Positions 1-64,000 of a stretch of DNA of 64,000 bases are shown here, piece by piece. This DNA is from Halorubrum sp. DM2 (GTDB lineage Archaea; Halobacteriota; Halobacteria; Halobacteriales; Haloferacaceae): positions 3,361,773-3,425,772 of the forward strand of contig NZ_LR594487.1 of the NCBI RefSeq assembly GCF_901686465.1, written 5' to 3'. Within the stretch, counting starts at the first letter, position 1; the number at the start of each line of letters is the position of its first letter. The notes beneath the pieces are model-generated. The model ran no database searches and was not told where the DNA came from. It saw only the letters and a list, made by a program, of their open reading frames with translations. The position numbers and the translations under genes are program-made.

Positions 1-20
1 AGGCGGTCGTTTTCGGGCAT
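1..20 (-). CDS. Possible start of a gene running off the left edge
   Basis: An ATG on the minus strand at 18-20 opens a frame (M-P-E-N-D-R) that leaves the window after six codons. No clear TATA box is visible upstream and the fragment is too short to assign. It is listed only because the next minus-strand gene ends at 116, leaving room for a new start here. Confidence 0.2.
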
Positions 21-115
21 AAGTCACTTTGAAAACGCACCGCCTCACCTTTCAATCCTTATCTGAACACCGCGGGCGCACACCGCCGGCGATCCGAACG
101 GCGCACGGGACCGGA

Positions 116-643
116 TCAGGCGGCGTCTCCGGCGACGTACCCCGCGGTTTCGCCCGCGCTCTCGACCGGGACCGCGAGGTCGACGAGGGCGAGCCACGCC
201 AGCAGCCGGGCCGCGCGGTCGCGCCACGTCGCCTCCCAGTCGGGGTCGCGGGCGCGGTCGTGTCGCGGGACACGGTCGCGGGTGGCCGCGAAGAGGTCGT
301 CGGGTGTCACGGGGTCCTCGCGCGAGGCGTCGGCGAGCGCCGCGAGCGCCTCGGGGGCGAACAGGACCCCGTCTCGGAGCCTCTCGCGGACGCGCTCCGG
401 GGCCGGCTCCGCGTCGGCGCGGACGAACCCGCGCGATGTCTCCTCGACGAGTCCGAGCGTCCGGAGAAAGGCGAGCCAGTCGTTGGCGGTCTGGCGGTCG
501 GGGAGGTCACAGCGCCGCCGGAGCCGGGCGCAGCAGTCGTCGGTGTCGCCGGGGACGAGCGGGACCGCGCGCTGGAGGTCGCGAAGGTCGTCGAGGGCGG
601 TCGGGGGTTCGGGGACGGGTTTGAGTCGCACGGGAGTGGACAA
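116..643 (-). CDS. Conserved haloarchaeal protein of unknown function, winged-helix-like middle
   Basis: A 175-residue acidic soluble protein with no signal peptide or membrane segment. I do not recognise the family. Residues about 50-75 (an alternation of short helices ending in L-G-L-V-E and a short basic turn) look like a winged-helix DNA-binding fold, but this is only a pattern impression. The start is TTG: an in-frame stop lies four codons upstream, so no ATG or GTG is available. It begins 32 nt after the stop of the methenyl-H4MPT cyclohydrolase gene on the same strand, so the two are probably cotranscribed. That gives no firm hint of its role. Confidence 0.7.
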   Translation of the reverse strand: MSTPVRLKPVPEPPTALDDLRDLQRAVPLVPGDTDDCCARLRRRCDLPDRQTANDWLAFLRTLGLVEETSRGFVRADAEPAPERVRERLRDGVLFAPEALAALADASREDPVTPDDLFAATRDRVPRHDRARDPDWEATWRDRAARLLAWLALVDLAVPVESAGETAGYVAGDAA

Positions 644-675
644 GGCGGGGATTCAGTCGGTGACGCTCCGGGGAG

Positions 676-1614
676 TCAGCGGTAGCCGAACGACTCCGCG
701 AGCAGTTCCTCGTCGGTCTCGCCCACCGTGTAGACGGGCCCGTCGACCACGTCGACGGTGACCTGCGCGGGGGCGAACACGCTCTCGGGGACGTCATAGA
801 AGTCCCAGTCGGCGTCCTCGAACACTTCGACGAAGGGCGTGCCGTACTCCTCGCTCGCGGTGGAGACGATTTCCCCGAAGCGGTCGTCGTCGCGTGCGAC
901 TTGGAGGTGGACCTCGCCGCCGTACGCCAGGGCGTCGTTCGTCCGCCCCATCGCCTCGGCCTCGTCGCGGGTCGGGGGCGCGAGCGGTGCCGAGCCGGAG
1001 GCGTGGAGCACGTCCGTCGGCTCGTAGCCGACCTCCAGCAGTCGGAAGACGGCGAGTTCGGCGGCGCGGGCCGCGGTGGTGACGGAGCCGGCGGTCGAGC
1101 CGGTCGCGAACGTCGGGAGGAACACCCCGTCGGTCTCGACCTCGGCCATCTCCGCGACCTGCTCCGCGACCTCCTCGTCGGGCAGCGCCGTCGACTCGAT
1201 CGTCAGCGTGGCGAACTCCGAGGAGTCGTAGTAGCCGACGCGCTCGAACTCGGTCTCGCCGCCGACCAGCGCGCGGGCCGGCCCGGAGCCGAGCCCCTCG
1301 AAGCCGCCCTCGGTCGTGATCTCCCAGCCGGCCTTCTGCGAGCAGAGCAGCGCGACCGCGGGGTGGTCCGTCGACAGCTCGACGTACTGGCGGGGCGCGC
1401 CCGCGAGTCTCCCCATTCGGGTCTGTAGGTTCGCCAGCCCGGCGGTCTGTATCTCCGCGAGCAGCAGCCCCGCTTCGACCCCGCCGGCCGCATCGACACC
1501 GAAGTCGACGACGGTCGCACCGTTGTCCAGCTCGTATCCGACGACGTCCAGCTCGCCGGCGAAATCGAGCGCCTCGTCGACCAGCTCGATCGCGGTCCGG
1601 TTGATGCTCTCCAT
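676..1614 (-). CDS. mch: Methenyltetrahydromethanopterin cyclohydrolase
   Basis: A 312-residue cytosolic enzyme that hydrolyses 5,10-methenyl-tetrahydropterin to the formyl form (EC 3.5.4.27), a step of C1 metabolism. The length fits the family (about 310-320 aa), and the protein aligns from the first residues (M-E-S-I-N-R-T) to the end with what I know of archaeal Mch, including the Gly/Ser-rich S-Q-K-A-G-W and F-A-T-G-S-T-A-G segments. The open frame continues about 100 codons further upstream, but that part lies in a repeat and reads as Arg-rich noise, so the ATG at 1612-1614 is chosen. Haloarchaea keep mch although they are not methanogens; its physiological C1 carrier there is less clear. 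It is probably cotranscribed with the small gene at 116-643. Confidence 0.95.
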   Translation of the reverse strand: MESINRTAIELVDEALDFAGELDVVGYELDNGATVVDFGVDAAGGVEAGLLLAEIQTAGLANLQTRMGRLAGAPRQYVELSTDHPAVALLCSQKAGWEITTEGGFEGLGSGPARALVGGETEFERVGYYDSSEFATLTIESTALPDEEVAEQVAEMAEVETDGVFLPTFATGSTAGSVTTAARAAELAVFRLLEVGYEPTDVLHASGSAPLAPPTRDEAEAMGRTNDALAYGGEVHLQVARDDDRFGEIVSTASEEYGTPFVEVFEDADWDFYDVPESVFAPAQVTVDVVDGPVYTVGETDEELLAESFGYR

Positions 1615-1703
1615 GTCGACGCCTACTCGCTCACCGTTTAAGGGGTTTGGCTGTTGGGCGCGACCAATTGGGTCCCTTCGAGACACCGATTTGACGAACC
1701 TCG

Positions 1704-1957
1704 GTGGTGGCGCGCGCCTGCGAGCGTGCCGCCGAAAGCGGCCGCGAGCCAGCACGCGCGAGGGACGCCGTGAGCGATGCGGGCGACCGAAGGGAGCCCC
1801 GAGCGAGCGGCGAGGCTGGGGAGGCGTGAGGTGCGGTTGCGAGGCGGGACTCGAAGGGGCAGCCGCGAGGCGGTCCCGGTCGCGGTGTCGTTCGCGGCGA
1901 AAGCACTCACGCACCGCTGAGCGACTGCGACTTTAGGAGTGTCCGTGTCGATCAGCG
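1704..1957 (+). repeat. Intergenic long repeat, copy A
   Basis: This fills most of the 375-nt gap between mch and the zinc-ribbon gene. It shares with copies near 43.7 kb and 56.1 kb the blocks GAGGCTGGGGAGGCGTGAGG (about 1811-1830) and GGGACTCGAAGGGGCAGCCG (about 1847-1866), in the same order and strand. It also shares with the 56-kb copy a TTCGCGGCGAAA-CACTCA block and a terminal GTCGATCAGCG. A GCCGC-CGAAA-GCGGC hairpin lies at 1728-1742. The tail units seen in the other copies are degenerate here. Open frames through it are Arg/Pro-rich and unlikely to be translated. Confidence 0.85.
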
Positions 1958-1989
1958 TCTAGTCGCTACCGCTACGCTCACCATCATAG

Positions 1990-2463
1990 TCACCAGAAGC
2001 CGCCGTCGGAGTCGCCGACGCCGCTCGGTCCGCCCGGGCCCCGGGGACCGCTCGGGCGCGGATCGGGATCGATCTCGACGAGTTCGGTCTCGGCCTCGGG
2101 ATCGATCTCGCGACCCTCGTCGAAGCGGACGAACGAGAGGTAAAAGGGCTCGCCGCAGCCGACGCCCTCGGCGTCCGGCTCGCGGTACGGCTCGTCGCCG
2201 CCCACGTCGTCGCCGCGCACGCCGTCATGGGGGTCCCACTCGACGCCGTCGCTCTCGCCGCAGACGAACCGGACGCCGTCGGCGTCGATCGCGTCCGCAT
2301 CTCCCTCATCACCTTCCTCCGCGTCGAACGGCTCGGTCGGCGCGACGTACGTCCAGCCCTCCAGCGGGTACGGCGTCACCGACTTGTCCGCGAGGTATCC
2401 CTCGCGTTCGAGCGCGACGAGCGTCCCGCAGTGGGGGCAGTAGTACGTGACCGGATAGCTCAT
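1990..2463 (-). CDS. Haloarchaeal zinc-ribbon protein of unknown function
   Basis: A 157-residue acidic protein. Residues 8-12 form a C-P-H-C-G knuckle near the N-terminus (start M-S-Y-P-V-T-Y-Y), and further cysteines at about 68 (F-V-C-G-E) and 102 (V-G-C-G-E-P-F) could complete a metal site. The C-terminal third is a Pro/Gly-rich acidic tail ending in G-F-W. The fold resembles small zinc ribbons often found in haloarchaeal information-processing proteins, but I cannot name a partner. The ATG at 2461-2463 is supported by a TATATAAA box 21-28 nt upstream, which suggests a leaderless mRNA. Confidence 0.75.
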   Translation of the reverse strand: MSYPVTYYCPHCGTLVALEREGYLADKSVTPYPLEGWTYVAPTEPFDAEEGDEGDADAIDADGVRFVCGESDGVEWDPHDGVRGDDVGGDEPYREPDAEGVGCGEPFYLSFVRFDEGREIDPEAETELVEIDPDPRPSGPRGPGGPSGVGDSDGGFW

Positions 2464-3507
2464 GTCCGACCTACGGCACGGATTTATATACAGCCGTCGC
2501 CGTCGCGTCAGATACTTGATCGTCCGGAGCGACGATCCGACATCTCATCCGATCCCTCTTCGGGCGGTCCCGACGACGGGGACCGCGCAGACGACGCAGG
2601 CGGAACGGACCTCAGTGACGGCGACCCCTCCGAAACGGACCCCGCGGCCGACGACTCCGGCGGCCTCGTCACTCGCCGCCGACTCCTCGCGGGCGTCGCG
2701 GGCGGCGTCGGTCTCCTCGGCGGCGGCGGCCTCTACGCCGCGAACGAACTCGACGGCGACTTCGGCGGGTACGACGCGCCGGAGACGCAGCCGACGGTGT
2801 CCACCCGCGGCCGTCTCGACGAGCCGGAGCCGACGGAGCGGTCGGGGTCGTGGGCGTTCGACGGGGCCGACCGGGTGGTCCTGTACGTCCACGGGCTCGG
2901 GGCGGACGCGGTGTCGGCACGCGATCAGGCGCACACCGCAAAACTCGGTCTCGACGAGGTCCTCGGGGCCGCCGACGCCCCGCCCGTGATCGGCTACTCG
3001 TGGGCGTCGAACGTCGACTGGGAACCGGCGAAGCGCGCCGCGGCGGACAACGCCGCCCCGCTGGCCGACTGGCTGACGGCGTGGGCGGACGAGGACGGGC
3101 GGCCGGTCCACCTGTTCGCCCACTCGCTCGGCGCTCGCGTGACGGGCGAGACGCTCCGCGAACTCGCCGACCGCGGGCGCACGGACGTCCTCGCCTCGGC
3201 GTCGCTGTTCGGCGGGGCGATCCCGGACGAGAGCGTCGGGAGCGACGGGCGATACGGGCCCGCGATCGGCGCACTCGACGCGCCCCTCTACAACTTCCAC
3301 AGCCGGAACGACCGCGTCCTCGGCTGGGTGTACCGCGCCTCCGACCGGACCCGCGCGGTCGGTCACGGAGGGCTTCCGGACGCCGCGACCGCGCCGGACG
3401 GCTACGCGAACGCCGAGGTCACGGACCTAGTCGGGGACCACTACTCGTATCTGGAGCCGGGAGAGGGGTGTCTCCCGCGTGCGGTCGACCGGATCGGACT
3501 TGACTGA
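2431..3507 (+). CDS. Alpha/beta hydrolase with N-terminal Tat-like/membrane segment; start unresolved
   Basis: A predicted serine hydrolase of unknown substrate. After an acidic low-complexity stretch comes T-R-R-R-L-L-A-G-V-A-G-G, a twin-arginine-like signal or membrane anchor, so the catalytic domain is probably outside the membrane. The nucleophile elbow is A-H-S-L-G-A. A later S-R-N-D-R is the likely acid region and G-D-H-Y-S-Y near the C-terminus the likely His. The start is a problem. Protein-like sequence begins around 2542 (an ATC codon followed by S-S-D-P), but no ATG, GTG or TTG exists in frame between the GTG at 2431 and the signal region. Starting at 2431 overlaps the oppositely oriented zinc-ribbon gene by 33 nt and precedes the TATA motif. 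A frameshift or non-standard start is possible. Confidence 0.7.
   Translation: MGAVVRDRIAHVRPTARIYIQPSPSRQILDRPERRSDISSDPSSGGPDDGDRADDAGGTDLSDGDPSETDPAADDSGGLVTRRRLLAGVAGGVGLLGGGGLYAANELDGDFGGYDAPETQPTVSTRGRLDEPEPTERSGSWAFDGADRVVLYVHGLGADAVSARDQAHTAKLGLDEVLGAADAPPVIGYSWASNVDWEPAKRAAADNAAPLADWLTAWADEDGRPVHLFAHSLGARVTGETLRELADRGRTDVLASASLFGGAIPDESVGSDGRYGPAIGALDAPLYNFHSRNDRVLGWVYRASDRTRAVGHGGLPDAATAPDGYANAEVTDLVGDHYSYLEPGEGCLPRAVDRIGLD
2484..2491 (-). promoter_or_regulatory. TATA box of the zinc-ribbon gene
   Basis: On the minus strand this reads TATATAAA, 21-28 nt before the ATG of the zinc-ribbon gene, the normal distance for a leaderless haloarchaeal transcript. The motif also reads TTTATATA on the plus strand and might help drive the hydrolase gene to the right, but no start codon in the hydrolase frame follows it. 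Confidence 0.6.
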
Positions 3508-3625
3508 GATCGGACTTGACTGAGATCAGATCCGACTGAGAGCGGTCTCGACCGTCGGGCGAGCCTCGACCGAGAACGCGTCCGTCCCCGGAACCCCTTT
3601 TACCGGCGCGGTCGACCGTTCGGGC

Positions 3626-4468
3626 ATGATCGACGAGACCGTCGCCGAGATCCGGGCGATGCGGACCCACAGCACGTCGGCGGTGGCCGTGAAGGCGACG
3701 CGGTCGCTCGCGGACCTGCTCGACCGCGAGTACGTGGCCGTCGACGAGTTCGAGCGCGATCTCGAACACAACGCGGGCGTGTTGCGCCGGTCGAACCCCT
3801 CCCACGCCGCGCTCCACAACGCGATGCGCGACGTCGAGCGTTCCATCGTCGGCGAGGCGACGAGCGTCGAAGGCGCGAAACAGCTCTTGGAGGACGTGAT
3901 CGCCCGCGTCGTCGACGACATCGAGACCGCGAAGGGCGAGGCGGCCGCCAACGCGGCCGAACACATCGAGGACGGTGACACGCTCTTAGTCCACGACTAC
4001 TCGACGACCGTGCTGGAGGCCATCGAGAACGCCGCGCGCGACGGCGCGCACCTGACCGTCTACGTCACCGAGGCGCGCCCGCGGACCCTCGGCCGCAAGA
4101 CCGCGCGCGTCCTCGCCGGGATGTCCCGCGTCGAGACGCGGATGGTCGTCGACAGCGCGATGGGGTACGCCCTCCGCGACTGCGACCGCGTCCTCCTCGG
4201 GATCACCTGTATCACCGGCGGGACCTACTACAACCGGATCGGGACGTTCCCGCTCGTCGTCACCGCCCGCGAACTCGGCGTCCCCGTCACCGCGGTCGGC
4301 TCGGGCGCGAAGACAATCGAGGAGTTCCGGTTCGAAAACGAGTTCCGCGACGCCGTCGAGGTGATGCGCGAGCCGGTCGAGGACGTGGAAATCGAGAACC
4401 CCAGCTACGACGCCACCCCGATCGGCATGATTGACACCGTGATCACCGACGACGGCGTCCGAAACTGA
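3626..4468 (+). CDS. eIF2B alpha/beta/delta-family protein (ribose-1,5-bisphosphate isomerase-like)
   Basis: A 280-residue protein of the eIF2B alpha/beta/delta and sugar-phosphate isomerase superfamily. The N-terminal helical domain (about 1-110) is followed by a Rossmann-like domain with E-A-R-P (about 149-152), V-D-S-A-M-G-Y, G-T-Y-Y-N-R-I-G-T and the C-terminal N-P-x-Y-D-x-T-P signature. Archaeal members include true ribose-1,5-bisphosphate isomerase of the AMP pathway and proteins annotated as eIF2B-like. This one is shorter than typical isomerases (about 320 aa), so the specific reaction is uncertain. It lies alone between the hydrolase gene and a minisatellite. Confidence 0.85.
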   Translation: MIDETVAEIRAMRTHSTSAVAVKATRSLADLLDREYVAVDEFERDLEHNAGVLRRSNPSHAALHNAMRDVERSIVGEATSVEGAKQLLEDVIARVVDDIETAKGEAAANAAEHIEDGDTLLVHDYSTTVLEAIENAARDGAHLTVYVTEARPRTLGRKTARVLAGMSRVETRMVVDSAMGYALRDCDRVLLGITCITGGTYYNRIGTFPLVVTARELGVPVTAVGSGAKTIEEFRFENEFRDAVEVMREPVEDVEIENPSYDATPIGMIDTVITDDGVRN

Positions 4469-4485
4469 CTCCGGGCCGAACCGAG

Positions 4486-4621
4486 GCCCCGACCGAACCG
4501 AGGCCCCGACCGAACCGAGACTCGAACCGAACCGAGACTCGAACCGAACCGAGACTCGAACCGAACCGAGACTCGAACCGAACCGAGACTCGAACCGAAC
4601 CGAGACTCGAACCGAACCGAG
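4486..4621 (+). repeat. 17-bp minisatellite, eight units
   Basis: There are two units of GCCCCGACCGAACCGAG (4486-4519), then six identical units of ACTCGAACCGAACCGAG (4520-4621), with no interruption. A partial unit precedes them at 4471-4485. The array begins just after the stop of the eIF2B-like gene and is followed by a T-rich CCTTTTCC. The unit contains a tandem CGAAC/CCGAA sub-repeat. A 17-bp unit without spacers rules out CRISPR. The identity of the six units suggests recent expansion and likely length variation among strains. Confidence 0.95.
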
Positions 4622-4736
4622 CCCCAAGCCGGATCCTTTTCCTAACTTCCGTCCGAACCCGACGGAAGCCGATCTCGCGCCGGACGCCAAGCGGCGGACC
4701 AAAGAGATTTGTGCGTGTAACGTGTTAACAAACGCG

Positions 4737-5717
4737 ATGAGTGTACATACGGGCTCGACGGCGGTCTTTCAGATACCCGATCAGGAGGTGACGGCGGCTG
4801 GGTGTTCGAACGCCTGGTGTGAACTGAGCGCGGTCGTAACCGAACCGGAGGTCGTCGCGGCGGTGGCGTTCGGCGGGGTGATCGCGCTGCTCGCGTTCGC
4901 GTACGTCCGCGACGCCGAGGCCGCCTGCCGAGGAGAGCGACGGCGCGTCCTCGACGAGCGGGACGCGTTCGAGGCGTTCGCCGATCGGGTGGCCGAGATG
5001 GACACCGTGACGGTCCCGACCGACTCGACCCCCTCCGGCGTCCCCGCCGGCGCGCTCGGCGGTGTCGGCTCGGGCGGGAACGGGGTCACGCCGGGCGGCG
5101 GACCGACGGGCAGCGACGTGACGCTCCGTCGGGTGCTGGCCGCGTACGACGACACCGTACTGTCGCTGTCGCACTACCGAGACGAGTACGACGAGACGGC
5201 GACGGAGAGCCTGGCCGCCGAGCTCGGTCCCGACGCGGCGACCGCGCTCGCGACCGACGGGGGGTTATCGAGCGGGGCCAAGTCGGCGCTCGTCGACCGG
5301 AGCCGCCGCGCAGCGGACGCGCGCGACAGGCTGGCGGGCGCGATAGACGAGGAGATAGCGGAACTGTCGGACCGGGAGACGACGCTGTCCGGGATCGACC
5401 GTCGTCGCCAGCGGCTGCTCGCCCACATGGAGGGCGTCCGCGCCGACCGCGAGACCGACGCGGCGATCGACGTCTGGAACCGGCTGGCGGAGTTGGAGCG
5501 CGAGTGCGACGAACTCGCCGCCGAGCGACAGCGCTCGCTCGACGACCCGCCGCTGACTCCCGGTCTCGACGACGACCCCGAGCGGACGTTCTACGGCTAC
5601 CTCTACGGACCCACCGACGGGCCGCGCTATCCGGTGTTGGCGCAGGTGGCGGAGCTGGCGGACCGGATCCGCGCGGACAGGGACGGCGTCGGGAAGCGAA
5701 TCGCCGTCGACGGCTGA
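4737..5717 (+). CDS. Haloarchaeal single-pass membrane protein with coiled-coil regions
   Basis: A 326-residue protein of unknown function. A hydrophobic segment near residues 37-57 (A-V-A-F-G-G-V-I-A-L-L-A-F-A-Y) is the only membrane helix. It follows a short N-terminal region containing two cysteines. The rest is acidic and mainly helical, with a Gly-rich linker around residue 110-130 and heptad-like Leu/Ala stretches (about 180-265) that suggest coiled coil. The ATG at 4737 is preferred; five upstream codons from a GTG at 4722 would extend it but add little. Such proteins are widespread in haloarchaea and usually annotated only by a domain number. No operon partner is close. Confidence 0.75.
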   Translation: MSVHTGSTAVFQIPDQEVTAAGCSNAWCELSAVVTEPEVVAAVAFGGVIALLAFAYVRDAEAACRGERRRVLDERDAFEAFADRVAEMDTVTVPTDSTPSGVPAGALGGVGSGGNGVTPGGGPTGSDVTLRRVLAAYDDTVLSLSHYRDEYDETATESLAAELGPDAATALATDGGLSSGAKSALVDRSRRAADARDRLAGAIDEEIAELSDRETTLSGIDRRRQRLLAHMEGVRADRETDAAIDVWNRLAELERECDELAAERQRSLDDPPLTPGLDDDPERTFYGYLYGPTDGPRYPVLAQVAELADRIRADRDGVGKRIAVDG

Positions 5718-5820
5718 CCTCGAAAAGGGGACCGTCGAGCGTCGGAGCAGCCGCTCGACGGCCGCGAACGGCTCTTTTGTGGAGGGATCCGGGTGAGAGA
5801 AACTCAAAACTACCGGGTCG

Positions 5821-5826
5821 TTTATG
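5821..5826 (+). promoter_or_regulatory. TATA-like box of the acyl-CoA synthetase gene
   Basis: TTTATG lies 25-30 nt before the ATG of the AMP-dependent synthetase, matching the usual haloarchaeal box distance for a leaderless message. Confidence 0.5.
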
Positions 5827-5850
5827 AGGGTAGGGCGGAACTGAGGTCGT

Positions 5851-7929
5851 ATGAGTTGGCAGGAGGCGGAACGAGCGTTCACCGGCGCCGCGATCGCCCG
5901 AGAGACCCTCCCGCAGATGTTCGAGGGGACCGCGGAGCGGCACGCGGACCGGCTCGCACAGCGGTACAAGGGAGGCATTCACGACCGATCGCTCGTCGCC
6001 GCCGGGGTCGTCCCGGCGGCACCCGCGGGGGAGTACGCCGACCTGACGTACGCCGAGATGCGTGAGATCGTCCGAAACCTCGCCGCGGGGCTCCGCGAGA
6101 TTGGCGTCGACGGCGACACCCGGGTGGCGATGTACTCGCAGACCCGCATGGAGTGGGCGCAGGCCGACTTCGCCGCGCTGGCCGCCGGCGCGGTGGTGAC
6201 GACCGTCTACGCCTCCTCGTCGCCGACCCAGCTGCGATACCTGCTGGAGGACCCGGAGGCGACCGTCGTCGTCGCCGAGAACCGCGAGATGCTCGGCGAC
6301 GTACTCAGCGTCCGCGACGACCTCGAACACGACCTCGACGCGATCGTGACCGTCGACGACGTCGACGCCGACGCCGTGGCGGCTGAAATCGACGGGAACG
6401 GACCGACGACCGACGACGTGTACACGCTGGGCGAGGTCCACGAACGCGGCGCGGCGGCGTTCGACGAGGCGACCTACGAGGAGTGGCTTGACGCGGTCGA
6501 CACCGACGACCTCGCCAGCCTCATCTACACCTCGGGGACCACCGGGAAACCGAAGGGCGTCCGGCTCACGCACGCGAACTTCCGCGACAACGTCTCGCAG
6601 TGTTACCGTCGGTTCGCGGACCGGCCCGACCGCGACCCCGAGGTGCCCGGCATCTCCGCGGAGTCGACGACGCTCTCGTTCCTCCCGCTCGCGCACGTCT
6701 TCGAGCGGATGGCCGGCCACTACATGATGTTCGCCGCCGGAGCCACCGTCGCGTACGCGGAGAGCCCCGACACGCTCCGTGAGGACTTCGGACTGGTGCG
6801 CCCCACGACGACGACCAGCGTCCCCCGCGTCTACGAGAAGCTGTACGACGCGATCCGCGAGCAGGCGAGCGAGTCGCCGGTCAAGGAGCGCATCTTCGAG
6901 TGGGCGGTCGACGTCGGCCGCGCCCACCACGAGCGCGACGACCCCGGCCCGCTCCTCGACGCCAAGCGCGCGGTCGCCGACCGGCTCGTCTTCTCGTCGG
7001 TCCGGGAGGCGATCGGCGGCAACATCGACTTCTTCATCTCCGGGGGCGGGTCGCTGTCGGCCGAGCTCTGCGCGCTGTACCACGCGATGGACCTGCCGAT
7101 CTTGGAGGGGTACGGCCTGACGGAGACGTCGCCCGTCATCAGCGTCAACCCGCCCGAGCGCCCGGCGGTCGGCACCATCGGCCCGCCGGTCGTCGACACG
7201 GAGATCGCGATCGACGACGCGGTCGTCGGCGAGGAGGTCGCGGGCCTCTCCGGCGATGTGGGCGAACTGCTCGTCCGCGGCCCGCAGGTGACCGACGGCT
7301 ACTGGAACCGGCCGGACGCGACCGCGGAGGCGTTCGTCGACGCCGACGAACTTCCCGAGAGCGTCGTGACCGCCGGGACCCCGCCCGACGCGCGCGTCGG
7401 CGTCGACGGGACCGCCCCCGACGCGTCCGACGCCGCCGCGGAGCCGTGGTTCCGCACCGGCGACATCGTCCAGCTCCGCCCGGACGGGTACATCGCCTTC
7501 CGCGAGCGCGCGAAGCAGCTGCTCGTGCTCTCGACGGGGAAGAACGTCGCGCCCGGGCCGATCGAGGACCGGTTCGCCGCCAACGAGTTCGTCGAGCAGT
7601 GCGTCGTCCTCGGCGACGGCCGGAAGTTCGTCTCCGCGCTCATCGTCCCGAACTTCGAGCGGGTCGCGGCGTGGGGCGAGGACAACGGGATCGACCTCCC
7701 GGACGAGCGCGCCGCGGTCTGCCGCGACGACCGCGTCCGCGAGCGGATCCAGACGGAGGTCGACCGGGTGAACGGGGAGTTCGAGACCTACGAGCAGATT
7801 AAGCGGTTCCGACTCGTCGAAGAGGAGTTCACCGAGGCGAACGACCTGCTCACCCCGACGATGAAGAAGAAGCGACGGAACATCTTGGACCGGTTCGCCG
7901 ACGAGGTCGAGATGATATACGAGGAGTAG
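5851..7929 (+). CDS. AMP-dependent long-chain fatty acid-CoA ligase
   Basis: A 692-residue adenylate-forming enzyme that activates a carboxylic acid with ATP and joins it to CoA, most likely a long-chain fatty acid (FadD/ACSL type). The P-loop Y-T-S-G-T-T-G-K-P-K-G is at about 225-235, the G-Y-G-L-T-E-T-S motif is near 423, and the hinge plus C-terminal R-T-G-D and G-K-N-V-A-P-G-P-I-E motifs are near 536-571. About 40 residues before the R-T-G-D motif form a Gly/Asp/Pro-rich insertion that shorter bacterial enzymes lack. No signal peptide is present, so it is cytosolic or membrane-associated. The histidine kinase gene follows 62 nt later on the same strand. The substrate chain length cannot be read from sequence alone. 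Confidence 0.92.
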   Translation: MSWQEAERAFTGAAIARETLPQMFEGTAERHADRLAQRYKGGIHDRSLVAAGVVPAAPAGEYADLTYAEMREIVRNLAAGLREIGVDGDTRVAMYSQTRMEWAQADFAALAAGAVVTTVYASSSPTQLRYLLEDPEATVVVAENREMLGDVLSVRDDLEHDLDAIVTVDDVDADAVAAEIDGNGPTTDDVYTLGEVHERGAAAFDEATYEEWLDAVDTDDLASLIYTSGTTGKPKGVRLTHANFRDNVSQCYRRFADRPDRDPEVPGISAESTTLSFLPLAHVFERMAGHYMMFAAGATVAYAESPDTLREDFGLVRPTTTTSVPRVYEKLYDAIREQASESPVKERIFEWAVDVGRAHHERDDPGPLLDAKRAVADRLVFSSVREAIGGNIDFFISGGGSLSAELCALYHAMDLPILEGYGLTETSPVISVNPPERPAVGTIGPPVVDTEIAIDDAVVGEEVAGLSGDVGELLVRGPQVTDGYWNRPDATAEAFVDADELPESVVTAGTPPDARVGVDGTAPDASDAAAEPWFRTGDIVQLRPDGYIAFRERAKQLLVLSTGKNVAPGPIEDRFAANEFVEQCVVLGDGRKFVSALIVPNFERVAAWGEDNGIDLPDERAAVCRDDRVRERIQTEVDRVNGEFETYEQIKRFRLVEEEFTEANDLLTPTMKKKRRNILDRFADEVEMIYEE

Positions 7930-7991
7930 CCCGGTCGATGCGGTCGGTCCGTCAAGAAACCCATAAACGTCAGGGGAGAGTACGATTCCCG

Positions 7992-9155
7992 ATGGCTCGC
8001 TCCGTCTCGCCCCGCCACGGCTTCGTCGCGCTCGGCGGAGTCTGCGCCGGTCTCGGCGTGCGACACGTGGCGATCGGCGAGGGAGGCGCTGGCGTGCTCC
8101 TCGAATCGGCGCTCATCCTCGGTCTCTCCGGCATCGTCTTCTACACCGTGTACGACCTGCCCGAGTGGAACGTCTCCACCGCCGGGCGGTGGCGGGCGGT
8201 CCGGATCGGCGGCCTGACCGCCCTCTCCTTCGCTGCGCTCGCCGGCATCGTTTGGCTCATCTGGGTGCTCGATCACCACGCGTTCAAGCTCTCCTTTCTG
8301 GTCTCGTTCGCGACCGGCCTCGGTGCGGCGGTCGGCTCGCGGGCGGGACTGTACGTGGTGAAGGCCGACGAACAGCTCACGGAGGCCCAAGAGCTGGCGA
8401 CCCTTCTCTCGATCAACGACCGCGTGCTTCGCCACAACATCCGCAACGAGCTGTCGGTCGCGCTCGGCCACCTCGACGGGATCGAGGACGCGGCAGACAG
8501 GGCGGCGATCGCGGATCGGGCGCGGATCGCTCGGACCCACTTGGAGGAGCTCGTCGAGACGAGCGAGCGAACGCGCCGCATCGCCGCGATCTGGCGGACG
8601 GAAACGCTCCAGTCGATCGACCTCGTCGCCGTCGTCGAGGCGCGCGTGGCCCAGCTGACCGCGGAGTCGCCCGGAACCGCGGTTCACACGGAGCTCCCCG
8701 ACAGCTGTGTCGTCCGAACGCACCCGTCGCTCCCGCTCGCGTTCGAGGAGGCGCTTCGGAACGCGATCGAACACAACGACGACGACGTGACGATCACGGT
8801 GCGCGTGCGGCGCGACGGCGACGCGACGACGCTCGTCATCGAGGACACGGGGCGCGGGATCCCGCAGATCGAGCGACAGACCCTCCACAACGCCGAGGAG
8901 ACCCCGCTCGAACACACGGAGGGCCTCGGGCTGTGGCTGATATACTGGACCGTGACCCGGGCGGGCGGAACGGTCGAGTTCGACGAGAACGACCCGCACG
9001 GAACCGTCGTCCGGATCCGGCTCCCCGACAAACCCGAAGCGGCCCGGTCAGTCGGCGGAAAGGCGGGAGGTGCCAAGCCGGGAGGGTGGCGGTCGACACC
9101 ACCGAGACCGGGGAAGCCGGACGCCGACGGCTCGAAGACAGAGGAAGCGGACTGA
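7992..9155 (+). CDS. Membrane histidine kinase
   Basis: A 387-residue sensor kinase. Residues about 10-120 contain four hydrophobic segments forming a membrane sensor. The phosphoacceptor box is R-H-N-I-R-N-E with His148, the typical haloarchaeal variant. The ATP-binding domain follows with an N box (E-A-L-R-N-A-I-E-H-N-D), D-T-G-R-G-I-P and G-L-G-L-W-L. The C-terminal 40 residues are a Lys/Gly/Pro-rich tail. The frame is open 18 codons further upstream, but the ATG at 7992 sits directly before the first membrane segment and is chosen. No response regulator gene is adjacent, so its partner is unknown. It converges with the methylthiotransferase gene. Confidence 0.9.
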   Translation: MARSVSPRHGFVALGGVCAGLGVRHVAIGEGGAGVLLESALILGLSGIVFYTVYDLPEWNVSTAGRWRAVRIGGLTALSFAALAGIVWLIWVLDHHAFKLSFLVSFATGLGAAVGSRAGLYVVKADEQLTEAQELATLLSINDRVLRHNIRNELSVALGHLDGIEDAADRAAIADRARIARTHLEELVETSERTRRIAAIWRTETLQSIDLVAVVEARVAQLTAESPGTAVHTELPDSCVVRTHPSLPLAFEEALRNAIEHNDDDVTITVRVRRDGDATTLVIEDTGRGIPQIERQTLHNAEETPLEHTEGLGLWLIYWTVTRAGGTVEFDENDPHGTVVRIRLPDKPEAARSVGGKAGGAKPGGWRSTPPRPGKPDADGSKTEEAD

Positions 9156-9202
9156 GTCGGACCGCCGACCGCTCGCGGTAGGCGAGACGGACCTTCCGGG
9201 CG

Positions 9203-10585
9203 CTACGCCGAGGAGATCGTCGACTCCGGGCCGTCGTCGCGCTCGACGGAGTCGCCGTCGAGCGCGTCCTGCGCCGTCGAATCGGGTCCGGCCGAGTCGC
9301 GTTCGGGCGAATCGCGTTCGGCCGCCGCGTCCGCCGCGACCGGGTCGCCGAACGCGTACACGGTGTTGTGGCCGGTGACCTCGACGGTGAGGAACTCGCC
9401 GACCTCGATCTCGTGATCCGTCGCACCCTGAACGATGATCTGGCGGTAGGCGGAGTCGCGGCACTTCACGGAGTCGCCGGTCCCCTCCTCGACGACGAGC
9501 ACCTCGAACGTCTCGCCGACCATCGACTCGTACGCCTCGCCGACGACCTCCATCTTCAGCTCCGACATCGCCTTCGAGCGCTCCTTCTTGACGGTCCCGC
9601 CGAGTCCCTTCATCTCGGCGGCGTCGGTGCCAGGGCGCTTCGAGAACCGGGTGACGTTGATCTTCTCCGGCCGGACCTCGGCGAGTAAGTCCATCGACAG
9701 CTCGTGGTCCTCGTCGTCCTCGGTCGGGAAGCCGACGATGAAGTCGGTCGAGAGCGTCCAGTGGTCGAGCCGGTCGTCGAACGTCTCCACCACCTCGCGG
9801 AACTTCTCGACGCGGTGCTGGCGACGCATGTCTTCGAGCACGTCGTCGGAGCCGGACTGGACCGGGGCGTGGATGAAGTCGTACAGCTCCTCGTTGTCCG
9901 CGAACACGTCGGCCAGCTCCTCGTGGATCCCGTGGATCCCGCCGGGGTTCGCCATCCCGAGCCGGACCCGGAACTCGCCGTCGATGTCGCAGATCCGGTC
10001 GAGCAGTTCGGGGAGCTTCCGGTCGCCGTTGTCCCACCCGTACACGCCGGTGTCCTGCCCGGTGACGCGGATCTCTTTCGCGCCGGCGTGGACCAGGGCC
10101 CGCGCCTTCTCGACGTTCTCCTCGATCGGCGGGGAGTCGACGCGGCCGGTGGCGAACTTCGTGATACAGTACGAGCAGTTGCTCATACAGCCGCGCGCGA
10201 TGGGCAGGATGCCGACGACGCCGTCGAGGACCGGCTCGGCGTCCGGCGTGACCGTCGGACACTCGCCGTTGAGCACGTACGACGGAACCTCGTCCCAGTG
10301 GAGAACCTCCGCGTCGACGTCCGCCTCCTCGAACGCCTCGCCCTGCGCGAGCGCCATACAGCCGGTGACGACGAGTTCGGCGGTCGTCTCCGACAGCTCC
10401 TCGGCGCGGCGGAGCATGTTCCGCTCGGTCTTCTCGACGACGGTACACGTGTTGAGGATGGCGACGTCCGCGTCTTCCGGGCCGTCGGCCGGGCGGTGCC
10501 CCCCGTCCCGGAGGGCACGCTCGATCTCCCGGCTCTCTCCCCGGTTCGAGCTACAGCCGTACGTCTCGATGTGGTACGTCGCCAT
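9203..10585 (-). CDS. tRNA t6A37 methylthiotransferase, archaeal MtaB type
   Basis: A 460-residue radical-SAM enzyme predicted to convert t6A at position 37 of ANN-decoding tRNAs to ms2t6A. The N-terminal UPF0004 domain holds cysteines 11, 47 and 76 (Y-G-C-S-S-N, N-T-C-T-V, T-G-C-M-A) for one Fe-S cluster. The radical-SAM motif C-M-S-N-C-S-Y-C gives cysteines 133, 137 and 140. A TRAM domain lies at about 345-410. The last 50 residues are a Ser/Asp-rich acidic tail that looks disordered and is probably a halophilic addition. It is transcribed toward the histidine kinase gene. A small HTH gene lies upstream on the same strand, 93 nt away. Confidence 0.93.
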   Translation of the reverse strand: MATYHIETYGCSSNRGESREIERALRDGGHRPADGPEDADVAILNTCTVVEKTERNMLRRAEELSETTAELVVTGCMALAQGEAFEEADVDAEVLHWDEVPSYVLNGECPTVTPDAEPVLDGVVGILPIARGCMSNCSYCITKFATGRVDSPPIEENVEKARALVHAGAKEIRVTGQDTGVYGWDNGDRKLPELLDRICDIDGEFRVRLGMANPGGIHGIHEELADVFADNEELYDFIHAPVQSGSDDVLEDMRRQHRVEKFREVVETFDDRLDHWTLSTDFIVGFPTEDDEDHELSMDLLAEVRPEKINVTRFSKRPGTDAAEMKGLGGTVKKERSKAMSELKMEVVGEAYESMVGETFEVLVVEEGTGDSVKCRDSAYRQIIVQGATDHEIEVGEFLTVEVTGHNTVYAFGDPVAADAAAERDSPERDSAGPDSTAQDALDGDSVERDDGPESTISSA

Positions 10586-10678
10586 CTGAGTGCGTACAGT
10601 ATCGGTCCCGGGGGCAAAAGCGCGACGGATCGGGGCGTCCGAAGCTCTGAGTCGGGGGCGGTTCGACCCCCGTTCGCC

Positions 10679-10987
10679 TCAGTCCTCGGCGACGGCTGCG
10701 GCCGGCGCGTCGGTCTCCGCGGTCGCCTCCGGCTCGTCGACGGGGTCGCGCTCCGCGGGCGGGACGGCCTGATAGACGGAACGGCGGGCGTCTCGGGGAC
10801 ATAACCCCTCCTCGACGAGTCCGACCTCGGTGAGCTTCTCGACCGCGAACCGGACGGTTCGCGTGGAGAGACGGGTCTCCTCGGCGAGGCCGGTCTGGTC
10901 GAACCGGCCCTCGGCGTCGAGCACGTAGTAGACCAGCTTTGCGCTCGGCGGGAGCGGTTCGAGCAGCTCGCGAGTTCCTTCGTCCAT
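10679..10987 (-). CDS. Small winged-helix transcriptional regulator
   Basis: A 102-residue protein. Residues 10-70 form a winged helix: S-A-K-L-V-Y-Y-V-L-D, then a recognition region (L-A-E-E-T-R-L-S-T-R-T-V-R-F-A-V), then a wing ending in G-L-V-E-E-G. This is the layout of MarR/TrmB-like N-terminal domains. The C-terminal 30 residues are an Ala/Glu-rich tail without a sensor domain. It may act as a simple DNA-binding repressor or accessory factor; the target is unknown. It lies between the MtaB gene and the large histidine kinase on the same strand but is not tightly linked to either. Confidence 0.8.
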   Translation of the reverse strand: MDEGTRELLEPLPPSAKLVYYVLDAEGRFDQTGLAEETRLSTRTVRFAVEKLTEVGLVEEGLCPRDARRSVYQAVPPAERDPVDEPEATAETDAPAAAVAED

Positions 10988-11067
10988 ACGTCACATACAC
11001 GGGCGAATCGCGCATAACCGTGGCCCGTCTGTGCGCCGTCCGCGCACGCAACCCCCGTTTTTATGTA

Positions 11068-13641
11068 TCAGGTATTGGTCCGGAACTCGAAGCGAGCGCC
11101 GCCGTCGTCCGCGACCGACAGTTCCCAGCCGTGTGCGGCCGCGATCTCGCGGACGATCGCGAGACCGAAGCCCGTCCCGGCCGCCGTGCTCGACCGCCCG
11201 TAGTTCGTCGCCTCGTCCGGGTCGATGTCGAAGCCGGACCCGTCGTCCGCGACGTAGAATCCGTCCGGGAGCGGTCCGACGGAGACGGTGAGTTCGTCGC
11301 CGGTGGAACCGTGTTCCACGCTATCGCCGGCCTCCGGCCGGCTGTCAGTGGAGCCATGCTCCACACTATTCGCGAACAGATTCTCCAAGAGCGTCCGGAG
11401 CCGCTCCGGGTCCGCGTCGACCGCGGCCGCCGCGTCCGACACGTCGAGGGTCGCGCTTGCGGTGTCGACGGTTCGCCACGCCCGCTCGGCCGCCGCACCG
11501 AGCGGGAGGGACTCGATCTCGTCGACCGTCCGGCCCTGCCTCGCCAGCGCGAGGAGGTCGGCTATCAGCTGTGACATCCGATCGTGTGCGTCCTGGACCT
11601 GATCGAGTTCGGCGAGGACGGCCTCGTCGTCGGTCAGCGACCGCGCCACGTCCGTCCGACCGGCCGCGACGTTGAGCGGACTCCGCAGGTCGTGAGAGAC
11701 CAGCGCGGCGAACTTCTCTAACCGTTCGATCTCCCGCTGGAGCGCCGCGTCGCGGTCGCGCAGCTGCTCGGTCCGCTCGGCGTGATCGAGCGCGACTGTG
11801 ACGTTCGCCGCGAGGACCCGGGCCAACTGGAGGTCGGTCTCGTCGAAGGCGTCCGGCTCGCGGGAGCCGAGCGGCATGACCCCGTGGTCGCCGAGCGGGA
11901 CGACGAGGAGGCTCCGGATGTCGCCGTACCCGACCGCGGTGTCGACCGCGGCGAGGTCGTTGACGACGACCGGTTCGCCGGCGTCGAACGCCTCCCAGAC
12001 GCGGCCGTCCTCCGGGCCGAACGGGGGTCGGTCGCCGAAGGCCGCGGTCGCTTCCTCGCTTATCGCCGTCGGGCGGAGGACGTCGGTCTCGGGGTCGTAC
12101 AGTCGGATGCCGCTGTTCGGGAACCCGAGGATGTCGATCGCCGCGCGGGCGGCCAGTCCGGCAATTTCCTCTCTGTCCTCGCCGCCGAACATCTCGCGGG
12201 TGGACGCGTGGAGTTTCCTGAGAACGCGTTCGACGCGCTTCTGCTCGTCGATGTCGGCATACACGGAGTAGACAACCGACTCCTCCGGCTGAACGACCGG
12301 GATGACATGGAGGATGAAGCTCCGGAGCCCGTCGGTCGTCCGCCGCTGTACCTCCAGTCGCGTTGGTTCGCCGGCGGCGATCAGGTGTTCGTGGTCGAAC
12401 CCCGTCGCGTCGGGCGGGACGACCGCGTCGACGACCGTCTCGTAGCTCGACTCCGCGGCGTCGTAGCCGAACGCGTTGACGAACGCCTCGTTCGTCTGGG
12501 CGAGCGTCCGCTCGCCCCCCTCGCCGACGACGGTTCGCGCCATCGGCAGCGGGAGGTTCGCGAAAAGCGCCGCGAGCCGGTCGCGCTCGGTTCTGAGCGC
12601 GGTCTCTGTCTCGATCCGCTCTATCGCGTTCGCGGCGTGCGACGCGATCAGCTCCGCGAACTCGACATCACGGTCGTCGAAGGCGGCGTATCCGTTCGAG
12701 ACGGCCTGAAACACCGCATACTCACCGATCGGGACGCTGATTGCGGAGCGAACGTCGTCAGAGACCGGGTCCGCGACCGCCGCGGTGTCGATGGAGCCGC
12801 GCCGGCCGACCCGGTCGTGGTCCGGGCCCCCCGAGTTCGAGCGGCCGGAGTCCGCCGGGTCCTCCAACTCGTCCGGGTCCGTCGGGTCGACGCTGAGGTT
12901 GTCGACGACAACTGTCCGCTGCTCTCTCGCCGTGTAGCCGACAACTCCCTCGTCGACATCGAACGCGCGGATCTCGTCCGGCGAGACGCTCTCGGATCTG
13001 GCGGTCGGGACGAGCCGATCCCCGCGGCGACGGGCGGCGACGCACCGGTCGAACTCCAGTATCTCCTCGGCCGCGACGATGACGCGGTCGAACACCGCGG
13101 ACACCTCCTCGACCGAAGCGAGGTCGGTCGCGAACCGGTGGATGGCCGTGACCTTCGCGTTCACTTCGCGGAGGTCACGTTCGGCCTTCCGGCGGCCGAG
13201 GGCGTTCGCGACGCTGTTCGCGAGCATCTCGTAGCGGTCCCGACCGGCCCCCTTCTGGAGGTAGTCGGTCACGCCGGCCGAGATGGCGTCGCTCGCTATC
13301 TCCTCGCTTCCCTTCCCGGTGAACAGCACGAATGGGAGCCCGGGATCGATCGAGCGGACCGATTCGAGGAATTCGAGCCCGTTGGACCCGGGCATGTCGA
13401 AGTCGCTGACGACGCAGTCGACGCACTCTTTTCGGACCACGTCGAGCCCCTCGTCCGGCGACAGCCGGATGACGGTCTCGATGTCGTCCACGAGCCGTTC
13501 GACGTGCGTCGCCGCGAGGTCGGCCGCCCCCGGCTCGTCGTCGACGAGGAGTACTCGCCGAGGCCCGTCGCCGCTCGCTCCCGACGCGCCGGACGCGGCC
13601 GAGTCAGTCTCCGCCGACGAGTCGTCGGGACCGGCGTTCAT
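11068..13641 (-). CDS. Hybrid histidine kinase: receiver, GAF, PAS, GAF, HisKA, HATPase
   Basis: An 857-residue soluble signalling protein without membrane segments. The N-terminal receiver domain (about 28-145) has V-D-D-E and the phosphoacceptor Asp80 in V-S-D-F-D-M-P-G. A GAF domain (about 165-335), a PAS domain (about 350-465) and a second GAF domain (about 480-620) follow. The HisKA box is S-H-D-L-R-S-P-L-N, and a C-terminal ATPase ends in G-S-G-F-D and T-G-F-G-L-A-I-V. The N box S-V-E-H-G-S-T occurs twice, 16 residues apart, within the ATPase domain. The receiver at the N-terminus implies it takes phosphate or a signal from another kinase. No partner is adjacent. Confidence 0.9.
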   Translation of the reverse strand: MNAGPDDSSAETDSAASGASGASGDGPRRVLLVDDEPGAADLAATHVERLVDDIETVIRLSPDEGLDVVRKECVDCVVSDFDMPGSNGLEFLESVRSIDPGLPFVLFTGKGSEEIASDAISAGVTDYLQKGAGRDRYEMLANSVANALGRRKAERDLREVNAKVTAIHRFATDLASVEEVSAVFDRVIVAAEEILEFDRCVAARRRGDRLVPTARSESVSPDEIRAFDVDEGVVGYTAREQRTVVVDNLSVDPTDPDELEDPADSGRSNSGGPDHDRVGRRGSIDTAAVADPVSDDVRSAISVPIGEYAVFQAVSNGYAAFDDRDVEFAELIASHAANAIERIETETALRTERDRLAALFANLPLPMARTVVGEGGERTLAQTNEAFVNAFGYDAAESSYETVVDAVVPPDATGFDHEHLIAAGEPTRLEVQRRTTDGLRSFILHVIPVVQPEESVVYSVYADIDEQKRVERVLRKLHASTREMFGGEDREEIAGLAARAAIDILGFPNSGIRLYDPETDVLRPTAISEEATAAFGDRPPFGPEDGRVWEAFDAGEPVVVNDLAAVDTAVGYGDIRSLLVVPLGDHGVMPLGSREPDAFDETDLQLARVLAANVTVALDHAERTEQLRDRDAALQREIERLEKFAALVSHDLRSPLNVAAGRTDVARSLTDDEAVLAELDQVQDAHDRMSQLIADLLALARQGRTVDEIESLPLGAAAERAWRTVDTASATLDVSDAAAAVDADPERLRTLLENLFANSVEHGSTDSRPEAGDSVEHGSTGDELTVSVGPLPDGFYVADDGSGFDIDPDEATNYGRSSTAAGTGFGLAIVREIAAAHGWELSVADDGGARFEFRTNT

Positions 13642-13695
13642 GTCCGTGTGTTACGCTACCAGTAGGTTTAGCTTTCGCTCCGACTACCGAAATTG

Positions 13696-13730
13696 AAAAA
13701 CGGGGCGGGAGACGCGCCGACGGATCGGCG
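13696..13730 (-). terminator. Probable terminator after sucD
   Basis: Read on the minus strand downstream of sucD, an inverted repeat (plus-strand CGCCGA-CGGA-TCGGCG, 13715-13730) is followed by a run of five T (plus-strand A-run 13696-13700). Archaeal termination depends mainly on the T-run; the hairpin may be incidental. Confidence 0.45.
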
Positions 13731-13742
13731 GTCTGTGGCCGT

Positions 13743-14612
13743 CTACAGGAAGTCCTCGACGTGGTCGGCGACCTCCTCGGGGGTGTCGCCCACGGGGACG
13801 CCCGCGTCGTTGAGGGCGTCGATCTTCGACTGCGCCGTCCCGGTGCCGGAGCCGGAGACGATGGCACCCGCGTGGCCCATCCGCTTGCCCGGCGGTGCCG
13901 TGCGGCCGGCGATGAAGCCGGCGACCGGCGTGTCCATGTACTCGCCGATGAACTTCGCGGCGTCCTCCTCGTCTTCCCCGCCGATCTCGCCGCACATCAC
14001 GACGGCGTCGGTGTCTGGGTCGGCCTCGAACGCCTCTAAGGCGTCGATGAAGGAGGTGCCGATGATCGGATCGCCGCCGATGCCGATGGCGGTCGACTGG
14101 CCGAGTCCGCGCTCGGTGAGGTTGTCGACTACCTGATAGGTCAGGGTGCCGGAGCGGGAGACCAAGCCGACGTTGCCGTCGGAGAAGATGTTGCCGGGGA
14201 GGATGCCGAGTTTCGCCTCGCCGGGCGTGATGATCCCCGGGCAGTTCGGGCCGATGAGGCGGGTGTCGGTCTCGGTCAGGCGCTTGTTCACCTTCGCCAT
14301 GTCCTGTGTCGGGATCCCCTCGGTGATCGCCACCGCCAGATCGAGATCGGTGTCGAGCGACTCGAAGATGGCGTCGGCGGCGAACGCCGGCGGCACGAAG
14401 ATCACGGAGGCGTCCGCGTCCTCAGCTTCGACGGCCTCGTCGACCGTGTCGTAGACGGGGACGCCGTCGACCTCCTGTCCGCCCTTGCCGGGCACCGCGC
14501 CAGCGACGACGTTCGTGCCGTACTCGATCATCTGCCCGGCGTGGAACTTCCCTTCCCCGCCGGTGATCCCCTGGACCACCACTCTGGTGTCGTCGTCGAC
14601 GAAAATGCTCAT
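13743..14612 (-). CDS. sucD: Succinyl-CoA ligase (ADP-forming), alpha subunit
   Basis: A 289-residue subunit of the TCA-cycle enzyme that interconverts succinyl-CoA and succinate with substrate-level phosphorylation. The N-terminal CoA-binding Rossmann fold starts at [11 protein letters not shown]. The phosphohistidine loop is M-G-H-A-G-A near residue 248. Its ATG overlaps the stop of sucC by 4 nt (ATGA), so the two are translated together as one operon. The length and both domains are complete. Confidence 0.97.
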
Positions 14613-15754
14613 TGGGTCACCTCCTCCGCGTTCTTCACCGCGCGCTGGACCGCGTCCTCCAGCGTCTTCTCGACCTCCACGAGGTCCGTGTTCAGGATCT
14701 CCATTCCCTCCTCGGCGTTCGTGCCGGCGAGCCGGACGACGACCTTCTTCGGGATCTCGTCGAACCCTTCGAGGGCCTCGTTGATCCCCTTGGCGACCTC
14801 GTCGCCGCGGGTGATCCCGCCGAAGATGTTGAAGACGACGGCGTCGACGTTGTCGTCGGAGAACACCATGTCGAGCGCCTGCGTGACGCGTTCCGCCTTC
14901 GCGCCGCCGCCGATGTCGAGGAAGTTCGCGGGCGACCCGCCGTAGTAGTCGACCAGGTCCAGCGTCGTCATGACGAGGCCGGCTCCGTTGCCGATGATGC
15001 CGACGTTGCCCGACAGACGGACGTAATCGAAGCCGTACTCGCCGGCCTTCCGTTCGAGGTCGTCCTCGTAGGACTCCTCGGCCATCTCGGCCAGTTCGGG
15101 CTGGCGGAACAGCGCGTCCTCGTCGATGTTCATCACGGCGTCCGCGGCGACCACGTCGCGGTCGCTCGTGATCATCACCGGGTTGACCTCGATCTCCGAG
15201 GCGTCGCTGTCCTCGTAGAGGTCGTACAGCGTCGAGAGGATCGACGCCACGTCGAGCGCGACATCGGCGTCGACGCCGGCCTCGTAGACGACCTTCCGGG
15301 CCTGATACGGGTGAAGCCCGAACGCGGGGTCGACGTGTTCGCGCGCGATCGCGTCGGGGTTCTCCTCGGCGACCTCCTCGATGTTCACGCCGCCCTCGGT
15401 CGAGACCATCAGGACCGGCTTCCCCTCGCCGCGGTCCATCGTGACGCCGACGTACAGCTCGTCGACGAAGTCGACGCCCTCCTCGACGAGGACGGAGTCG
15501 ACGGTGTACCCCTTGAGGTCCATCCCGAGGATCTCCTCGGCGTACTGCTCGGCCTCCTCGCGGTCGGTCGCGATCTTGATCCCGCCGGCCTTGCCGCGGC
15601 CGCCCACGTGGACCTGCGCTTTGATCGCGGCCGGGTAGCCGATCTCGTCGACGGCGTCGAGCGCCTCGTCGACGGTCGTCGCCACCCGGGAGTCCGGAAT
15701 CGGGATCCCGGCGTCCGCGAAGATAGACTTCGCTTGATATTCGTGAAGTTTCAT
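14609..15754 (-). CDS. sucC: Succinyl-CoA ligase (ADP-forming), beta subunit
   Basis: A 381-residue ATP-grasp subunit that binds nucleotide and, with the alpha subunit, forms the succinyl-CoA ligase of the TCA cycle. It starts with the family-typical M-K-L-H-E-Y-Q-A-K. The ATP-grasp lysine lies in G-R-G-K-A-G-G, and the metal-binding E-V-N-P-V and C-terminal G-G-I-T-R-G-D (CoA/phosphate loop) are intact. It is the first gene of the sucCD pair. A TTTAAG box about 28-34 nt upstream on the minus strand (near 15782-15788) suggests a leaderless start. The divergent neighbour is a 51-residue zinc-ribbon gene. Confidence 0.97.
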
Positions 15755-15940
15755 CCGTGTTGGATCGGTACCGACGGCGGCTTAAATGGTGCCGATCCGG
15801 CGCGATTGGCGGCGCTCGTCGGACTCGCTCACGGTCCGGCGGTTCGGGGCTATTCGCCGGGCGTACCGGCCGGACCGCGGTGCTCGCCCCGACATCTCTT
15901 TGTCGCCCGAACGGGTAGGGCCCTCAGGAGTTCGATTCCG

Positions 15941-16096
15941 ATGATGCCACCCATCGTCCGTCGGTGTCCCGAGTGCGGTACCACCGGCTGGAGCCGCCGC
16001 TTCGCGGTCGTCGCCCGTGAGGGGAGCCGCCGGTTGGTCGAGTGCCCGGCGTGTGCTCACCGGTTCGAACCGATCGACGGTCCGCTTCTCGACTGA
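15941..16096 (+). CDS. Small zinc-ribbon protein, 51 residues
   Basis: A short frame starting M-M-P-P-I-V-R-R. It has two CxxC knuckles, C-P-E-C (residues 9-12) and C-P-A-C (36-39), separated by a basic, beta-like stretch, the layout of a minimal zinc ribbon. The start could equally be the second ATG at 15944. It is divergent from sucC and codes an Arg-rich protein, less acidic than its neighbours. Such micro zinc fingers are common in haloarchaea and some affect growth or biofilm formation, but the role of this one is unknown. Confidence 0.7.
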   Translation: MMPPIVRRCPECGTTGWSRRFAVVAREGSRRLVECPACAHRFEPIDGPLLD

Positions 16097-16140
16097 CACG
16101 GCGGCGGACCGCCCTCGCGGTTCCCACGGGCAGCGCCGAC

Positions 16141-16653
16141 TCAGAGTCGTCGGACGCCGACGAAGTAGGCCGGGTTGCTGCTCCAGCGCCGCTCGAAGAC
16201 GGTCCGGAAGGTGAACGCGACCTCCCACCCGCCGGCGCTCTCGAACCGGTTCCGAAGCTCGTCCGGCGTGAGTCCGTAGATGTCGCCGTCGGTCCGCCGC
16301 GCGTCCCCGAGGACGCAGTAGAGTCCGCCGGGACGAACGACGTCGCCGAGGCCGTCGACGAACCGGTCGCGCTCGCGGTCGCCGAGGACGTGGAACATCG
16401 CGGAGTCGACGACGGTCCGGAAGGACAGGTCGGCCGCCCGGAGCCGGGGGAGATCCAGCGCGTCCCAGACGAGGAACTGCGCGGCGATCCGCCGCCAGCG
16501 CGCCTTCTCCGTCGCCCGTCGGACCGCCAGCGGCGAGAGGTCGACGCCGAGGACGTCGTACCCGTGTCGGGCGAGAAACAGCGACAGCTCGCCCGTCCCG
16601 CAGCCGACGTCGAGGACCAGACCCCGAACGAGCCCGGTGTCGAGGAGGTCCAC
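16141..16653 (-). CDS. Class I SAM-dependent methyltransferase, N-terminus apparently frameshifted
   Basis: The open frame from the GTG at 16653 gives 170 residues with a SAM-binding motif I (V-L-D-V-G-C-G-T-G) and motif II acidic residue (G-V-D-L-S), so it is a Rossmann methyltransferase of unknown substrate. In the same frame, upstream codons read V-Y-D-A-A-Y-A-G-V-P-N-W-D-I-G-R-P-Q, which resembles the conserved N-terminus of this family, but no start codon precedes them before a stop. The only good ATG (16754-16756) is in another frame and encodes M-S-G-T-A-A-P-P-E. A one-base indel between about 16715 and 16750 would join the two. Either the gene is a recent frameshift or the sequence has an error; the GTG start would give a truncated protein. 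Confidence 0.75.
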   Translation of the reverse strand: MDLLDTGLVRGLVLDVGCGTGELSLFLARHGYDVLGVDLSPLAVRRATEKARWRRIAAQFLVWDALDLPRLRAADLSFRTVVDSAMFHVLGDRERDRFVDGLGDVVRPGGLYCVLGDARRTDGDIYGLTPDELRNRFESAGGWEVAFTFRTVFERRWSSNPAYFVGVRRL

Positions 16654-16784
16654 GAACGCCCGCTGCGGCCGGCCGATGTCCCAGTTCGGAACGCCGGCGT
16701 ACGCGGCGTCGTAGACGTGAGCTCGGTCGCTCCGGCGGGGCGGCGGTCCCGCTCATCTCCCCGTTCCCCGCGGCGGCGACGGGG

Positions 16785-17681
16785 TCACGGTTCGGGGGCT
16801 CCGTTCGGCTCGAACGCTTCGGCGTGATCGCTGACGAACGCCGAGAGCGACCGCGGGGGACGGCCGAGCACGCGTTCGGCGTCGCGGCTGACCCGGCCGG
16901 CGAGGCCGAGGCGCGCGGTCGTGTAGATGACCGCCTGTGCGAGCGCGAACGACGGCGAGACGCCGCGGCGGGTCGACGCGACGACGAACTCGACGAGCCC
17001 CGGGTCGGCGTACGAGATCTCCCGGCCCAGCGCGTCGGAGAAGACCGCCGCGGCCTCCTCGTACGTGAGCGCCGCCGGACCGGTCACGTCGTACGCGCGG
17101 TTCCGGTGTTCGGGGCCGACGAGCGCCTCGACGCCGACCGCGGCGACGTCCCTGGCGTCGACGAAACTCGTCTCGCCGCCGCCGGCCGGAACGAACAGCT
17201 CGTCCCGCTCGGCGACGTCCGACCGGTGGACCTCGGAGAAGTTCTGCATGAAGAAGGAGGCCCTGAGGAAGGTGTACGAGAATCCGCCGTCTTCGAGGTG
17301 TCGTTCGATGCGGCAGTGGGGCAAGATCGGGTTCTTCTCCGCGCCGAGCACCGAGAGGAAGACGACGTGCTCGACGCCGACCCGCTCGGCCGCGTCGACG
17401 GCCGGCGTGATGTGCCGGTGAACGCGAGCCATCTCCGGCGGTCGGATTAAAAAGAGCGCGTCGACGCCCTCGAAGGCCGCCCCCCACGTCTCGGGTCTCT
17501 CGAAGTCGAACTCGATCGGCTCGACTGCCCCCGGCAGCGACTCGCGGGCCCGATCGACGGACCGCACTCCGGCGCGGACCGCGGCGTCGATGTCGGTCGC
17601 CGCGTCGACCTCCCCGAGTCCCCGCGCGACGTGGCCGCCGACGGTCCCGGTCGCGCCGGTGACGAGTATCGACCTCGTCAC
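16785..17681 (-). CDS. NmrA-like NAD(P)-binding protein
   Basis: A 298-residue atypical short-chain dehydrogenase-like protein. The N-terminal T-G-A-T-G-T-V-G-G binds the dinucleotide, and the fold matches NmrA/azoreductase-like quinone-reductase relatives (V-F-L-S-V-L-G-A, then F-L-R-A-S-F-F-M-Q-N). A classic Tyr-x-x-x-Lys pair is not evident, typical of NmrA-type redox sensors or quinone reductases. Its ATG overlaps the stop of the upstream membrane-protein gene by 4 nt, making it the third gene of a tight operon that faces an HxlR regulator. It probably responds to or detoxifies a redox-active compound; this is inference from context. Confidence 0.85.
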   Translation of the reverse strand: MTRSILVTGATGTVGGHVARGLGEVDAATDIDAAVRAGVRSVDRARESLPGAVEPIEFDFERPETWGAAFEGVDALFLIRPPEMARVHRHITPAVDAAERVGVEHVVFLSVLGAEKNPILPHCRIERHLEDGGFSYTFLRASFFMQNFSEVHRSDVAERDELFVPAGGGETSFVDARDVAAVGVEALVGPEHRNRAYDVTGPAALTYEEAAAVFSDALGREISYADPGLVEFVVASTRRGVSPSFALAQAVIYTTARLGLAGRVSRDAERVLGRPPRSLSAFVSDHAEAFEPNGAPEP

Positions 17682-18088
17682 CGGTCGGCCCTCCAGTAGA
17701 CGAGCGCGCCGACCGACGCCGCGGCGACGACCACGTGCATCGCCATGAGGACGACGACGGCGAGCGGGGTCGCGGCCGGGTCGACCGCGAGCAGCGCGAG
17801 GTCGGGAACGAACGAGACGAGCAGGACGCCGGCGGCGATCCGGAGAAACGTCGGTTCGGGGTCACTGACGAACCGACCGAGGAGCCGGTAGACGACGGTC
17901 GCCCCGACCGCGCCGACCGCCGACAGGAACGCGACGGGCGGGACCGTCAGCGCGCGGAGGTCGGGGGCGACGGCCAGCGCGTCCGCGGCGAGGACGAGCG
18001 CCACGTTTGCGAGGACGGCGAGCGCGACGGTGAGCGCGCCCCGCACCGGGAGGGACGGCGAACGAGGGGCGTCGTGCGCGCGGGTCAT
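17678..18088 (-). CDS. Four-helix membrane protein (DUF6069-like)
   Basis: A 136-residue integral membrane protein with four hydrophobic segments. It resembles the small DUF6069-type proteins found near NAD(P)-binding genes, though I assign this from memory. The open frame extends upstream, but the ATG at 18086-18088 overlaps the stop of the preceding gene as ATGA and immediately precedes the first helix, so it is chosen. It is the middle gene of the three-gene operon controlled from the HxlR promoter region. Function is unknown; it could be a transporter partner or redox-associated membrane protein. Confidence 0.75.
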   Translation of the reverse strand: MTRAHDAPRSPSLPVRGALTVALAVLANVALVLAADALAVAPDLRALTVPPVAFLSAVGAVGATVVYRLLGRFVSDPEPTFLRIAAGVLLVSFVPDLALLAVDPAATPLAVVVLMAMHVVVAAASVGALVYWRADR

Positions 18089-18744
18089 CGCGCGTCCGTC
18101 ACCTTCGGCATCTCGCCGACGTACAGGTCGTCTTCGAGGCAGTCGAGCACGAAATCGGCGACGTTCGCGCGGGCGGCGGCGTCGCCCACCCCGAGTCCGA
18201 GGTCGCCCCCGTGTTCGAACTCGCCGGTGTGGTCGCCCTCCGTGAGCCGCGGCGCGCGGACGACGGTCCACCTGCGGTCGCCGGCTCTGACCAGTTCGAC
18301 GTGGTCGCGGGCGTCTTCGAGCGCCGCTCGGGCCAGTAGCTTCAACAGCGCTCCCATCACCTTCCCGCCGAGCGTCACCGACTCGCCTTCCTCGCGGACG
18401 GCCGCGCCGACCAGCGTCACGAGCCGCTCGACGTCGTGTTCGTCCATCGCCGCGAGCAGGTGGCCGGCGGCGACGGTCAGCAGGTCTTCGGGGCCGTCGG
18501 AGGTCTGCCCGAGGACGCTGACGACGGCGTCGACCGGGTCGCCGTCGCCGCCGACCGCCCGCGCGACGTCCGCGGCGTCGGTCACGTCCCCCTGAATCAC
18601 GGTGACCCGAGCGTCTTCTCGGACCCCCGCGGAGAGCCTCGCCGGGTCCCGGGCGAAGGCGACGACTTCGTGGCCGCGTTCGAGCGCCTGTTCGACGAGC
18701 GGACCCCCCGTCCGACCGGTCGCACCGAATACTACGATACGCAT
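18085..18744 (-). CDS. NAD(P)H-binding SDR-family protein
   Basis: A 219-residue protein with the dinucleotide motif G-A-T-G-R-T-G-G near the N-terminus and a second motif V-V-S-V-L-G-Q. This matches the NAD(P)H-binding (PF13460-type) group that includes biliverdin-reductase-like and flavin/quinone reductases. It is the first gene of the operon (SDR, membrane protein, NmrA-like) joined by 4-nt overlaps. The ATG at 18742-18744 is preceded by a minus-strand CTATATCC box and an 18-bp palindrome shared with the divergent HxlR gene, so it is probably controlled by that regulator. Confidence 0.85.
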   Translation of the reverse strand: MRIVVFGATGRTGGPLVEQALERGHEVVAFARDPARLSAGVREDARVTVIQGDVTDAADVARAVGGDGDPVDAVVSVLGQTSDGPEDLLTVAAGHLLAAMDEHDVERLVTLVGAAVREEGESVTLGGKVMGALLKLLARAALEDARDHVELVRAGDRRWTVVRAPRLTEGDHTGEFEHGGDLGLGVGDAAARANVADFVLDCLEDDLYVGEMPKVTDAR

Positions 18745-18779
18745 ACCGGGTAGACGCCGGCAGATCGGATATAGATGTG

Positions 18780-18797
18780 ACTTCGAATATTCGAAGT
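18780..18797. promoter_or_regulatory. 18-bp perfect palindrome, likely HxlR operator
   Basis: ACTTCGAATATTCGAAGT is a perfect palindrome in the 117-nt gap between the divergent SDR operon and the HxlR gene. It lies just upstream of the operon's TATA-like box (minus-strand CTATATCC), where a dimeric winged-helix regulator would block or recruit the general factors. HxlR regulators bind such dyads in their own promoter regions, so self-regulation is likely. Confidence 0.7.
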
Positions 18798-18861
18798 GTA
18801 GACCTCTTAGCGGCTGATAGACCAAAGATACAATATCACAAGTGTTCAGCTCCGGACGAGG

Positions 18862-19275
18862 ATGACAGGATCCAGCGATCCGCCCGACATACCCGGACTG
18901 AGCGCCGGACTGTCCCGAGAGGAGGCCGTCGCCCTGCGCGAGTCGTTCGACGACGAGGAACGGGAGCGCATCGACCGCACGGTCGCGGAACTGCTTGACC
19001 TCCTCGGCAAGACCCACACGATGGCGGTGTTGAGCGCGTTCGCGTTCGCCGAGGGACCGCTCCGGTTCAGCGACCTCGAATCCGAACTCGACGTCCCGCC
19101 GAACACCCTCTCGACGCGGCTTCGAGACCTGACCGATGCGGGACTCCTCGACCGACGGGCCTACGACGAGGTCCCGCCCCGCGTGGAGTACACGCCGACC
19201 GAGCCGGCGGAATCGCTGTTCCCCGTCTTCGGGCACCTCCACCACTGGGCGATCGAGTACGAACTGTCGCCGTAG
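18862..19275 (+). CDS. HxlR-family transcriptional regulator
   Basis: A 137-residue winged-helix protein. The core runs from about residue 40 to 130: V-A-E-L-L-D-L-L-G-K-T-H-T, the recognition helix region (P-P-N-T-L-S-T-R-L-R-D-L) and the wing (P-P-R-V-E-Y-T-P-T), all hallmarks of the HxlR/MarR-like family. There is no cysteine, so it is unlikely to sense by thiol chemistry as some bacterial HxlR redox sensors do. It is divergent from an operon of two NAD(P)-binding proteins and a membrane protein, which it probably regulates through the palindrome at 18780-18797. It converges with fumC. Confidence 0.9.
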   Translation: MTGSSDPPDIPGLSAGLSREEAVALRESFDDEERERIDRTVAELLDLLGKTHTMAVLSAFAFAEGPLRFSDLESELDVPPNTLSTRLRDLTDAGLLDRRAYDEVPPRVEYTPTEPAESLFPVFGHLHHWAIEYELSP

Positions 19276-19339
19276 TCGTTTCCCGGCGTTCCGCTCCCGT
19301 AGCGACGATTCCGGTTCGATGACTCCGTCCCCGACGGCC

Positions 19340-20749
<1,410 letters not shown>

Positions 20750-20852
20750 GCGCCGACCTTCCCGCGAGACGCTGTAAAAGGTGATGAAACCTGTGAGCGA
20801 CCGAGAGCTGTGATTCGTGCTACCGTGGAACACGAACTGAGGAGCGCCGGCC

Positions 20853-21434
20853 TCACTCCGTCCCGTCCCGAAACACGAACGCGAGCGTCATCAGCGACCC
20901 GTTGATCCCGAACAGGCCCGCGACCAACAGCCCGAGCGGCGGGTCGTCGCCCGGATACGCGATCAGGAGCGCGAGCGATCCGACGCCGAGCGCGGCCAGT
21001 CCGACCGTCAGCGCGGCGTCGGACCACCGGTTCCACGCGTCGTCGAGCGCGGGTTCGAGCCGTGCGAGCGGCCAGTCGGGTTCGGAACCGTCGGCGGCGC
21101 GGTCGGCCCGGTCGGCCCGGTCGGCCCGGTCGGTCCAGGGCGTGTCGTCGGCCGCCTCGTCGAGCCACGCGTCGCCCTCGCCGACAGTGCCCTCGACGGC
21201 CGCGCCTTCGGAGCCCGCGGCGTCGCTCGCGGGCGACTCGGCGCGACCGAACAGTCGCCGGACCCCGGAGCGTCCGGTGGCCAACAGAAGCGCCGCGGTC
21301 CCGACCCCGGCGAGTCCGAGGAGGACGGTCGGGTTGGTGACGCGCGCTTCGAGGGCGAGAAAGAGCGCGACGTACGCCAGTAACGAGATGGCAGCGAGGG
21401 TCCCGCGGAGGGCGCGTCGGAGTTCGGATCGCAT
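20853..21434 (-). CDS. Haloarchaeal membrane protein with Asp/Arg/Ala repeat
   Basis: A 193-residue protein with four hydrophobic segments: two near the N-terminus (about 12-52) and two near the C-terminus (about 145-185). The acidic soluble loop between them contains the repeat D-R-A-D-R-A-D-R-A-D-R-A, encoded by 9-bp repeats around 21102-21135. The ATG at 21432-21434 is chosen because it directly precedes the first helix; a longer frame exists upstream. Function is unknown. It follows the BolA-family gene on the same strand 71 nt later, but the spacing does not prove an operon. Confidence 0.7.
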   Translation of the reverse strand: MRSELRRALRGTLAAISLLAYVALFLALEARVTNPTVLLGLAGVGTAALLLATGRSGVRRLFGRAESPASDAAGSEGAAVEGTVGEGDAWLDEAADDTPWTDRADRADRADRAADGSEPDWPLARLEPALDDAWNRWSDAALTVGLAALGVGSLALLIAYPGDDPPLGLLVAGLFGINGSLMTLAFVFRDGTE

Positions 21435-21505
21435 AGTGTGGGGAGCAGGAGCGCGGTCGGGGTGGAGATCGGGAGCGCGGTCGGGGCGGGGGTTCCCGTC
21501 GGGGG

Positions 21506-21829
21506 TCAGGCCTCGTCGACCGGGAGCAGCCCCGCCTCGCGGAGGGCTTCGTCGAGGCTGCCGTCGCCGTGTTCCGCGTACGCCTCGGGGGTGTATGTCT
21601 TGATCTCCAGCGCATGGACCGACTGCGTCATGTGGTCGCCGACCGCGTCGTACACGCGCTGGTGCTGATCGACGAGCGACTCGCCCTCGAAGACGGGCGA
21701 GACGACCCACGCCGCGAAGTGGGCGTCCTCGTCCTCGTCCTCGTGGACCCGGGGCGTGGTGACGCGGGCGACCGCGTCGGGGAGGTTCTCCTCGATGAGG
21801 GCCGCGACCTCGTCGGGTTCGATGGTCAT
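21506..21829 (-). CDS. BolA-family protein
   Basis: A 107-residue protein with the BolA fold: an N-terminal helix (V-A-A-L-I-E-E-N-L-P-D-A), a central region with D-E-D-A-H-F-A-A-W-V-V-S-P-V-F and a helix with L-V-D-Q-H-Q-R-V-Y-D-A-V, ending in H-A-L-E-I-K-T-Y-T-P. The conserved His residues that bind Fe-S clusters with monothiol glutaredoxins in other BolA proteins appear in H-F and V-H-A-L-E. Archaeal BolA proteins probably act in iron-sulphur or redox metabolism. The ATG at 21827-21829 is chosen over an upstream start on length grounds. Confidence 0.85.
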   Translation of the reverse strand: MTIEPDEVAALIEENLPDAVARVTTPRVHEDEDEDAHFAAWVVSPVFEGESLVDQHQRVYDAVGDHMTQSVHALEIKTYTPEAYAEHGDGSLDEALREAGLLPVDEA

Positions 21830-21905
21830 AGTCCCGCTCGGTCGCGGACGGGCAAAAGTCGACCGGCCCGGACCCAAGGGCGAACTCGGGACTTCCGACC
21901 GCGCC

Positions 21906-22502
21906 TCACCGCTCGAAGACGAGGGCGTAGTGGAACGGCGGCAGATCGACCTCGCGGACGAGGGTCAGGTCCGGCCCGGCCGCCTCGACCGCCTCGCGCG
22001 TCGCCACGGGCGACAGGCGGCGGTCGGTCGGCGGCCCGCGCGGCTCGCCGCCGATAACCGTCTCCTCGCGAGGGCGGTCGCGCCAGTTGACGACGACGAA
22101 CCGGCCGCCGTCGTCGACCGTCTCGGCGATCCCCGCGACGACCGCCTGCGGCTCGGGAATCCCGTGGAACGCGTTCAACAGGAGGGCGACGTCGACCGAT
22201 TCCGGCAGCAGGCCGGGGAGGTCGCGGGCGTCGCCCTCGACCGTCCGGAGGTTTTCGATCCCCTGCGCGTCCGCGAGCGCGTCGAGTTCGGCGAGCAGGT
22301 CTCCGTCGACATCGACGGCGTAGACGGGCCCCGGATCGGCGATCCGCGCCGCCGGGAGGGCGAAGTAGCCGTTCCCGGAACCGATCTCCGCGACGCGGTT
22401 ACCCGGCTCGACGCCGAGGTCACGGAGGGTCTCTCCGGGCGTCGGCCACACCCGCCCCCACCAGTCCCAGTCCGGCTGGCCGGTGTTCCGAAAGCGCTCC
22501 AT
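21906..22502 (-). CDS. Class I SAM-dependent methyltransferase
   Basis: A 198-residue cytosolic methyltransferase. Motif I is V-A-E-I-G-S-G-N-G-Y and motif II is V-Y-A-V-D-V-D-G-D. Later R-T-V-E-G-D-A-R and L-L-L-N-A-F-H-G-I-P follow, as in the Methyltransf_31-like group. It begins M-E-R-F-R-N-T-G-Q-P-D-W-D-W-W, a Trp-rich N-terminus common to these haloarchaeal enzymes. The ATG at 22500-22502 is chosen although the frame is open further upstream. The substrate is unknown. The residual 3' part of the interrupted DUF1028 gene ends 112 nt away on the same strand. Confidence 0.85.
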   Translation of the reverse strand: MERFRNTGQPDWDWWGRVWPTPGETLRDLGVEPGNRVAEIGSGNGYFALPAARIADPGPVYAVDVDGDLLAELDALADAQGIENLRTVEGDARDLPGLLPESVDVALLLNAFHGIPEPQAVVAGIAETVDDGGRFVVVNWRDRPREETVIGGEPRGPPTDRRLSPVATREAVEAAGPDLTLVREVDLPPFHYALVFER

Positions 22503-22614
22503 GCGGTCGGTACTTGGCCGCGGAGTGTTAGGCGTTGCGAGCGCGACCGAACGCGCCGGGGACGGGACGCGGAACGGTCGCCCTCCTTCCGTCACGGTCG
22601 ACACCGGGAGCGTC

Positions 22615-22776
22615 TCAGACTCGATCGAGCCGGGAGAGTCCGCGCCATATCGCGTCGACCAGTCGCGTTTCGGGATCGTTGTCGGGTCCGGGACCATCGC
22701 CGTCGGATCCCGTGTTTTCCCAGCCGCGGGCCAGCGCGTCCTCCAGCACCGCGAGCGAGTGGTTCTCGAAGTTGTT
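22615..22776 (-). pseudogene. 3' part of the DUF1028 gene cut off by the TnpB element
   Basis: A 53-residue tail beginning N-N-F-E-N-H-S-L-A-V-L-E-D and ending at the stop codon at 22615-22617. It continues in frame the DUF1028 protein that breaks off at 24183: joining 24183 directly to 22776 restores F-R-G-V-N-N-F-E-N-H without a stop. A start codon of its own (ATG at 22777-22779, inside the element) is formed by chance. It is not expected to be a functional gene alone. Confidence 0.8.
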
Positions 22777-22797
22777 CATAGCAATTCAAGCCGGAAA

Positions 22798-22817
22798 CCT
22801 ACGGCTTTAGCCGTGGG
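22798..22817 (+). repeat. Left-end subterminal hairpin of the IS element
   Basis: CCTACGGC-TTTA-GCCGTGGG forms an 8-bp stem (one G-T pair) with a TTTA loop, 21 nt inside the left end. Such imperfect subterminal hairpins are what TnpA recognises in IS200/IS605 elements. Confidence 0.7.
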
Positions 22818-22886
22818 AGGAAGCCGACGTGGTGGGAAACAGCCACCGAGAAACGACAGTTTGACTCCCCCACGCTACCGTAGTAC

Positions 22887-22899
22887 TTATAAATTTATA
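22887..22899 (+). promoter_or_regulatory. TATA-box region of tnpB
   Basis: TTATAAATTTATA contains two overlapping TATA-like boxes. The first lies 24-29 nt before the tnpB ATG, the normal haloarchaeal distance. The element thus carries its own promoter. Confidence 0.55.
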
Positions 22900-22915
22900 C
22901 CTACTTTTATGAAGT

Positions 22916-24130
22916 ATGGCGGAGGTGCGTCGCACGGTCGTCGTCAAACTCGACGTCGACGACAGCGACGCGACTCTCCTCCACGAAACCATCGAGGAGT
23001 ATCTGTGGGCGTGTAACTACGTCGTCCAAGACGCATGGCAGGACGACTACAAACCTACATCCAAGAACAAACTCCACGACCGGACGTACTCTGACGTGCG
23101 CGAACAGACGCGCCTCCAAGCGAATCTCGTTCAATCCGCACGCAACCGCGCCGCCGAAGCCATTAAAGGCGTTATCGCCCGCTGGCAGGACGGCAAGAAA
23201 GCGTCGCAACCGCACTTCACGACGCCTTCCGTCCGGTACGACAAACGAAGTGCGACGTTCCACGACGACCACGTCTCCCTCTCCACGGTGAGCGGACGTA
23301 TCGAAGCTGAATACGTCCTCCCGCCGGCGGGAGACAACCCACAAACGAAGTACCTCTGTAACGACGAGTACGAGGTCACGGATGCGACGCTTCAGTACCG
23401 CGACGCGACGGACACCTTTTTCCTCCACATCGGAACGAAGGCCGACGTGGAGTCCGAAATACCGGAGGAAGGCGACGCCGAGAACAGCACAGTCCTCGGC
23501 GTCGACCTCGGTATCGAACAGATCGCCGTCACGTCGACCGGACAGTTCTGGAGCGGCGGCTACCTCACCCACCGTCGTCAAGAGTACGAGCGCGTCAGTG
23601 GCGATCTACAGCGGACAGGTACGGAGTCAGCCCACCGAACGATCGAACGAATGGGGGACCGAGAGACGCGGTGGGTAGAGGATTACCTCCACCGTATCTC
23701 GAAAGCTATCGTCCAAGAAGCCGTCGCGCACGGGTGTGACCGGATAGCGTTCGAGGAGTTAACGGACATCCGCGACCGGATGCCGGGTGTAAAGAAGTTC
23801 CATGCGTGGGCGTTTCGACGCCTGTACGACTACGTGGCGTACAAGGCGGAAGCGGAAGGTATCGACACCACACAGGTAGACCCGGCGTACACGTCCAAGC
23901 GGTGTTCGAAGTGCGGGACGACGCTAGACGAGAACCGCCGGTCGCAAGCGAAGTTCTGTTGCCAGAAGTGCGGCTACGAGGTCAACGCAGATTACAACGC
24001 GGCGAAGAACATCGGATTTCGGCTACTCCGTGCGGAGCAAAAGTCTCCGCACGGAGGGGCGATCAGTCACCTCGCCCTCAAGTCGGGGACGCTGAACGTG
24101 AACGGCGGCTACTCGCCTGCCTCTGAATAG
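22916..24130 (+). CDS. tnpB: TnpB RNA-guided nuclease
   Basis: A 404-residue TnpB, the ancestor-type of Cas12 nucleases. Known family members use an omega RNA from the element's right end to cut DNA next to a transposon-adjacent motif. All three RuvC residues are present: Asp197 (G-V-D-L-G-I-E), Glu280/281 (A-F-E-E-L-T-D) and Asp359 (N-A-D-Y-N-A-A-K-N). The zinc finger has Cys330/Cys333 (C-S-K-C) and Cys349/Cys352 (C-Q-K-C). The protein is full length and therefore probably active. It sits alone in the element, with a strong TATA region upstream. Its 3' coding end overlaps the predicted guide RNA. Confidence 0.95.
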   Translation: MAEVRRTVVVKLDVDDSDATLLHETIEEYLWACNYVVQDAWQDDYKPTSKNKLHDRTYSDVREQTRLQANLVQSARNRAAEAIKGVIARWQDGKKASQPHFTTPSVRYDKRSATFHDDHVSLSTVSGRIEAEYVLPPAGDNPQTKYLCNDEYEVTDATLQYRDATDTFFLHIGTKADVESEIPEEGDAENSTVLGVDLGIEQIAVTSTGQFWSGGYLTHRRQEYERVSGDLQRTGTESAHRTIERMGDRETRWVEDYLHRISKAIVQEAVAHGCDRIAFEELTDIRDRMPGVKKFHAWAFRRLYDYVAYKAEAEGIDTTQVDPAYTSKRCSKCGTTLDENRRSQAKFCCQKCGYEVNADYNAAKNIGFRLLRAEQKSPHGGAISHLALKSGTLNVNGGYSPASE

Positions 24131-24182
24131 AGGCCAGAACGGGAGTCCACCGACAAGCACACCCCTTTAGGGGTGGGTTGGT
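24020..24182 (+). ncRNA. Predicted omega RNA (sense-overlapping RNA) of the TnpB element
   Basis: In related elements a non-coding RNA starts inside the 3' end of tnpB and ends at the right end of the element; in haloarchaea these are known as sense-overlapping transcripts. Here a perfect 12-bp hairpin (24026-24037 with 24045-24056, loop CAAAAGT) lies within the last 35 codons of tnpB, and the right-end hairpin is at 24160-24175. The 5' end is a guess. The guide would be the host sequence starting at 24183. Confidence 0.55.
24160..24175 (+). repeat. Right-end subterminal hairpin of the IS element
   Basis: CACCCC-TTTA-GGGGTG forms a 6-bp stem with the same TTTA loop as the left-end hairpin, seven bases before the inferred end of the element. 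Confidence 0.7.
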
Positions 24183-24980
24183 GACCCCGCGGAACGTCTC
24201 CAGCGCCTCGTGGGTCTCCTCGCCGAACTCGGCGGTGGGTTCCCCCGTGTAGAAGCCGAGGTCCGCGAGCGCCGACTCGACCGCGACGGCCGCCTCACCG
24301 GTCAGTTCCCGCGTCTCCTCGGGAGCCTCGCGTTCGAGAAGCGTCACGTCGTATATCTTGAACACGCGTTCCAACTCGTCTATCGGGCGCTCGTGGTCGT
24401 CGACGCGCACGTCGACCCAGCGGTCGTTTCTCCCGTCGTAGCCCCCCTCGGGCTTGGCGACGTACAGCGCCGCCGACTGCTCGCCGCGCCTGTCGCCGCC
24501 GGCCTCGTTGCCGGCGTGGAGCGCGGCGATGAGCCGCTCCGGGAGGCCGCCGTCGGTCTCCTCGAACGCCTCGGCCATCGCGTCGAGGGTGTCGACGTTC
24601 TCTAAGATGTTCCCCTGAACCGTGTAGTGGTCCCCCTGTCGGTCGCCGGCGTGGTCGTGGCACTCGTCCCCGGTGAACGCCGCGGGGTCGTCGTCCGGGT
24701 CGACGCCGACGACGCCCACCTGCCGGGAAGGGGCCTCGTCGTCGTCGACCGTGAGGCGGTCGATCGCCTCGGCCGGAGCGTGGCCCTCGCGGAGCAGGTC
24801 GAGTCCGTCGGGACCGTACGCGACGTTCGCGAAGCTCTGCGTGGCGACCGCGCCGGCGTCCGCGCTCACGAACGGGACGACGGCACCGACGCCGACGAAC
24901 TTCGACTGGACGGCGACGCCGACCGCGTCCGTCTCGGGGTCGCGGGCGGCGATCGAGAAGGTCGAGAGTCGAGGTGGCAT
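24183..24980 (-). pseudogene. 5' part of a DUF1028 Ntn-hydrolase-like gene, interrupted by the TnpB element
   Basis: It encodes 266 residues of a DUF1028 protein (start M-P-P-R-L-S-T-F-S-I-A-A-R-D, then N-I-L, T-Q-S-F-A-N and G-D-Q/H motifs of the Ntn-hydrolase-like family), followed by a putative peptidoglycan-binding-like C-terminal region (L-A-D-L-G-F-Y-T-G-E-P). The insertion breaks it at F-R-G-V. The residual frame continues 35 codons into the element before a stop at 24078. The missing 53 residues are at 22615-22776. The core domain is complete, so a truncated product might still fold. The ATG at 24978-24980 has a CTTTATGA box 27-35 nt upstream. Confidence 0.85.
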
Positions 24981-25061
24981 ACGGAAGCAAACGCGTGTCG
25001 CCGCGATCATAAAGCCGCCGTCCGCGTCACCGGGCCGGCGTCGAATAGCTACCCTTCGGCG

Positions 25062-26159
25062 TCACTCGGCCGGCTCGGCCTCGGGCTCGGCCGCCGCGTC
25101 CGTCACGTGGATCCGGTCGGCCTCCACGTCCTCGTAGGTCGCGCCCCAGCCGCCGACCGTCCACCGTCGGTCGCCGTCGTCGACGACCACGGAGGCGGTG
25201 CCCGTCAGCGCCATCACGCTCGGGGCGCGGTCGTCGCGCCCGTCGCCGTCCGAGAGGTGTTCGGCGTCGACGACCTCGCCGGAGAGCGTCACGGAGCGGT
25301 CGCTGTCCGTCTCGCGGCCCTCGATCTCGACCCGGAGGGGTTCCTCGCCGCGGATCCGGCTGCGGTTCTCCAGCAGGAACTGCCGGATGTCCGCGTACCG
25401 CTTGGATCCGGCCGCTCCGGCCTCGTACGCGACGGGCGAGGGGAGCCACATGAAGAGGAGGAAATGCCAGAAGAAGACGTACGTGAACGACCGGTTGCGG
25501 AGGATCAGCCCGTAGTCCTCGACCGCGGCGGGGTTCGGCGCGAACGCCGTCCGGCGGAGGTCCGAGGTGAGCACGAACGGCGCGGGACGGGAGAGGCGGT
25601 GCGCGACGTTCACGGCCCCCTCGTAGTCCGCGTCGTCGAGGGACTCGTCGCCGTCGCGGTCGAGGACCGTGACGTTGACCGTGACGCCGCGGTCGCGCGC
25701 GTCGACGAGGTCGCCGCGCAGCGCGTCGAACTGCTCGCGGGTGAGCGCCGCGTGGACCTGCGTGTCGGCGTCGCGGACGAACGTGCGGGCCGCTTCGAGG
25801 ACCGTGTCGAACCGCTTGACGATGCTGACCGTCTGGGTGTCCAGCGTCGGCCGCTCGTAGCGCTCCTCGATCTCCGCGGCGGCCGATTCGAGCGCGCTCG
25901 CGCGGTCCGTGAGCCCCGAGACGATGGTCTCGGGGTCGGTCGCGCGCGCCTGAAACGTCTCCTGTTCGTACAGCTCCACGTACCCGAAGTCGTCGAGGTC
26001 GCGGAGGACGTCGTAGATCCGCGCGTCGGGCACGTCGCTGGCCTGCGCGACTTCGGTCGCCGACGCCGTCCCCAGTTCGAGGAGCGTGACGTACGCGTTC
26101 GCCTGATAGTAAGAGAGGTCCGCGGCCTGGAGCGTCTCCAGGAGTTCCTCGGTGTCCAT
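25062..26159 (-). CDS. TrmB-family sugar-responsive regulator
   Basis: A 365-residue regulator. The N-terminal winged helix (about 10-80) has Y-Q-A-N-A-Y-V-T-L-L and P-D-A-R-I-Y-D-V-L-R-D-L. The remainder is the TrmB sugar-binding domain, including a phospholipase-D-like middle and a C-terminal beta domain. TrmB proteins bind sugars such as maltose, trehalose or glucose and control transport and central sugar genes. It sits next to a sulfatase, a sugar-binding protein and, 11-16 kb away, a sugar ABC permease and trehalase, so these are likely targets. A TATAAAA box lies 25-31 nt before the ATG. Confidence 0.92.
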   Translation of the reverse strand: MDTEELLETLQAADLSYYQANAYVTLLELGTASATEVAQASDVPDARIYDVLRDLDDFGYVELYEQETFQARATDPETIVSGLTDRASALESAAAEIEERYERPTLDTQTVSIVKRFDTVLEAARTFVRDADTQVHAALTREQFDALRGDLVDARDRGVTVNVTVLDRDGDESLDDADYEGAVNVAHRLSRPAPFVLTSDLRRTAFAPNPAAVEDYGLILRNRSFTYVFFWHFLLFMWLPSPVAYEAGAAGSKRYADIRQFLLENRSRIRGEEPLRVEIEGRETDSDRSVTLSGEVVDAEHLSDGDGRDDRAPSVMALTGTASVVVDDGDRRWTVGGWGATYEDVEADRIHVTDAAAEPEAEPAE

Positions 26160-26183
26160 GACGATCGATTAACTACCTCTGTG

Positions 26184-26190
26184 TATAAAA
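26184..26190 (-). promoter_or_regulatory. TATA box of the TrmB gene
   Basis: Plus-strand TATAAAA, read TTTTATA on the minus strand, 25-31 nt before the TrmB ATG. A leaderless message is likely. Confidence 0.55.
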
Positions 26191-26234
26191 ATCATCGAGA
26201 CGGATCTAGGGAGGAACGGACGCCGTCCGGCCCG

Positions 26235-27590
26235 TCACTCCACGTCGGGGTACGGGACCGGCCCGTCGAGGAGCGGGTCGTCGGTCGATTCCATCCACGC
26301 CTCCAGTTCGTCGCGGAGCCGGTCGAGCGCGTCGACGTGGGCGGGGTCCGGGTCGCTCGCCTCCGCCGCCGTCTCGAACGGCTTCTTGTCGGAAGCGAGG
26401 TTCTCCGACTCGTGCGGGTCGGCTTCGAGGTCGTACAGCTCCTCGGCCGGGCGCTGCGGGACGTGGAACTCCTCGTGGACCTCGCGGCCCGAGGCCGTGG
26501 GGGCGACGTCCATCGGGACGAACACCCTCGGGAGCACGGAGAAATTGCGGACGTACTTGTACCGCTCCGTCCGGACCGCGCGGATCGGGTTGTACCGGTC
26601 GTGCCACGTCATCTCGGCGAAGATCCGGTCGCGGCCGTCGTGGGAGTCACCGCGGAGCAGCGGCGCGAACGACTCGCCGGAGACCCCCGTCGGCGGGTCG
26701 ATCCCGAGCAGGTCCAGCATCGTCGGCGTGAAGTCGACGTTGGTGACCAGGTCGTCGTGGACCTCGCCGCCCTCGACCGCGCCCGGCCGGTGGATCAGGA
26801 GCGCGGTCTCGATCCCCGGGTCGTAACAGGTGCCCTTCGCTCGGGGGAGCGCCAAGCCGTGGTCGGTCGTGAACACGAACACTGTCTCCTCGGCCAGCCC
26901 GGCGTCCGCGAGCGACTCGCGGTAGCGGCCGACCGCCGGGTCGAGCACCTCGGAGACGAGCGCGTCGAGGTCGGCGGCGTCCTCGCGGACCCCCGGCGCG
27001 TCCGGGAGGTACGGGAAGTCGTCGAGGTCGACCGCGTCGGGGTCGGCGTCGTCGTACGTCCCCTCGGGGAGGTACTCCCGGCGGAACGGGCGGTGCGGCT
27101 CCTCGATGCCGATGGAGACGAAGAAGGGATCGTCGGCGTCGGCGCGCTCGGCGAGGAAGTCGTCGACGACGTCGACGAGTTCGAGCGCGCACTTCGTCCC
27201 GCTGTCGACGTACTCGTACCCCAGCCGCTCCGGCTCGTCGGGGACCTCGTGTTGGAAGCCGAGCAGGGCGGTGTCGTACCCCGCCGCCCGGAGGTGTTTC
27301 GGGAGCGTGTCCCAGTCGTCTCCGAGCGCCCAGCCCATGTGTGCCAGCCCCATGACGCCGTTCTCGTGGGGGTAGTAGCCGGTCATCATGCTGGACCGGC
27401 TGGGCGAACACTGCGGGGCCGAACAGAAGCTGTTCGCCATTCGGACGCCGTCGGCCGCGATCCGATCGATGTTCGGCGTGTCGACGTCGGCCCCGTAACA
27501 GCCGAGCTGCTGCCCGAGGTCGTGACAGTGAACCAGCACTACGTTCGGACGACGCGTCGAGTCGGCGGACGGGTCGGCTTCGACCGTCAT
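26235..27590 (-). CDS. Sulfatase, formylglycine-dependent
   Basis: A 451-residue arylsulfatase-superfamily enzyme without a signal peptide, so apparently cytosolic. The signature C-S-P-S-R (Cys61) carries the cysteine that is matured to formylglycine. The N-terminal metal motif reads H-C-H-D-L-G rather than the common D-D, a pattern I associate with sulfamidase/N-sulfoglucosamine-like groups. A second metal motif T-D-H-G is present. It would remove sulfate from a sugar or other organic sulfate. It is divergent from the sugar-binding protein gene, sharing a 131-nt promoter region, and next to TrmB, so the substrate is probably an imported sulfated sugar (inference). Confidence 0.9.
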   Translation of the reverse strand: MTVEADPSADSTRRPNVVLVHCHDLGQQLGCYGADVDTPNIDRIAADGVRMANSFCSAPQCSPSRSSMMTGYYPHENGVMGLAHMGWALGDDWDTLPKHLRAAGYDTALLGFQHEVPDEPERLGYEYVDSGTKCALELVDVVDDFLAERADADDPFFVSIGIEEPHRPFRREYLPEGTYDDADPDAVDLDDFPYLPDAPGVREDAADLDALVSEVLDPAVGRYRESLADAGLAEETVFVFTTDHGLALPRAKGTCYDPGIETALLIHRPGAVEGGEVHDDLVTNVDFTPTMLDLLGIDPPTGVSGESFAPLLRGDSHDGRDRIFAEMTWHDRYNPIRAVRTERYKYVRNFSVLPRVFVPMDVAPTASGREVHEEFHVPQRPAEELYDLEADPHESENLASDKKPFETAAEASDPDPAHVDALDRLRDELEAWMESTDDPLLDGPVPYPDVE

Positions 27591-27614
27591 GTCCCCATCA
27601 ACCGCCGAGACGCC

Positions 27615-27682
27615 AATAAATAGCGGTGGTCACCGATCGCGTCGCACCGGTTGAGATTAGTGACTATAGCGGTAATTAATAA
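27615..27682. promoter_or_regulatory. Divergent promoters of the sulfatase and sugar-binding protein genes, with a short dyad
   Basis: AATAAATA at 27615-27622 (minus-strand TATTTATT) is 25-32 nt before the sulfatase ATG. TAATTAATAAG at about 27673-27683 is about 40 nt before the binding-protein ATG. Between them lies CGGTG-GT-CACCG (27624-27635), an inverted repeat that could be a regulator site. TrmB binding here is not shown by the sequence. Confidence 0.5.
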
Positions 27683-27721
27683 GCAAATTTGAAGTAATTG
27701 GGACCGAAGGATGGGAACGAC

Positions 27722-29011
27722 ATGTCCGATGATCGATCCTGTACTACGCGGCGGGGCGTACTGAAGACGACCGGAACCGCGTCGGTGCTGGGGAGCGTCG
27801 CACTCGCCGGTTGTTCCGGCGGCGGATCCGACGGCGGGGACGGCGGGGACGGGGGTGACGACGGAGCCAGCAGCCTCGAAATCACGGGCGTCTGGTCCGG
27901 CGGCGAGCAGGAGTCGTTCAGCAAGGTGATGGACTTCGTGGAGGAGTCGACGGGAATGAGCTTAGAGTACTTCCCGCGCGACACCGACAGCCTGCTCACC
28001 GGGACGCTGATGGACTACGAGTCCGGCGTCGCCTCCGCGGACATCGTCGTGATGCCCTCGCCGGCGCGGATCATCTCCGACGCGCAGAACGGCCACCTCG
28101 CACCGGTGGGCGACGCGTGGGACCCCGAGAACTTCGCGGTCGACCCGTCGCGGGTGACCGTCGACGGCGAGGTGTACGCCGCGCCGTTCAAGATGGACCT
28201 CAAGCCCGGCTTCTGGTACCGGAAGTCGTTCTTCGACGAGCACGGCCTCTCGGAGCCGGAGAGCTACGACGAGTTCCTGACGCTGCTCGACGAGATCGCG
28301 GCCATCGACGGGGTCGACGCCCCGATCGCCTCCGGGAACGGGACCGGGTGGCCGCTCAGCGACCTCACCGAGGGCTTCCTCATGCGGCAGGACGACGGCG
28401 CGTCGCTCCAGCAGGGCCTCATCGACGGCGACGCCTCTTTCACCGACGACCGCGTCGCGACCGCCTTCGACGAGATCAAGGCGCTCCACGAGGAGGGGCA
28501 CTTCAGCCAGACGCGCGACTTCGGCGTCCAGTACGAGTACTTCTGGGACAACAGCCTCCCGCTGTACTTCATGGGGTCGTTCACGCCGGCGCAGGACGCG
28601 GTTCAGGATCCCTCGGACCTCGGCGTCTTCCGGCTCCCCGGCGTCGACGGCATCTCCTCGTCGGTCAACTGGTTCACCGTCCCGACGTACTCGGACAACG
28701 TCGACGCCGCCCGCGAGGCGCTGAGCTCGTTCGTCTCCGCCGAGGGCCAGCAGGTGTGGGTCGAGGACGGCGGGTTCATCGCCTCCAACACCGAGGTGCC
28801 AGACGACGCCTACGAGATCGAGGTCATGGCGAACCTGCCCGACCTCGCCGCCGAGGTGACGGTCGTGCCCGACCTCGACGACGCGCTCGGGAACCCGTTC
28901 CAGCAGGAGTTCTGGTCGGTGCTCAAGGGCCTGTGGGCCACGCCCGACACCGCGACGGAGGAGATCACGAGCGCGCTCGACGACGCGCATCAGGAGACGC
29001 TTAACGACTGA
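27722..29011 (+). CDS. Sugar ABC transporter substrate-binding lipoprotein
   Basis: A 429-residue family-1 solute-binding protein anchored outside the membrane. The N-terminus has a twin-arginine signal (T-T-R-R-G-V-L-K) and lipobox L-A-G-C with Cys31, then a Gly/Asp-rich linker, the usual haloarchaeal Tat-lipoprotein arrangement. The mature domain resembles maltose/trehalose-type binding proteins. The ATG at 27722 is preferred over the TTG at 27698. No permease gene follows directly; matching permeases and ATPase are at 36.9-39.9 kb on the opposite strand. A 101-residue membrane protein gene starts 2 nt after the stop. Confidence 0.92.
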   Translation: MSDDRSCTTRRGVLKTTGTASVLGSVALAGCSGGGSDGGDGGDGGDDGASSLEITGVWSGGEQESFSKVMDFVEESTGMSLEYFPRDTDSLLTGTLMDYESGVASADIVVMPSPARIISDAQNGHLAPVGDAWDPENFAVDPSRVTVDGEVYAAPFKMDLKPGFWYRKSFFDEHGLSEPESYDEFLTLLDEIAAIDGVDAPIASGNGTGWPLSDLTEGFLMRQDDGASLQQGLIDGDASFTDDRVATAFDEIKALHEEGHFSQTRDFGVQYEYFWDNSLPLYFMGSFTPAQDAVQDPSDLGVFRLPGVDGISSSVNWFTVPTYSDNVDAAREALSSFVSAEGQQVWVEDGGFIASNTEVPDDAYEIEVMANLPDLAAEVTVVPDLDDALGNPFQQEFWSVLKGLWATPDTATEEITSALDDAHQETLND

Positions 29012-29013
29012 CC

Positions 29014-29319
29014 ATGTCGTCGACGTCGACCACGGACGACCGAAGCGACCGCCGCGGGTCGCTGGCGCAGATGTTCGACCCCGAGGAGCTTCGCCGCCGG
29101 AACCTCGTCTCGCTCGGGATGGACGTGCTCATCCTCGCGACGACTGGCCTCCTCGCGATCCTGTTCACGATGGGGTTCTGGCCGGCGGCCATCGGCGCGA
29201 TCCCGATGATCACGCTGCTGTACTTCGGCTGGGCCTCCTCGAAGGCGTTCTTCGTCGCGCAGGTCCTCGCGATCGGTGTCGCGCTGCTCGGTACCGTGAC
29301 CGGCGTGTTGCCGTACTGA
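29014..29319 (+). CDS. Small membrane protein cotranscribed with the sugar-binding protein
   Basis: A 101-residue protein with an acidic/basic N-terminal 38 residues and two or three hydrophobic segments (about 32-52, 54-70 and 75-97). It starts 2 nt after the binding-protein gene, so translation is coupled. I do not recognise the family. Its position between a binding protein and (elsewhere) the permeases suggests an accessory subunit of the transporter, but nothing in the sequence proves this. It ends with T-G-V-L-P-Y and converges with the next minus-strand gene. Confidence 0.7.
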   Translation: MSSTSTTDDRSDRRGSLAQMFDPEELRRRNLVSLGMDVLILATTGLLAILFTMGFWPAAIGAIPMITLLYFGWASSKAFFVAQVLAIGVALLGTVTGVLPY

Positions 29320-29356
29320 GTCGGAAGGATTCGCGGTCGGTTTCCCGCGACACCGG

Positions 29357-29731
29357 TCACACGCCGAGCGCGACCGAGAGCAACGCGGCGGCGAACGCCC
29401 ATCCGGTCCCCGTCCACGACAGCACGAAGAACGCCTCGCGTGCGCTCGCCTCCGTCCAGTCGGAGGAGACATCGAGACGTGCTTGGAGTCCCTCGATGGT
29501 CCGGCCGAGACCGACCGCCGTCGACCACGCGGTGACGCCGAACCCGAGGACTAACGCACCGAGCGCGAACGAGGTGTCCGTGGCCGGCTTCGGCGGCCAG
29601 AACGCGAGTAGTCCCGCGGAGACGACGGCCCCGACCACAGCGCCGACCACCGCCCATCGAACCGCACCGAAGACCAGCGTTCGGTAGCGGACGCGGCGAG
29701 ACCGCGATATCGGGAGCGAGGAGTCAGTCAA
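29357..29731 (-). CDS. Small membrane protein at the end of the dipeptide ABC operon
   Basis: A 124-residue protein with three hydrophobic segments (about 20-45, 52-75 and 100-122). The N-terminus is basic (S-R-S-R-R-V-R-Y-R), implying it stays in the cytosol. The start overlaps the end of the DppC-type permease gene by 8 nt, which places it as last gene of that operon. Function is unknown; similar small haloarchaeal membrane proteins are annotated only by domain numbers. Confidence 0.65.
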   Translation of the reverse strand: MTDSSLPISRSRRVRYRTLVFGAVRWAVVGAVVGAVVSAGLLAFWPPKPATDTSFALGALVLGFGVTAWSTAVGLGRTIEGLQARLDVSSDWTEASAREAFFVLSWTGTGWAFAAALLSVALGV

Positions 29732-30644
29732 CGGTGTCTCGCATCCGCGGGTCCAGCGCGTCGCGCATCCCGTCGCCGAGGAGGTTGAACCCCAAGACGG
29801 TGAGCGCGAGGAACAGTCCGGGGAAGAACGACCACCACCACGCGCCCGAGAAGAGCCCCCGTTCGACGCCCTCCGAGAGCATCATTCCCCACGACGGGTC
29901 GCCGGGGCTCGCCCCGAACCCGAGGAACGACAGGGCGGCGATGTCGATGATAGCGAGACCGTAGTTCAGCGTCGACTGGACCGTGATCGGTGCCAGACAG
30001 TTCGGGAGCACGTGCCGGATCAGCAGCCGCGGGTCGGTCGCCCCGAGCGCGTACGTCGCGTCGATGTACTCGTCCTCTAAGACCTTCAGCGCCGCCCCGC
30101 GGACGACGCGGGCGAACCGCGGCGTGTACACGAGCGTGAGCGCGGCGACGGCGCGCCACAGCCCCAGCGACTCCGGGAAGATGGTAACGAGCGCGAGCGC
30201 CAACAGGAGCGAGGGGAACGACAGCAGCACGTCCATCGTCCGCATGATGACGTTGTCGGTCAGGTCGCCGTAGTACGCCGCGACGACCCCGGCGGCGATC
30301 CCGAGGACCGTCGACGCCAACACGGTCGCCGTCCCGAACTTCAGCGCGTACCAGGCACCGTACAGCACTCGGGGGAAGATGTCGCGCGCCTGTCCGTCGG
30401 TCCCGAACCAGAACTCCGTGCTGGGTGCCGCCTGGGTCGGGTTCGCGTTGAACATCGTGTCGACGATCGCGTCGAGTTCGTACGTGAGCCGGGCGTAGAT
30501 CGCCACCGCGAACATCGTCCCGATAATCAGTAGCCCGAACACGGCGATGCGGTTCGAGAGCAGCTCCTGAAGGAACGGACTGGCGCGGAGCCGCTCGACG
30601 ACGTTCCGTTCGACGTCCGACGACTGTGGTGTTTCGGTGCTCAT
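29724..30644 (-). CDS. Peptide/nickel-type ABC transporter permease, DppC-like
   Basis: A 306-residue inner permease subunit. An N-terminal membrane helix (about 31-50) is followed by the binding-protein-dependent transport domain with five more helices. The EAA-like loop contains Y-A-L-G-A-T-D-P-R-L-L-I-R-H-V-L-P-N, typical of DppC. The ATG at 30642-30644 overlaps the stop of the DppB-like gene by 4 nt. The substrate is probably an oligopeptide; nickel or a glycoside is also possible in this family. Confidence 0.92.
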   Translation of the reverse strand: MSTETPQSSDVERNVVERLRASPFLQELLSNRIAVFGLLIIGTMFAVAIYARLTYELDAIVDTMFNANPTQAAPSTEFWFGTDGQARDIFPRVLYGAWYALKFGTATVLASTVLGIAAGVVAAYYGDLTDNVIMRTMDVLLSFPSLLLALALVTIFPESLGLWRAVAALTLVYTPRFARVVRGAALKVLEDEYIDATYALGATDPRLLIRHVLPNCLAPITVQSTLNYGLAIIDIAALSFLGFGASPGDPSWGMMLSEGVERGLFSGAWWWSFFPGLFLALTVLGFNLLGDGMRDALDPRMRDTVD

Positions 30645-31654
30645 TGGTCGATCCGGGGGTCTAGAACCGAGTAGGTGATGTCCACGAAGAGGTTCACGAG
30701 CGTGTACATGAACGCGAAGACGAGGACGGTAGCCTGTACGACCGGGTAGTCGCTCTGTTCGATGGCGGTGACGAGGAGCGTGCCGATCCCGTTGATCTCG
30801 AAGACCGTCTCGGTCAGGACCGACCCGCCGAGGAGCGATCCGAACTGGATCCCGATGATGGTGATGACCGGGATGAACGCGTTCCGAAGCCCGTGTTTCA
30901 GCACGGTGATCTTCTCGCCTTGCCCTTTCGCGCGTGCGGTCCGCATGTAGTCTTGGCGGATGACTTCGAGCATCGAGGACCGCATCATCCGGGAGATGAA
31001 CGCCATCGAGTAGATGCCGAGCACGACGACGGGCATCAGCAGGTGGGTGGCCGCGGACCGGAACGCCTCGACGTTCCCTTCGATCAGCGTGTCGACGAGG
31101 ATCAGTCCCGTCGTGGTGTCGACGAAGTACGACGAGGATATCCGGCCGCTCGTCGGGAGCACCCCCAGAATCTGTGCGAAGAGCAGGATCAGCAGCGGCC
31201 CGCTCCAGTAGATCGGGACGCTGATTCCGGCGAGCGCGCCGACGCGCGTGAAGTGGTCGGTCAGCGTGTCCTGTTTCACCGCGCTCAATATTCCCAGCGG
31301 GAGTCCGAACAACAGCCCCGCGATCTGACCGAGGATAGCCAGCTCGATGGTGATCGGCAGACGGTTCACGAGGATCGAGCGAACCGGCGTCCCGCGCTGG
31401 ATCTGGTAGGACTGTCCGAACTCGAGCGTGGCCGTCTCGCGGAGGAACCGCAGGTACTGTTCCCAGAGCGGATCGTCTAACCCGAGGTTCGACCGAACCT
31501 CTTCGACGAACTCTTGGCTCGCCCGCTCGCCCGCGATGGTCAGCGCAGGATCGCCGGGAGAGAGGTGGAGGATCGCGAAGACGACCGTCGCGACGCCGAA
31601 CAACACCGGCCCTAGCAACAGGAGTCGTTTCGCGACGAACCGCTTTGATACCAT
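30641..31654 (-). CDS. Peptide/nickel-type ABC transporter permease, DppB-like
   Basis: A 337-residue permease with six membrane helices. It begins F-V-A-K-R-L-L-L-L-G-P-V-L and has the DppB loop with R-T-A-R-A-K-G-Q-G-E near residue 230-245. It is the partner of the DppC-like subunit, with a 4-nt gene overlap, and lies 75 nt after the binding-protein gene. A complete transporter (binding protein, two permeases, fused ATPase) is encoded in this operon. Confidence 0.93.
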   Translation of the reverse strand: MVSKRFVAKRLLLLGPVLFGVATVVFAILHLSPGDPALTIAGERASQEFVEEVRSNLGLDDPLWEQYLRFLRETATLEFGQSYQIQRGTPVRSILVNRLPITIELAILGQIAGLLFGLPLGILSAVKQDTLTDHFTRVGALAGISVPIYWSGPLLILLFAQILGVLPTSGRISSSYFVDTTTGLILVDTLIEGNVEAFRSAATHLLMPVVVLGIYSMAFISRMMRSSMLEVIRQDYMRTARAKGQGEKITVLKHGLRNAFIPVITIIGIQFGSLLGGSVLTETVFEINGIGTLLVTAIEQSDYPVVQATVLVFAFMYTLVNLFVDITYSVLDPRIDQ

Positions 31655-31729
31655 TTACAGGAACCCGTATTTTCAAACGGCTAAAAACTTCCCGTCACCG
31701 GGGGTCGTTCGTCCCGTTCGCGGTCGGAC

Positions 31730-33370
31730 TCACTCCACTTCGACGAGGTGGAGGTGCGGACCGCCGATCGCGGACACCGTGTAGTTGCTCACGGCCGTCC
31801 CCACGCCGCGGATCTCGTCGGCGTAGTCGATGTACACCCACGGGGCCTCGTCGCGGGCGATCTGTGCCGCCTCGTGGTAGAGGTCCGCGCGGCCGTCCTG
31901 GTCGGCCGTCTGCTGGGCCTCCTCGATGAGGTCCATGTACTCCTGGTTCGCCCACGCCGCGCGGTTCGAGGTGTTGAACCCCTCCGTCTCCCAGTCCACC
32001 CAGTCCTGTCCGTCCGGGGACTCTACCTGCGGGTGAAGCAGCACGTAGTAGAAGTTGTCCGGGTCGGCGTTGTCCGTGTACCAGCCGGACAGCGAGGCGT
32101 CGTGATTGCCCTCTCCGGTGTAAGTCAGGTAGTCGGAGAACTGGCGGTCGTCGATCTCGACCTCGATGCCGATCTCGCCGAGGTTGGTTCGGATCGTCTC
32201 CGCGGTGGGGAGCGGCGCGGGGTTGTAGCCGCGAGCGTTCTGGAACGTCGTGAGCTGGAACGAGAAGCCGTCCCCGTAGCCGGCCTCCTCCAAGAGGCTC
32301 TGTGCCTGATCGAGGTCCTGCGGATAGGGGTCGATGTCGTCGTTGTGGCCGAACAGCGCCGGCGGACACGGCTGGTCGGCCTGCGTCGCGATCCCGTCGT
32401 AGACCTCCTCGACTATCGACTGCGTGTCGATAGCGTAGCTGATCGCCTGCCGGACGCGAGCGTCGCGGAACGCCTCGACGCGGGACTGGTTGAACACCAT
32501 GTAGCCGATGTTGATCCCTTGGCCGCTGACGACCTCCGCGCTGTCGGCGTTCTCGACGGTGCTGATCGTCGACGGGTCGAGGTTGTCGATGATCTCGAGT
32601 TCCTCCTCGACCAGCGCCTGCGCACGCGTGGAATTCTGCCCGCGTTCGATGAACAGCAGTTCGGTGATCTGCGGACCGTCTCCCCAGTAGTCCTCGTTCG
32701 GCGTCAGCCGGATGCGACCGTTCGCGTTGTCGAGTTCGTCCAACTGGAACGGCCCGGTCCCGTTGGCGTCGCCGTTGAAGTCGAAGCCGCTCTCGATGTC
32801 GTCCTGCGAGAGGACGACCGCCGCGAACATCGCGAGGTTCCGAAGGAACGGCGCGTACGGCTGCGTGAGCGTGATGTTGAGCGTGTAATCGCCGTCGGCC
32901 TCCACGGAGTCGATCCAGTTTCCGAGCGTGAACGGACCGTAAGCGGACCCCTCCTCGAAGTAGTACTCGTAGTCCTCGTCCGTGAACCGCCGGTACGTGG
33001 CGATGAAGTCGGCGGCGGTGAACTCCGTGCCGTCGTCGAACTGAGCGTCTTCGCGCAGCGTGAGGGTGACCTCGGTCCCGTCCATCGACCAGTCGGTCGC
33101 GAGCGACTCGGTGATGGCCGCCTCGCCCGGTTCGAAGTCGATGAGCCCGTCGTATATCTGGTTCGTGACCTTCGAGACCTCGCCGCTCGTCGTGTTCTGC
33201 GGGTCGAGGGTCTCCGAGTGAGCGCTCCGCCCGTACCTGAGCGTGCCGCCTTCACTCCCGTTCCCGCCCGCACAGCCGGCGAGCGTGCTCGTTGCGGCCG
33301 TCGCGACCGTCGCGCTCCCGGCGGCTTTCAGGAAGCTTCGCCGGGGTACCTGGTTGTTATTACCAGACAT
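31730..33370 (-). CDS. Peptide ABC transporter substrate-binding lipoprotein, DppA-like
   Basis: A 546-residue family-5 binding protein. The N-terminus has a twin-arginine motif (P-R-R-S-F-L-K) and a lipobox L-A-G-C with Cys33, so it is exported folded and lipid-anchored. The mature domain matches the dipeptide/oligopeptide/nickel family in length and in the L-D-P-Q-N-T and L-D-P-S-T motifs. The ATG at 33368-33370 is preferred over an upstream start because it gives a normal Tat signal. It precedes the two permeases and follows the fused ATPase in the operon. Confidence 0.93.
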   Translation of the reverse strand: MSGNNNQVPRRSFLKAAGSATVATAATSTLAGCAGGNGSEGGTLRYGRSAHSETLDPQNTTSGEVSKVTNQIYDGLIDFEPGEAAITESLATDWSMDGTEVTLTLREDAQFDDGTEFTAADFIATYRRFTDEDYEYYFEEGSAYGPFTLGNWIDSVEADGDYTLNITLTQPYAPFLRNLAMFAAVVLSQDDIESGFDFNGDANGTGPFQLDELDNANGRIRLTPNEDYWGDGPQITELLFIERGQNSTRAQALVEEELEIIDNLDPSTISTVENADSAEVVSGQGINIGYMVFNQSRVEAFRDARVRQAISYAIDTQSIVEEVYDGIATQADQPCPPALFGHNDDIDPYPQDLDQAQSLLEEAGYGDGFSFQLTTFQNARGYNPAPLPTAETIRTNLGEIGIEVEIDDRQFSDYLTYTGEGNHDASLSGWYTDNADPDNFYYVLLHPQVESPDGQDWVDWETEGFNTSNRAAWANQEYMDLIEEAQQTADQDGRADLYHEAAQIARDEAPWVYIDYADEIRGVGTAVSNYTVSAIGGPHLHLVEVE

Positions 33371-33477
33371 AGATGTGTCTACTAACACCAACATAGATAA
33401 CAGTACCGGACGGCTGGGTGTCGGTCAGAAGTGTCAGCGGCTCTCGAAACGGTTCTCGGGACCCGTCTCCCGACCCG

Positions 33478-36204
33478 TCAGTCCAGTTCCTCGGTGAACA
33501 GATGACACGCCGCGGGGTGGTCGTCGTCGCTCAGCGCGGGGTCGCTCCGCTCGCAGACGCTCTCGAAGGTCTCGCGGAGGACTCGTTCGGCGCGCTCCCA
33601 GTCGTCGTCGGCCAGCGCGTCGAACGACTCCTCGACGGCGTCTCCGGCCGGTCCCGACAGCGGGCCGTCGAAGAACTCCGCTCGTATCGCCGCGTGGAAG
33701 CCGCTCCCGCCGTCGGCGGCGACGCCCCCCGGTGACTCTGCGGCGCTCGCTCGCTCCCGCATCGCCGCGAGGTCGATGTTGCGCGTCTCGACCCGCTGTC
33801 GGTAGAACATGACCTCCCGGTAGCGCTCCTGATCGATCGCGAGGTCGTCGGGCGGAATGACCGCCGGACACCGCGTGCGGAAGTGACAGCCGCTGGGGGG
33901 ATTGATCGGCGAGGGCACGTCGCCTTTGAGGAGGGTCCGGTCTTCGGTCTCGGCGAGCGGGTCCGGCTCCGGAATCGCCGACAGCAGCGCGTTCGTGTAC
34001 GGGTGTTTCGGCTCGGCGAACAGCTCGTCCGTCGCGGCTATCTCGACGATCTCACCGAGATACATCACCGCGACGCGGTCGGAGATGTGCCGCACGACCG
34101 AGAGGTCGTGAGCGATGAACAGATACGTCAGCCCGTACTCGGCCTGAAGGTCCTGCATCAGGTTGATGATCTGCGCTTGGACGGAGACGTCGAGCGCGGA
34201 CACCGGCTCGTCCGCGACGATGAAGTCAGGGTCGACGGCGAGCGCCCGGGCGATGCCGACCCGCTGCCGCTGCCCGCCGGAGAGCTCGTGCGGGTACCGA
34301 CCGTACTGACTCCGGTCGAGACCGACCTCATCGAGCAGTTCGAAGACGCGTTCGCGGCGGCGTCCCTCGGCGAGGTCGTGGATCTTCAGCGGCTCCATGA
34401 CGGTCTGCCCGACGGTCATCCGCGGGTCGAGACTCGACATTGGGTCTTGGAACACCATCTGCATGTCCTTGCGCTTCTCCCGGAGTTCGGTCTTCGAGAG
34501 GTCGCCCAAGTCCTCGCCCGCGAACACGACCGTCCCGTCGGTCGGCGGATCGAGGTGGAGGAGGGCCCGTCCGGCCGTCGACTTCCCGCAGCCGGACTCG
34601 CCGACCAGTCCGAGGGTCTCGCCGGCGTGAACGTCGAGATCGATACCGTCGACGGCGCGAACGCTCGGCGCGCTCCCGAACACTCGGCTCAAGATTCCCG
34701 TCTCCTGTTCGTAGTACTTCCGCATCCCGTCGAGCCGCACGAGCGGCTCCCCGATGTCGTGTTTTGTCGCCGATTGGACGCCGTCAGTGCCGTACTCGTT
34801 CTCGTCGAACTCCGGGAGAATACATTTCGACCGGTGGTCGACGTCCGCCCCGCCGTGCTGGAGGAACGGGATCTCTCCCGTCCGGCAGTCCGGCTGAGCC
34901 CACGGGCAGCGGTCCGCGAAGTGACACCCGTCGGGCATGTCGATGAGGTCGGGGACGTTCCCCTCGATCGGCGTGAGCCGCTCTTTCTCCTCGGTCGGAA
35001 TCGACTCCAGTAGGGTGTACGTGTACGGGTGGCTGGGGTCGTGGAATATCTCCTCGACGGGTCCCTCCTCGACGATCTCTCCCGCGTACATCACCGCGAC
35101 CCGGTCGCAGGTCTCCGCGACCACGCCGAGGTCGTGGGTGATCATCAGCACGGACATCCCGAACTCGTCTTGGAGGTCGTCGATCAGGTCGAGGATCTGC
35201 GCTTGGATCGTGACGTCGAGCGCCGTGGTGGGCTCGTCGGCGATGAGCAGGTCGGGTTGACACGCCAGCGCGATCGCGATGAGGACGCGCTGGCGCATGC
35301 CGCCGGAGAACTCGTGCGGATACTCTTCGAGCCGCGACATCGCTTCCGGGATCCCCACGTCGGTGAGGATGTCGACGACGTCGTCGATTATCGCGTCGTC
35401 GAACTCTCGACCGCCGATCTTGGGGAGGATCTCGCGGATCGCGTTGAGCCACGTGTCCCGCTTGCGCCCCCCGTACCGGTGGAGCCGGAGCGACTCCGCC
35501 ACCTGCTCACCGACGGTCACCGCCGGGTTGAGCGACGTCATCGGATCCTGAAAGATCATCCCCATCTCGCCGCCGCGGATCTTCCGCATCGCCTCCTCGG
35601 GCGCTGCGGTGAGATCGATCACGCCCTCGGAGACGGTGATCGCGTCTGCGGGCGTTCCGCCCCGGAGCTGTTCGCGGGCCTCGGCGTCGACGTAGACGAA
35701 CCCGTCGACGGCCCCCTCCAGCGCGTCCGTGAGCCCGTCGGCGATGTCCTCGCCCGAACCGTCGGACAGCCGTCCAGCGGCGGCTCTGAGCGTGTCCGCG
35801 AGCCCCGCGGGATCGCTCTGGTCCGTGAGGTCGTCGGCGATCCCCCGGAGTTTCCGTGGCGTCGAGGAGACCTCCGTCCCCTCGCGGAGGTCGGCGGCGA
35901 TCTCCCAGACGGCGTCGATCAGCGCGAACGGATACGACACCACCGCACCGTCGTGGTCGGCGGCGAGGTCGGCGGCGAGGTCGGCCGATCGGAGCGACGC
36001 TCGGCCGCCGACGACCTCGCCGGGGCTGTCCACGAGGTCCATCGCGGACAGCGCCGTGACGCTTTTGCCTGATCCAGATTCGCCGACGAGACCGACCGTC
36101 TCGCCCTCTTCGATCGTGAGGTCGACGCCGTCGACCGCTTTCACCGCGCCTCGTTTCGTCTTGAACTGCGTCCGGAGACCGGAGAGTGAAAGGAGGTCAG
36201 TCAC
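33478..36204 (-). CDS. Fused double ABC ATPase (DppD-DppF type) with an insertion in the first domain
   Basis: A 908-residue protein holding both ATPase domains of a peptide transporter. Domain one has Walker A G-E-S-G-S-G-K-S (about 40-48), Q-loop at about 219, signature S-G-G-M-R-Q-R (about 300) and Walker B L-L-I-A-D-E-P. Between Walker A and the Q-loop about 170 residues occur where about 50 are usual, so roughly 120 residues are inserted. Domain two has [15 protein letters not shown] and an intact Walker B. Both halves end in the Cys-containing oligopeptide-family tail. A further ~100-residue acidic C-terminal extension follows. The GTG at 36204 (M-T-D-L-L-S-L) fits the family and a CTATTTC box about 29 nt upstream; an ATG at 36225 is the alternative. 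Confidence 0.92.
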
Positions 36205-36326
36205 TACACGAGAGACGTTCCGCATCGGAGAAATAGCTTGTGCCCCCTTCGCACGGTTCCCGCGGTGTCCGAGCGCCTGCCAGTAGGTGGACAACGCTTA
36301 TCTCACATGCTACCGGGCCTCAACGT

Positions 36327-36818
36327 ATGTCCGAAGATCCCGCTACAGACGCAGTTCCCGACGCCCACGCGACCGAGGGCTGGCAGGCCGTCATGGCGGA
36401 CATGGCCGCGACGGCGGACGCGTACCGCGACCGCGGCTGGACGGCCGTCGAACTACATCCGGGCGATTCCGTCCTCGTCGACTCGGCGGCTCGAACCGGT
36501 CTCGACGTCGTCGTTCCCGGTCCAGAGTACGAGGAGTTGGAAGCGATCGCCGGGGAGTCCGAGTTCACCGACGTCGAGACGTTCCGCGCCGAGGAGGGCG
36601 GACTGGTGTACCTGCTGATCGTCGAGCGGGATCCGGAGAACGAAACGGCGGTGTTAGTGCCCGCGTACTACGACCCGGGCGGCTCGGAGCCGAAGCTCGA
36701 CGCGGTCCGAGAGTCCGGCGAATTCGCCCTCTTCTGTCGCCGCCTGAGCGACGAGTACGTCCTGTTCGTTCACACCGACATCGCCCCGTTCCTGCCGGCC
36801 GGACTCGCCGACGAGTGA
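36327..36818 (+). CDS. Conserved haloarchaeal protein of unknown function
   Basis: A 163-residue acidic, soluble protein. The N-terminal half is helical (T-E-G-W-Q-A-V-M-A-D-M-A-A-T-A), and the second half is predicted alpha/beta with L-V-Y-L-L-I-V-E and V-L-F-V-H-T-D motifs. I do not recognise a catalytic site. The ATG at 36327 follows a CTTATC box by about 25 nt, supporting this start. It is divergent from the fused ATPase gene and faces the sugar permease operon, with no evident relation to transport. Confidence 0.75.
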   Translation: MSEDPATDAVPDAHATEGWQAVMADMAATADAYRDRGWTAVELHPGDSVLVDSAARTGLDVVVPGPEYEELEAIAGESEFTDVETFRAEEGGLVYLLIVERDPENETAVLVPAYYDPGGSEPKLDAVRESGEFALFCRRLSDEYVLFVHTDIAPFLPAGLADE

Positions 36819-36900
36819 TCGGAGCCGATCTCCGTCTCGCGTTCTCGTCTCGAAGGGGGAACTGCGTCGAAAACGGAAACGACGAGCGGCGGCGATCGGG

Positions 36901-37866
36901 TCAGTCCGCGACCGCGGCCACCATCCCCTGCTTGTAGTACCGCTGGAGCGTGACGAACAGGAGGATGGGGACGATCATCGTCAGCACGGAGCCGGCGGCG
37001 ACGAGTCCCCAGTCGATCTGGAGCCGACCCTTCATCAGCGGGAGCACCTGCGGCGCGAGCTGGTTCTCCCGCGAGCGCATGAACACGAGGGGAAAGAAGA
37101 AGGAGTTCCACACCCACGTGAACTGGATGACGGCCACGGAGACGAGCGCCGGGGCGGAGTACGGCAACACGATCGACTTGAAGATCTGATACCGGGACGC
37201 GCCGTCGATCCGGGCGGCCTCCTCTAACTCCTCCGGGAGTCCCAAGAGGAAGTTCCGGAGGAACATGACGACCCACCCCATTCCCCAGCCGATGTGGACG
37301 AGGATGAGCCCCATGTACGTGTCGAACAGCCCGGTCGTCCGCAGCGTGTTGTAGTTGCCCATCGCCACCAGCTCGGGCGGCGCGGCCATGACCACGATGA
37401 GCAGGAAGAACAGCCCGGTCTTCAGCGGGAAGTCGAAGCGGGCGAACGGGTACGCGACCATCGTGCCGAGCAGCGTCACGGCGAGGACGGACGGGATCGT
37501 GACGATCGCGGTGTTCCACATCGCCTGCCGCATCGGGCCGGACTGGAACGTCCACGCGCGGGCGTAGTTCTCGAAGGTGACGGTGAACGTCTCGAAGTTC
37601 CACCAGCCTTGAATGATCTGGTCGAGCGGGCGGACGGAGGCCATGAACAGCCCCACGAGCGGGACGAGCCACAGGAGCGCGACGCCGATAGCGACCACGT
37701 ACCGGAGCGCGCGCGGGCCGCGCGGGACCGACGCGCGGAGGCGCTCGATGGCGCTCCCCTCGGCGGTCGGGGCGGTCTCAGGCGGCTCGTGGTACACGCG
37801 CCCGCCGTCGGTCTTCGGCTGGCTGTCGGCGTCGGTCGAGTCGTCTGGGTTGTATGTGTCTGTCAT
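36901..37866 (-). CDS. Sugar ABC transporter permease, MalG-like
   Basis: A 321-residue permease of the carbohydrate uptake family CUT1. An N-terminal cytosolic stretch of about 50 residues precedes six membrane helices. The EAA motif E-E-A-A-R-I-D-G-A-S-R-Y-Q-I-F is complete, for docking to the ATPase. It is the last gene of the operon ATPase, MalF-like, MalG-like, starting 6 nt after the MalF-like stop. Confidence 0.93.
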   Translation of the reverse strand: MTDTYNPDDSTDADSQPKTDGGRVYHEPPETAPTAEGSAIERLRASVPRGPRALRYVVAIGVALLWLVPLVGLFMASVRPLDQIIQGWWNFETFTVTFENYARAWTFQSGPMRQAMWNTAIVTIPSVLAVTLLGTMVAYPFARFDFPLKTGLFFLLIVVMAAPPELVAMGNYNTLRTTGLFDTYMGLILVHIGWGMGWVVMFLRNFLLGLPEELEEAARIDGASRYQIFKSIVLPYSAPALVSVAVIQFTWVWNSFFFPLVFMRSRENQLAPQVLPLMKGRLQIDWGLVAAGSVLTMIVPILLFVTLQRYYKQGMVAAVAD

Positions 37867-37872
37867 TGTGGG

Positions 37873-38811
37873 TCAATCCATTGACGCGATGTACCACGCC
37901 ATCGGGAGCGCGATCACGAGTTCGATGAGGGCGACAACCATCGCCTTGCTGTACTCGATCGGCGTCGAGAACGCGGCCTGGTACACCTCCAGACCGAGCA
38001 CGGAGAACACCCCGCCCGGACCGCCGGACGGGCCGCCGGCCGCGTAGACGATGGCGAAGATCCGGATCACCCAGATCATGCTCATGATAACGACGACCGC
38101 CGTCACGGGCTTGACCAGCGGCCAGATGATGTCCTTGAACCGTCGGAACCGCCCCGCGCCGTCGACGCGGGCGGACTCCAGTAACGCGGGGTCGATCCCA
38201 GCGAGCGCGGAGCTGTACAACAGCATGCTAAAGCCCGTTTGGACCCAGACGCCGCCGAGGACGAGCGCGTAGATCGCGATCTGCGGCTCCTGAACCCAGT
38301 TCCGAACCAGCGACTCCAACCCGATCGACCGGAGCAGCCCGTTGAAGATCCCGGCCTGCGGGTCGTAGACGAACAGCAGCACCAGCCCGATCACGACCGT
38401 GGGCGTCGTGAACGCGAGGAACACCATCGAGCGCAGGATGCTCCGGCCGCGCAGGTCGGCGAAAAGCAGCGCGAGCCCGAGACCGAGGAACGTGCTCAAC
38501 GGGACGTGAACGACCATCCAGATGATGTTCTGCGGGAGCGCCCCCATCGGGTACTCGAAGGCGAGGAGGTTGCTCCAGTTGATGATCGCGTCGTCCTGGA
38601 ACGTCGCGATCCACGTCTCGAAGCCCGCGAACTGCGCGATATCGAACCCGTCCCAGGTGAAGAAGCTCCCGACGGCCGAGTACAGCATCGGGCCGACGGA
38701 GAAGACGGCGAACAGAGTGAGACCGGGGAGCATGAACACGAGGATCGCCGTGAGCTTCTCGCGGTCCACGTCGCGGTCGAGCCGGTCCTCGAGGTACGAT
38801 GCGACAGACAT
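37873..38811 (-). CDS. Sugar ABC transporter permease, MalF-like
   Basis: A 312-residue CUT1 permease with six or more membrane helices. Its EAA-like loop reads L-L-E-S-A-R-V-D-G-A-G-R-F-R-R-F-K. The ATG at 38809-38811 lies 4 nt after the ATPase stop, so the genes are translationally linked; the frame extends upstream but the extension overlaps the ATPase gene. With the MalG-like subunit it forms the membrane channel. Confidence 0.93.
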   Translation of the reverse strand: MSVASYLEDRLDRDVDREKLTAILVFMLPGLTLFAVFSVGPMLYSAVGSFFTWDGFDIAQFAGFETWIATFQDDAIINWSNLLAFEYPMGALPQNIIWMVVHVPLSTFLGLGLALLFADLRGRSILRSMVFLAFTTPTVVIGLVLLFVYDPQAGIFNGLLRSIGLESLVRNWVQEPQIAIYALVLGGVWVQTGFSMLLYSSALAGIDPALLESARVDGAGRFRRFKDIIWPLVKPVTAVVVIMSMIWVIRIFAIVYAAGGPSGGPGGVFSVLGLEVYQAAFSTPIEYSKAMVVALIELVIALPMAWYIASMD

Positions 38812-38815
38812 GGTG

Positions 38816-39880
38816 TCAGGCCACCAGTTCGCCGTTCTCGTCGTAGAGGTACGCGTCGGCCGGGTCAAAGGTTAGGTGGACGGCGTCGCCCGCCGTCGCG
38901 TCGGTGTGCGGGACCTTGACGTTGACCACGGAGCCGCCCACCTCGACGTTGACCAGCACGTACTCGCCGAGCGGTTCGACCGTCTTGACCGTCCCCGGCA
39001 GGGTCCAGTCCGTGTCGGGCGGATCGGTCGACACGTCGATGTCCTCGGGTCGGACCCCGACGGACACGGTCGACGACGACGACTCCGCCGGCGTCGGGAG
39101 GGTGTTGCCCTCGGCGAGGTGGACGGTCCCGTCGCGGTTCTCGCCCTCGAAGAGGTTCATCGGGGGCGAGCCGATGAACTTCGCGACCCACGTCGTCCGG
39201 GGCCGCTGGTACAGCTCCTCCGGCTCGGCGACCTGCCGGATCGTACCGTCGTTTAACACGACGATCTTGTCGCCCATGCTCATCGCCTCCTCCTGGTTGT
39301 GCGTGACGTACACCGTCGTGATCCCCAGCTCGTTCTGGATCCGCTTCAGCTCCGAGCGCATCTCTAAGCGGAGCTTCGCGTCGAGGTTACTGAGCGGCTC
39401 GTCGAGCAGGAACACCGACGGCTCGCGGACGATGGCCCGCGCGAGCGAGGTCCGCTGCCGCTGCCCGCCGGAGATCTCGCCCGGATCGCTTCCCATCTGG
39501 TCTTCGATGTGTAACAGCTCGGCCACCTGCGCGACGCGCTCGTCGCGCTCCTCCGGGGGGATCCCCCTCACCTTCAGCGGGTACTCGATGTTCTCCCGAA
39601 CGGTCATGTGGGGGTACAGCGCGTAGTTCTGGAACACCATCGCGACGTTCCGGTCGGCGGGGGGCATCCCGTCAACGCGGTCGTCGTCGAAGTAGATCTC
39701 CCCGTCGGAGGGGTCCTCCAGCCCCGCGATCATCCGGAGCGCGGTCGTCTTGCCGCAGCCGGACGGGCCGAGGAACACCACGAACTCCCCGTCGTCCACC
39801 TCCATGTCCAGCTTGTAGTTGGCGACCGTGTCACCCCCGTCGAAGTACTTGCTCACCGACCGCATGCTAATGCGAGTCAT
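38816..39880 (-). CDS. Sugar ABC transporter ATPase, MalK/UgpC-like
   Basis: A 354-residue ATPase. Walker A is G-P-S-G-C-G-K-T, signature S-G-G-Q-R-Q-R, and Walker B F-L-L-D-E-P-L-S-N-L-D. The C-terminal ~110 residues form the OB-fold regulatory domain typical of MalK/MsmK proteins (V-G-V-R-P-E-D-I). It is first in the permease operon. The start has GGAGGG eight bases upstream, a good ribosome-binding site that is unusual in this window, plus a TTATAATTAA box further up. It is divergent from trehalase. Confidence 0.94.
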   Translation of the reverse strand: MTRISMRSVSKYFDGGDTVANYKLDMEVDDGEFVVFLGPSGCGKTTALRMIAGLEDPSDGEIYFDDDRVDGMPPADRNVAMVFQNYALYPHMTVRENIEYPLKVRGIPPEERDERVAQVAELLHIEDQMGSDPGEISGGQRQRTSLARAIVREPSVFLLDEPLSNLDAKLRLEMRSELKRIQNELGITTVYVTHNQEEAMSMGDKIVVLNDGTIRQVAEPEELYQRPRTTWVAKFIGSPPMNLFEGENRDGTVHLAEGNTLPTPAESSSSTVSVGVRPEDIDVSTDPPDTDWTLPGTVKTVEPLGEYVLVNVEVGGSVVNVKVPHTDATAGDAVHLTFDPADAYLYDENGELVA

Positions 39881-39886
39881 CGACTA

Positions 39887-39920
39887 CCCTCCGATATTCA
39901 TTTATTACACTTATAATTAA
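39887..39920 (-). promoter_or_regulatory. Promoter and ribosome-binding site of the sugar ATPase operon
   Basis: On the minus strand an AT-rich TATA-like region (plus 39911-39920, TTATAATTAA) and a Shine-Dalgarno GGAGGG (plus CCCTCC, 39887-39892) precede the ATPase ATG. Presence of a ribosome-binding site implies a leadered transcript, unlike most genes here. Confidence 0.55.
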
Positions 39921-40021
39921 TCATGGACTACGAATAAGAGGACAGGCCTAGGTGCGTGTTCTTCGTTCTCTGTCCGGCTAATTCAATAATTACTTAGCAA
40001 TCCTTTCACTACGTGCTGGAG

Positions 40022-41545
40022 ATGAGTTCCGGTCTCTTCGACTACAGTCATTTTCCGCAGATCTCCGGCGAACTCTTTCGGACCGTCCAGCGGCGGGACC
40101 TCTTCGAGGACGACAAGCGGTTCGTCGACGCCGAACCTCGCGTCGACCCGGACCTGCTCTTCGAACGGTACCTGACGGAACGGAGCGAGCGGGACTTCGA
40201 TCTGGCGTCGTTCGTCGAGGACCACTTCAGGCTGCCCGAGCCGGTCGGGGCCGCGCCCGACCTCGCCGCGTCGCGGTCGATGGAGGACCACGTGTCCTCG
40301 CTGTGGGGGGCGCTGACGCGGACCTTCGACGCCCCCGACGCCGCGGGGTCGACGGTCGTCTCCCTCCCGAACCCGCACGTCGTGCCCGGCGGCCGCTTCC
40401 GCGAGATGTACTACTGGGACAGCTACTTCACCGCGGAGGGGTTGGCGGCGGCCGGGCGGACCGATCTGATCGACGGGATGGTCGGGAACATCGCGTCGCT
40501 TTTGGACCGCTTCGGGTTCGTCCCCCTCGGGAACCGGGCGTACTACGACAGCCGGTCGCAGGTCCCGCTGTTCTACCGCATGCTGCGGGTGCTGGAAGAG
40601 GAGGCGGGGTTCGACGCCGTCGCCCCGCACGTGGAGGCGCTCCGGACGGAACACGATTTCTGGACGAGCGGGTCCGACCGCGTCGCCGACGCCGACGGCT
40701 CCGCGGCCCACCGGCGCGTCGTCGGGCTCTCAGACGGTGCGGTCCTCAACCGGTACTGGGACGACCGCGCCCGCCCGCGACCCGAGTCCTACCACGAGGA
40801 CCGCCGCCTCGCGGATCGGGTCCCCGTCGACGACCGCCCGGATCTGTTCCGTGACGTCCGGGCCGCCTGCGAGTCCGGGTGGGACTTCAGCTCGCGGTGG
40901 CTGGCGGGCGACGACCTCACCACGATCCGGACGACCGACCTGATACCGGTCGACCTCAACGCGGTCCTCTTCGGCATGGAGTCGGCGCTCGCCGAGTGGC
41001 TCCCGCGCGTCGGACGGACCGAGGCCGGCGAGCGGTACGCCGACCTGGCCGCGGACCGCCGCGAGGCGATCAACCGGTACTGCTGGGACCCGGACGCCGG
41101 GTTCTACGTCGACTACTCGTGGGTCGACGACGACCGGTCCGACCGCCTGACGCTGGCCGCCGTCGCGCCGCTTTTCACCGGAGCCGCGACGGACGAGCGG
41201 GCGGCGGCGGTCGCCGACCGGCTCCGTCACGACTTCCTCCGGCCCGGCGGGCTGGTCACGACGCTCGAAGACACCGGCGAGCAGTGGGACGCGCCGAGCG
41301 GCTGGGCACCCCTCCACTGGATGGCGGTCACCGGCCTCCGGCGATACGGGCACGACGCCCTGGCCGACGAGATCGCCGACCGGTGGGTCGACCTCGCGCG
41401 GAGCTCCTTCGAGGAGACCGGCCGCATGGCGGAGAAGTACGACGTCCGGTCGGTCGGGGAGACGACCGATCTGGGTGAGTACGACCCCCAGTACGGGTTC
41501 GGCTGGACGAACGGCGTCGTCACGGCGCTGTCGGCGCGACGGTAG
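40022..41545 (+). CDS. Trehalase, GH37
   Basis: A 507-residue alpha,alpha-trehalase that would split trehalose into two glucose units. Both family signatures are exact: P-G-G-R-F-R-E-M-Y-Y-W-D-S-Y (residues 122-135) and Q-W-D-A-P-S-G-W-A-P (around 421-430). There is no signal peptide, so it works in the cytosol on imported sugar. The ATG at 40022 gives the family-like N-terminus; a GTG three codons upstream is possible. It is divergent from the sugar ABC operon, strongly suggesting that trehalose or a derivative is a transported substrate. Confidence 0.95.
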   Translation: MSSGLFDYSHFPQISGELFRTVQRRDLFEDDKRFVDAEPRVDPDLLFERYLTERSERDFDLASFVEDHFRLPEPVGAAPDLAASRSMEDHVSSLWGALTRTFDAPDAAGSTVVSLPNPHVVPGGRFREMYYWDSYFTAEGLAAAGRTDLIDGMVGNIASLLDRFGFVPLGNRAYYDSRSQVPLFYRMLRVLEEEAGFDAVAPHVEALRTEHDFWTSGSDRVADADGSAAHRRVVGLSDGAVLNRYWDDRARPRPESYHEDRRLADRVPVDDRPDLFRDVRAACESGWDFSSRWLAGDDLTTIRTTDLIPVDLNAVLFGMESALAEWLPRVGRTEAGERYADLAADRREAINRYCWDPDAGFYVDYSWVDDDRSDRLTLAAVAPLFTGAATDERAAAVADRLRHDFLRPGGLVTTLEDTGEQWDAPSGWAPLHWMAVTGLRRYGHDALADEIADRWVDLARSSFEETGRMAEKYDVRSVGETTDLGEYDPQYGFGWTNGVVTALSARR

Positions 41546-41551
41546 CGGTTT

Positions 41552-41640
41552 CCTCGACGCGGCGGTAGCGACCCCCTCGACACGGCGGTCGGTTCCCTCG
41601 ACGCGGCGGTCGGTTTCCTCGACGCGGCGGTAGCGACCCC
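41552..41640 (+). repeat. Degenerate 21-22-bp minisatellite, four units
   Basis: Four head-to-tail units related to CCTCGACGCGGCGGTAGCGACC occur directly after the trehalase stop. Units one and four match best; two and three have GGTCGGTT in place of GGTAGCGA. It fills most of the gap before grpE. Confidence 0.85.
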
Positions 41641-41707
41641 CCTCCACCCCCGACTCGCGGCGTCGCGCTTGTGAACGCTTATGCCCGCCGACCGACTTCG
41701 ATCGGGT

Positions 41708-42385
41708 ATGAGCGACGACGACGCCGTCGATGTCGAGACCCCCGACGACGCCGAGGGCGACGCGGAGCGAACGAACGGCACGGCGGAGGCGACCGGCGAG
41801 AAACGGAGCGACGGCTCGGCGGACGCCCCCGCCGATGCCCGGAGAGACGAGGCGGCGCTCGCCGCCGCGGTCGCCGAACACGACGACGCGCTCGCCCGCG
41901 AGGTCGCGGCGCTGGAGGCGGAGCTGTCCGAGACCCGCGGGGCGCTCCGCGAGCGCGACGAGGAGGTCGAGGAGCTGACGAGCAAGCTCGCCCGCGTGAA
42001 GGCGGACTTCAGCAACTACAAGGAGCGCGCGAAGCGGAAGCAAGCGGAGATCCGCGAGCGCGCCTCCGAGGCGCTCGTCGAGCGGCTCGCCCCCGTCCGC
42101 AACGACCTCCTGCGCGCGCTCGATCAGGAGGAGGGGAGTGACCTCCGGCCCGGCGTCGAGTCGACGCTGGAGAAGTTCGACGAGGTGCTCGCCGAGGAGG
42201 GCGTCGAGTCGATCGAGCCGGATCCGGGCGAGGCGGTCGACCCCGCGCGCCATCAGGTGATGCTCCGCGTCGACAGCGATCGCCCGGAGGGGTCGATCCA
42301 CGAGGTGTACGAGCCGGGCTACGAGATGGGCGACCGCGTGCTGAGCGAGGCGAAGGTGACCGTGAGCACCGGCGACGGGGAGTAG
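41708..42385 (+). CDS. grpE: GrpE nucleotide-exchange factor
   Basis: A 225-residue co-chaperone that releases ADP from DnaK. An acidic N-terminal region (about 1-65) precedes a long coiled coil (about 70-110) with K-A-D-F-S-N-Y-K-E-R. The C-terminal beta domain ends in G-Y-x-x-G-D-R-V-L-S-E-A-K-V-T-V, the GrpE hallmark. The ATG at 41708 is chosen because upstream sequence belongs to the minisatellite region. No dnaK or dnaJ lies nearby in this window, so the usual chaperone cluster is split or elsewhere. Confidence 0.93.
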   Translation: MSDDDAVDVETPDDAEGDAERTNGTAEATGEKRSDGSADAPADARRDEAALAAAVAEHDDALAREVAALEAELSETRGALRERDEEVEELTSKLARVKADFSNYKERAKRKQAEIRERASEALVERLAPVRNDLLRALDQEEGSDLRPGVESTLEKFDEVLAEEGVESIEPDPGEAVDPARHQVMLRVDSDRPEGSIHEVYEPGYEMGDRVLSEAKVTVSTGDGE

Positions 42386-42411
42386 GCGCGACGCGTCGCG
42401 AGGACTGCTTT

Positions 42412-43206
42412 TTACGACCGAACGGCGGCCTCGTAGGCCTCGACCAGTTCGTCGAGGCCCGCGTTCGGTTCGGCGGCGTGCGGGACCGACAGCGGCGACG
42501 CCGAGACCTCGCCGTCGACGACCGCCCGGCGGTCGGTCCCGACCGGGTCCGGCACGTCGCCGTCGTTCATCAGGCCCCAGATCGGGTCCGAAAAGCCGAC
42601 GCGACCGTCGCCGTTCCGCTCGGCGCGCATCCCGTACCACGTCGAGGGCGTCGTGACGCGGAGCGGCGCGCGCGCTTCGTCCGCTATCGGCGCGTTGACG
42701 TTGAGGTAGTCCGCGCGCTCGAACACGCCCGCGCCGACCGCCTCGTCGAGGAGGAACTCGGTCGCGCGGGCCGCGTGGGCGAAGTCGTCGGTCTCGAACT
42801 CGCGTTTCCACCAGTCGTCGCCGCCGGGCACGTACATCGAGGTCGCGACCGCCGGGACGCCGAAGAACGTCGCCTCGACCGCCGCGGAGACGGTTCCCGA
42901 CCGCCCGAGCGTGTACGCTCCGAGGTTCGCGCCCTCGTTACAGCCGGCGACGACCGCGTCCGCGTCGGGGACGAGTTCGCCGAGGCCCGCGACGACGCAG
43001 TCGACGGGAGTCCCGCCGACCACGTAGCCCAGGTCGTGCTCGTCGACGGCGACGTCGTCGGAGAGGAGGCGGCCGACCGAGGACTGGTCGTCAGCCGGGG
43101 CGACCACGGTCACCGCGTACTCCTCCGCGAGCGCGTCGTAGAGCGCTCGGAGTCCGGCGGCGTCGACGCCGTCGTCGTTGGTCAACAGGATCCGGTCGAC
43201 GCTCAT
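42412..43206 (-). CDS. surE: SurE 5'/3'-nucleotidase
   Basis: A 264-residue metal-dependent phosphatase acting on nucleoside monophosphates. The N-terminal metal motif I-L-L-T-N-D-D-G is present, with D-D-Q-S-S and the later G-C-N-E-G-A-N-L-G (the G-x-N-x-G motif). It is cytosolic. The ATG at 43204-43206 gives the family N-terminus (M-S-V-D-R-I-L-L-T-N). It converges with grpE. Confidence 0.94.
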   Translation of the reverse strand: MSVDRILLTNDDGVDAAGLRALYDALAEEYAVTVVAPADDQSSVGRLLSDDVAVDEHDLGYVVGGTPVDCVVAGLGELVPDADAVVAGCNEGANLGAYTLGRSGTVSAAVEATFFGVPAVATSMYVPGGDDWWKREFETDDFAHAARATEFLLDEAVGAGVFERADYLNVNAPIADEARAPLRVTTPSTWYGMRAERNGDGRVGFSDPIWGLMNDGDVPDPVGTDRRAVVDGEVSASPLSVPHAAEPNAGLDELVEAYEAAVRS

Positions 43207-43329
43207 ACCCGTTTCACGGGCGAGTCGGGCAAAAGTCCACCGTCGACCGGGGGCGGGTGCCGGGAGGCGCGCGGCGCACGCATCGTACCGAACGGAAAGG
43301 CACACGTATCGGCGGGCCGAGCGTCCGGT

Positions 43330-43647
43330 ATGGGATTCGGGGACACCGCTAAGAAGATCCAGACGCTCGCCGACCGCGCGGAACGGACCTACAAGAAGAT
43401 CAGCGAACTCCGCGACGAGGTCGACGAGACGCAGGAGACGGTGATAGACACCTCCGAACGCGTCAAGACGCTCGAAAACGAGATGGCCGAACAGCGGGCC
43501 GTCCTCGACGCCGTCGCCGAGGAGGTCGGCGTCGACTTGGAGCGCGTGAGCACCGAGGCGCACATCGCTGACGCCGAGGAGTCGGCGACCGACGACGGCG
43601 ACGCGGACGACACGGACGACGCGGAGCGCGGCGACGATCGCTTATAA
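43330..43647 (+). CDS. Haloarchaeal coiled-coil protein (DUF5798-like)
   Basis: A 105-residue protein. The first 70 residues are predicted coiled coil with heptad spacing (A-K-K-I-Q-T-L-A-D-R-A and L-E-N-E-M-A-E-Q-R-A-V-L). The tail is Asp-rich and probably disordered. The start M-G-F-G-D-T-A-K-K is typical for a widespread haloarchaeal family which I recall as DUF5798, not verified. No function is known. Its stop codon lies within the first TATA-like motif of the repeat region that follows. Confidence 0.8.
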   Translation: MGFGDTAKKIQTLADRAERTYKKISELRDEVDETQETVIDTSERVKTLENEMAEQRAVLDAVAEEVGVDLERVSTEAHIADAEESATDDGDADDTDDAERGDDRL

Positions 43648-43655
43648 GGAACGAT

Positions 43656-43830
43656 GCGGTCGGCGCGTGCCTGCGAGCGGTCGCCCTCGGCGACCGCGAA
43701 GCAGCACCGCGCGAGGGAGTCGGTCGACCGGAGCGAAGCGGAGGGAGGCCGACGAGGCTGGGGAGGCGTGAGGTGCGGTCGCTGTGCGGGGTGGGACTCG
43801 AAGGGGCAGCCGCGAGGGCGAAGCACGCCG
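43656..43830 (+). repeat. Intergenic long repeat, copy B, head
   Basis: It is about 175 bp, matching the heads of copies A and C in order and strand. Inverted repeats are GCGGTCGCC-CTC-GGCGACCGC (43677-43697) and GTCGGTC (43719-43725) with GGCCGAC (43747-43753). The conserved blocks GAGGCTGGGGAGGCGTGAGG and GGGACTCGAAGGGGCAGCCG follow. Together with the tail it fills a 573-nt gap between convergent genes. Confidence 0.85.
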
Positions 43831-43901
43831 ACGTAAGCACCGCAGCGAAGGAGCGATAGCGACTGAGCGAGGAGCACAGCGAGGCGCGCGAGCCCTCGCG
43901 G

Positions 43902-44165
43902 CTGGGGCTTCGGAAGAGTTCGTGTCGATCCGCGATTTATAAACAAGAATAACACCGTACAGCCGAGCGGCTGGGGCTTCGGCGGTGTTCACCGTCGGTC
44001 CGTAGTCAACGGCTTATAAGTAATCGACTGGGGCTTCGGCGGTGTTCACCGTCGATCCGGAGTCAGCGGCCTATAAGTGAGCGGCTGGGGCATTGGTGGT
44101 CTTTACCATGGACACGTCGATCTCTTATAAATAGCGGACAGCAACACCACAATCTGACTTATAAA
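43902..44165 (+). repeat. Copy B tail: four CTGGGGCTTCGG units with TATA-like boxes
   Basis: Units start at 43902, 43971, 44028 and 44085, that is, spaced 69, 57 and 57 bp. Each has CTGGGGCTTCGG (CTGGGGCATTGG in the last) and a TATA-like box near its end: TTTATAAA (43936), CTTATAAG (44013), CTATAAG (44071), CTTATAAA (44124). Another CTTATAAA lies at 44158. Units two and three also contain CGGTG-TT-CACCG. No reading frame is plausible. No CRISPR features are present. Confidence 0.85.
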
Positions 44166-44220
44166 CAACCACCCCACCAACGTGCGAAACTCACCCCTGC
44201 TATCGGTCGAGACGATCCAG

Positions 44221-44856
44221 TCAGTCGCCGCCCTCGGCCGCACCGCTCTCCCCGTCCGCCCGCGAGACGACCTCCGCCGGGACGCCCGCGACGGTCGCGC
44301 CCGGCGGCACGTCCTCGGCGACGAGCGAGTTCGCGGCGACGCGCGCGCCCTCGCCGACGGTGACGCCCGGAAGCACGACCGCTCCCGCCCCGATCATCGC
44401 CTCCCCCTCGACGACCACGTCGCCGAGGCGGTACTCCTCGTGGAGGAATTCGTGGCACAGCAGGGTGGCGTCGTAGCCGATTATCGCGTCGTCGTCGACT
44501 CGGATCCGCTCGGGCCAGAACACGTCCGGCGTCGATTCCAGTCCCCACGCGACGCCCGCACCGACCGTGACGCCAATCTGCCGCAGCAGCCAGTTCTTCA
44601 GCCGGAGGCTCGGACAGATCCGCGCGAGGACGATGACGACGTAGTTGCGGACGACCACGAGCGGCGACTTCGCGTCCGGCCACGACCACAGCGAGTTGCG
44701 GGGCCCCGGCGTCGGGAACCGGTCGAGACGGTCGCTCCGGGGCGGCTCGGCGTCCGCGCCCCCGCGTGTCGCGCCCGCCTTCCCGCCATCGCGGGTCGCG
44801 CCCCCGCGTGTCGCGCCCGCCCCCTCGCGTGCCGCGTTCGCGTCGTCGGTTGTCAC
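44221..44856 (-). CDS. Left-handed beta-helix acyltransferase
   Basis: A 211-residue protein with hexapeptide-repeat signatures (V-V-V-E-G-E-A-M-I-G-A-G-A-V-V and V-T-V-G-E-G-A-R-V-A-A) and C-terminal V-A-G-V-P-A-E-V-V, as in maltose/galactoside-type O-acetyltransferases. The acceptor is unknown. The first ~35 residues are low complexity with a repeat G-A-T-R-G-G, encoded by a duplicated ~25-bp sequence (about 44756-44780 and 44808-44832). A hydrophobic stretch near residue 70-85 may associate with the membrane. A TTTTATG box is 25-33 nt upstream. Confidence 0.85.
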   Translation of the reverse strand: MTTDDANAAREGAGATRGGATRDGGKAGATRGGADAEPPRSDRLDRFPTPGPRNSLWSWPDAKSPLVVVRNYVVIVLARICPSLRLKNWLLRQIGVTVGAGVAWGLESTPDVFWPERIRVDDDAIIGYDATLLCHEFLHEEYRLGDVVVEGEAMIGAGAVVLPGVTVGEGARVAANSLVAEDVPPGATVAGVPAEVVSRADGESGAAEGGD

Positions 44857-44918
44857 GTCGCTCCGTTCGGACGGCGGGCATAAAAGGGTCGCTCCCGGTC
44901 GGGCGATAGAACGGTCGC

Positions 44919-46202
44919 TCAGTCCCTGAGTTCGTCCATGTGATCGATCCGGCGCTGGACGAGGTCGGCCGTGCCGATGTCGTGGCGGATCCGGACCCGG
45001 TCGCCGGCGGCGGCGAGCGCGTCCTCGGCCTGCGCCTCCGCGGCCGCGATGGAGTCGCCGCGGCCGACGACCGCGAACGCCCGCGACGTGGTGGTGTACA
45101 GCCGGCCGTCGCGCTCGTCGACGCTGGCGTAGTACAGCAGCGCGTCGCCGACGCTCTCCTCGTCGACGGCGATCTCTGCGCCCGCGTCGGGGTCGGTCGG
45201 GTAGCCGTCGGGCACCGCGTACTTACAGACGGTCGCCTCGCCGGAGAAGTCGAGTTCGGGGAGCGAGTCCCCGTCGCGCGCGGCGGTCAACACGTCGACG
45301 AACGGCGTGTCGAGGACCGGCAGCGTGTTCATCGCCTCGGGGTCGCCGAAGCGGGCGTTGAACTCGACGACCTTCGGCCCCTCGTCGGTGAGCATGAACT
45401 GGCCGTAGAGGACGCCCTTGTAGTCGGGGAGCGCGTCGACGACCGCCTCCAGCACCGCGACGGCTGCGTCGTAGTCGCCTTCGGCCATGAACGGCAGCGA
45501 GGGACCGATGTCGGAGTACGACCCCATGCCGCCGGTGTTCGGCCCCTCGTCGCCCTCGTAGGCTCGCTTGTGGTCCTGGACCGCGGGCGTCGCTCGCACG
45601 TCGCCGTTCGCGACGAACGCCTGAATCGTGAACTCCTCGCCGACGAGCCGCTCCTCCAAGACGACGCGGTCGTAGTCGGAGTCGCGGAGGTAGGCTTTCG
45701 CCTCCTCGCGGGTCACCTGGTCGCCGATGACCTTCACGCCCTTGCCGCCGGTGAGTCCCGCGGGTTTGACCGCGAGGTCGCCGTCGTAGTCGTCGACGTA
45801 CTCGCAGGCAGCCTCGATGTCGTCGAACACCTCGTAGTCGGGACAGCCCGGGATCGACGCCTCCTCCATGAACCGGCGCTGGTACGCCTTGTCCGTCTCC
45901 AGTCGCGCCTCCGCGGCCCGCGGGCCGAACGCGTAGACGCCGGCGTCGTCGAGCGCGTCTGCGACCCCCGCCTCCAGCGCCGCCTCCGGCCCGATGACCG
46001 CGATGTCGGCGTCGACCGCGGCCGCGTACTCGGCGACCCCGTCGGCGTCCGTCTCGTCGATCGTCTCGAACCCGTCCGCGAGCCGCCGTATCCCCGGATT
46101 TCGGACGCTCGCGCAGGCGTACAGCGCGCAGTCGTCGGCCACCGCGCGGGCGATAGCGTGTTCGCGGCCGCCGCCCCCCACCAGCAGTACGGTCTCCGTC
46201 AT
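44919..46202 (-). CDS. purD: Phosphoribosylamine-glycine ligase
   Basis: A 427-residue ATP-grasp enzyme for the second step of purine synthesis (phosphoribosylamine plus glycine plus ATP to GAR). It starts V-L-L-V-G-G-G-G-R-E-H-A, the PurD N-terminus. The ATP-grasp motifs L-A-V-K-P-A-G-L-T-G-G-K-G and V-V-E-F-N-A-R-F-G-D-P-E are intact. It is divergent from the DUF255 gene and has a GTTTACAC box about 25-34 nt upstream on the minus strand. Confidence 0.97.
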   Translation of the reverse strand: MTETVLLVGGGGREHAIARAVADDCALYACASVRNPGIRRLADGFETIDETDADGVAEYAAAVDADIAVIGPEAALEAGVADALDDAGVYAFGPRAAEARLETDKAYQRRFMEEASIPGCPDYEVFDDIEAACEYVDDYDGDLAVKPAGLTGGKGVKVIGDQVTREEAKAYLRDSDYDRVVLEERLVGEEFTIQAFVANGDVRATPAVQDHKRAYEGDEGPNTGGMGSYSDIGPSLPFMAEGDYDAAVAVLEAVVDALPDYKGVLYGQFMLTDEGPKVVEFNARFGDPEAMNTLPVLDTPFVDVLTAARDGDSLPELDFSGEATVCKYAVPDGYPTDPDAGAEIAVDEESVGDALLYYASVDERDGRLYTTTSRAFAVVGRGDSIAAAEAQAEDALAAAGDRVRIRHDIGTADLVQRRIDHMDELRD

Positions 46203-46344
46203 GCCCGACGGATTCCCGCACGGTAGTGTAAACCTTACTCTCTGTGTGGCCGCAGATATACACGAACGCGCATATCACGGGCGGCGGAGACCGACGTTCG
46301 TCGCGGTGCGGACGCCTTTTGCCCCGCCGGGCCGAACCAGGCGT

Positions 46345-48582
46345 ATGTCACAGCCCACCGAGCGGAACCGCCTCGACGGGGAGGCGAGTCCCTACCTCCG
46401 GCAGCACGCCGACAACCCCGTCAACTGGCAGCCGTGGGGCGACGAGGCGTTCGAGCGCGCCCGCGAGCACGACGTGCCGGTGTTCGTCTCAATCGGCTAC
46501 TCCTCGTGTCACTGGTGTCACGTCATGGCCGAGGAGAGCTTCGAGGACGAGTCCGTCGCGGCCGCGATGAACGAGTCGTTCGTCTCGATCAAAGTCGACC
46601 GCGAGGAGCGCCCCGACGTCGACAGCACGTTCATGACGGTCTGCCAGCTCGTCACCGGCGGCGGCGGGTGGCCGCTCTCGGCGTGGTGTACGCCCGAGGG
46701 CAAGCCGTTCTACGTCGGGACGTACTTCCCGCCCGAGCCGCGCCGGAACCAGCCCGGCTTCCGCGACCTCTGCGAGCGGATCGCCGACTCGTGGAGCGAC
46801 CCCGAACAGCGCGAGGAGATGAAACGGCGCGCCGACCAGTGGGCCGAGAGCGCGCGCGACGAACTGGAGTCGGTCCCGACGCCGGACGCTGCGGGCCCGG
46901 ACGGGGAGAGCGACGCCGCTCCGCCCGGCGACGACCTCCTCGAATCGGCCGCCGCGTCCGCGCTGCGGAGCTACGACGAGGAGTACGGCGGGTTCGGGAG
47001 CGGCGGCGCGAAGTTCCCGATGCCCGGCCGGATCGACCTCCTCTCGCGGGCGTACGCGCGGAGCGGCCGCGACGCGCTCCTGTCGGCCGCGGCGGGCACC
47101 CTCGACGGGATGGCCCGCGGCGGGATGTACGACCAGATCGGTGGGGGGTTCCACCGCTACGCGGTCGACCGAGAGTGGACCGTGCCCCACTTCGAGAAGA
47201 TGCTGTACGACAACGCCGAGCTGCCGATGATCTATCTCGACGGCTACCGGCTCGCGGGCGACCCCGCGTACGCCCGGGTCGCGAGCGAGTCGCTCGCGTT
47301 CCTCGACCGCGAACTCCGGCACGACGGCGGCGGCTTCTTCAGCACGCTCGACGCTCGCAGTCGCCCGCCGGCGGGACGGGGCGGAGGCGGTTCGGACGGG
47401 GGGGACGACGCCGAGGACGCCGCGGACGTCGAGGGCGCGTTCTACGTCTGGACCCCCGAGGAGGTCGACGCCGTCCTCGACGAGCCGGCGGCGTCGCTCG
47501 CCAAGGACCGGTACGGGATCCGGTCCGGCGGCAACTTCGAGCGCGGCACGACCGTCCCGACGGTCGCCGCGTCGGTCGACGAACTCGCCGCCGACCGCGA
47601 CATGTCGCCCGAGGAGGTCCGGGAGGCGCTGACCGAGGCGCGCACCGCGCTGTTCGACGCCCGGGAGTCGCGCCCGCGGCCCGCCCGCGACGAGAAGGTG
47701 CTGGCCTCGTGGAACGGTCGGGCGATCTCCGCGTTCGCGGACGCGGGCGGGACGCTCGGGGAGCCGTACGCCGAGATCGCCCGCGAGGCGCTCGACTTCT
47801 GCCGCGACCGACTGTACGACGCCGACGCCGAGACCGGGGCGCTCGCCCGGCGCTGGCTCGACGGCGACGTGCGGGGTCCGGGCTACCTCGACGACTACGC
47901 GTTCCTCGCGCGGGGCGCGCTCGACACCTACGCCGCGACCGGTGACCCGGAGCCGCTCGGGTTCGCACTCGAACTGGCCGAGGCGCTCGTCGCGGAGTTC
48001 TACGACGCCGACGACGGAACGATCTACTTCACGCGGGACCCGGACGGAGACGGCCGGCAGACGGACGACGCCGGGCCGCTCATCGCGCGGCCGCAGGAGT
48101 TCACCGACCGCTCGACGCCGTCGAGCCTCGGGGTCGCGGCCGAGACGCTCGCGCTCCTCGACGGGTTCCGGACCGACGGGCGGTTCCGCGATATCGCGGA
48201 GCGCGTCGTGACGACCCACGCCGACCGGATCCGAGGGGGACCGCTGGAGCACGCCTCGCTCGTGCGGGCGGCCGACCTCGTCGAGACCGGCGGGATCGAG
48301 GTGACGATCGCGGCCGACGAGGTGCCCGACGAGTGGCGCGAGACCCTCGGCGAGCGGTACCTGCCGGGGGCGCTCGTCGCGCCGCGTCCCGCCACGGAAG
48401 TGGGACTCGACGAGTGGCTCGACCGCCTCGACATGGCCGAGGCCCCGCCGATCTGGGCGGACCGCGACGCGACCGACGGCGAGCCGACGGCCTACGTCTG
48501 TCAGGACTTCACCTGCTCGCCGCCCCGGACGGACCTCGACGCCGCGCTGGAGTGGCTGGGGACGCGGGAGAAGCCGGAGTAA
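46345..48582 (+). CDS. DUF255 thioredoxin-domain protein (YyaL/spermatogenesis-associated 20-like)
   Basis: A 745-residue protein. The N-terminal thioredoxin-like DUF255 domain (about 1-170) has S-S-C-H-W-C-H-V-M with Cys55 and Cys58. The rest is a six-hairpin glycosidase-like toroid (about 210-720), with H-F-E-K-M-L-Y-D-N-A and S-W-N-G-R-A-I-S motifs. The family is widespread in all domains with no firmly known reaction. The upstream frame is open, but the ATG at 46345 begins the conserved region N-R-L-x-x-E-x-S-P-Y-L. Confidence 0.93.
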   Translation: MSQPTERNRLDGEASPYLRQHADNPVNWQPWGDEAFERAREHDVPVFVSIGYSSCHWCHVMAEESFEDESVAAAMNESFVSIKVDREERPDVDSTFMTVCQLVTGGGGWPLSAWCTPEGKPFYVGTYFPPEPRRNQPGFRDLCERIADSWSDPEQREEMKRRADQWAESARDELESVPTPDAAGPDGESDAAPPGDDLLESAAASALRSYDEEYGGFGSGGAKFPMPGRIDLLSRAYARSGRDALLSAAAGTLDGMARGGMYDQIGGGFHRYAVDREWTVPHFEKMLYDNAELPMIYLDGYRLAGDPAYARVASESLAFLDRELRHDGGGFFSTLDARSRPPAGRGGGGSDGGDDAEDAADVEGAFYVWTPEEVDAVLDEPAASLAKDRYGIRSGGNFERGTTVPTVAASVDELAADRDMSPEEVREALTEARTALFDARESRPRPARDEKVLASWNGRAISAFADAGGTLGEPYAEIAREALDFCRDRLYDADAETGALARRWLDGDVRGPGYLDDYAFLARGALDTYAATGDPEPLGFALELAEALVAEFYDADDGTIYFTRDPDGDGRQTDDAGPLIARPQEFTDRSTPSSLGVAAETLALLDGFRTDGRFRDIAERVVTTHADRIRGGPLEHASLVRAADLVETGGIEVTIAADEVPDEWRETLGERYLPGALVAPRPATEVGLDEWLDRLDMAEAPPIWADRDATDGEPTAYVCQDFTCSPPRTDLDAALEWLGTREKPE

Positions 48583-48623
48583 GGCACGTCGTAATTATAT
48601 ATCCCCGTCACCACGCTCCCACC

Positions 48624-49724
48624 ATGTACGACTTCGTCGTCGTGGGCGCGGGACCGCCCGGCTCCCGGTTCGCTCGGCGCGCGGCCGAGAGCGGTCACGA
48701 CGTGGTCGCCTTCGAGAAGGGGACGGTCGGCGAGCCGCTCGCCTGTTCCGGGCACGTCTCCGACGACGTGTGGGAGTATGTCCCGAACGACGCCCGCGAG
48801 GAACTCCTCCAGAACCGGGTGTACGGAGCACGCTTCCACGTCGGCGGTCCGGGCTCGCGGGCGTACCCCTTCTACAAGCGCGACCCCGTCTCGAACGTGA
48901 TCGACCGGGTCGGACTCGACCGCACCCTCGCCGAGTGCGCCCGCGAGGCCGGCGCGGACCTCCGGGAGGACCACACGGTCGTCGGCGTCGAGGAGCGTTC
49001 CGACCGGGTCGTCGTCGAAGTCCGAACGCCGGCCGACGAGGTGGAGGAGGTCGAAGCGCGGATGGTCGCCGGCTGCGACGGTCCCACGTCGCGCGTCCGG
49101 CGGGCGCTCGACCTGCCGGAGCCGGACGAACTGCTCCACGGCGTACTCGGGTTCGACCCCGCGCCCGACGGCGGCGACCTCGTCGACGTCCACCTCACCG
49201 CGCCGACGTTCTTCGCGTGGCGGATCCCCCGCGGCGACGCCGGCGTCGAGTACGGGCTGGCGGCCCCCCCGAGCGAGGACGTCGCCGGACGATTCGATCG
49301 GCTCACCGACGCGTACGACGCGACGACCGACCGGCGCTGCTCGGGCGCGATACCGATCGGGCCGCCGGCGCGGACGACGAGCGACCGCGGCTTCCTGATC
49401 GGCGACGCCGCCGCGCAGACGAAGCCGTTCACCGGCGGCGGCATCCTGTACGGGATGCGCGCGGCCGACGTCGCCGCGGCGGCGATCGATCCGCGCGACC
49501 CGTCGACGCTCGCCGACTACGAGTCCGGGTGGCGCGAAGAGTTATCGACGGAAATCCGGCTGGGGAAGGCGATCCGGCGGTGCTACTCGCTTCCGGAACC
49601 CGTCCAACGAGTCGGTCTGCGGGCGCTCTCGGGCGAGATCGGCGTCCACATGGACGAGCCGTCCTCGTTCTTCTCGGCGTCGAACCTCCGGGCGCTGTTC
49701 TCGCGGAGCGACCCGCCGAACTGA
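48624..49724 (+). CDS. Geranylgeranyl reductase-family flavoprotein
   Basis: A 366-residue FAD-dependent oxidoreductase. The N-terminal dinucleotide motif is V-V-G-A-G-P-P-G-S. A C-S-G-H-V-S-D motif follows near residue 46, and the second FAD motif is G-F-L-I-G-D-A-A-A-Q-T-K-P-F-T-G-G-G. Members reduce the double bonds of geranylgeranyl chains to give saturated archaeal lipids; others act on chlorophyll or menaquinone. Lipid saturation is the likeliest role but haloarchaea carry several paralogues. It follows the DUF255 gene with its own TATA-like region (TTATATAT at about 48596). Confidence 0.88.
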   Translation: MYDFVVVGAGPPGSRFARRAAESGHDVVAFEKGTVGEPLACSGHVSDDVWEYVPNDAREELLQNRVYGARFHVGGPGSRAYPFYKRDPVSNVIDRVGLDRTLAECAREAGADLREDHTVVGVEERSDRVVVEVRTPADEVEEVEARMVAGCDGPTSRVRRALDLPEPDELLHGVLGFDPAPDGGDLVDVHLTAPTFFAWRIPRGDAGVEYGLAAPPSEDVAGRFDRLTDAYDATTDRRCSGAIPIGPPARTTSDRGFLIGDAAAQTKPFTGGGILYGMRAADVAAAAIDPRDPSTLADYESGWREELSTEIRLGKAIRRCYSLPEPVQRVGLRALSGEIGVHMDEPSSFFSASNLRALFSRSDPPN

Positions 49725-49752
49725 GAAGAGACGGAAAGAGAGCGACTGCCGG

Positions 49753-50223
49753 TTACTCTTCGACGACGTTTGCGAACGAGACGTTCTCGCGGACGCTGGT
49801 GATCTCGACGGTCGGCTCCTCGCCGGGTTCGGCGTCGGGGACGATGACGACGTAGCCGCGTTCGATCTTGGCGATCCCGTCGCCTTTGTCGCCCAGCGTC
49901 TCGATCGTCACGTCGCGGACCTCCCCCTCGGAGACGGGCGGGTCCGGCTGGACCGCGCCGGCCGCGCCACGGGAGGTTGGCCGCTGTCCGTCGTCGGACG
50001 GCGACTCGTCGACCGCCGGCGAGTCGGTTACCGCCTCGTGGCCTGTCGATGAGCCGTTGTCACCGGACTCTTCGCGGGATATCAGCGCGATTCGATACGA
50101 TTCGCCGACATCGACCGTCCCGTGTTCGATCTCCGATTCCGGGACGCGAACGACGTACTCCCCATCCTGTTCCTCGATCGATCCGGTGTAAAGCACCCGC
50201 AGCGAGTCGGTGAGTTCGACCAT
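49753..50223 (-). CDS. TRAM-domain protein
   Basis: A 156-residue protein. The C-terminal 60 residues form a TRAM domain (V-R-D-V-T-I-E-T-L-G-D-K-G-D-G-I-A-K-I and V-P-D-A-E-P-G-E), an OB-like fold that binds RNA. The N-terminal 50 residues are a separate small beta domain. A Ser/Asp-rich linker of about 50 residues connects them and is probably disordered. Small TRAM proteins act as RNA chaperones in some archaea; that role is possible here. Confidence 0.88.
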   Translation of the reverse strand: MVELTDSLRVLYTGSIEEQDGEYVVRVPESEIEHGTVDVGESYRIALISREESGDNGSSTGHEAVTDSPAVDESPSDDGQRPTSRGAAGAVQPDPPVSEGEVRDVTIETLGDKGDGIAKIERGYVVIVPDAEPGEEPTVEITSVRENVSFANVVEE

Positions 50224-50346
50224 ACCCGTCGTTGGGCGGGCCCCGTTGAAAAACCCGCTATCTGCGGCTCCGCGGGATCGTCCGTCGACGGCGTCGAGAA
50301 GAGGCGTCGACGGCGAGGTCGAACCGAGGCGTCGGCCGGCGGCGCT

Positions 50347-51498
50347 TCAGGGACGCTTCAGCGCGCCTTCCGCGTCGAACAGGCTGTGGCTGTCCTTCGG
50401 CTCGCCGGGGTGTTCGCGGGCCGCGTCGGCGTCGAACTCGACGCCGAGTCCGGGCTTGTCCGGTACCTCGATCGTCCCGTCTTCGACCTCGAAGTCGTGT
50501 TTCACGATCTCGTCGCCCCACGGGACGTCGCGGCTCATGTGTTCGAGCACTTCGAGGTTCTCGATGCCGGCACAGAGGTGGAGACCGGCGGCCGTCGAGA
50601 CGCCCGCGTTGGGGTTGTGCGGAGCGAACGTCATGTATCGGGACTTCGCCATCTCGGCGGCGTGCTGAAGCTCGGCGAGGCTACCGTAGTTCGTCAGGTC
50701 CGGCTGGATGATGTCGCAGGCCTGCTTGCGGATCAGGTCCTCCATCGTCGCGTTGTTGTAGATGCGCTCGCCGGTCGCGACGGGCATGTTCACCTTGTCC
50801 GTCACGTCGGCCATCACCTCGCGGTCCTCTAACTCGACCGGCTCTTCGAGGAACATGATGTCGTACTCTTCGAGCGCGTTCGCGACCTCGATGGCCCCGC
50901 GCCGCGAGAAGCGGCCGTGGCAGTCTAAGGCGATACCGACGTCCCAGCCGACGGCGTCGCGGACGGCTTCGAGCAGCTCCGCGACCTCGTCGATCTGGTC
51001 GTTGGTGAGCGAGTACTCGTAGTGCGCGAACGGGTCGCACTTCAGGGCGGGGTACTCCTGTTCGTTCACGGCCTTCTTCGCGTGGTGGGCGTAGTTCTCG
51101 GGAGTGCGCTCGCCGATGTGCCAGCCGTTGGCGTAGACGGGGATCTCGTCGTGGACCTTCCCGCCGAGCAGCTTCCAGACCGGCTCGTCGTAGTACTTGC
51201 CCGCGATGTCCCACAGCGCGATGTCGAACGCGGAGGCAACCGCGTTGATGAGCTTCCCGCCGCGCCACGCGAACGGGTACCGCGTCAGCCGACGGTTGAT
51301 CTGTTTGCGGTTCAGCGGGTCCTCGCCGATGAGGTAGTGTTTGTGCGACTCCGCGGTCGCCTCCAGCGCCGCCGTCAGTCCCTCGCCGCTGAGCGCCTCG
51401 CCGACGCCCGTGATCCCCTCGTCGGTCTTCACCTGAACGAAGAACCAGTTGCGCCAGTCCGCGTCGACGACGAACGTCTCGACCTCGGTTATCTCCAT
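50347..51498 (-). CDS. Enolase-superfamily sugar-acid dehydratase (mandelate racemase/muconate lactonizing type)
   Basis: A 383-residue enzyme. The metal ligands are Asp192 (L-D-C-H-G), Glu218/219 (F-L-E-E-P) and Glu244 (T-G-E-R-I); His294 (F-A-P-H-N-P) fits the catalytic base of the galactonate/gluconate dehydratase group. It would dehydrate an aldonic acid to a 2-keto-3-deoxy acid, as in the haloarchaeal semi-phosphorylative Entner-Doudoroff or a galactose route. The exact sugar acid is not determined. It stands alone with a minus-strand TATTACA box upstream. Confidence 0.9.
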   Translation of the reverse strand: MEITEVETFVVDADWRNWFFVQVKTDEGITGVGEALSGEGLTAALEATAESHKHYLIGEDPLNRKQINRRLTRYPFAWRGGKLINAVASAFDIALWDIAGKYYDEPVWKLLGGKVHDEIPVYANGWHIGERTPENYAHHAKKAVNEQEYPALKCDPFAHYEYSLTNDQIDEVAELLEAVRDAVGWDVGIALDCHGRFSRRGAIEVANALEEYDIMFLEEPVELEDREVMADVTDKVNMPVATGERIYNNATMEDLIRKQACDIIQPDLTNYGSLAELQHAAEMAKSRYMTFAPHNPNAGVSTAAGLHLCAGIENLEVLEHMSRDVPWGDEIVKHDFEVEDGTIEVPDKPGLGVEFDADAAREHPGEPKDSHSLFDAEGALKRP

Positions 51499-51610
51499 GC
51501 GTAAGCGTTCACTCGGAATGTAATACCGTTTTCGGAGTCACAAGCAGGTGCGCGATGCGACGGCCCTGTCGAGAGGCCGGAGACGACTACATCGGGCGCG
51601 TCCGGTCGCG

Positions 51611-52396
51611 TCACGCGTCCGCGACGATTCCGTCGAGCCGGACCGGCTCCACGCCGCGGCGGTCGAGTTCCGTCTCAATCTCTCGCAGCCGGGGCGCGAT
51701 CTCGTCCGGCTCGTGGCTGTCGGTCCCGACGGTCACCTCGACGCCGGCGTCGACGAGCCGGTCGAGGAAGGCGGGTGCCGGATGGAACTCGCCGTAGTCG
51801 TCGAGCAGGCGGCCGGCGTTGACCTCCGGGACGGTCCGCGAGTCCCGGAACGCGTCGACGACCGCGGCGTAGTGGTCCTCGGTCGCGAACCCGCGGAGGT
51901 GCGGGTTGCGCTCGATCAGGTCCGGGTGCGCGGCGATCGCGAACAGCTCCGACTCGACGAGCGCGACGAGCTTCTCGAAGTACCGGTCGACGAGCGCCCG
52001 CCGCTCGGACGCCGGCTTGTCGGCGAAGTGCGACCGGACGTGGACGTTCGCGCCGTCGAGGTCGTGGACGCTGCCGACGGCGTAGTCGAAGCCGGCGTCA
52101 TCGAGGAACTCGGCGATGGGAGTCTCGTGATCGGGGTCGTAGTCCATCTCCGCCGCGTCGTACACCTTGACGGCGGCATTCTCGCGGACCGCTTCGATCG
52201 CCTCGCGGCGTCGCTCGTAGGTCAGGTCCAGATTGAACCCGAACGCGCGCTTGTGCCGCTCCGCGTTCGGCTCCGGCGAGACGTTACAGTGGTCGGCGAA
52301 GCCGATGCCGTCGAGTCCCGCGTCGGCCGCGGCCTCGACCATCCACCGCAGGAACGCCCCGTCGGAGTAGTTCGTGTGGGCGTGGTAATCGTACAC
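51611..52396 (-). CDS. PHP-domain phosphoesterase, histidinol-phosphatase-like
   Basis: A 261-residue metal-dependent hydrolase. The N-terminus Y-D-Y-H-A-H-T-N-Y-S-D-G is the first metal motif. Further metal motifs are F-A-D-H (35-38), A-A-E-M-D-Y, V-G-S-V-H-D, A-A-H-P-D-L and G-T-D-S-H-E near the C-terminus. The nearest well-known function is histidinol phosphatase (HisK type), but many PHP proteins act on other phosphates. No his genes are nearby. Confidence 0.9.
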   Translation of the reverse strand: MYDYHAHTNYSDGAFLRWMVEAAADAGLDGIGFADHCNVSPEPNAERHKRAFGFNLDLTYERRREAIEAVRENAAVKVYDAAEMDYDPDHETPIAEFLDDAGFDYAVGSVHDLDGANVHVRSHFADKPASERRALVDRYFEKLVALVESELFAIAAHPDLIERNPHLRGFATEDHYAAVVDAFRDSRTVPEVNAGRLLDDYGEFHPAPAFLDRLVDAGVEVTVGTDSHEPDEIAPRLREIETELDRRGVEPVRLDGIVADA

Positions 52397-52491
52397 GGAG
52401 TCACTTCGGCTCGGGGCGACTCGAAGGTTCGGGTCGATCGGGTGATCTCACGCACCGGCTCCGCTTCCGGCCGCGTGCGCGTTGCGTCGAG

Positions 52492-53709
52492 TCACCGCGC
52501 TTCGCTCAGGACCGCGTTCGCCGCGGTGACGAGGAACGCGACGCCGGCCAGACCGGCGATGACGAGGAACGAGGGCCCCCACCCGAACAGGTCCGCGACG
52601 AGACCGACGCCGACGGACCCCGCCGACCCGATCACCGTGTAGACGGTCCGTATCAGGCCGAACCCCGCTCCTCGCTCCGCGTCGCCGAGTGCGTCCATGA
52701 ACCGGGGGTCGATGGCCGAGAAGAAACTCGACCCGAGTCCGGCGAGGAACACGACCGCCCCGAGCGCGACGTACTCGGGGACCGCCGGCAGTCCGACCGC
52801 GAGCGGGAGCCGGACGAGGGCCGGGAGCGCGACCAGCCCGGCGAGTCCGAGCGCCCCGCCGAGGAGGGCGGCGGCGATGCTCGCGTCGCGGCCGACGCGG
52901 TCGGAGAGCCGACCGAGCCCGACCTGTGCGCCGGCGCGGACCACGAAGAACGCGGAGAAGACGCCGCCGGCGAACGCGGGCGTGTACTCCCGGAGTTCGA
53001 CGAGGAACGTCGGCAGAAAGGAGATGACGCCCTGCGCGACGTACGTGCCGAGCGTCGCGACGACGAGCGGGACGAGAATCTCGCGCCGCCCGACCAGTTC
53101 GAGGAGCGGCCCGAGCCGGAGCCGCTCCGACATCGGCTGATCCGGACGCCGCGGCTCGGTCGGGCGGACGCGACGCGCGAACAGGACGAACACGGGGACG
53201 CCGACGACCGCGGCCAGCGCGACCCCGGGCCGCCAGCCGTACCGGACGCCGACCCACGTCGCGGCGACGGGCGCGACCAGTCCGGCAAGCGGGCCGCCCA
53301 GCGAGTGAAGCCCGACCGCGGTGCCGAGGTCCTCGAACGTCCGCGAGAGGAGCGTGGTCGCCACCGCGTAGTGGAGCCCCGCCGCGAGCCCGAGAAGCAC
53401 CGCCGCCAGCACGAACGCGGGGAAGACCGGCACGAGGGCGAGCAGGAGGCTCATCGCCGTCGTCCCGCCGACCGCGACGAGGATGACGCGGCGCTCGCCG
53501 TACCGGTCCGCGAGGATGCCGCTCGGGAACTGCGAGAGCCCGTAGGCGAACCACATCCCGGAGAGCGCGACGCCGACCGCCGTGTTCGAGACGCCGAAGT
53601 CGTCGATGATGAGGGGGACGACCGGGCTGATCGCCAGCCGGGCGAAGTACGTCACGAAGAAGGCGAGCATACACAGCGTCAACACCGTGTGGCGGTAGCG
53701 CCAGTTCAC
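52492..53709 (-). CDS. Major facilitator superfamily transporter
   Basis: A 405-residue protein with twelve predicted membrane helices. The MFS loop between helices 2 and 3 reads G-I-L-A-D-R-Y-G-E-R-R, and a related G-R-L-S-D-R-V-G-R-D-A appears in the second half. The substrate is unknown; drug efflux or small metabolite export is typical of this type. The start is GTG at 53709; no in-frame ATG lies close upstream. A GTTTATAC box on the minus strand (about 53847-53857) would imply a leader of about 110 nt. Confidence 0.9.
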   Translation of the reverse strand: MNWRYRHTVLTLCMLAFFVTYFARLAISPVVPLIIDDFGVSNTAVGVALSGMWFAYGLSQFPSGILADRYGERRVILVAVGGTTAMSLLLALVPVFPAFVLAAVLLGLAAGLHYAVATTLLSRTFEDLGTAVGLHSLGGPLAGLVAPVAATWVGVRYGWRPGVALAAVVGVPVFVLFARRVRPTEPRRPDQPMSERLRLGPLLELVGRREILVPLVVATLGTYVAQGVISFLPTFLVELREYTPAFAGGVFSAFFVVRAGAQVGLGRLSDRVGRDASIAAALLGGALGLAGLVALPALVRLPLAVGLPAVPEYVALGAVVFLAGLGSSFFSAIDPRFMDALGDAERGAGFGLIRTVYTVIGSAGSVGVGLVADLFGWGPSFLVIAGLAGVAFLVTAANAVLSEAR

Positions 53710-53917
53710 GTCGACTCGCGCCCCCGCGTTCCCGGTCGCGGCCGACTCACCGCAGCGCGAACCCGCCGGCTCGCCGTCGTTCGCATGCGCGGTCCGGCGG
53801 CGTCGACGTCGCGGATCACGTCTCGTCTCCGCCGTCGCGCGCGACTCGTATAAACCGTCTTCTCCCGGCGAGCAGTCGGGGGATCCGGCACCGAGGCGCG
53901 CGGGACGCGCCGACGGC

Positions 53918-54553
53918 TCAGTCGTGTTCCGACCGCGACCGCTCGCCGACCCCGCCCGGATCGGAGTTCCCGTCCCGCTCGGCGAGGCGCTCGGCGATGG
54001 CCGCGCCGGCGGTCCGTGGGTCGGCCTCGCGGACCGTCACCGAGTCGCCGACGGCGACGCGACCGGGTTCGATCACGTCACAGCAGAGTCCGCCGCGGTC
54101 CCGGAGCGCCGACGCCAGCCCGTCCTCGCCCGCGAGGTCCTCGACGTGCGCGCACGGCGGTCGGCGACGGGTCGGTCGCAGGACCGCGTCCCCGACCGCG
54201 ACGGTCGCGTCGAGGAGGGGGTCCATCCCGGGACCGAAGCCGTCGACGACGACGTTTCGCCGGTGGCAGCCGTCGGTCAGATCGACGCCGGTCTCGTCGC
54301 GGACCGCGGCGAGCGCCTCCGCGGCGACGAGCGTGACCGCGCAGCCGTCGAGCTGGAAGTGGCCGTCGCCGCGCCGGTAGCGGTCGCCCTCGACGCCGTC
54401 AGGTCGAACCTCGACCGCGTCGCGGCGGACCGGCGGGGCTCCGCTCTCGGGAGCCGTGACGAGCGACTCGACCGTTCCGGCGGCACCCGTCGCGGAGGCG
54501 GACCCGTTTGAGTGCGTCTCGGACGGGCCGTCGAACGGGTCGTCTCCGACCAT
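53918..54553 (-). CDS. MOSC-domain protein
   Basis: A 211-residue protein with the MOSC (molybdenum cofactor sulfurase C-terminal) fold: G-V-E-G-D-R-Y-R-R-G-D-G, a D-G-C-H-R-R-N-V-V-V segment, and R-R-P-P-C-A-H-V-E with the conserved Cys that carries sulfur in relatives. The protein is like bacterial YiiM. It probably handles sulfur or detoxifies N-hydroxylated compounds with molybdenum cofactor. The start overlaps the stop of the upstream membrane-protein gene by one base, so they form an operon. Confidence 0.85.
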   Translation of the reverse strand: MVGDDPFDGPSETHSNGSASATGAAGTVESLVTAPESGAPPVRRDAVEVRPDGVEGDRYRRGDGHFQLDGCAVTLVAAEALAAVRDETGVDLTDGCHRRNVVVDGFGPGMDPLLDATVAVGDAVLRPTRRRPPCAHVEDLAGEDGLASALRDRGGLCCDVIEPGRVAVGDSVTVREADPRTAGAAIAERLAERDGNSDPGGVGERSRSEHD

Positions 54554-54954
54554 CAGGGTCCCCCGAGGAGGTCCGCGTCGCCGGGTACCAGCCACTCGCG
54601 GTGCGCGTAGTAGAGGAGCGCGACCGGCGGCGCGGGCAGCGCGACGAGCGCGTAGATCCACTTGAAGAGACCGAGGTCGACGACGCGCCGCTCCGCGAGC
54701 GAGAGCGCGTCGAGCAGCAGCGTCGCGGTCGCCAGCGGCGCGAGCAGGTAGCCGTGCGCGAAGCCGACGGTCGCACCGATCGGCGTCTCGGGCGTCAGGA
54801 ACGCCCAGTCGACCGCGTACAGGAGCGTCCAAGCGACGACCGTCGCGGCGAGCGCGGCGAGCCACGGGCCGTCGAAGCGCCGGTCGGGGGCGTCCGACGA
54901 GCCGGTCGGATCGCCCTCGGGCGGCTCGGCCGCCGATTCCGCGCGCGTGTTCAT
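54553..54954 (-). CDS. Small membrane protein upstream of the MOSC gene
   Basis: A 133-residue protein with a disordered acidic first 30 residues and three or four hydrophobic segments (about 32-50, 60-80 and 95-118). The C-terminus L-V-P-G-D-A-D-L-L is cytosolic or exposed. It is translationally coupled to the MOSC gene. I do not recognise the family. Function is unknown. Confidence 0.7.
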   Translation of the reverse strand: MNTRAESAAEPPEGDPTGSSDAPDRRFDGPWLAALAATVVAWTLLYAVDWAFLTPETPIGATVGFAHGYLLAPLATATLLLDALSLAERRVVDLGLFKWIYALVALPAPPVALLYYAHREWLVPGDADLLGGP

Positions 54955-55051
54955 GGGCGAACTGAGCGCCGAACGCTAATCAACGCCCGGGTGGCGACGG
55001 GCGTCGCTGGGGATCCCGCTCGGAATCTTCGGAATCTCGGGAGCTTCCGGG

Positions 55052-55969
<918 letters not shown>

Positions 55970-56056
55970 TACCCGACCGAACGCGACCGCGACCCAAAGG
56001 CCCCGCGGACTGCGGCAATCGATGTCGGCCGGGAGGACCGTGACACGGAACACTGC

Positions 56057-56401
56057 GGTGGCGCGCGCCTCCGAGCGGTCGCCCCCGGCGACCGCGACGG
56101 AGCGCCGCGCGAGGGAGTCGGTCGCCGGAGCGAAGCGGAGGCGACCGACGAGGCTGGGGAGGTGTGAGGTGCTGTGCGGGGCGGTGCGGGGTGGGACTCG
56201 AAGGGGCAGCCGCGAGGCGGACAGAGGCGACGCAAGCACCGCAACGAGTGAGCGGAGCGAACGAGTGAGGAGCGCAGCGAGCGTCTATCCGCCTCGCGGC
56301 TGGGGCTTCGGCGGTCTCCCTCGCAGAGTCATTCGCGGCGAAAACACTCATGTACAGCCGATCGACTGAGGCTTCGGCGATCCCAGTCGCGTCGATCAGC
56401 G
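56057..56401 (+). repeat. Intergenic long repeat, copy C
   Basis: It fills most of a 519-nt gap between divergent genes. The head has two strong inverted repeats: GCGGTCGCC-CCC-GGCGACCGC (56075-56095) and a perfect 10-bp stem GTCGGTCGCC/GGCGACCGAC (56117-56149). The shared blocks GAGGCTGGGGAGG and GGGACTCGAAGGGGCAGCCG follow. The tail has unit starts CTGGGGCTTCGG (56300) and CTGAGGCTTCGG (56366). It shares TTCGCGGCGAAA-CACTCA and the ending GTCGATCAGCG with copy A. Confidence 0.85.
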
Positions 56402-56488
56402 ATTCGTATCCGTGCGCGTCGCGGACGACCGTGACTCCGATTTGCCACCGACGCGCCGTTTACGTGCCTCGGAGACGTACAGCCAGCT

Positions 56489-56875
56489 ATGACGCTCGAA
56501 ACACTCGCGCCCGCCGACGACCTCGACGCGGACGCGTTCGACGAAGCAGTCCTCGACGCCTTAACCGCGGACGACTACGTCTTCAAGGTGTGGGGCGGCG
56601 ACTGGTGCGGCGACTGCCAGCGACAGCTGCCCGCGTTCGGTGCCGCGCTCGCGGCCGCCGGCGTCCCGGACGACCGCATCGAGGCGTTCCCGGTCGTGAA
56701 GGGACCGAACGGCAAGGAGGGGGAGTTCGTCGACGAGTACGACATCGAGCTGATCCCGACCGTCGTCGTCGAGGACGCGGACGGCGAGGAGCTGGCGCGG
56801 TTCGTCGAGGAGGAAGACGTCTCCATCGCGAAGTTCCTAGCGCGGCAGCTCGCGGACGTCGAAGCGACCGCCTGA
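56489..56875 (+). CDS. Thioredoxin-family protein with CGDC site
   Basis: A 128-residue cytosolic thioredoxin fold. The active site is W-C-G-D-C with Cys40 and Cys43 (after V-W-G-G-D), instead of the usual C-G-P-C. A cis-proline motif E-L-I-P-T-V follows. The protein probably transfers electrons between thiols, but its unusual active site suggests a specialised partner. It is divergent from the cysteine synthase gene across repeat copy C. Confidence 0.9.
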   Translation: MTLETLAPADDLDADAFDEAVLDALTADDYVFKVWGGDWCGDCQRQLPAFGAALAAAGVPDDRIEAFPVVKGPNGKEGEFVDEYDIELIPTVVVEDADGEELARFVEEEDVSIAKFLARQLADVEATA

Positions 56876-56903
56876 GCGGACGGCGGGGAGCCGTCTCCGG
56901 CGG

Positions 56904-57119
56904 TCAGTCGTCCTCCGCGTTCACGTCGCCAACGTAGTAGAGAACGGTCATCACGACGCCCATCGTGACCGCGTAGACCGTCGTCGACGTGTCGAGGACG
57001 ACCCCGACCGCGAGAACCGACGCGATCACCACGACGCCCGTGAGGAGCGCGTAGCGTAGTCTGGAGAGTCCGCGCGCCCAGTCGTCGGCGCGGCGGTACA
57101 GTTGACGGGGACCTGTCAT
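56904..57119 (-). CDS. Small two-helix membrane protein
   Basis: A 71-residue protein with a basic N-terminus and two hydrophobic segments (about 22-42 and 47-63), ending in an acidic tail. It is transcribed toward the thioredoxin gene. Its codon use and position between two real genes make it plausible, and similar tiny membrane proteins are common in haloarchaea. Function is unknown. Confidence 0.65.
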
Positions 57120-57151
57120 ACCCTCGGCCTCTCACGGGACCGACGACTATC

Positions 57152-57203
57152 TTCCGGTCGACCCGCGATCCTCCGGTCGACCCGCGATCCTCCGGCCGAC
57201 CCC
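57152..57203 (+). repeat. 19-bp short tandem repeat
   Basis: CTCCGGTCGACCCGCGATC occurs as two almost identical units (57152-57170, first base T; 57171-57189) and a partial third unit (57190-57203) in the gap between divergent genes, upstream of the ThuA-like gene. Confidence 0.75.
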
Positions 57204-57247
57204 GACGCGGGGCGAGCGCTCAAGTCCCTCCGCCGTCCACGCGGCGT

Positions 57248-57991
57248 ATGGCACGCGTCACGGTCTGGAACGAGTACCGACACGAGCGCGAGAGCGACGT
57301 CGTCGCGGACGTCTACCCCGACGGGATCCACGCCGTCGTCGCCGAGGCGCTCCGCGAGGGCGGCCACGAGGTCCGCACCGCGACCCTCGACGAGGGGCCG
57401 GACCACGGGCTCACCGAATCCGTTCTCGACGACACGGACGTGCTCGTCTGGTGGGGCCACGCCGCCCACGACGAGGTGCGCGACGCGGTCGCCGACCGGG
57501 TCCACGAACACGTTCTCGACGGGACGGGCCTTATCGTCCTCCACTCCGCGCACTACTCGAAGATATTCAAGAAGCTCATGGGTACCAGCTGTTCGCTGAA
57601 GTGGCGCGAGGCCGCCGAGCGCGAGCGGCTGTGGACGATCGAGCCGAGCCACCCGATCGCGGACGGAATCGGCGAGACGATCGAACTCGACGAGACCGAG
57701 ATGTACGGCGAGCGCTTCGACGTGCCAGCCCCCGACACGCTCGTCTTTACCTCCTGGTTCGAGGGCGGCGAGACGTTCCGCTCCGGCTGCTGTTACCGCC
57801 GCGGGAGCGGGAAGGTGTTCTACTTCCGACCGGGCCACGAGACGTACCCGATCTACTACGACGAAGACGTTCGGCAGGTGCTGCGGAACGCGGTCGACTG
57901 GGCGGCTCCGGGCGACGGACCGACGCCGACGTTCGGCAACGCGGAGCCGCGGGAGGAAATCGACACGGGCGACGACCGGACGGTCCACTAG
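57248..57991 (+). CDS. ThuA-domain protein
   Basis: A 247-residue glutamine-amidotransferase-like protein of the ThuA family, named after trehalose utilisation genes of rhizobia. The N-terminus [10 protein letters not shown] and [11 protein letters not shown] motifs are typical, and H-S-A-H-Y-S-K-I-F follows. The biochemical role is not well known; a sugar-keto intermediate is suggested for some relatives. It lies about 16 kb from the trehalase locus, and nothing links the two apart from the family name. Confidence 0.88.
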
Positions 57992-58015
57992 CGCGGGACC
58001 GTCGGGCTCCGGGCC

Positions 58016-58684
58016 TCAAGCCACGTCGCGCAGCTCCATGAACGCGGACATCATCGCCGACTCGGCCTTCCGGAGGTGTTCGGACGCGGTGCTCGGAGCG
58101 GCGTCGATCCGGTCGGCGACCTCCTCGACGGTCCCCGATCGGGGGGAGTCGTAGTATCCGGTCTCGACGGCGGCCGCGAGCGCGTCGAACTGGCGGTCGG
58201 TCAGCTCCGGATCGAAGAGGTCCTGTCGCCAGTCGTACTCGCCGATCCGGAGGACGTCGCTCGCGATCCGGTCCGGGAGCTCGGCGAGCGCGTCTCCGAG
58301 CGGTCCGCGTTCCCCGATCAGCGTCAGGCGCACGATTCCGCTCGGTCGGAAATCGACCGGCGGGACGACGACGATGCCGGTCCGCTGGAGCGGATCGAAC
58401 ATCGCTTCGTCGACCGCGTCGCGCCGCTGCGTGAGGAAGACGTAGTAGCCGTCGTCGTCGATCCGGGTGACCTCGTACTCCCGGATCCGGTCGACCGCCC
58501 GCAGCGCGTCGGTGTAGACGTCGATGTCCCCCTCGACGTAGAACAGGAACGTGTCGGCGGTCTCGTCGAGGATGGTGCCCTGTAGCAGGACGTCCCGTTC
58601 CACGGCGTCGGACTCGTCGACGAGCCGGTGCATGGGATGCATGAGGTCCGGCGGGTAGCGGAGTTCGAGCCGGAGGTATTTCAC
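58016..58684 (-). CDS. Bat-type HTH transcriptional regulator
   Basis: A 222-residue regulator with the C-terminal HTH_10 domain of the bacterio-opsin activator family (L-T-D-R-Q-F-D-A-L-A-A-A-V-E and D-A-A-P-S-T-A-S-E-H-L-R-K-A). The N-terminal 150 residues are a sensor-like domain without a known ligand. The start is GTG (58684), 24-31 nt from the TTATAAAT box at 58708-58715 shared with the divergent NuoCD gene. That placement suggests it regulates NuoCD, possibly in response to oxygen or redox. Confidence 0.9.
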   Translation of the reverse strand: MKYLRLELRYPPDLMHPMHRLVDESDAVERDVLLQGTILDETADTFLFYVEGDIDVYTDALRAVDRIREYEVTRIDDDGYYVFLTQRRDAVDEAMFDPLQRTGIVVVPPVDFRPSGIVRLTLIGERGPLGDALAELPDRIASDVLRIGEYDWRQDLFDPELTDRQFDALAAAVETGYYDSPRSGTVEEVADRIDAAPSTASEHLRKAESAMMSAFMELRDVA

Positions 58685-58707
58685 GTCGCGCAGTGACGCC
58701 GGCGTGG

Positions 58708-58715
58708 TTATAAAT
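58708..58715. promoter_or_regulatory. TATA box between the Bat-type regulator and NuoCD genes
   Basis: TTATAAAT is well placed for the leaderless GTG start of the regulator on the minus strand. It can be read in both directions, but the NuoCD ATG is 53 nt downstream, so a NuoCD transcript from it would have a leader of roughly 25-30 nt. Confidence 0.5.
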
Positions 58716-58768
58716 GCCCGTACTGAGCCGGCAGAAGCCTCGGGAGTCGCGGCCGCGTCCCTCCGCGT

Positions 58769-60424
58769 ATGTCGACCGAGCTGCTGCGCGACCCCGACGA
58801 GGGCGACGGAACGACGGACCCGTTCTCGCCGGTCCGCGAGTCAGTGACGGGACGCGAGGAGCATCTGAACGCCCCGGCCGCCCGGATTCGACCGGACGCG
58901 GTACGGGAGGTGCTCTCCACGCTGCGAGACGAGGGCGGCTACGACCACCTCGCCTGCGTCACCGCACAGGAGTACGAGGGCCGGTACGAGTCGATCTACC
59001 ACCTGCGCTCGTACGACGATCCGACCAGAGAGGTCAGCGTCGTCGTTCCCGCCGACACGGACGACCCGGTCTCGGAGTCCGCGACACCAGTGTTCCGCAC
59101 GGCGGACTGGCACGAGCGCGAGGCGTACGACCTCGTCGGGATCGAGTACGACGACCACCCTGATCTCCGACGGATACTGCTTCCCGAGACGTGGCAGGGC
59201 CACCCGCTCTCGTCGGAGTACGACGCAGAGCGGCCGCAGATCGTCTCGCTGTCCGAGAACGAACCGATCGAGCCGGGGTCGTCGGCGTCGGCCGGGAGCG
59301 ACACCATGCTGCTCAACATCGGGCCGCACCACCCGGCCACGCACGGGGTCCTCCACCTCCAAGTGACCCTCGACGGCGAGACCGTGGTCGGCGTCGAGCC
59401 GGACATCGGATACATCCACCGCTGCGAGGAGCAGATGGCCCAGTCCGGCACGTACCGCCACCAGATCATGCCGTACCCCGACCGGTGGGACTGGGGCGGT
59501 GGCGGCCTGCTCAACGAGTGGGCCTACGCGCGCGTCGCCGAGGACCTCGCGGACATCGAGGTGCCCGAGTACGCGCAGGTGATCCGGACGATGGCCGCCG
59601 AGCTGAGCCGGATCCTCTCGCACATGCTGGCGATGGGCGCGTACGCCCTCGACGTGATCGGGGACTTCACCGCGACGTTCATGTACGCCATTCAGGAGCG
59701 CGAACGGGTTCAGGACCTACTGGAGGATCTGACCGGTCAACGGCTGATGTTCAACTACTTCCGGCTCGGGGGCGTCGCGTGGGACTTCCCGGAACCCAGA
59801 GAGGAGTTCCTGCGCGGGATCCGCGAGTACCTCGACGGCCTCCCGCGTCGCATCGAGGAGTACCACGACCTGCTGACGCGGAACGAGATACTACAGCTCC
59901 GCACGGTCGACACCGGGACGCTCCCGCCGTCGGTCGCGAAGGAGTACGGGACGACCGGCCCGGTGCTCAGGGGCTCGGGGGTCGACTACGACCTGCGCCG
60001 CGACGACCCGTACGGGTACTACGACGAGCTCGACTGGGACGTCGTCACCGAGGACGGCTGCGACAACTACAGTCGGCTCCTCGTCCGGATGCGCGAAGTC
60101 GAGGAGTCCGCGACGATCATCGAACAGTGCGTCGACCTACTCGACGACTGGCCGGAAGACGAGCGCACCGTTCAGGCGAACATCCCCCGCACCGTCCGTC
60201 CGGACGACGACACCGAGGTCTACCGCGCCGTCGAGGCCGCGAAAGGGGAACTCGGCATCTACGTCCGCGCCGACGGAACGGACAAGCCGGCGCGGTTCAA
60301 GATCCGCGGCCCGTCGTTCTCAAACCTTCAGGCGCTCCCCGAGATGGCCGAGGGCGAGTCGATCCCGGACCTGATCGCGTCGCTGGGGAGCCTCGATACG
60401 ATCATGGGCGAGGTCGATCGCTAA
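58769..60424 (+). CDS. NADH-quinone oxidoreductase-like subunit C/D fusion (orphan)
   Basis: A 551-residue fusion. The N-terminal NuoC part (about 1-170) has W-H-E-R-E-A-Y-D-L-V-G-I. The NuoD part begins near residue 185 with L-N-I-G-P-H-H-P-A-T-H-G and ends in the family-typical E-V-D-R. In haloarchaea the complex I genes normally form one operon (nuoA to nuoN) with nuoCD inside. Here no other nuo gene lies in at least 50 kb on the left or 3.5 kb on the right. It is thus an orphan paralogue, perhaps of a small energy-converting or alternative complex. Confidence 0.92.
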   Translation: MSTELLRDPDEGDGTTDPFSPVRESVTGREEHLNAPAARIRPDAVREVLSTLRDEGGYDHLACVTAQEYEGRYESIYHLRSYDDPTREVSVVVPADTDDPVSESATPVFRTADWHEREAYDLVGIEYDDHPDLRRILLPETWQGHPLSSEYDAERPQIVSLSENEPIEPGSSASAGSDTMLLNIGPHHPATHGVLHLQVTLDGETVVGVEPDIGYIHRCEEQMAQSGTYRHQIMPYPDRWDWGGGGLLNEWAYARVAEDLADIEVPEYAQVIRTMAAELSRILSHMLAMGAYALDVIGDFTATFMYAIQERERVQDLLEDLTGQRLMFNYFRLGGVAWDFPEPREEFLRGIREYLDGLPRRIEEYHDLLTRNEILQLRTVDTGTLPPSVAKEYGTTGPVLRGSGVDYDLRRDDPYGYYDELDWDVVTEDGCDNYSRLLVRMREVEESATIIEQCVDLLDDWPEDERTVQANIPRTVRPDDDTEVYRAVEAAKGELGIYVRADGTDKPARFKIRGPSFSNLQALPEMAEGESIPDLIASLGSLDTIMGEVDR

Positions 60425-60592
60425 CCCGGCCTATCGCTAACCCGGTCGCCCTTCGAACGAGCCAGCGGCTCGCGAGTGTAGAGCGACCGCCGCTACGGCG
60501 CGGACGTTGAAAGGCGACCGCCTCACGCGAACGCGAGACGACCGGTTGTGTCGCACGCCGGCGGCCGGTCGAATAGGCGTCGGCCGCGCCCG

Positions 60593-60600
60593 TATATAAA
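60593..60600 (+). promoter_or_regulatory. Orphan TATA-like box
   Basis: TATATAAA in a 218-nt gap between the 3' ends of NuoCD (+) and the next gene (-). No recognised gene start lies at a suitable distance on either strand. The site may be fortuitous or serve a small RNA. I see no other gene in this gap. Confidence 0.35.
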
Positions 60601-60642
60601 CCCTCGTTCACGGGACTGCGAGAGACCGGCGGAGGCGTCCCG

Positions 60643-61503
60643 TCAGTCCGGCCGGTGGACCTCGCCGTCGCGCGAGTCGGCGTCCTTCCGACGGACCGCG
60701 GCCGCCGCGTTGTTCGCGTCGTAGCCGAAGAACACGTCCTTCGCGTACGTCTCCGCGACCTCGGTCGCGTGGATCAGGTCGTCGACGTCGACGTCGACGG
60801 CGTACAGCTCCAGCGAGAACGGCGTCTCCGGCGGCGCGCCGTGGAGGTCGTAGTCGCCGCCGAGCCGCGACCGGAACCCCCGAGCGATCGTCTCCAGCCA
60901 GTAGGTCGTCGCGTACGCCGTGTCGTACAGCGGGACGACGAACTCGTCGACGTGGTCGGCCAACCGGTCGAGGTCGAGACCGGCGCGCTCGTAGAGGTGG
61001 TCCGGGTAGGGATCGGGGTACAGCGTGAGCAGCAGGCGACCGGGGACCAACTCCGCCGCCTCGGCGACAAACTCGGTGATGACGTCGGCGCGCCAGTCGG
61101 CGAACTCGTCGCGGTCGCTCTCGGCGAACAGGCGCTCACAGCGGTCGCAGTGACAGAACCCCTCGCGGGGGAACCCCACGTCGTCGAGGCGCACGTCGCC
61201 GTTCGCGGCGGCGCAGTCCGCGATGATCTCCAGCAGCCCCTCGCGGTACTCCGGGTGGGTCGGGCAGATGTACGCCCAGTCGAAGTACTCGCGGTCGCGG
61301 GTCGCCGGCTCGCCGCGCTCGTCGACCGGAACGAGGTCCTCGTTCTCGCTCGCGGCGGCGTTGTCGCCGAAACACGACACCATGTTCACGGCGTTCGGCA
61401 GGGGCTCGGCCGCGCGGCCCGTGACGTCTTTGACCTCGTAGAAGCCGAGGTCGAACGGCTCCATGTCGACCTCGTCGGCGTTGCGCGTGACGACCCCGTA
61501 CAT
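60643..61503 (-). CDS. Conserved protein with glycosidase-like barrel features
   Basis: A 286-residue soluble acidic protein of uncertain function. The segment W-A-Y-I-C-P-T-H-P-E-Y-R near residue 77, the R-L-D-D-V-G-F-P-R motif and the cysteine cluster F-C-H-C-D-R-C-E near 118 recall hypothetical TIM-barrel glycosidase-like proteins with a conserved C-x-C-x-x-C. A later L-T-L-Y-P-D-P-Y-P-D-H motif may form an active-site loop. A TTTTTACC box lies 24-32 nt before the ATG at 61501-61503. Confidence 0.7.
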   Translation of the reverse strand: MYGVVTRNADEVDMEPFDLGFYEVKDVTGRAAEPLPNAVNMVSCFGDNAAASENEDLVPVDERGEPATRDREYFDWAYICPTHPEYREGLLEIIADCAAANGDVRLDDVGFPREGFCHCDRCERLFAESDRDEFADWRADVITEFVAEAAELVPGRLLLTLYPDPYPDHLYERAGLDLDRLADHVDEFVVPLYDTAYATTYWLETIARGFRSRLGGDYDLHGAPPETPFSLELYAVDVDVDDLIHATEVAETYAKDVFFGYDANNAAAAVRRKDADSRDGEVHRPD

Positions 61504-61635
61504 GGAGCCGGCTACGGGACAGGTCGGTAAAAACGGACGGTATCGCGGCGTCGGCGCGCGATACGAGCCGGCGTCAGTGGTTCGGCGGACGATGCGGGTC
61601 GGCGCGCGATGCGGCTCTCGGAGGGAGCGGCGCGG

Positions 61636-61731
61636 TTACTCGACTTCGACCGGCTGCTTGTCGCCGGCGAAGAGGAAGTACGCGAGCGCGACGAGCGACA
61701 GCACGAGGACGAGCTTGGCTTTCTTGCTCAT
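61636..61731 (-). CDS. 31-residue membrane peptide
   Basis: A short frame starting M-S-K-K-A-K-L-V-L-V and ending V-E-V-E before a TAA stop. After two lysines come about 17 hydrophobic residues (L-V-L-V-L-S-L-V-A-L-A-Y-F-L-F-A), then a charged tail, so a single membrane helix with a cytosolic basic N-terminus is likely. A TTTTAG box lies about 30 nt upstream on the minus strand (about 61761-61770), supporting expression. Function is unknown. Confidence 0.6.
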   Translation of the reverse strand: MSKKAKLVLVLSLVALAYFLFAGDKQPVEVE

Positions 61732-61823
61732 GTCTCCCACGTCGGGCGGCGGGCGCTAAAATCTACCGGAGTGCGAGACGGTCGCGGAGAGCGCGAGGCG
61801 TCGCGTAGTGAGAGAGGATCGTC

Positions 61824-62282
61824 TCAGACGTCGATGTGGTCGGCGATGTCCGCGCGCAGGATCGTCGCGCAGTAGTCGCAGCGCACGCCGTCGGCGACGA
61901 CGTCGAACCGGGTCTCGATCGGTTCGTCGGCGTTGGTGATGCAGTTGCGGTTCGGACAGGAGAGCACGCCCGTCACGCTGTCCGGGCGGGTGACGCGGTT
62001 CTTCTCGACGACCTCGAAGTCGCGGACGATGTTGATCGTCGCCTCGGGCGCGATGAGCGACAGGACGTCGACTTCCGACTGCGACAGCTCTCGGTCCTCG
62101 ACTTTCACGATGTCCTTGCGCCCGAGGCGGTCGGAGGGGACGTTCATCCCGACCGAGACGCCGAACCCCTCGGAGCCGTCGATGCCTAAGATCGCGAGGA
62201 CGTTCAGCGCCTGTCCGCCCTCGACGTGGTCGATGACGGTGCCGTCGCGGATCTTCGAGACGCGGAGTTCGTGCTCGCTCAT
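61824..62282 (-). CDS. pyrI: Aspartate carbamoyltransferase regulatory chain
   Basis: A 152-residue regulatory subunit. The N-terminal allosteric domain (about 1-95), starting [11 protein letters not shown], binds CTP/ATP in relatives, and the C-terminal zinc domain has C-P-N-R-N-C and C-D-Y-C, all four zinc cysteines present. It controls the pyrB catalytic subunit and thus pyrimidine synthesis. Its ATG overlaps the pyrB stop by 4 nt. Confidence 0.96.
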
Positions 62283-63223
62283 CGGTCTACCTCCATGCCT
62301 TCGGCGGCCTCGGCGTTCTCCATGAGCGTGTCGAGCAGCGCCATCCGCACCGGGACCCCGTTGTGCGCCTGCTGGAAGTAGCGCGCGTGGTCGGTCTCGT
62401 CGACGTCGGGCGCGATCTCGTCGACGCGGGGGAGCGGGTGCATCACGGTGAGGTCGTCGGGCGCGTCCGCGAGGGTGTCGGCATCGATCTGGTACTCGCC
62501 CGCGACGCGGTGGTACTCGTTTTCGTCCGGGAACCGTTCCTTCTGGATCCGGGTGACGTACAGCACGTCGAGTTCGTCGAGGACGGGTTCGAGCTCCTCG
62601 TGTTCGCGGACCTGCGCGCCCGTCTCGTGGAGGTCGAACCGGACCGACCGCGGGAGCCGCAGCGACTCGGGGCTGATGAAGTGTTGGTTGACGTCGAAGT
62701 TCGTCAGCGCGGCGGCCAGCGAGTGGACCGTCCGCCCGTACTTCAGGTCGCCCATGATCCCGATCGTGAGGTCGTCGAGCCCGTGGTCCTCGCGGATGGT
62801 GTGGAGATCGAGGAGCGTCTGGGAGGGGTGTTGGCCCGCGCCGTCGCCCGCGTTGACCACGGGGACGTCGACGCGCTCGCCGGCCAGCGTCGCCGCGCCC
62901 TCGCTGGGGTGCCGGAGGACGATGGCGTCCGCGTACCCCTCGATGACGCGGACGGTGTCAGACAGCGACTCGCCCTTCGAGACCGACGAGGAGTCGACGT
63001 CGCCCATGTCGATGGTGTTCATCCCGAGACGTTTGGCCGCGCTGTCGAAGCTCATTCGGGTGCGCGTGCTCGGCTCGAAAAAGCAGAGCGCGAGCACGCG
63101 GCCCGCGTGCCGGTCCGCGTAGGCGGCCGGGTCGTCGGCGACCGCTCGGGCCCGGTCGAGTACGGTCTCGATGTCATCCCGCGAGAGCTGGGTCGCGGTG
63201 ATGAGGTGGTCCTGTCGCATCAT
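62279..63223 (-). CDS. pyrB: Aspartate carbamoyltransferase catalytic subunit
   Basis: A 314-residue enzyme joining carbamoyl phosphate and aspartate in the first committed step of pyrimidine synthesis. Carbamoyl-phosphate loop [12 protein letters not shown] is complete, and the H-P-L-P-R-V-D-E aspartate-binding motif is intact. Two ATG codons (63221-63223 and 63218-63220) are possible starts. With pyrI it forms a tight operon. The 177-nt gap upstream holds no recognised gene. Confidence 0.97.
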
Positions 63224-63400
63224 CCGAGAAGGGCATCGGCAGTATCTTGAATCCCTCGGCTCGGAACGCGAAACCGATATTCACGGACGTGAACACCGCC
63301 GAGGCGGCGGTTTCGAGATCCGTAATTCGGGTGGTCGCGGCCCCGGTCCGAGTCCGCGCTCGCCGTCGCGCCTAAGCGTTCGCGGCACAAACGGACGGTC

Positions 63401-63718
63401 ATGTCCGAAAACGATCCGGCCGACCTGCTGCCGAACGACCGCGTGAAGCAGGCGGCCCTCGACGGCGAGGTGACGCAGCTCCACCGCGGGAACCGGTACG
63501 GCGACGAGGGCGACACCTTCGAGATCGACGGCGTCGCCTTCGAACTGACCGAGGTGACCGAGCGCACGCTCGGCGACATGACGGACGCGGACGCGAAACG
63601 CGAGGGGTCGCCGTCGCTTTCGGCGTACAAGGAGCGAATGGTCAAGGCGCACGGCGGGAGCTTCGACTGGGACGACGACGCGGACGTGGTCCGACACCGG
63701 TTCGAGCGGGTCGAGTGA
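63401..63718 (+). CDS. ASCH/PUA-like small protein
   Basis: A 105-residue acidic protein that resembles the ASCH fold, a PUA-related RNA-binding beta-barrel: L-L-P-N-D-R-V, R-G-N-R-Y-G-D-E-G-D-T-F, F-E-L-T-E-V-T-E-R-T-L-G-D and M-T-D-A-D-A-K-R-E-G motifs. The fold suggests RNA or nucleotide binding, but no partner is evident. The assignment is by resemblance. A small TATA-like sequence CCTAAGCG is about 25 nt upstream. Confidence 0.75.
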   Translation: MSENDPADLLPNDRVKQAALDGEVTQLHRGNRYGDEGDTFEIDGVAFELTEVTERTLGDMTDADAKREGSPSLSAYKERMVKAHGGSFDWDDDADVVRHRFERVE

Positions 63719-63783
63719 GGACGCCCCGCTGGCCTCCGCTGTCGGCACCGCCGGCGACCTGTCAGCCGTTACGACCGTATCCC

Positions 63784-63793
63784 ATTATTTATG
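63784..63793 (+). promoter_or_regulatory. TATA-like box of the AtoE-type gene
   Basis: ATTATTTATG lies 26-35 nt before the ATG at 63819, the normal spacing for a leaderless transcript. Confidence 0.5.
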
Positions 63794-63818
63794 CTGTAGG
63801 ATACTGGATACGGAGCGT

Positions 63819-64000
63819 ATGGCAGCGAGTAGCGAGGCCGGAGTCATCGAACGTGTCGGGTTCCGAATATCTGAGATCGTCGAACGGTGGATGCCGAGTC
63901 CGTTCGTCTTCGCCATTCTATTGACGTATATCGTCTACGGGGCCGGACTGCTGGCCACCGACTCGGGACCGGTGGAACTGTTGGAGTTCTGGTACGGCGG
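63819..64000 (+). CDS. Short-chain fatty acid transporter, AtoE-like (partial)
   Basis: The first 60 codons of a membrane protein, cut by the window's right end. After M-A-A-S-S-E-A-G-V-I-E-R-V, the segment P-S-P-F-V-F-A-I-L-L-T-Y-I-V begins the first hydrophobic helix; this and the L-E-F-W-Y-G that follows resemble AtoE-type short-chain fatty acid carriers. The assignment is from the N-terminus only. A TATA-like box lies at the right distance upstream. Confidence 0.65.
   Translation, partial: MAASSEAGVIERVGFRISEIVERWMPSPFVFAILLTYIVYGAGLLATDSGPVELLEFWYG

Follow-up and report, generated by a model that had tools for sequence, protein, structure and literature searches.

A conserved palindrome between an HxlR-family gene and a divergent redox operon in haloarchaea: a predicted regulator binding site

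The hxlR locus and its palindrome

The window (the whole stretch of DNA that was analysed, 64 kb in length) encodes at 18862..19275 (+) an HxlR-family winged-helix regulator of 137 aa (PF01638, 61.5 bits against a cut-off of 20.8), which is the predicted binder of the palindrome described below. By sequence comparison the protein matches HxlR (7bze) and YodB (5hs7), with VPP-VEY aligned to HxlR. Three genes lie on the opposite strand: an NAD(P)H-binding protein of the atypical SDR/NmrA type (gene 1, 18085..18744 (-), PF13460, 120.9 bits), a DUF6069 membrane-type protein (gene 2, 17678..18088 (-), PF19545, 50.5 bits) and an NmrA-like NAD(P)-binding oxidoreductase (gene 3, 16785..17681 (-), PF05368, 74.3 bits). 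Because genes 1 and 2 overlap by 4 nt, and genes 2 and 3 likewise, they appear to form a single operon. The arrangement is that of an HxlR/NmrA-type reductase divergon, with hxlR and the NAD(P)H-binding reductase genes facing away from each other. The nearest solved structures for gene 1 are NADPH flavin / biliverdin-IX-beta reductase, while the relatives of gene 3 among solved structures are SimC7, triphenylmethane reductase and YtfG. DUF6069 was not mentioned in the literature searched, which lay mostly outside subscription journals.

The 117-nt gap separating hxlR (+) from the NAD(P)H-binding gene (-) contains ACTTCGAATATTCGAAGT at 18780-18797, a perfectly self-complementary 18-bp dyad that can be written as ACTTCGAA-TA-TTCGAAGT and is assigned to neither strand. 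It directly adjoins the putative TATA-like box of the enzyme operon (TCTATATC, 18768..18775 (-), -24 to -31 from the ATG), and the corresponding putative BRE position, just upstream of this box, touches the dyad. Relatives keep a TATACTT-type block next to the dyad, with the spacing unchanged. A possible BRE/TATA of hxlR (ccaaagatacaa) was placed at 18822..18833 (+), 29-40 nt before the hxlR ATG, and a similar block is present in close relatives. The initial annotation had described a perfect palindrome between divergent genes and beside the TATA box of the operon, which is indeed what lies here. It had also proposed a search for further copies in the genome. This search returned the dyad once only in 3.45 Mb, even when up to three mismatches were allowed, and no second match at this threshold in the 64-kb window.

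The same annotation held that such a perfect palindrome is not expected by chance in GC-rich DNA. For the window as a whole this is wrong, because 100 dinucleotide shuffles of it gave on average 1.65 perfect palindromes of at least 18 bp per 64 kb, and at least one in 85 of the 100 shuffles. The real window has two (18780-18797 and 60780-60799). The latter is a low-complexity, 20-bp palindrome of CGTCGA repeats; no perfect palindrome in the window is longer. The claim stands only for the 117-nt gap, which is AT-richer (49% GC): here the event is rare, occurring in 7 of 20,000 shuffles.

Occurrence across the order and linkage to the gene pair

The search for relatives of the regulator comprised a genome-contig scan (11 loci), 59 relatives and 392 order-level genomes. 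An HxlR match at E<=1e-25 was found in 74 of the 392 genomes; some matches below 50% identity were left out of the locus comparison. Scanning all 392 genomes with the pattern ACTTCGAANNTTCGAAGT (ACTTCGAA-NN-TTCGAAGT, at most one mismatch) yielded 36 places in 34 genomes, covering 24 of 95 genera, against 2 of 392 genomes for the reversed-pattern control. Haloferax elongans, Haloferax larsenii and Halorubrum coriense are among the species in which the unit occurs. An HxlR-family gene or fragment adjoins 31 of the 36 places, including all 18 exact ones. The dyad at this threshold occurs in 28 of the 74 genomes with an HxlR match compared to 6 of the 318 without. Many of the 46 HxlR-positive genomes without it have more distant homologues, or sites with two to three mismatches.

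Not every copy of the dyad is accompanied by an intact unit. Beside exact or one-mismatch dyads hxlR looks frameshifted or truncated in G056 (L140), in G092 (L135, where the dyad is exact) and at one of the two sites of G375 (L137), while an exact dyad in L059 has no partner gene that could be found. At four places (L108, L116, L117 and L118) none of the four genes was detected within about 1.5 kb. A second copy of the operator plus TATA block was observed in G382 (L136:2853-2870), about 6 kb from the HxlR unit of that genome and 36 nt before an SDR-like start; the gene after this carries an F420H2-dependent quinone reductase domain (31 bits against a cut-off of 22).

Two tests were run on genes unselected for the motif, one centred on the SDR gene and one on HxlR (at least 60% identity). 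The SDR-type gene was found in 36 of the 392 genomes at E<=1e-45. A dyad with at most three mismatches precedes 27 of the 29 with a divergent hxlR (the result for G382 being taken from the motif-locus analysis), but only 2 of the 7 without. The reading given initially, that of a predicted HxlR operator which relatives with the same gene pair should keep, thus came through in 27 of 29 cases. The two failing pairs are G077, where both genes are present and the site is degenerate (ACTTCGAGAACCAGTAGT), and G259, which has a different dyad (ACTACGATCCCCCGTAGT) at another distance. Among the seven genes without a divergent hxlR, those of G320, G162 and G397 have a distant or same-strand HxlR. The stretches of G073, G233, G234 and G219 gave no convincing HxlR, G219 having a single weak match of 18 bits. 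The sites with up to three mismatches in this group belong to G397 and G233, the latter being imperfect and without HxlR in the 4.2-kb stretch searched.

The HxlR-centred test covered 41 orthologues; partial HxlR rows (L137, L026, L012, L011 and L135) and rows without upstream DNA (L010 and L021) were left out. The dyad (at most three mismatches) is present in 34 of 35 orthologues with divergent partner genes against 1 of 6 without (Fisher p 5e-5, relatedness ignored). At 44-60% identity the motif is mostly gone, with 5 of 31 rows containing it; of these, L084, L087 and L088 appear to be off-position matches.

On the HxlR tree, rows lacking both the partners and the dyad (L071, L073, L069, L049 with L060, and the long-branched L022) are scattered over several positions within the clade that has the dyad. 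With few alignment columns and some weak forks, the tree resolves these losses only partly. For the tree labels, L096 and the 13 DUF6069-paired rows were set by hand to 'no motif', their near matches being off-position or another dyad. In these 13 rows (L079-L082, L084, L085, L087-L092 and L097), where hxlR is divergent to a DUF6069 gene, another conserved block with consensus AAGTTAGAAGTTATGGAGTAACT lies beside TATACT. In L022, a 23-bp unit with TACTTCGA in it occurs in 3.3 tandem copies at 504-579, upstream of a 50%-identical HxlR homologue; the array looks like repeated half-sites.

Geometry and symmetry of the predicted site

The distance from the dyad to the SDR ATG is 35-37 nt in all 27 dyad-bearing SDR loci with a divergent hxlR, where G289 is counted from an in-frame ATG nearer to the site than the aligned start (which would give 60). 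On the other side there is no such constancy, the projected hxlR start being 53-185 nt from the conserved block. In 37 rows scored by motif, half of the 16 non-central positions (8) never vary, and variation is greatest at the central pair of bases and at the base that follows it; because these rows were chosen by motif score, the figures describe the site rather than prove it. Translation and transcription commonly start together in haloarchaea. An enzyme mRNA starting at or near the ATG would place the dyad at about -36 to -53, with its inner edge touching the BRE.

The centres of CTTCG and CGAAG in the dyad are 11 bp apart. If these are the half-sites, an HxlR homodimer would place one recognition helix in each of two adjacent major grooves at these positions, a spacing that would fit a dimer of the HxlR/YodB type. 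According to the accessible text of PMC8063818, YodB prefers TACT-N7-AGTA and each of its HTH motifs meets one of two consecutive major grooves; the part of PMC7835342 available gives a distance of 34.8 A between the recognition helices of HxlR on DNA. The outer TACTT...AAGTA blocks were considered as a second dyad and rejected. Although L065 and L070 have TACTCCTA...TAGGAGTA, the left block resembles a TATA box elsewhere, and therefore an outer dyad is not claimed.

In four loci both halves of the dyad have changed in a matching way: L020 (ACTTTGAAGTGTCAAAGT), L164 (ACTACGATCCCCCGTAGT), L096 (ACTCCTAATATTCGGAGT) and L098 (ACTCCGGGCTTCTGGAGT). The HxlR proteins of the last three are only 45-54% identical to that of the window. 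Among 62 loci without a TTCGAA-type dyad (within two mismatches), the frame ACTxy-N8-y'x'AGT was found in 4, whereas 200 rounds of shuffling gave 0.23 on average and never more than 3. Matching changes are what would be expected of a symmetric dimer site, but they are few and no more than suggestive. A residue of the recognition helix (TLSxRL) also differs between groups, but the independent changes are too few to claim a code.

Regulation of the operon and comparison with known systems

The dyad, its constant geometry, its repeated linkage to the HxlR clade and its usual absence where the partner genes are missing are plain observations. Since many relatives keep it at one and the same distance from the enzyme genes, it is very probably the site at which the regulator binds. 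Based on these comparisons we are confident that the palindrome would serve as the operator of a one-regulator, one-operon switch, in which a local and mostly cysteine-free HxlR homodimer would control the enzyme operon. Another, perhaps global, transcription factor might bind the dyad instead, the adjacency of hxlR being incidental. The four places without any of the four genes and the imperfect site of G233 point in this direction, but a site that is single in its genome, the HxlR neighbour at most places and the general lack of a dyad before SDR genes without a divergent hxlR make it improbable. Far less credible still is a functionless chance dyad: palindromes of this length are common in shuffled windows, but this one is rare in its own gap, recurs in about a quarter of the sampled genera with sequence and place conserved, and keeps its spacing to the enzyme gene wherever that was measured. 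The idea that the dyad forms a hairpin or terminator in RNA deserves equally little credence. Inverted repeats can fold in RNA, yet the dyad lies upstream of both putative promoters, has no loop and is constrained relative to the enzyme promoter.

As to the sign of regulation, we somewhat favour repression by blocking of TFB, because the site touches the putative BRE from upstream. Once bound, the dimer would act mainly by denying TFB/TBP access to the promoter of the NAD(P)H-binding - DUF6069 - NmrA operon. In the other direction, HxlR bound beside the BRE could recruit TFB/TBP to the enzyme operon, so that the dyad would be an upstream activating element; this has a smaller though considerable chance of being correct. 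The HxlR of Bacillus subtilis is reportedly a positive regulator, to judge from the title of one study, and the constant spacing to the enzyme start would suit activation. So would two haloarchaeal precedents, as far as the accessible text of each paper goes: Haloferax OxsR activates from sites 5' of BRE/TATA (PMC9426492), and TrmB motifs generally lie upstream, in keeping with activation by TrmB when bound there (PMC10817205). Against it, the edge of the dyad appears to touch the BRE, as in most repressed TrmB targets, since in Haloarcula hispanica the motifs of TrmB-repressed genes overlap the BRE with one named exception (again from the accessible part of PMC10817205). Self-control of hxlR through the dyad is possible, at a spacing that is not conserved.

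Under the HxlR operator reading, a small-molecule signal rather than a conserved thiol would change binding. The initial annotation had noted a regulator without cysteine, and the 137-aa protein contains none, including the conserved N-terminal sensing cysteine of the thiol-sensing DUF24 subgroup. The available portions of PMC7835342 and PMC8063818 describe the role of this residue in YodB, HypR and HxlR (Cys11). Cysteine is likewise absent from 30 of 37 dyad-bearing HxlR relatives and no cysteine column is common to more than two, so the usual DUF24 thiol switch would not apply; the earlier view that the signal is probably not thiol oxidation is consistent with this. Our guess is a quinone or another redox-active electrophile, given the resemblance of the enzymes to NADPH flavin / biliverdin reductase and to YtfG / triphenylmethane reductase. 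The operator copy before the F420H2-dependent quinone reductase-type gene in L136 hints at quinone reduction as a theme. More tentatively, this haloarchaeal HxlR branch may have dropped thiol sensing and read its ligand otherwise, keeping the ACT-N12-AGT frame while positions 4-5 change in both halves together with the regulator. If so, the changed dyads form a natural series from which the recognition code of archaeal HxlR proteins could be read.

With this analysis an anonymous HxlR gene and a group of uncharacterised redox genes, patchy in their distribution within the order, become a single regulatory unit that can be tested and whose binding site and geometry are predicted. If the lack of cysteine in most of these regulators also holds functionally, the question arises what they sense without the usual DUF24 thiol. 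Judged by titles and the start of abstracts, no paper is evidently on this unit among those retrieved for HxlR with haloarchaea, for Haloferax and for archaeal palindromes (few subscription journals being covered).

Overall, the system is an ordinary, known kind of switch: a local winged-helix regulator with a predicted operator. An HxlR-family gene stands beside an NmrA-type NAD(P)H-binding reductase also in QorR - qor2 of Corynebacterium glutamicum and ytfH - ytfG (qorB) of E. coli. The pairing is shared with the present locus, and YtfG is a sequence relative of gene 3; here, however, the operon consists of three overlapping genes, including a DUF6069 gene, and the regulator is free of cysteine.

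The likeness to YodB/HxlR/DUF24 of Bacillus subtilis lies in a winged-helix dimer, whose binding is here a prediction, on a short dyad beside the promoter of redox or detoxification enzymes. The half-site centres of the YodB site are 11 bp apart in the accessible text of PMC8063818, as they are here if CTTCG/CGAAG is the half-site. In contrast, the half-site sequence differs (here an ACT-N12-AGT frame), there is no N-terminal sensing cysteine and the promoter is an archaeal BRE/TATA. The YodB-type operator TACT-N7-AGTA is absent from the 117-nt gap; the one exact copy that the window contains, at 22902-22916, is remote from hxlR. This copy sits at the start of a TnpB-like gene (22916-24130, with OrfB_IS605 and Cas12f1-like TNB domains). 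With haloarchaeal OxsR and TrmB the unit would share a motif position relative to BRE/TATA that is linked to the sign of regulation, as far as the available text of PMC9426492 and PMC10817205 describes it. Both differ in belonging to the TrmB rather than the HxlR family and in having several to many targets, and OxsR is a thiol sensor.

Follow-up and report, generated by a model that had tools for sequence, protein, structure and literature searches.

How an insertion element that encodes no transposase comes to lie inside a host gene, and whether its one protein can keep it there, are questions raised by a locus of Halorubrum sp. DM2, whose genome consists of one contig of 3.45 Mb. In the window, by which we mean the whole stretch of 64,000 nucleotides analysed, a gene for a DUF1028 protein is interrupted by an element with tnpB and no tnpA. 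A TnpB-only element inside a DUF1028 gene is what an earlier, sequence-only reading had described, and this identification is borne out, with tnpB on the plus strand, opposite to the gene. Haloarchaeal tnpB genes outnumber tnpA genes, a puzzle raised in earlier work (PMC3119063), and the element is an ordinary example of a very common and abundant haloarchaeal kind. Elsewhere, the window holds 8.6 copies of a 17-bp unit, CCGAACCGAGACTCGAA, at 96% identity (4476-4621) and a tandem duplication of 57 bp (43966-44091; 2.2 copies, 86%). The interrupted locus comprises the following features, in positions of the window.

22780 to 24185, plus strand: complete TnpB-only element of the IS200/IS605 family (IS1341-type), delimited by empty-site orthologues, same-ended copies at other loci and GC content

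22776 to 22779, plus strand: TCAT, the host target tetranucleotide and predicted TAM

24186 to 25010, minus strand: 5' part of the DUF1028 gene, 275 amino acids plus 35 read into the element (Pfam DUF1028 and PG_binding_2, open reading frame, orthologues)

22615 to 22779, minus strand: detached 3' portion of the interrupted gene, its last 54 codons, opening with the target-site ATG (orthologue C-termini)

The element is 1,406 bp long, with a GC content of 59% versus 70% in the flanks. Its ends were fixed by comparison with relatives in which the DUF1028 gene is uninterrupted, as the sequence-only reading had proposed. The empty-site set comprises 23 uninterrupted orthologues that span the insertion site, and the last 54 residues of the protein are kept in 23 of the 24 close orthologous loci, the exception (L060) being truncated before the site. 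Joining the flanks of 22780-24185 yields a single frame of 329 amino acids that reads FRGMNNFENH, and not a single base is missing or in excess. The same FRG-ATG-NNFENH joint is found in 21 of the 23 orthologues, which belong to the same genus; the ATG, a methionine codon of DUF1028, is the complement of the TCAT target. Insertion with duplication or deletion of the target was considered and rejected, the empty sites showing a seamless joint.

Copies of the family at other loci tell the same story. TCAT precedes 22 of them, at about 20 distinct loci in several genera, and GGTGAC terminates all 27 aligned right ends, beyond which the sequences are unrelated between copies. TCAT is absent, and the left end lost or altered, in the copies L009/L078, L084, L087 and L138. 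A second locus, that of the G025/G020 copy, has an empty site in five relatives, in which TCAT is directly joined to the right flank; this register identifies TCAT as host sequence and GAC as part of the element. Querying with the joint of the L008 copy retrieved a clean empty site, whereas a 400-bp joint of the L080 copy retrieved none.

The sequence-only reading had drawn the boundaries at 22777 and 24182, so that the element would begin with CAT, the host would keep GAC and the joint would read F-R-G-V-N-N-F-E-N-H. This register also preserves the frame, and valine (GTC) does occur at the joint in two distant orthologues, L058 and L059, which carry TGAC where the others have TCAT. Against it, all closer orthologues have ATG, and the second-locus empty sites carry TCAT and never TGAC, which contradicts this register for the family; furthermore, members of the IS200/IS605 family enter 3' of a target that belongs to the host (PMC8612924, PMC3119063). 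We rejected it and hold it to be very improbable. Both proposed ends lie 3 bp too far to the left: the CAT on the left is part of the TCAT target of the host, and the element runs on through the GAC that follows 24182. The restored frame and the absence of host base loss stand, whereas the joint residue is methionine; the orthologues depart from the predicted junction in this residue only, owing to the shift in register. The TGAC at the L058 and L059 sites is identical to the last four bases of the element, and these two sites would be without the predicted TAM.

The insertion conforms to the IS1341-type of the IS200/IS605 family, whose members characteristically sit 3' of a short target in the host and cause neither duplication nor base loss. 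Like the haloarchaeal IS1341-type elements described previously, this one consists of tnpB alone with no linked tnpA, is present in low copy number, has near-terminal palindromes but no inverted terminal repeats and no target duplication, and is bordered by a conserved terminal oligonucleotide that represents the host target (PMC3119063). In that work, too, the conserved oligonucleotide of haloarchaeal elements was argued to be target rather than element. There is no categorical difference between them; here, two empty-site sets establish exactly where the element ends and that TCAT is its target. The insertion is clean and probably recent, as had been suggested, recency holding at the level of species, with one genome per species compared; among the species examined, just one has the insertion at DUF1028.

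The interrupted gene itself is of unknown function (DUF1028), and our literature search on DUF1028 found no paper. The DUF1028 domain lies whole within the 275 residues of the 5' part, and the PG_binding_2 match covers 55 of the 74 profile positions and stops at the break. The severed 3' part has dN/dS values versus relatives mostly of 0.08-0.26, similar to the 5' part, although comparisons of 45-54 codons have little power; at one genome per species, its sequence gives no sign of decay.

The only protein that the element encodes is the following.

22916 to 24130, plus strand: tnpB, 404 amino acids (Pfam, NCBIfam, alignment to Cas12f structures, conserved columns, dN/dS)

This protein matches Pfam OrfB_IS605 and Cas12f1-like_TNB and scores 194 bits against NCBIfam guided_TnpB (cut-off 100). 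The RuvC triad, earlier reported as complete, is indeed intact by alignment and conserved columns (D197, E280 and D359, the last within NADYN), and a zinc ribbon is formed by C330, C333, C349 and C352; OrfB_IS605, zinc ribbon and triad together agree with assignment to the IS1341-type. An AlphaFold model is of low confidence (mean pLDDT 59.6), with Cas12f and TnpB as its best Foldseek matches (TM about 0.4). Among family copies of tnpB, synonymous changes prevail (dN/dS 0.08-0.15; 0.08 to the nearest copy), which indicates purifying selection on the intact TnpB. It is the sole TnpB gene of the window; genome-wide, PF07282 has nine matches, one of them partial, and the element itself is single-copy. 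The NADYN motif at RuvC-III places the protein with the "derived" TnpBs of PMC10278001. In two Halorhabdus tnpB copies, a short palindrome (AGCCAGATTCC...GGAATCTGGCT) is located at the RuvC-III codons (L093:4109-4140, L118:856-890), where it would abolish this motif.

Beyond the protein, both ends of the element and the 3' portion of tnpB carry potential RNA or DNA structures.

22798 to 22817, plus strand: left-end hairpin CCTACGGC-TTTA-GCCGTGGG with one G.T wobble, at the same position in relatives

24026 to 24056, plus strand: 12-bp hairpin in the 3' coding end of tnpB, 98% of cells paired in 27 sequences

24145 to 24185, plus strand: predicted 3' end of the omega-RNA, GUC(C)ACC (24145-24151) paired with the terminal GGUGAC (24180-24185) and enclosing the right-end hairpin

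24158 to 24177, plus strand: right-end hairpin, 95% of cells paired, with compensatory changes at 6 of 8 pairs

Both TTTA-loop hairpins had been called intact; both are present, but neither is perfect, given the wobble on the left and an A.G mismatch on the right that is absent from most relatives. By comparison, both stems are perfect over 8 bp in the 96% identical copy from another species. Apart from this right-end mismatch, subterminal hairpins at both ends are as expected for the IS1341-type. Pairing was assessed in an alignment of 27 right ends against shuffled controls and slid registers: no shuffle reached any observed value, and slid registers paired at 44-54%. The 3' region also folds much better than its shuffles (z = -5.2). 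The terminal helix is invariant in 27 of 27 sequences, an invariance that is neutral as to pairing. The coding-end hairpin, which may be the 5' portion of the omega-RNA scaffold, shows so little variation that it contributes hardly any covariation evidence by itself. A structured RNA that extends up to the right end, judged from covariation and folding, and guides specific to each flank are the hallmarks of an OMEGA locus as far as sequence can reveal them, and the covarying right-end hairpin is what an omega-RNA would be expected to have.

Omega-RNAs have been reported in haloarchaea, and, like these sotRNAs (PMC12558985; RF02656, RF02657), the RNA predicted here is in the sense orientation and covers the tnpB 3' end and the right end; unlike them, it is matched by no Rfam model, at the gathering threshold or at E up to 5, the two sotRNA families included. 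Several sequences in other genomes share parts of these ends. Upstream of tnpB in L083, L089 and L093, the left-end hairpin has about 75-80 bp inserted, which comprise two small hairpins and resemble the SMR elements, for which IS605-type palindromes of Haloquadratum are the reported targets (PMC3119063). Six non-coding sequences (L157-L159, L161, L162, L172) have GAGTCCACCGACAAG and the hairpin right end in common with the family but end in GCTGAC, and are PATE-like relatives that lack tnpB. In two genomes, a 51-bp stretch resembling the right end and omega-RNA adjoins sequence without recognisable TnpB or TnpA (L168:1750-2011, L169:1800-2059).

These data bear on whether the element is a fossil that moved once and is now immobile, with an inactive TnpB and a decaying copy. 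The lack of tnpA, the single copy in the genome and the mismatch in the right-end hairpin all fit such a state; however, tnpB is open with a full catalytic set, selection on it is purifying family-wide, including towards the nearest copy, and the RNA covaries. We regard a fossil as unlikely; nuclease activity, TAM use and mobility are predicted features of the element.

If TnpB is active, its specificity would be set by the sequence that adjoins the right end.

24186 to 24205, plus strand: predicted omega-RNA guide CCCGCGGAACGTCTCCAGCG, from the DUF1028 sequence, directly after the right end

The sequence at this position varies between copies. At the empty orthologous site, it matches beside TCAT over 20 of 20 nucleotides in 7 species and 16 of 16 in 10, a match that partly reflects plain conservation of the DUF1028 coding sequence. 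The predicted target of TnpB is TCAT followed by CCCGCGGAACGTCTCC, and precise excision would be expected to leave GTTGTTCAT joined to CCCGCGG. In its own genome, the resident copy alone matches the guide with fewer than three mismatches, and there the match follows TGAC. Such a pattern would fit a TnpB that attacks the empty allele and leaves its own copy uncut. The TAM is read as TCAT from insertion sites, and our literature search found no paper that names a TCAT TAM. In Sulfolobus, the TAM of TnpB is identical to the target of the transposon, and there is no cleavage beside the element's own ending motif (PMC11043419). For ISDra2, TnpB cleaves the donor joint, and targeting of the empty allele has been proposed (PMC8612924). 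The element resembles ISDra2 TnpB/reRNA in its RuvC D-E-D, right-flank guide, a predicted TAM that coincides with the transposon target and the predicted targeting of the donor joint (PMC8612924), and the derived TnpBs in NADYN (RuvC-III NADXN) and in RNA structure that extends into the 3' end of the coding sequence (PMC10278001). It differs from ISDra2, which has tnpA and the TAM TTGAT (PMC8612924), in its predicted TCAT, which resembles the TCAC of AmaTnpB (PMC10278001).

Exaptation of TnpB is known in principle, and with a predicted guide that is antisense to DUF1028, the protein might have been domesticated at this site, for instance by serving as an RNA-guided DUF1028 regulator. Nevertheless, the insertion is found in one examined species only, the element retains its ends and TnpB its catalytic triad, and the DUF1028 gene is interrupted. 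We rejected domestication on these grounds and consider it hardly credible.

With no tnpA in any family copy examined, a Y1 TnpA that would mobilise the element through a single-strand circle would have to come from elsewhere. The TnpA near the L013/L086/L155 copy is part of an adjacent element, past the right end of that copy. The genome contains two intact Y1 TnpA genes elsewhere, in elements with different apparent ends; one of these has a 21-nt hairpin core in common with the left end of the element and is, on that account, no more than a candidate helper. A search of the genus for a TnpA-bearing element with matching ends returned just a generic hairpin core in common. Family copies nonetheless occupy different loci at 88-96% identity. 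The nearest (G039; 96%, at another locus in another species) has a tnpB dS of 0.145 versus a DUF1028 dS of 0.30 for the same genome pair; the lower value for tnpB points to horizontal movement. A clean IS1341-type insertion that needs TnpA in trans, as the sequence-only reading had also held for any movement of the element, is supported as the best reading.

We accordingly consider it highly probable that a TnpB-only IS200/IS605 element inserted 3' of TCAT, with TnpA in trans and with TnpB targeting the empty allele; the supply of TnpA, omega-RNA production, cleavage and homing are presumed steps. On this view, a Y1 TnpA acting in trans would have placed the element in the DUF1028 gene, 3' of TCAT, through single-strand "peel and paste" insertion that neither duplicated the target nor removed a base. 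TnpB is known to process its own mRNA into omega-RNA (PMC10278001), and here the omega-RNA would derive from the 3' end of the tnpB transcript, presumably be bound by TnpB and have its guide read from DUF1028 sequence past the right end. The complex would cut any DNA in which TCAT is followed by the guide sequence, that is, the empty allele after excision or on incoming DNA, and repair would copy the element back. The resident copy would be spared because its guide match is preceded by TGAC rather than TCAT. A bolder proposal, which we deem unlikely, is a tnpA-less homing drive across Halorubrum, in which TnpB would cut the empty allele whenever genetic material is exchanged, and the element would spread by repair alone; the guide is a conserved DUF1028 stretch, identical beside TCAT in at least 10 other species.

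With exact ends and an ancestral empty site that retains the predicted TAM in 21 relatives, the locus offers a well-delimited natural test case. The guide is perfect at the empty site in many species, and the genus has cultivable members, so that this element could show whether TnpB alone maintains or spreads an element that lacks tnpA.
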